From contig CAMWKN010000016.1 in NCBI GenBank assembly GCA_947174825.1, positions 1-11,075 on the forward strand: a stretch of 11,075 bases of DNA. The letters are read 5' to 3'. Below the pieces are notes generated by a model that saw only the letters and a list, made by a program, of their open reading frames with translations, made no database searches and was not told the origin of the DNA. Within the stretch, counting starts at the first letter, position 1; every line of letters begins with the position of its first letter. This document shows positions 1-11,075 of this stretch, in pieces. The position numbers and the translations under genes were made by a program. This DNA is from an uncultured Clostridium sp. (GTDB lineage Bacteria > Bacillota_A > Clostridia > Lachnospirales > Lachnospiraceae).

Positions 1-1
1 C

Positions 2-1174
2 GCTGATGCAATTACCAAAATTCTGACAGGCAATGATGGTGATTTACTTGAACAGTGGAAAAACAGCTATATTAGTACACTTGCAGATATTGATATGGAG
101 AGTCAGGGCTATATCAGTAATATGACAGAGCAGATTGCATCATTGTACGGTGTGGATTTATCTCCCCTGCAAGACCAGTTCCAGGGTGTCAGTGATTCCG
201 TAAGCGGTATGACGGATGCTTTGAGCGAAGCTGCCAATGCGATAGGTATCGGAAATGTATCTGATAATGCCGATTCCCCGAATGCTCCCGAGGGCACTTC
301 TGCTCCATCCACGGGTACGGGCTCTTCATTGGAAAGTGCCATTAAAAGCGAAACGGATACCGCCATGGCATCCTTTGACCAACATACGGACAAGCTCACA
401 AATGAAGTGATACCTGCCATCCAATCAGCTACGGCAGAGATGATTGCGTTTAACGAAGCCGCTGATATGGATATTGAAAAGACGGTTACCATCAGCTATG
501 CTGCAATGGGTGATAAATCGTCCGGCGGTGAAAATACGGGCAAAGCTTACGCAGAAGGTACAACGGGTAAAGCATTTGCAAATGGCAATACCGGATTAAA
601 ACGGAATGAAAAGAATGCGTTACGAAGCGAATACGGTCAGCCTGAGCTGACGGTGTATCCTGACGGCACAACAGAATTGACCACACAGCCTGTTATGAGC
701 GATCTTCCGAAAGGAACCGTTATTTATAATGAAGAACAGACTAAGAAGATTATGAGTAACAAACCTCATACCCGGGGGAAAACATATGCCAATGGTACGG
801 CAGAGTATTCAGACGGGACAATTATTACCCCGGAAGGTCATACATTGCGCCCTCTTCAACCGGGCGACCGGGGCTGGGAGCTGCAAAAAGCTTTTGAGCC
901 ATTATTACAGAAAATGAGTGGTAATTTAGACTATCTTGCGGGTAATGCAATGCTTGAGCATCAAAGACAGATGGAACAGATGATTAATCAATTGAGCACC
1001 ACGAATGTTGTCACGAATAACAGGAATATTCAGCCCGGTATCAATGTGGGCGACATACATATAACCTGTCCCGGTGTCACAAGCCGGGAAGTTATGCGTG
1101 AAGTAGGTAACGCATTAGATGCGAAATTCAGAGGCTTTCATAATTATGCCGACCAGCAAAGCAGAATCAGATGA
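2..1174 (+). CDS. Phage tail tape measure protein, C-terminal part (5' end outside window)
   Basis: The reading frame is open from base 2, so the gene starts upstream and the first in-window ATG (95) is internal. About 390 residues are visible. Tape measure proteins run inside the tail tube, set its length and are later ejected with the DNA. The visible part has a helical, Gln/Met-rich stretch, a Gly/Thr/Asn-rich low-complexity segment (TGKAYAEGTTGKAF, then GKTYANGTAEYSDG), and a closing segment with GDIHITCPGVTSREVMREVG followed by FRGFHNYADQQSRIR. That ending resembles the C-terminus of tape measure proteins of Firmicutes phages, as I remember them. Base composition is richer in GC by eye than in all later genes, which suggests a mosaic junction just downstream. 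The family call is from pattern memory, supported by position ahead of tail-tip genes. Confidence 0.82.
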   Translation, partial: ADAITKILTGNDGDLLEQWKNSYISTLADIDMESQGYISNMTEQIASLYGVDLSPLQDQFQGVSDSVSGMTDALSEAANAIGIGNVSDNADSPNAPEGTSAPSTGTGSSLESAIKSETDTAMASFDQHTDKLTNEVIPAIQSATAEMIAFNEAADMDIEKTVTISYAAMGDKSSGGENTGKAYAEGTTGKAFANGNTGLKRNEKNALRSEYGQPELTVYPDGTTELTTQPVMSDLPKGTVIYNEEQTKKIMSNKPHTRGKTYANGTAEYSDGTIITPEGHTLRPLQPGDRGWELQKAFEPLLQKMSGNLDYLAGNAMLEHQRQMEQMINQLSTTNVVTNNRNIQPGINVGDIHITCPGVTSREVMREVGNALDAKFRGFHNYADQQSRIR

Positions 1175-1395
1175 GTCTTGCGTATCTTTTTTCAGACATA
1201 TTATCCCCCATGCCGCCTTCGGCGGCTCAAACAGAAATGAAAAACGCTGTCTTTTGCGTTTTTCCTGTGTGAAATTTAATATATCTTAGGCAGTGTTTTT
1301 TACTGCCTTAGATGTATTTTTCACACTATCGCACTCTGTAATATGGGTGCGGTAATATGTCTGAAGCAATGTTAATAAAAACTTAAAGGAGCAAA
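1175..1395 (+). other. Hairpin-rich intergenic region between tape measure and tail-tip genes
   Basis: No convincing gene lies here. Several inverted repeats can be seen: GCCGCC/GGCGGC around a TTC loop (1212-1226); AAAAACGC/GCGTTTTT (1240-1247 with 1256-1263), which ends in five T; GTGTGAAA with TTTCACAC (1267-1274 with 1319-1326), enclosing an inner stem with one mismatch (1283-1294 with 1302-1313); and CGCAC/GTGCG (1330-1334 with 1347-1351). The region probably attenuates or separates transcription of the tape measure from the next genes, or is a structured leader. No convincing promoter was found. Confidence 0.5.
1240..1263 (+). terminator. Possible intrinsic terminator after the tape measure gene
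   Basis: An 8-bp perfect stem AAAAACGC/GCGTTTTT with an 8-nt loop ends in five T. The stem is AT-rich apart from three GC pairs, so it would be weak alone. The GC-rich hairpin at 1212-1226 just upstream may add to it. Because tail genes are normally co-transcribed, it may only reduce read-through. Confidence 0.4.
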
Positions 1396-1656
1396 ATGAA
1401 TATGGCAATTAATGAACAAATTGTAACAGGCAGAAAATTCAGAAAATTAATTGACGAAGCCACCAGGCAATGGCAGAGAACATCATTCTGGAGAAAAGCC
1501 GTTGATGTGGAATTTGATGATGGAAGCAATGCTGAGACTAAATTAAGTGCAATAAACGGAATAACCGACAGCCTGACAAGCACCTCCTCAAATATAGCCG
1601 CCAGTGCTGCTGCCGTTAAAGCCTTGAATGATAAGCTTATTGAATTAAGCAGTTAA
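1396..1656 (+). CDS. Stand-alone 86-aa copy of the tail-fibre N-terminal domain
   Basis: The ATG at 1396 follows AAAGGA (1385-1390) at good spacing; a second ATG at 1402 gives a protein starting exactly like its paralogue. The product matches the constant N-terminus of the fibre protein at 6733 almost residue for residue: TGRKFRKLIDEAT, then VEFDDG.NAETK, then GITDSLTSTSSN.AASAAAV and KALNDK. It stops at ELSS, precisely where the paralogue continues into the recombination site (ELNSDL). It therefore has the presumed attachment or oligomerisation part but no receptor-binding C-terminus and no TAGCGAT site. It may be a baseplate adaptor or collar subunit, or a relic of a former fibre gene. The tight RBS and clean stop argue for a functional gene. 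Function is unknown. Confidence 0.8.
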   Translation: MNMAINEQIVTGRKFRKLIDEATRQWQRTSFWRKAVDVEFDDGSNAETKLSAINGITDSLTSTSSNIAASAAAVKALNDKLIELSS

Positions 1657-1675
1657 TTATGAGGTGAAATTCATC

Positions 1676-1933
1676 ATGGATTTTAGAGAAGAAATTATAA
1701 AGTCAATACAGACCATAATCAACAATTATTCAGGCGGTTATCAGTCTGACAGGACATATCGATCAATTGTGAAAAAAATTACGGACAAGGGATATGTAAT
1801 CTTAGATGGAACAGGCAGTGAACGTACCGTAAGATGTTGTATACCGAATATTGAACTGAAAGCAGGACAAGGTGTCTGGGTTAAAGAACCGATGGGAAAA
1901 TTAAATGATATCCATATCTGTGGTGTGGTATAA
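1676..1933 (+). CDS. Small OB-fold-like phage tail protein (85 aa)
   Basis: I chose the ATG at 1676 because GAGGTG (1661-1666) lies 9 nt upstream. A GTG at 1664 would be inside that ribosome binding site. The N-terminus (MDFREEIIKSIQTIINN) is helical. The rest looks like a compact beta barrel: GYVILDGTGSERTVRCCIP, then KAGQGVWVKEPMG and DIHICGVV. Alternating strands with a 'G-x-x-VWVK-P-x-G' turn resemble OB-fold modules found in phage baseplate and spike proteins, but no family is recognised with certainty. It starts 19 bp after the previous gene and is probably co-transcribed with it. Confidence 0.75.
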   Translation: MDFREEIIKSIQTIINNYSGGYQSDRTYRSIVKKITDKGYVILDGTGSERTVRCCIPNIELKAGQGVWVKEPMGKLNDIHICGVV

Positions 1934-1971
1934 ATGATTATTTTTAACAGAAAGAAGGTGAATGAAGTAAA

Positions 1972-3189
1972 ATGGCCAAACCAATCATAAGATCCATAAC
2001 ACCCTTTGATTCGAATTATGATTATGAAATATCCATTTCATGGACGGGCAACCGTGCCTATGCAAACAGGATTATAATTTATGACTATGAAACGAACACT
2101 GAAGTATTTAATGATTTGACATCCTCATTTGTATTAAAGCACACCATTCCCGCACATACGCTGACAAATGACGAAAAATATATTATTCAAGCTCAAATCT
2201 ATGACATTAACAATACTCCTTCCGCGTTGTCCGATAAAGTATTGTTTTACACATTCACAACGCCGGATTTCTGCTTTGAAGATCTTCCGGAAAATTCCAT
2301 AATAACAAATTCGTCATTTACCGCCAACATTCACTACTATTCGCCCGATTGGGAAAATATCAGCAAATACAAATTCTATCTGTATGATGCCTCCAAGAAG
2401 CAGCTTCTTGAAAGCAATGAGTTGACCGATGATCGCAGTATAAATTATACCTATAACGGTCTTGACAACAATACAACTTATTACATAAGATGTGTTGGCG
2501 TTACGGTCAATGGAATGGCACTTGACACAGGATATATTGAAATCACTGTTAAATTTGAAAATCCTAATGTATATGCCCGTATTTATGCTACTCCCGTCCC
2601 ATCACAGGGATGCATACAGGTTGCAACCAATCTGAGAATCATCCAATATAACGGGACTGACACTTTTGAGTATATAGACGGAATGATAGACCTCAGAGAC
2701 AAGACATTATATTATGACGAAGGATTTTTGATTGAAGATGATTTTACGGTTATAATCCGTGGCATGAATTTATGGCAGAATGCGGAAATATTTAAAATGA
2801 GTAACGGCAATTTGGGACTCACATTGAGTTCGCACATTTACAGTGGCGGAAAGCTGCGTTTCAGATTACTTGTACCTAACGGCGTGAGTAATTATCTGCT
2901 TTACTCTGATGAACAGATATTTACAAATGATGATATGGTCACTGTTGCAATCAGACGAAAAAATAATGTTTATCAATTAAAAGTATTTGTAGAACTCGGA
3001 TTTACTACGGAAGGCGATATGTGGTATGGAACGGAACGTCCGAGTCAGGAGTTAATAAATAATAATGACAGCTGGATTAATACAGAGGGCGACACTTATG
3101 TTGTCAGAAAAGATGATTGTATAACATATTTAGATATTCCCGAACCACTGAATGCAGTATTAAATGATTTATGGCTTGGAGGTGATTAA
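1972..3189 (+). CDS. Tail/baseplate structural protein with FN3-like repeats and a lectin-like C-terminus
   Basis: 405 residues; the ATG is preceded by GAAGGTG (1954-1960). Two fibronectin-III-like beta sandwiches can be made out at about residues 3-100 (ISISWTG..., ending in an FTTPDF linker) and 105-195 (FTANIHYYSPDW..., LDNNTTYYIRCVGVTVNGM). Residues 200-395 look like a concanavalin/LamG-type sandwich (FTVIIRGMNLW, GNLGLTLSSHIYSGGKLRFRLLV, MVTVAIRRKNNVYQLKVFVE). Such modules decorate phage tail tips and often bind cell-surface sugars; the binding role here is inference. The last codons (WLGGD) encode the ribosome binding site of the next gene, so translation of the two is probably coupled. 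There is no signal peptide. Confidence 0.72.
   Translation: MAKPIIRSITPFDSNYDYEISISWTGNRAYANRIIIYDYETNTEVFNDLTSSFVLKHTIPAHTLTNDEKYIIQAQIYDINNTPSALSDKVLFYTFTTPDFCFEDLPENSIITNSSFTANIHYYSPDWENISKYKFYLYDASKKQLLESNELTDDRSINYTYNGLDNNTTYYIRCVGVTVNGMALDTGYIEITVKFENPNVYARIYATPVPSQGCIQVATNLRIIQYNGTDTFEYIDGMIDLRDKTLYYDEGFLIEDDFTVIIRGMNLWQNAEIFKMSNGNLGLTLSSHIYSGGKLRFRLLVPNGVSNYLLYSDEQIFTNDDMVTVAIRRKNNVYQLKVFVELGFTTEGDMWYGTERPSQELINNNDSWINTEGDTYVVRKDDCITYLDIPEPLNAVLNDLWLGGD
3178..3186 (+). promoter_or_regulatory. Shine-Dalgarno embedded in the end of the 1972 gene
   Basis: GGAGGTGAT is a 9-nt perfect complement to the 3' end of 16S rRNA. It lies 8 nt before the ATG at 3195 and is read as Gly-Gly-Asp at the C-terminus of the preceding protein. 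It indicates strong translation and probable coupling. Confidence 0.8.
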
Positions 3190-3194
3190 AGTAC

Positions 3195-4124
3195 ATGTTT
3201 CTGTGTGGAAGTAATTTTGTTGGAGGCGCATTGGCATGTGCTGTTACTCCAACCGGTATGGAAAACATTAATTATGTGGAACTCAAAAACGGAATATATG
3301 ATGATTTATATATAACCAAAGCAACGGATTTTGAATTAACCGATAAATGCCCTGATGAATGGGATTTTGACACTGTGCTGTGGGCTAAGTTTAGTGGGAA
3401 TACAGACGCGGGGAATATTGATTGGAATTCAGACGCAATCTCTCATATCATATTAAAAAGCAGACCGGAGGGCAGTTTTAAATGGAAAACAATAGCTGTC
3501 AGAGAAATTAATACAATGAACGATTATGTAATAAATTATCCTGACTACTTTGTTGCTTCCGGTGAAACTGTTGAATACGCAATTGTTCCTATTCTGTATG
3601 GCAGCGAGGGAAGTTACGCATCCACAAAAACCACTCTTAAATTCGGTAAAATGTTTTTAGTTGAAGGAAATACGGTGTGGGGAACTGAGATTACGGACGG
3701 ATATTGTGATACGACACGTAATATTCCTTCTTCTACCGTTGAGCTGTTAAACAGCAGATATCCTGTTTTTATCAGGAATACCATCGCGAATTACGATACG
3801 GGTAGCTGTAAAGGCTCTTTTGTGCCGCTTTCAGATGAGGAAGGCTGTGAATTCGCTTATGACAGCAAACATGATTACCGACGTATTATGTACCAGAGAG
3901 AGTTTATGGACTTCATATGTGACAGTATCCCTAAAATCTTGAAGCTCCCGGATGGACGTTTGTGGCTTATACAGGTAACTCCCAATCCGACTGACACGGC
4001 AAATCAGGCATATAATGACAGAGAAATCTCATGGTCTTGGATTGAAGTTGGAAGTGTTGATTCTGAAGAAGATTTGTACTATTTGGGACTGTCAGATGTA
4101 ACGGAAGAATGGTGGAATAAATAA
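3195..4124 (+). CDS. Putative tail-tip/baseplate protein (309 aa)
   Basis: The start is fixed by the very strong ribosome binding site at 3178-3186. The stop overlaps the next start (TAATG at 4122-4126), so it is tightly coupled to the hub gene. The sequence is beta-rich. It includes DEWDFDTVLWAKFSGNTDAGN, a segment on mapping values (SHIILKSRPEGSFKWKTIAV), VEYAIVPILYGSEGSY, and an aromatic C-terminus (REISWSWIEVGSVDSEEDLYYLGL). This arrangement resembles distal tail or upper baseplate proteins of Firmicutes phages, but I do not recognise a named family. Position between the FN3-like protein and the hub protein supports a structural role at the tail tip. Confidence 0.68.
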   Translation: MFLCGSNFVGGALACAVTPTGMENINYVELKNGIYDDLYITKATDFELTDKCPDEWDFDTVLWAKFSGNTDAGNIDWNSDAISHIILKSRPEGSFKWKTIAVREINTMNDYVINYPDYFVASGETVEYAIVPILYGSEGSYASTKTTLKFGKMFLVEGNTVWGTEITDGYCDTTRNIPSSTVELLNSRYPVFIRNTIANYDTGSCKGSFVPLSDEEGCEFAYDSKHDYRRIMYQREFMDFICDSIPKILKLPDGRLWLIQVTPNPTDTANQAYNDREISWSWIEVGSVDSEEDLYYLGLSDVTEEWWNK

Positions 4125-5794
4125 TGGCAGATATAATAACACAGGAAGATTTGCTGATTGTTCTCCAACAGTCGGCAGCACCACAAACAATGAAATTAAA
4201 TATTGAGGTACTGGATGTCGATCAGAAAATCATAGGTAAGATTGAATGCGGATTGGTCAGTGGCAGTATGTCTGTTAATGGTGAATCCGATATAAGGCGT
4301 ACTGCCAATTTTGTTGTACAGCCCACTTTGACAGAGCATATAAAGCTTACTGAAACGAGTCTGCTATGGCTTAACAGGGATATACGGATATCCGTCGGAT
4401 TATATAACACAAGAACCAAACAGTACAAATATTATCCTTTCGGATATTATGTTTATACGGATACATCAGGTGCTTATGATGCTGCAACCAACAATCTTAC
4501 CGTCAACTGTTCTGATTTTATGAAGAAATTGGATGGTACTAAAAACGGACAGTTAGGCCCATTAATTATAAGCTACCCTGCTTTTAAAGAAAATGAAGAG
4601 ACAGGCGAAGTTATTGAACACAATATAATTCGTAATGCTGTCATTGAAACACTGGAAAAGTTAGCACGTATAACAAATCATCGGATTGACGATATCGGTG
4701 AATATAAAGCCATGCCTGATTATAATGACGACTGGCAGAAATATCGGGAAGAAAATGTTTCAACATGGAACGCAATACCCTATGATCAGGAATTTTCTGC
4801 CGGTTGCAGTGTCCTTTCTATTCTGACTGCTTTCCGTGATTTATATCCCAACTACGAAATGTTTTTCGATATGGAAAACAATACATTTATATGTCAGCTA
4901 AAGCCTATGTGCTATGAGGATGATATTTTCTTGGATAATGCTTTTCTGCAACGGGTATTAATATCTGAGAATACATCCGTAGATATGACTACCGTGCGCA
5001 ATATTTGTGAAGTGTGGGGACAGGTCATAGAGGTGGATTTTTACAGCGAAGAAGGCTATTATTCCAACAACACATACGCTTTCACCATTGCGGGATATAA
5101 TGCCGGATACTGCAACGGAGATGTTATAGGATTAAAAATCCCATCTGCAAATCAGTCCCATGCACTGATAAATATCAATAATTTTGGTACTATAGGACTA
5201 TATAACGAAGCAAATGAAAGACCCATTCAAGCTGACGAATTAAAACCCGATAATGTATATGCCTTTAAAATCAAGAAAAGCCGTATAGATAATCAAGATG
5301 TATTTAAAGCATATTTGTTAGGACAATATCAGGTTCATGCAATCAATGTTTTAACCAACGGAAAGAAAAGCGGTCAGTTCGTAACAGGCTCTGACGGTAA
5401 GGAATATGAACTCTATTCCAAAGAATATTTTCAGAAATTCTATAACTGTGAATGTGTTGATATGACTGTAATTGAAGACTCACCCTTTGCAGTAGAAAAA
5501 TTAGGTGAAATCCCTGATATTAAGGTAAGCGGAGAATATGAGAATATTACGTCTGATAATCTGGCCGCTGACAGAGCCAAATGGGAAAATTGGAAAAATT
5601 GCAGATTAACTGATAATATTACAATTACTACTGCTCTTCTGCCATTTCTTGATGTGAATAAAAAGGTGTCGTATAAACCAAGTGATTCAGATATAGAACA
5701 TCAATATATCATCTCTTCCATTTCTCATGATTTTTCAGGGTATACAACTACCATCACAATGTATCGTTTTTATCCTTTATATAAGGTGCTGTAG
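4124..5794 (+). CDS. Baseplate hub / tail-associated protein, DUF5048-like
   Basis: 556 residues, starting at an ATG that shares one base with the upstream stop. The N-terminal third has the pattern I associate with DUF5048 phage proteins: MKLNIEVLDVDQKIIGKIEC, SGSMSVNGESDIRRTANFVV, LWLNRDIRISVGLYN, PFGYYVYTD and LTVNCSDFMKKLDGTKNGQ. These belong to the hub group (gp27/XkdQ-like) that forms the ring at the tail tip and holds the spike or lysin. A central segment (about residues 235-345) continues this fold. The C-terminus (ITITTALLPFLDVNKKVSYK..., YIISSISHDFSGYTTTITMYRFYPLY) matches the usual hub ending. No peptidase or muramidase motif was seen, so a lytic activity is not supported. Confidence 0.78.
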   Translation: MADIITQEDLLIVLQQSAAPQTMKLNIEVLDVDQKIIGKIECGLVSGSMSVNGESDIRRTANFVVQPTLTEHIKLTETSLLWLNRDIRISVGLYNTRTKQYKYYPFGYYVYTDTSGAYDAATNNLTVNCSDFMKKLDGTKNGQLGPLIISYPAFKENEETGEVIEHNIIRNAVIETLEKLARITNHRIDDIGEYKAMPDYNDDWQKYREENVSTWNAIPYDQEFSAGCSVLSILTAFRDLYPNYEMFFDMENNTFICQLKPMCYEDDIFLDNAFLQRVLISENTSVDMTTVRNICEVWGQVIEVDFYSEEGYYSNNTYAFTIAGYNAGYCNGDVIGLKIPSANQSHALININNFGTIGLYNEANERPIQADELKPDNVYAFKIKKSRIDNQDVFKAYLLGQYQVHAINVLTNGKKSGQFVTGSDGKEYELYSKEYFQKFYNCECVDMTVIEDSPFAVEKLGEIPDIKVSGEYENITSDNLAADRAKWENWKNCRLTDNITITTALLPFLDVNKKVSYKPSDSDIEHQYIISSISHDFSGYTTTITMYRFYPLYKVL

Positions 5795-5858
5795 TATCAT
5801 GAACAACCATTAACCTTTTCACAATAAATATTTTACTAAATACGAAAGGACGTTATTT

Positions 5859-6188
5859 ATGTCAGATTTTGAACGGGAGTTTAGTAATTTCCCCGAAGAA
5901 AAGATTACTAAACACAATTTTATTAATATAGACGATGATGCTGCCTCCTTAATTAATCAAATCAATTCTCTCCGTTCTCAGGGATTATACGCGAAGGCAG
6001 CTTCCGTTATTCAGGACAACAAGGATATTTTGTCACAATATATTGCAGATGCGATTACATTCCGCACATGGGAAGAAGAAATCTACAATACTCAGATATA
6101 TGCAAAACAAAAACAGCAGTCCGTTTACTTTGATGATCAGGAACCAGATTGCATTGAGGGAGATGTCTGGCTTGGAGGTGATGCTTAG
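5859..6188 (+). CDS. Small phage tail-region protein (109 aa), paralogue of the next gene
   Basis: The ATG at 5859 follows AAAGGA (about 5845-5850). It is helical up to about residue 85. The core INSLRSQGLYAKAASVIQD...DILSQYIAD...EEEIYNTQIYAKQK aligns with the next gene's INHYNHLIAKGKYSEASDYIN...GIYGFFADFFNLMENRIYALQKYL. The C-terminus is YFDDQEPDCIEGDVWLGGDA. The 'P-x-x-GDVW' ending is frequent in small structural proteins of Clostridia phages, as I recall. Its last codons contain a GGAGGTGAT ribosome binding site for the following gene. Function is unknown; it is probably a minor tail or baseplate component or fibre chaperone. Confidence 0.72.
   Translation: MSDFEREFSNFPEEKITKHNFINIDDDAASLINQINSLRSQGLYAKAASVIQDNKDILSQYIADAITFRTWEEEIYNTQIYAKQKQQSVYFDDQEPDCIEGDVWLGGDA
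6174..6182 (+). promoter_or_regulatory. Shine-Dalgarno embedded in the end of the 5859 gene; selects the GTG start at 6188
   Basis: GGAGGTGAT ends 5 nt before GTG (6188-6190), which overlaps the upstream TAG (6186-6188). The same 15-base stretch (TGGCTTGGAGGTGAT, coding WLGGD) ends the 1972 gene. Confidence 0.72.
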
Positions 6189-6658
6189 TGCTCTGCAATC
6201 CGATATCATATTATCCTGATAAGGTTGACGAAATGGTATTTTTTCAGGATAACAATCTTGAAACCATGGAAATTATTAACCATTACAATCATTTGATTGC
6301 AAAGGGCAAATACAGTGAAGCAAGTGATTATATAAATCAGCAGAAAGGAATCTATGGGTTCTTTGCTGATTTTTTTAATCTCATGGAAAATCGTATTTAT
6401 GCTCTTCAAAAGTATCTGTTAAGCAAACCTCCCAAAAAGCAACCGTTTATTTATTATGACGAAAAAGCATATCCCTCGCTTGACATATCTGTTTTTTCTG
6501 ACACCGATGAAGAGGAGCGCCTGGAAACTATTCAATTATTTTCAGATGATGACAATTCAGAGGATTTATCATCATACCATTTATTTCCGGATGACGAGGA
6601 ACCTGAAAAAGAAGAACTTGAACCACCTCTTACAAACCAAGACACGATTTGGATTTAA
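6188..6658 (+). CDS. Small phage tail-region protein (156 aa) with acidic 15-residue repeats
   Basis: It starts at GTG 6188, one base overlapping the previous stop, and is served by the embedded GGAGGTGAT. Residues about 28-80 (HLIAKGKYSEASDYINQQKG, GFFADFFNLMENRIYALQKY) form the helical core shared with the previous gene. That core is a common small-protein family next to fibre genes in Clostridia phages, as I remember it. Residues 100-144 hold three 15-residue repeats with phenylalanines at 103, 118 and 133, each followed by Ser/Pro-Asp and a run of Asp/Glu. The end, NQDTIWI, corresponds to the usual GDVWI-type closing motif, so the acidic repeats look like an insertion between core and closing motif. 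Function is unknown. Confidence 0.7.
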   Translation: MLCNPISYYPDKVDEMVFFQDNNLETMEIINHYNHLIAKGKYSEASDYINQQKGIYGFFADFFNLMENRIYALQKYLLSKPPKKQPFIYYDEKAYPSLDISVFSDTDEEERLETIQLFSDDDNSEDLSSYHLFPDDEEPEKEELEPPLTNQDTIWI

Positions 6659-6660
6659 GA

Positions 6661-6711
6661 CAATAAAAAAATTGATATAAGATGTCTCTGAATAAGAGGC
6701 ATTTTTTATTG
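6661..6711 (+). terminator. Terminator-like hairpin just upstream of the fibre gene
   Basis: ATGTCTCT (6682-6689) pairs with AGAGGCAT (6695-6702) with one G-U pair and a GAATA loop, followed by six T (6702-6707). In addition, CAATAAAAAA (6661-6670) can pair with TTTTTTATTG (6702-6711), either extending the stem or sequestering the T-run. This may lower fibre expression relative to the tail operon. It lies only about 10 nt before the fibre gene's ribosome binding site. Confidence 0.6.
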
Positions 6712-6732
6712 TATAAACGAAAGGAGTTTATC

Positions 6733-7323
6733 ATGGCAATAAATGAAACCATTGTAACAGGAAGGAAATTCAGGAAATTAATTGACGAAGCAACCAAATT
6801 ATGGCAGAGGATTTCTTTTTGGGGAGTAGCAACTGATGTTGAATTTGATGATGGTGAAAATGCCGAGACCAAATTTGGTGCGATTAGCGGTATTACAGAT
6901 TCATTAACATCTACATCCTCAAATGTCGCTGCCTCTGCCGCCGCCGTGAAAGCTTTGAATGATAAAATTGTTGAATTAAATAGCGATTTAGGTTCCATTT
7001 ACTATTTGGGAACCGGAACCTCGTTTGACCTCAAAGCAAAATTCCCTGATAGGTATCAGGATTTTATAGCAGATAATTTTATTGTTGGAATTACAGGAAT
7101 GGGTGCATGTGGTGGACAAGTTGTCCGCGAAATGGCCGAAAATTCGTGCGGTCGTGCAGAAGGCTTTAGTCTAAAAAAGGATTACTCTTCAACATCTGGA
7201 ATACTTACGATTTCCGGAAATACGCAACAGGTAGGCGGATATAAGTATCCGAATTGGGTAACTGGTACTTCAGTGCAATCTGGAGCTACCTTTGCCTATT
7301 TGGTTATAGGTAAGATAAATTAA
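6733..7323 (+). CDS. Tail fibre / receptor-binding protein: constant N-terminus fused to variable cassette 1
   Basis: The start at ATG 6733 is set by AAGGAG (6721-6726); the ATG at 6682 lies inside a hairpin. 196 residues. Residues 1-82 (MAINETIVTGRKFRKLIDEA..., VEFDDGENAETK, TDSLTSTSSNVAASAAAV, KALNDKIVEL) are the constant part, paralogous to the 1396 gene and probably the attachment or trimerisation domain. Codons 82-86 (LNSDL) are the recombination site itself. Residues 87-196 are cassette 1: LGTGTSFDLKAKFPD, NFIVGITGM, then TSGILTISGNTQQVGG and FAYLVIGKIN, an ending typical of fibre C-termini of Firmicutes phages. Receptor binding by the cassette is inferred from position and variability. 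The stop at 7321-7323 directly abuts the stop of the inverted cassette 2. Switching is expected by inversion at the flanking sites. Confidence 0.85.
   Translation: MAINETIVTGRKFRKLIDEATKLWQRISFWGVATDVEFDDGENAETKFGAISGITDSLTSTSSNVAASAAAVKALNDKIVELNSDLGSIYYLGTGTSFDLKAKFPDRYQDFIADNFIVGITGMGACGGQVVREMAENSCGRAEGFSLKKDYSSTSGILTISGNTQQVGGYKYPNWVTGTSVQSGATFAYLVIGKIN
6976..6990 (+). repeat. Recombination site S1 (junction of constant and variable fibre regions)
   Basis: TTAAATAGCGATTTA; the asymmetric 7-bp centre TAGCGAT (6981-6987) lies between AT-rich inverted arms. It reads L-N-S-D-L in the fibre frame. The right arm continues as GG, unlike the AAA of the other three sites. Confidence 0.85.
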
Positions 7324-7500
7324 TTACCTCATTGTACCGGCATTGGGGCCACTACCTACAAACGCTTTTGCTTGAGTTGTCCTCCATAGAACGCTACCAT
7401 CTTTACCTATGACTTGTATACTTTCTATATATGTATTTATACCGTCCCGACTGCAATTCCAATATACATGATCAATTATATTTGATTTTAAATCGCTATT
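7324..7500 (-). CDS. Silent fibre cassette 2 (inverted, no start codon)
   Basis: Read on the - strand from site S2, the frame that matches the fibre gene is open for 58 residues and stops at 7326-7324, the base next to the fibre gene's own stop. It reads NSDLKSNIIDHVYWNCSRDG, then TYIESIQVIGKDGSVLWRTT and ends GSGPNAGTMR. It has no start codon or RBS of its own. After inversion between S1 and S2 it would be fused to the constant N-terminus as a 140-residue fibre. It is about half the length of the other cassettes and shows no clear full beta-sandwich, so it may be a truncated or minimal tip. Its function is otherwise unknown. Confidence 0.8.
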   Translation of the reverse strand, partial: NSDLKSNIIDHVYWNCSRDGINTYIESIQVIGKDGSVLWRTTQAKAFVGSGPNAGTMR

Positions 7501-7504
7501 TAAA
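7486..7504 (-). repeat. Recombination site S2 (inverted relative to S1)
   Basis: On the + strand TTTTAAATCGCTATTTAAA; the - strand carries the TAGCGAT centre (7492-7498). It faces cassette 2. The outer flank (to about 7520) resembles that of S4. Confidence 0.87.
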
Positions 7505-7604
7505 GAACCAGTGTTTGCATTCTATTTTACATATTTTTCCTTTTACCAAAAGAGAATTATTAATCAGAACATACATTCTTTTTTTGTGATAGGGAGATGC
7601 TATT

Positions 7605-8600
7605 ATGGATTTAAAGGAAAGATTTGTTGGAAATGCAATTACTATGATGTCTACGAAACTAAATAACTCTGATTTATCCGACTTAAGAAACTGTTTAATA
7701 ATGCTACTTGATGATTTAGAATTAATTCCTCATAAAGAATTACCTTCGCTTGATGTCATTGATAATACATACGTGATTAAACATTTTCTGGCTACCAAGA
7801 AAATGTCCGGTTTATCTGACAATACCTTAAAAACTTATTTGTACCATATAAATAAGTTTTTAGACAGTTGTCAAAGAAATGTGCAGGATATAAACACAAA
7901 CCATATAAGACGCTATTTGGGACAATTGGGCATCAATAGAAGTAATTCCTATGTTGATGATGCAAGAAGAATATTGAACAGTTTCTTTACTTTTTGTGAA
8001 AATGAAGAATACGTTACAAAAAATCCTTGTAAAAAAATTGATCGGATTAAGCAAAAAAAGATTATGGAAGCACCCTACTCCGACACAGAAATTGAGTTGC
8101 TACGGGAAGCCTGTAAAACTTCCCGTGAAATTGCTTTGGTAGATTTTCTGCTTAGTACGGGTTGCAGGCGTGACGAAATCAGAAAAATAAAATTATCTGA
8201 AGTAAATTTGATAGACAGATCCGTATTAATACACGGGAAAGGTAATAAAGACAGAATGGTGTATTTTTCGGCACGATGTGAATTGCATATAAGAGAGTAT
8301 TTAGGTTTTAGGAAAGGAAATTCCGAGTACCTGTTCTGCTCAGAAAGAACACCTTATAATCAATTAACAAATACCGGATTGGCTAAAATCGTTAAAACAA
8401 TTGGTGAACGGGCAAACGTATCTAATGTACATCTGCATAGATTTCGTAAATGGTTTGCTACTTATATGGCTAACAGAGGGGTTCCATTACAAGATTTAAA
8501 AGAAATGTTAGGGCATTCTAAATTGGATACCACAAACAATTACTATGTTTTCACAAATTTGGACAGAATTAAAATTACTCATAAAAACAATGCTGTCTAA
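7605..8600 (+). CDS. Tyrosine recombinase, probable fibre-cassette invertase
   Basis: 331 residues; the ATG at 7605 follows AGGGAGAT (7591-7598). An N-terminal SAM-like core-binding domain spans about residues 50-145 (LSDNTLKTYLYHINKFLD, YVDDARRILNSFFTFCENE, YVTKNPCKKI). The catalytic domain carries the full set: R188 (STGCRRDEI), K212 (GKGNKDR), H278 and R281 (HRFRKWFAT), H304 (LGHSKLDTT) and the nucleophile Y313, nine residues after H304 as in XerD. The second box has Lys (K282) where His is commonest. Length suits XerC/D-like recombinases and Rci-type invertases. It lies between the two cassette pairs and inside the interval of sites, so its likely job is cassette inversion. It could instead, or also, be the prophage integrase. 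No clear promoter is visible in the 98-bp gap upstream, and no terminator separates it from the fibre gene. Confidence 0.9.
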   Translation: MDLKERFVGNAITMMSTKLNNSDLSDLRNCLIMLLDDLELIPHKELPSLDVIDNTYVIKHFLATKKMSGLSDNTLKTYLYHINKFLDSCQRNVQDINTNHIRRYLGQLGINRSNSYVDDARRILNSFFTFCENEEYVTKNPCKKIDRIKQKKIMEAPYSDTEIELLREACKTSREIALVDFLLSTGCRRDEIRKIKLSEVNLIDRSVLIHGKGNKDRMVYFSARCELHIREYLGFRKGNSEYLFCSERTPYNQLTNTGLAKIVKTIGERANVSNVHLHRFRKWFATYMANRGVPLQDLKEMLGHSKLDTTNNYYVFTNLDRIKITHKNNAV

Positions 8601-8711
8601 ACAAGGTTTTATAATTTAACAGAAAACTCTATTAATTTGAGAATAAGATGTATTGTATTTATTAAATTTTTTATGTCTTATTTTCTATGCTCAAAAGAAA
8701 GGAAAATATTA

Positions 8712-9452
8712 ATGGAAAAAATTCATTTTTATAACACGGATACTATTTATGAAGGAACTACCGATTTTATCAACAGACATGTGCTTGTAATTAATTTTAA
8801 AGGTTCTGTTCCTTCAGCGGAAATTAACAATGGCTTTGAAATACTGAATGAAAATAATGATTATGTTCAGGCAGAATATAAAAATTTTATCACTGTCTAC
8901 AGAACTTATGAGGATGAGACAGGCAGAATCGAGTTTTCTGATGATGGGTCCGTTTATACTGAACCGGAAAAAATTCCTGAATCAGAACCATATATTCCAA
9001 CATTAGAAGAGATTAAGTTGCAAAAGATTAGTGAGTTGTCACACATTTGCAGTCAGTTAATCACCAGTGGAGTGGATCTTGAAATAGACGATAATACAGA
9101 ACATTTCAGCTACAAGGATGAGGATCAGGTAAACATAAAAGAAATCTTTGACCTTGCGGTACAGACAAATGTTCCTATGTATTACCATAGTGATGGAAAC
9201 AGTTGCAAATTATATTCTGTAGAACAGATTATTTCACTTTATACTGCTACTACCACCAATAAAATGCACCATCAGACATATTTCAATCAGTTAAAATTAT
9301 ACATACTGTCATTAGAGGATGCGGAAACTGTCAAAAATGTTAATTATGGAGATGACTTGACGGGAGAATATTTGCAAACTTATAACGATGCCATGACACA
9401 GGCACATATACTGATTGAAGCTTTATTGTCAAAAAATAAGTTCTTAATATAG
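8712..9452 (+). CDS. Phage tail-associated protein with DUF4376-like C-terminal domain (246 aa)
   Basis: I chose the ATG at 8712 because AAAGGA lies just upstream (8698-8703); an upstream ATA/TTG extension to 8637 has no RBS. Residues 1-75 are beta-rich (MEKIHFYNTDTIYEGTTDFI, NFITVYRTYEDETGRIEFSD). Residues about 100-240 fit DUF4376 as I recall it: LEEIKLQKISELSHIC, FSYKDEDQVNIKEIFDLA, VPMYYHSDGNSCKLYSVEQI, HHQTYFNQLKLYILSL, NVNYGDDLTGEYLQTYNDAM. Such proteins are commonly found beside tail fibre genes and are thought to be structural or assembly factors. It lies between sites S2 and S3, so some recombination events would invert it with the recombinase. It is followed by a strong terminator. 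Confidence 0.78.
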   Translation: MEKIHFYNTDTIYEGTTDFINRHVLVINFKGSVPSAEINNGFEILNENNDYVQAEYKNFITVYRTYEDETGRIEFSDDGSVYTEPEKIPESEPYIPTLEEIKLQKISELSHICSQLITSGVDLEIDDNTEHFSYKDEDQVNIKEIFDLAVQTNVPMYYHSDGNSCKLYSVEQIISLYTATTTNKMHHQTYFNQLKLYILSLEDAETVKNVNYGDDLTGEYLQTYNDAMTQAHILIEALLSKNKFLI

Positions 9453-9464
9453 TCTTACATTTAT

Positions 9465-9502
9465 ATAGGGAATACCACAAATAAAGGTATTCCCTATTTT
9501 TT
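9465..9502 (+). terminator. Strong intrinsic terminator after the 8712 gene
   Basis: A perfect 12-bp stem ATAGGGAATACC/GGTATTCCCTAT (9465-9476 with 9486-9497) with a 9-nt loop is followed by a T-run to 9502. It separates the transcribed tail genes from silent cassettes 3 and 4. Confidence 0.9.
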
Positions 9503-9537
9503 ACGCTCTAACCAAGTCATTCACAGAATATTAGTTC

Positions 9538-9556
9538 TTAAAATAGCGATTTAAAA
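9538..9556 (+). repeat. Recombination site S3 (same orientation as S1)
   Basis: TTAAAATAGCGATTTAAAA with the TAGCGAT centre at 9544-9550. It opens into cassette 3. One arm base differs from the other sites (AAAA in place of TAAA on the left). Confidence 0.86.
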
Positions 9557-9871
9557 TCTGGTCTAACAAATTTGAAGTTTGTTGATTCGTTTTATGAAGC
9601 AAGCTTGGGAGAAAATGGCGTAAATGACCATGACTTTATAGCGCCTCAAAATGGACTGTATACGATTATGGCATATGCCACAGGCAATAAGTCAAAAACA
9701 GCCATATACAAAAACGGAGTAGATATCAGTAGCACATTTTTGAATGTTACACTCTATCCTTCGTCTTTTGTACTCTTAAGTGTAGAACTGAAGACCAGCG
9801 ATAAAGTTAAAATACATGTTGAGAACCATGGCGGCGGTGACTATACTCGTCAATATTGGATATATAATTAG
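9542..9871 (+). CDS. Silent fibre cassette 3 (no start codon)
   Basis: From the site, the frame NSDLKSGLTNLKFVDSFYEA is open for 109 residues to TAG (9869-9871). An in-frame TAA (9539-9541) lies directly upstream and there is no ATG or RBS; the TTG at 9572 is not a credible start. The sequence has a jelly-roll feel, similar to C1q/TNF-like heads of receptor-binding proteins: HDFIAPQNGLYTIMAYATGN, AIYKNGVDIS, SFVLLSVELKTSDKVKIHVE, GGDYTRQYWIYN. It would be fused to the constant N-terminus as a 191-residue fibre after inversion S1 x S4 followed by inversion of the 3/4 pair. The strong terminator upstream keeps it silent. Confidence 0.83.
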   Translation, partial: NSDLKSGLTNLKFVDSFYEASLGENGVNDHDFIAPQNGLYTIMAYATGNKSKTAIYKNGVDISSTFLNVTLYPSSFVLLSVELKTSDKVKIHVENHGGGDYTRQYWIYN

Positions 9872-10182
9872 AACAAAACATAACCATCATGTATGGCAAC
9901 CGTGCCTGTAAGTTCTGAACCGGGATAATTACGTTGACTTATTTTTACAACATCATTAGCGCGGCAAACATGTTTAATTGTTTTTGTTCCATTCGCAGCG
10001 TGAACTTTTATTGTTTCCGTATGCTCCCCTACAGTTATATCAACCCATTTGTAGTATCCCGATTCTGTTTTGTTTGTCCAAGAAAAGGTTACAATTACGC
10101 AGCAATCTTTTGAACATGTATAAGGATTGGAAGTGATGCTCTCATAGTCAACATTATTCCAATCAATTTTTAAATCGCTATT
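9868..10182 (-). CDS. Silent fibre cassette 4 (inverted, no start codon)
   Basis: Read on the - strand from site S4, the fibre frame NSDLKIDWNNVDYESITSNP is open for 104 residues to TAA (9870-9868), which overlaps the stop of cassette 3 by two bases. Later segments are SKDCCVIVTFSWTNKTESGY, TIKVHAANGTKTIKHVCRAN, DVVKISQRNYPGSELTG and a C-terminus HDGYVLF. It can be aligned loosely with cassette 3 (a strand around 'VKI', a Gly-rich turn, a final strand), so both may share a beta-sandwich fold. It has four cysteines, unusual beside the other cassettes. There is no start codon. A single S1 x S4 inversion would fuse it to the constant N-terminus as a 186-residue fibre. Confidence 0.83.
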   Translation of the reverse strand, partial: NSDLKIDWNNVDYESITSNPYTCSKDCCVIVTFSWTNKTESGYYKWVDITVGEHTETIKVHAANGTKTIKHVCRANDVVKISQRNYPGSELTGTVAIHDGYVLF

Positions 10183-10186
10183 TAAA
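10168..10186 (-). repeat. Recombination site S4 (inverted relative to S1)
   Basis: On the + strand TTTTAAATCGCTATTTAAA, identical over 19 bp to S2; the TAGCGAT centre is at 10174-10180 on the - strand. It faces cassette 4. Confidence 0.87.
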
Positions 10187-10315
10187 AAACTAATGTTTGA
10201 ATATAATAAAAACTTTTAAATATATTTTATACTAAACTATCTTGACATAACTTTTTTAATTTGTTTTGGGGGCAATTCAATTTTTAATATACTCAGTAAA
10301 TATAATGTGTTTAAG
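10187..10315. other. AT-rich non-coding stretch after the last cassette site
   Basis: I see no gene here. The first 15-20 bases resemble the outer flank of S2. A TTGACA (10242-10247) and a TATAAT (10301-10306) occur but are not at promoter spacing with each other or with good partners. Confidence 0.5.
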
Positions 10316-10352
10316 GCTCAGGACACGGGTTCGCCCCCGTCTACTCTACTCA
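10316..10352 (+). other. Degenerate tRNA/tmRNA-like 3' fragment; possible displaced attachment site
   Basis: ACGGG, then TTCGCC, then CCCGT forms a T-arm-like hairpin (about 10325-10340) with a TTCG loop, one base shorter than the standard 7-nt loop. It is followed by CTACTCTACTCA, roughly where an acceptor strand would be, and then by a strong terminator. No D-arm, anticodon arm or 5' acceptor half is present and there is no CCA end, so this is not a working tRNA. A displaced 3' end left at the far side of an integrated prophage would look like this. It is an inference. Confidence 0.35.
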
Positions 10353-10355
10353 ATG

Positions 10356-10390
10356 AAACGCCTGCATTGAAAGGTCTGCAGGCGTTTTAT
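10356..10390 (+). terminator. Strong intrinsic terminator after the tRNA/tmRNA-like fragment
   Basis: A perfect 11-bp stem AAACGCCTGCA/TGCAGGCGTTT (10356-10366 with 10377-10387) with a 10-nt loop is followed by TTTTATTTT-like sequence. It may also stop mazF transcripts arriving on the other strand, though the T-run there is poor. Confidence 0.85.
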
Positions 10391-10469
10391 TTTGGGTCTG
10401 ATTGCATTTTAGCATATCTGTATCGATTCCTTTGCTTTTACTTCCTAAATGATTATTCCAACTATCCCA

Positions 10470-10796
10470 TCAGAAAAATGCCTTCACATATGCTAATATC
10501 TTACCCAACAAATCCTCCGGTATCTTTTCCACAAACTGTATATTTCTACTAATAACATCCAAACGCTTCATATGCTCTGTCAAAATCACGCCTGTAGTTT
10601 TTGTCCGTTCATCCAAAGGGATATGCAACGGAAATTTATTGCTCGTATTTGTGATTGGACACACGACAGCAAATTTAGTTCTTATAAAAAACTGTTCATT
10701 GCTGATAACTACACCAGGTCTTCTTCCTGCCTGCTCATGTCCGGACTGTGGACTGAAATCCAAAAATACAATATCACCTTGTTTCGGATTGTACAT
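10470..10796 (-). CDS. mazF: MazF/PemK-family mRNA interferase toxin
   Basis: 108 residues from the ATG at 10796-10794, which overlaps the antitoxin stop (TAATG). A longer frame begins inside mazE and is not needed. The family pattern is clear: N-terminal YNPKQGDIVFLDFSPQSGHE, then QAGRRPGVVIS, VVCPITN, TTGVILTEHMKRLDV and a helical C-terminus. R26 (in GRRP) and T49 (in PITN) match the catalytic Arg and Thr of MazF toxins. These enzymes cut single-stranded mRNA at short motifs and stop growth when the antitoxin decays. It is arranged convergently with the prophage genes and lies beyond the putative attachment fragment, so it may be a host rather than a phage gene. Confidence 0.92.
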   Translation of the reverse strand: MYNPKQGDIVFLDFSPQSGHEQAGRRPGVVISNEQFFIRTKFAVVCPITNTSNKFPLHIPLDERTKTTGVILTEHMKRLDVISRNIQFVEKIPEDLLGKILAYVKAFF

Positions 10797-11041
10797 TACC
10801 ACACTTCCTTTCCAACAGGAGGACCCCAATCGAATTCTTCAGCTGCATATTCTCCATCATAATCTTTAAAAATGTCATCCAAAGTAAGTTCTTTCTTTTC
10901 TTTAACTTTCGTAATCACAATATTATCATCAACTCTATTCAATTCCACAAGATCGTTTTCCATCATTCCTAACGCATCAAGAAACGCCTTGGGTATTCTT
11001 ATACCCTGTGAATTTCCCCACTTCTGAATTGTTGCTTGCAT
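10796..11041 (-). CDS. mazE: MazE/AbrB-like antitoxin
   Basis: 81 residues; on the - strand GGAAGGAGAT (11057-11048) precedes the ATG at 11041-11039. Residues 1-47 form the AbrB/MazE swapped-hairpin DNA-binding domain: MQATIQKWGNSQGIRIPKAF, LGMMENDLVELNRVDDNIVI. The acidic C-terminus (LTLDDIFKDYDGEY, AAEEFDWGPPVGKEVW) is the type of flexible tail that wraps around the toxin and blocks its active site. The stop overlaps the mazF start by one base, giving coupled translation with antitoxin first. MazE-type proteins normally repress their own promoter, which would lie upstream; only 34 bases are visible there. Confidence 0.92.
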   Translation of the reverse strand: MQATIQKWGNSQGIRIPKAFLDALGMMENDLVELNRVDDNIVITKVKEKKELTLDDIFKDYDGEYAAEEFDWGPPVGKEVW

Positions 11042-11047
11042 AAATTC

Positions 11048-11057
11048 ATCTCCTTCC
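11048..11057 (-). promoter_or_regulatory. Ribosome binding site of mazE
   Basis: On the - strand GGAAGGAGAT ends 6 nt before the ATG and fixes the start of the antitoxin. Confidence 0.75.
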
Positions 11058-11075
11058 TTACAGTTCAGTATATAC

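Follow-up and report, generated by a model that had tools for sequence, protein, structure and literature searches.

We find that a stretch of 11,075 nucleotides from an uncultured Clostridium sp. (contig CAMWKN010000016.1, the window) very probably carries a phage-encoded shufflon, in which a resident tyrosine recombinase inverts DNA between short sites and swaps the head of a tail fibre. The near-palindromic site TAAAT-AGCG-ATTTA occurs in four copies in the window, in the orientation order + - + -, next to four cassettes. The features, in window positions, are:

4124..5794, + strand: tail protein with DUF5048; upstream context, with a relative in the Eisenbergiella tayi locus
6721..6726, + strand: ribosome-binding-like AAGGAG preceding the fibre gene (start codon at 6733)
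6733..6990, + strand: constant N-terminal segment of the tail-fibre protein, 86 aa (model helices 10-29 and 44-84)
6976-6990, + strand: site S1, TTAAATAGCGATTTA, translated in the fibre frame as LNSDL
6991..7323, + strand: cassette 1, 110 aa and stop, active in the window
7324..7488, - strand: cassette 2, 54 aa and stop, silent
7489-7503, - strand: site S2, a copy of the near-palindromic site
7605..8600, + strand: tyrosine recombinase, 331 aa (Pfam Phage_integrase, E 1.4e-30), inside the array between S2 and S3
8712..9452, + strand: DUF4376-like protein associated with tail fibres, 246 aa, sharing a block with the recombinase
9539-9553, + strand: site S3, one mismatch, with the 13-base core at 9541-9553 exact
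9554..9871, + strand: cassette 3, 105 aa and stop, silent
9868..10170, - strand: cassette 4, 100 aa and stop, silent in the window
10171-10185, - strand: site S4, a copy of the near-palindromic site

When the 13-mer AAATAGCGATTTA was searched with up to one mismatch, the window gave four matches, every one exact. Among 200 shuffles the mean was 0.06 and the maximum 1, and four matches were reached in none (0/200). In the fibre frame, 110, 54, 105, and 100 codons are open from S1, S2, S3, and S4, respectively, while the other two frames are open for 25/11, 3/4, 3/9, and 24/1 codons. The share of positions open as far (6000-10300, both strands) is 0.08, 0.16, 0.08, and 0.09, and the product of these fractions is about 1e-4. 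Cassettes 1 and 2 run toward each other, tail to tail, and end in the stops 7321-7323 and 7324-7326; cassettes 3 and 4 do likewise, and their stops overlap (9869-9871 and 9868-9870). The original prediction of four alternating copies of one near-palindromic site, a tyrosine recombinase among them, and four unlike reading-frame ends in frame with the fibre N-terminus is borne out, and the fibre lengths it gave (196, 140, 191, and 186 aa) match exactly. The fibre N-part matches Phage_fiber_2 in Pfam (E 0.0026, below the cut-off) and PHROG 2126, tail fiber (E 0.0027).

The recombinase carries R188, K212, K215, H278, R281, H304, Y313, and Y314, which we take to be its catalytic residues. Five of these (R188, K212, H278, R281, and H304) do not vary across a 34-row alignment, in which K215 and Y314 are also almost invariant. 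The DUF4376-like protein encoded downstream matches Pfam DUF4376 just under the cut-off (E 5e-5) and PHROG 1348, tail fiber (E 3e-10). A relative of this protein, judged by eye, also lies downstream of the recombinase in the related locus L008. The tail genes of the window are followed by a probable attachment-site end of a prophage at about 10.3 kb, some 1.7 kb from the recombinase gene, and then by a MazE/PemK pair, and relatives of the locus sit in bacterial contigs. On these features, the window locus is likely part of a prophage, as had been proposed; a tRNA and tmRNA scan of the window found neither. A diversity-generating retroelement was considered and rejected, since a Pfam scan of 10 window proteins showed no reverse transcriptase.

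Searching relatives for the same N-terminus with other cassettes, as originally suggested, gave P0123 and P0121 among the public proteins listed. P0123, from another assembly, joins the window N-terminus (85/86, a single residue differing) to cassette 4 (100/100), and its 186 aa are exactly the length predicted for the cassette-4 state. Cassette 4 is found, 100% identical, in two arrangements: silent in the window and fused to the fibre N-terminus in P0123. P0121 joins the N-part (86/86) to a 43% relative of cassette 1. Two contigs are listed for P0121, and the longer one, at 41,398 bp, has the length also listed for the recombinase P0001 (98% identical). Two further proteins, P0122 and P0241, have in common the leader MTxFVEIFPxMQKVP-LNSDL, after which P0122 continues into cassette 1 (100%) and P0241 into a relative of cassette 4 (60%); to judge from these sequences, a single slot holds different cassettes. 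Among the 120 proteins listed, cassettes 2 and 3 had no match, and those two alternative fibres were not found.

The same layout recurs in Eisenbergiella tayi (L010), in an eight-site array with the same core and perfect alternation. Here, the recombinase lies between sites 2 and 3, and all eight cassettes (8/8) are in one frame, with 123-189 open codons each. The 12-mer AATAGCGATTTA occurs five times in the 7.6-Mb E. tayi genome, four of them inside the locus. A relative of cassette 1 sits at a silent slot in E. tayi, and homologous cassettes occupy unlike slots among relatives. The predicted 3'-end switching is supported both by the independent P0123 and by these relatives, with homologous cassettes in other slots of the same alternating layout. 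Contig L008 starts within a site, a break that mixed arrangements could have caused.

Some observations from related loci count against a shufflon. L008 and L009 have two silent cassettes each; in L008 one of them stays open for 26 codons only, and in L009 one lies out of frame. A search with the N-domain gave 10 matches in 8 genomes, E. tayi included, and a recombinase relative lay within reach of the N-domain in none of the five loci fetched, two of which (L125 and L128) have the N-domain close to a contig end. Short or out-of-frame cassettes of this kind would also be expected if the array were a former shufflon, now frozen in the strain, with tails exchanged between phages by ordinary recombination only. 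Our analysis rests on one assembled arrangement of the source strain, and the replaced cassette in P0121 could be an ordinary exchange. We nevertheless consider a frozen array unlikely, given a recombinase with its catalytic residues present, four open cassettes, and a cassette 4 that is identical between two arrangements. Under the shufflon reading, switching is probably ongoing in the strain.

We surveyed 88 loci of the recombinase family (taken from a subset of 397 genomes of a larger group, with at most five candidates scored in each). Requiring arms that match at four of five positions, at least four near-palindromic sites, and at least three orientation changes, we detected alternating arrays at 18 loci (18/88), compared with 0/352 shuffles. 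Sites flank the recombinase on both sides in all 18; 14 of these arrays are labelled hsd and four tail. Perfect five-base arms with no fewer than three copies in both orientations were found at 11/88 loci, and in 1/440 shuffles. Among these 11, L160, whose copies all lie on a single side, resembles a chance hit. Without the palindrome rule, arrays were called at 27/88 loci (15 hsd, 7 tail, and 5 unlabelled) versus 0/176 shuffles, though two orientation changes were reached in 15/176 shuffles. This loosest scan left 61/88 recombinase loci without an array, some of them on short contigs. In this set, L163, L168, and L170 have sites of another sequence. The five unlabelled loci are L163, L170, L172, L179, and L183; the PHROG scan covered the first three, and in each the site-bearing reading frame matches PHROG tail families.

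The hsd and tail labels were assigned by tblastn with 15 proteins from the window, L009, L010, L130, L133, L140, L144, L161, L175, L176, and L180; because the queries were picked from these loci, they match themselves. L009 is labelled tail solely via its own lysin, while Pfam or PHROGs bore out the labels of L175 and L161. The window itself had no match to the Hsd queries and has tail genes. The hsd arrays in the E. tayi family have the same recombinase family as the window, mostly TAAAY-NNNN-ATTTA sites, and sites on both sides of the recombinase. Recombinases of fibre and hsd arrays are about 32-38% identical and form separate clades of one unrooted tree. At the sequence level, then, fibre arrays and type I restriction hsdS arrays have the same recombinase family and site type, and the site peptide is [L/I]-N-x-x-L in both settings.

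This survey also bears on whether the recombinase is simply the prophage integrase, placed near the attachment-site end, with the repeats and tail ends as relics of past recombination. Its best PHROG match is 'integrase', its gene is close to the probable prophage end, and the window spans only part of the phage, such that a second integrase could lie beyond it. An integrase role is nonetheless very unlikely: in 18 of 88 relatives the recombinase is flanked on either side by alternating sites, the 14 hsd-adjoining arrays have no match to the tail queries, the four cassette frames are intact, and the cassette-4 fusion exists. Furthermore, Terrisporobacter phage TPELB_ph1 has a 37% relative 3' of its tail genes as well as a second gene annotated as integrase.

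In the shufflon that we propose, the fibre gene would have a single start and a constant N-terminal stalk that stops at S1. The recombinase, which presumably acts on S1-S4, would pair S1 with the oppositely oriented S2 or S4 and invert the intervening DNA; inversion at S1 would exchange the C-terminal head with the frame kept. Events between S3 and S2, or S3 and S4, would rearrange the silent cassettes. Given the + - + - order of the sites, each has one stalk-side half and one cassette-side half. The recombinase block lies between two stalk-side halves, and inversion can therefore never join it to the fibre. Enumeration gives 16 arrangements, four per cassette; a single inversion would bring in cassette 2 or 4, and cassette 3 would require two. 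The exchanged heads may bind different receptors and affect host recognition. That the sites serve mainly for deletion or exchange of cassettes between phages, with inversion incidental, is highly improbable: S1 and S3 are direct repeats, and the 38/120 N-domain proteins with a recognised site-like peptide have tails in 29 clusters and N-parts in one, but inversion requires just the kind of perfect alternation that the window and E. tayi show, and an S1-to-S3 deletion would cost the recombinase.

Structure models of the cassette-1 fibre and P0123, of modest confidence (pLDDT 67 and 63), both have a helix that ends at residue 84/85, with strands after it. The site codes for residues 82-86 and in these models is positioned at the end of the helix. 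Foldseek searches against the PDB gave no match below E 1e-3 for either model, and haemagglutinin rows for P0123 were discarded (TM about 0.3). A search of predicted viral structures with the cassette-1 model gave two hits under E 1e-3, both to uncharacterised siphovirus proteins (112 and 110 aa); the best (E 5.5e-8) has 29% identity, and neither provides a function.

We see an even chance that a single Clostridia recombinase family supplies one portable 'helix-joint' inversion module that serves both sides of the phage-host conflict. In this reading, TAAAY-NNNN-ATTTA sites in one fixed phase would encode [L/I]-N-x-x-L in a helical linker. Fibre heads would be shuffled in at least two clades and type I restriction target-recognition domains in another. 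The recombinase would ride within the array, with site alternation keeping it off the fibre. The common recombinase and site family suggests that phages and the restriction systems opposing them diversify with the same tool, and the design rule is simple: a crossover at a helix joint, with alternating sites.

Viral sequence collections held few relatives. Neither DNA matches to the window nor the fibre N-domain were found in 50,697 phage records. In IMG/VR, the window recombinase retrieved one locus (30%) and alignment A1 retrieved 18 (all at most 38%), while the E. tayi recombinase and P0049 retrieved none. The window fibre retrieved two loci there, L002 and L003 (N-domain 63%); neither contains the site (15-mer, up to two mismatches), and L003 ends 73 bases past the match. 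The 16-mer TTAAATAGCGATTTAG matched 44 viral stretches, no one of which carries a relative of the recombinase, and an 18-mer including the stalk-side flank matched two, without recombinase, N-part, or cassette relatives.

In the R64 shufflon (Rci, pilV), multiple inverted segments supply alternative C-termini to one N-part; R64 encodes a plasmid pilus adhesin, and Rci flanks the array. By description, the window locus is similar in joining several C-termini to one N-part, but its product is a phage fibre, not pilV. The R64 analogy of the original prediction holds for 3'-end switching; the nearest precedent found, however, is the Rin shufflon of Bifidobacterium and Eggerthella prophages, together with hsdS arrays by recombinase and site type. 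Tail-fibre ends are also switched by DNA inversion in Mu (Gin), P1 (Cin), and p15B (Min), according to the available text of PMC6109161; these are serine recombinases, whereas the window enzyme is a tyrosine recombinase with a Phage_integrase domain.

The Rin shufflon of Bifidobacterium prophages, as described in that text, uses a phage XerD-like tyrosine invertase, with inversions evidenced in reads, and exchanges several unlike C-parts of a receptor-binding protein on a constant N-part at short sites, as in the window (PMC6109161). Rin sites are asymmetric 11-mers (TTCCCTAACCC), while the window site is a near-palindromic 14-15-mer; rin flanks its variable genes, while the window recombinase lies inside its array (recombinases compared by description only; PMC6109161). 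A Rin-like shufflon in Eggerthella lenta clade 1 likewise appears to have a tyrosine recombinase adjoining receptor-binding gene ends with short repeats, but its repeat is an asymmetric 8-bp one and its variable genes lie directly 3' of the recombinase rather than around it (PMC8778435, available text). The window has traits of this kind: a phage-encoded tyrosine recombinase (Pfam, PHROG, alignment), a repeated site that joins a constant N-part to several C-parts in frame, and an alternative arrangement found at the protein level in another assembly. It departs from Rin proper, with its flanking recombinase and asymmetric 8-11-bp site, in having the recombinase between S2 and S3 and a near-palindromic 14-mer.

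The PsrA/cod hsdS shufflons, in the portions of the reports consulted, also combine a tyrosine recombinase with 15-bp inverted repeats within coding sequence and exchange a C-part with silent copies (PMC4948785, PMC7096588). Their product is a DNA-specificity subunit whereas that of the window is a fibre (PsrA likened by description; PMC4948785, PMC7096588), and HsdS with HsdM/HsdR is not the variable gene here. The available text of a gut inverton survey names hsdS and tyrosine recombinases, with no mention of phage tail, tail fiber, prophage, or shufflon (PMC11892184). The kind of system described here is thus known from Rin; what differs here is the recombinase inside the array, and the family and site type common to hsdS arrays. 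The literature we found describes tail-fibre shuffling by tyrosine invertases in two groups of actinobacterial prophages. Our results extend it to Lachnospiraceae loci (E. tayi and relatives), with another site and layout and one alternative state in public data.

The original prediction described four copies of one near-palindromic site in alternating orientation with a tyrosine recombinase among them. We find exactly this arrangement, the recombinase ORF lying within the array and being flanked by S2 and S3.

Predicted recombination sites (sequence repeats) and recombinase of the window
6976-6990, + strand: site S1, TTAAATAGCGATTTA
7489-7503, - strand: site S2, TTAAATAGCGATTTA
7605-8600: tyrosine recombinase, 331 residues (Pfam Phage_integrase, E 1.4e-30, plus an N-terminal SAM-like domain)
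9539-9553, + strand: site S3, TTAAATAGCGATTTA with one mismatch
10171-10185, - strand: site S4, TTAAATAGCGATTTA

The core, TAAAT-AGCG-ATTTA, has an asymmetric centre between perfect five-base arms. Four exact copies of the 13-base core occur in the window, a number reached in 0 of 200 shuffles. The fibre gene starts at 6733, preceded by AAGGAG, and meets S1 after 81 codons; the site itself is translated as LNSDL (residues 82-86). In the fibre frame, 110, 54, 105, and 100 open codons follow S1, S2, S3, and S4, respectively, while the other frames shut within 25 codons from all four sites. The fibre frame is open at every site, as expected of four different ORF ends in frame with the fibre N-terminus, and joining the N-part to each of these ends gives fibres of precisely the predicted 196, 140, 191, and 186 residues. 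Within each of the pairs 1/2 and 3/4 the cassettes converge, so that their stop codons abut or overlap; all four cassettes are mutually 22-31% identical (forced end-to-end alignments, with no random-pair baseline). The fibre N-domain recurs once more in the window as a short copy (1402-1659; 84 aa plus stop, 81% identical), which stops roughly at the expected site position and is without a cassette.

Invariant recombinase residues in a 34-row alignment include R188, H278, R281, and H304; Y314 is almost invariant. The protein also matches the NCBIfam XerA-like model (E 3e-58), below that model's cut-off. The recombinase gene shares the S2-S3 interval with a DUF4376-like gene, which has a further match in a PHROG tail-fibre family. 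A protein search returned 1465 recombinase relatives; the nearest among the best 120 is 98% identical and lies on a 41,398-bp contig.

We searched the fibre against 5.8 billion proteins, obtaining 365 matches, of which the best 120 were compared. One of these, P0123, is 186 aa long, is encoded on a 4,879-bp contig, and combines the window N-part (85/86) with cassette 4 (100/100). Since the N-part is fused to cassette 4, P0123 is the product expected of a single S1xS4 inversion; judged by this sequence, the switched state exists. P0121 has an N-part identical to that of the window (86/86) followed by a 43% relative of cassette 1, and is found on two contigs, the longer having the same length (41,398 bp) as the contig of the 98% identical recombinase. 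P0122 carries cassette 1 at 100% behind a different leader that ends in LNSDL. A search with cassette 4 alone gave two matches, and supplied P0241, whose nearly identical leader to that of P0122 precedes a 60% relative of cassette 4. Different phages thus hold different cassettes in one slot. Cassettes 2 and 3 had no match among the 120 fibre-search proteins listed.

In the switch we propose, every site would be a junction of one stalk-side half (towards the constant N-part) and one cassette-side half. Alternation would then leave cassette-side halves at the borders of every cassette pair and stalk-side halves at those of the recombinase block, which inversion would therefore never join to the fibre. 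By enumeration, inversions between opposite sites lead to 16 arrangements, four per cassette, with + - + - always retained; from the present state, one step reaches cassette 2 or 4, and two steps reach cassette 3. The cassette-1 fibre (pLDDT 67) and P0123 (pLDDT 63) were modelled with AlphaFold2; both models have a helix from residue 44 to 84/85, then strands, which would place the crossover where the stalk helix ends. Heads could swap there with neither fold disturbed. Neither model matched a solved structure below E 1e-3; the cassette-1 model resembles two short uncharacterised siphovirus proteins. By their position and the known role of fibre tips, the heads presumably bind receptors.

Scanning GTDB species genomes matched 37 stretches, nine of them relatives. 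In Eisenbergiella tayi DSM 26961 (L010), the fibre N-part is 44% and the recombinase 48% identical to those of the window, and a relative of the window DUF5048 tail protein is present. Its eight sites run + - [recombinase] + - + - + -, each followed by 123-189 open codons in one frame, and the relative of cassette 1, active in the window, sits in a silent slot (13946-13653). AATAGCGATTTA occurs five times in this 7.6-Mb genome, four of them in the locus. Two further relatives are L008 (recombinase 77% identical; contig beginning within a site) and L009 (66%; two sites adjoining the recombinase near the contig end). Each has one short or out-of-frame cassette, which counts against the shufflon picture. 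The fibre N-domain was matched in 8 of 397 genomes; a recombinase relative was absent from the stretches of all five N-domain loci fetched besides E. tayi. The N-domain by itself is no sign of an array.

The L008 shufflon contig (4079-8550) passes directly into a truncated SigG-like sigma-factor ORF adjoining SigE-, SpoIIGA-, and FtsZ-like ORFs (named from translations only), suggesting a prophage inserted in a sporulation gene. In the window, 10317-10400 resembles the 3' end of a tRNA/tmRNA and contains a terminator-like inverted repeat; together with the MazE/PemK pair that follows, it looks like the right end of the prophage. ARAGORN predicted neither a tRNA nor a tmRNA in the window, and no Rfam hit exceeded its gathering score. 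Some viral contigs carry several recombinases of this family, some back to back (four in L017, 619-8201; three in L020, 7361-10830). Terrisporobacter phage TPELB_ph1 (L007, 2884-5819) has a 37% relative downstream of tail genes and a further gene annotated as integrase; no 13-mer was detected thrice repeated in both orientations in that stretch.

Among 397 genomes of E. tayi's family, 69 gave a match to a recombinase profile at E 1e-40, with scoring limited to five candidates in any one genome. We refetched 84 of the 85 listed matches with wider flanks, the 85th being E. tayi, and added the window, L008, L009, and L010, giving 88 loci. Four or more near-palindromic 14-mer sites, changing orientation three times or more, were present in 18 of the 88 (0 of 352 shuffles), or in 27 when the palindrome rule was dropped (0 of 176 shuffles). 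All 18 have sites on both flanks of the recombinase, which lies between sites 2 and 3 in 16 and between the third and fourth in L129 and L137. By neighbouring genes, 28 of the 88 loci were labelled hsd (type I restriction), 15 tail, and 45 remained unlabelled; the 18 arrays comprise 14 hsd and four tail loci (window, L010, L175, and L180). The hsd-type arrays, all from E. tayi's family, are L129, L130, L133, L135, L137-L139, L141-L146, and L201, with at least four near-palindromic sites around the recombinase. Pfam confirmed HsdS in 3/3 such proteins tested and HsdM in 1/1. Site-bearing genes of L161, L163, L168, L169, L170, L172, and L175 match PHROG tail families, as does that of L180, weakly placed; that of L153 had no PHROG match and that of L173 matched only a family of unknown function.

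Sites across the family are mostly TAAAY-NNNN-ATTTA, with centres differing by locus (AGCG, GATA, AATA, GAGA, and CACA); those of L180 deviate. The reading phase is identical in both settings (LNSDL, LNHNL, and LNRKL in fibres; INDNL, INNNL, and INENL in HsdS). A quick unrooted recombinase tree, built from 79 of the 88 loci plus 11 proteins (90 rows, leaving out the known recombinases Rin, PsrA, and Rci), separates three groups: a clade of 15 rows that holds the window (SH-aLRT 100), one that unites all 23 hsd rows with eight unlabelled ones (SH-aLRT 96), and a tail-linked group with L175 and L180 (five rows, SH-aLRT 100). Of its inner branches, 26/87 are unresolved.

In the literature searched, which included few subscription papers or preprints, we found neither a recombinase within an alternating array of fibre ends nor one recombinase and site family linking fibre and hsdS arrays. 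A 2018 study of Bifidobacterium prophages presented Rin as the first tyrosine-family invertase encoded by a phage, with inversion evidenced by reads (PMC6109161), and a second case lies in Eggerthella lenta (PMC8778435). That PsrA inverts hsdS at a 15-bp repeat is established (PMC4948785, PMC7096588). A genome survey described type I systems with inversions in 13 species and, in Proteobacteria, prophage-region inversions in four species, particularly in tail fibres (PMC5903667). Given these precedents, fibre-end inversion is a kind of switch already known.
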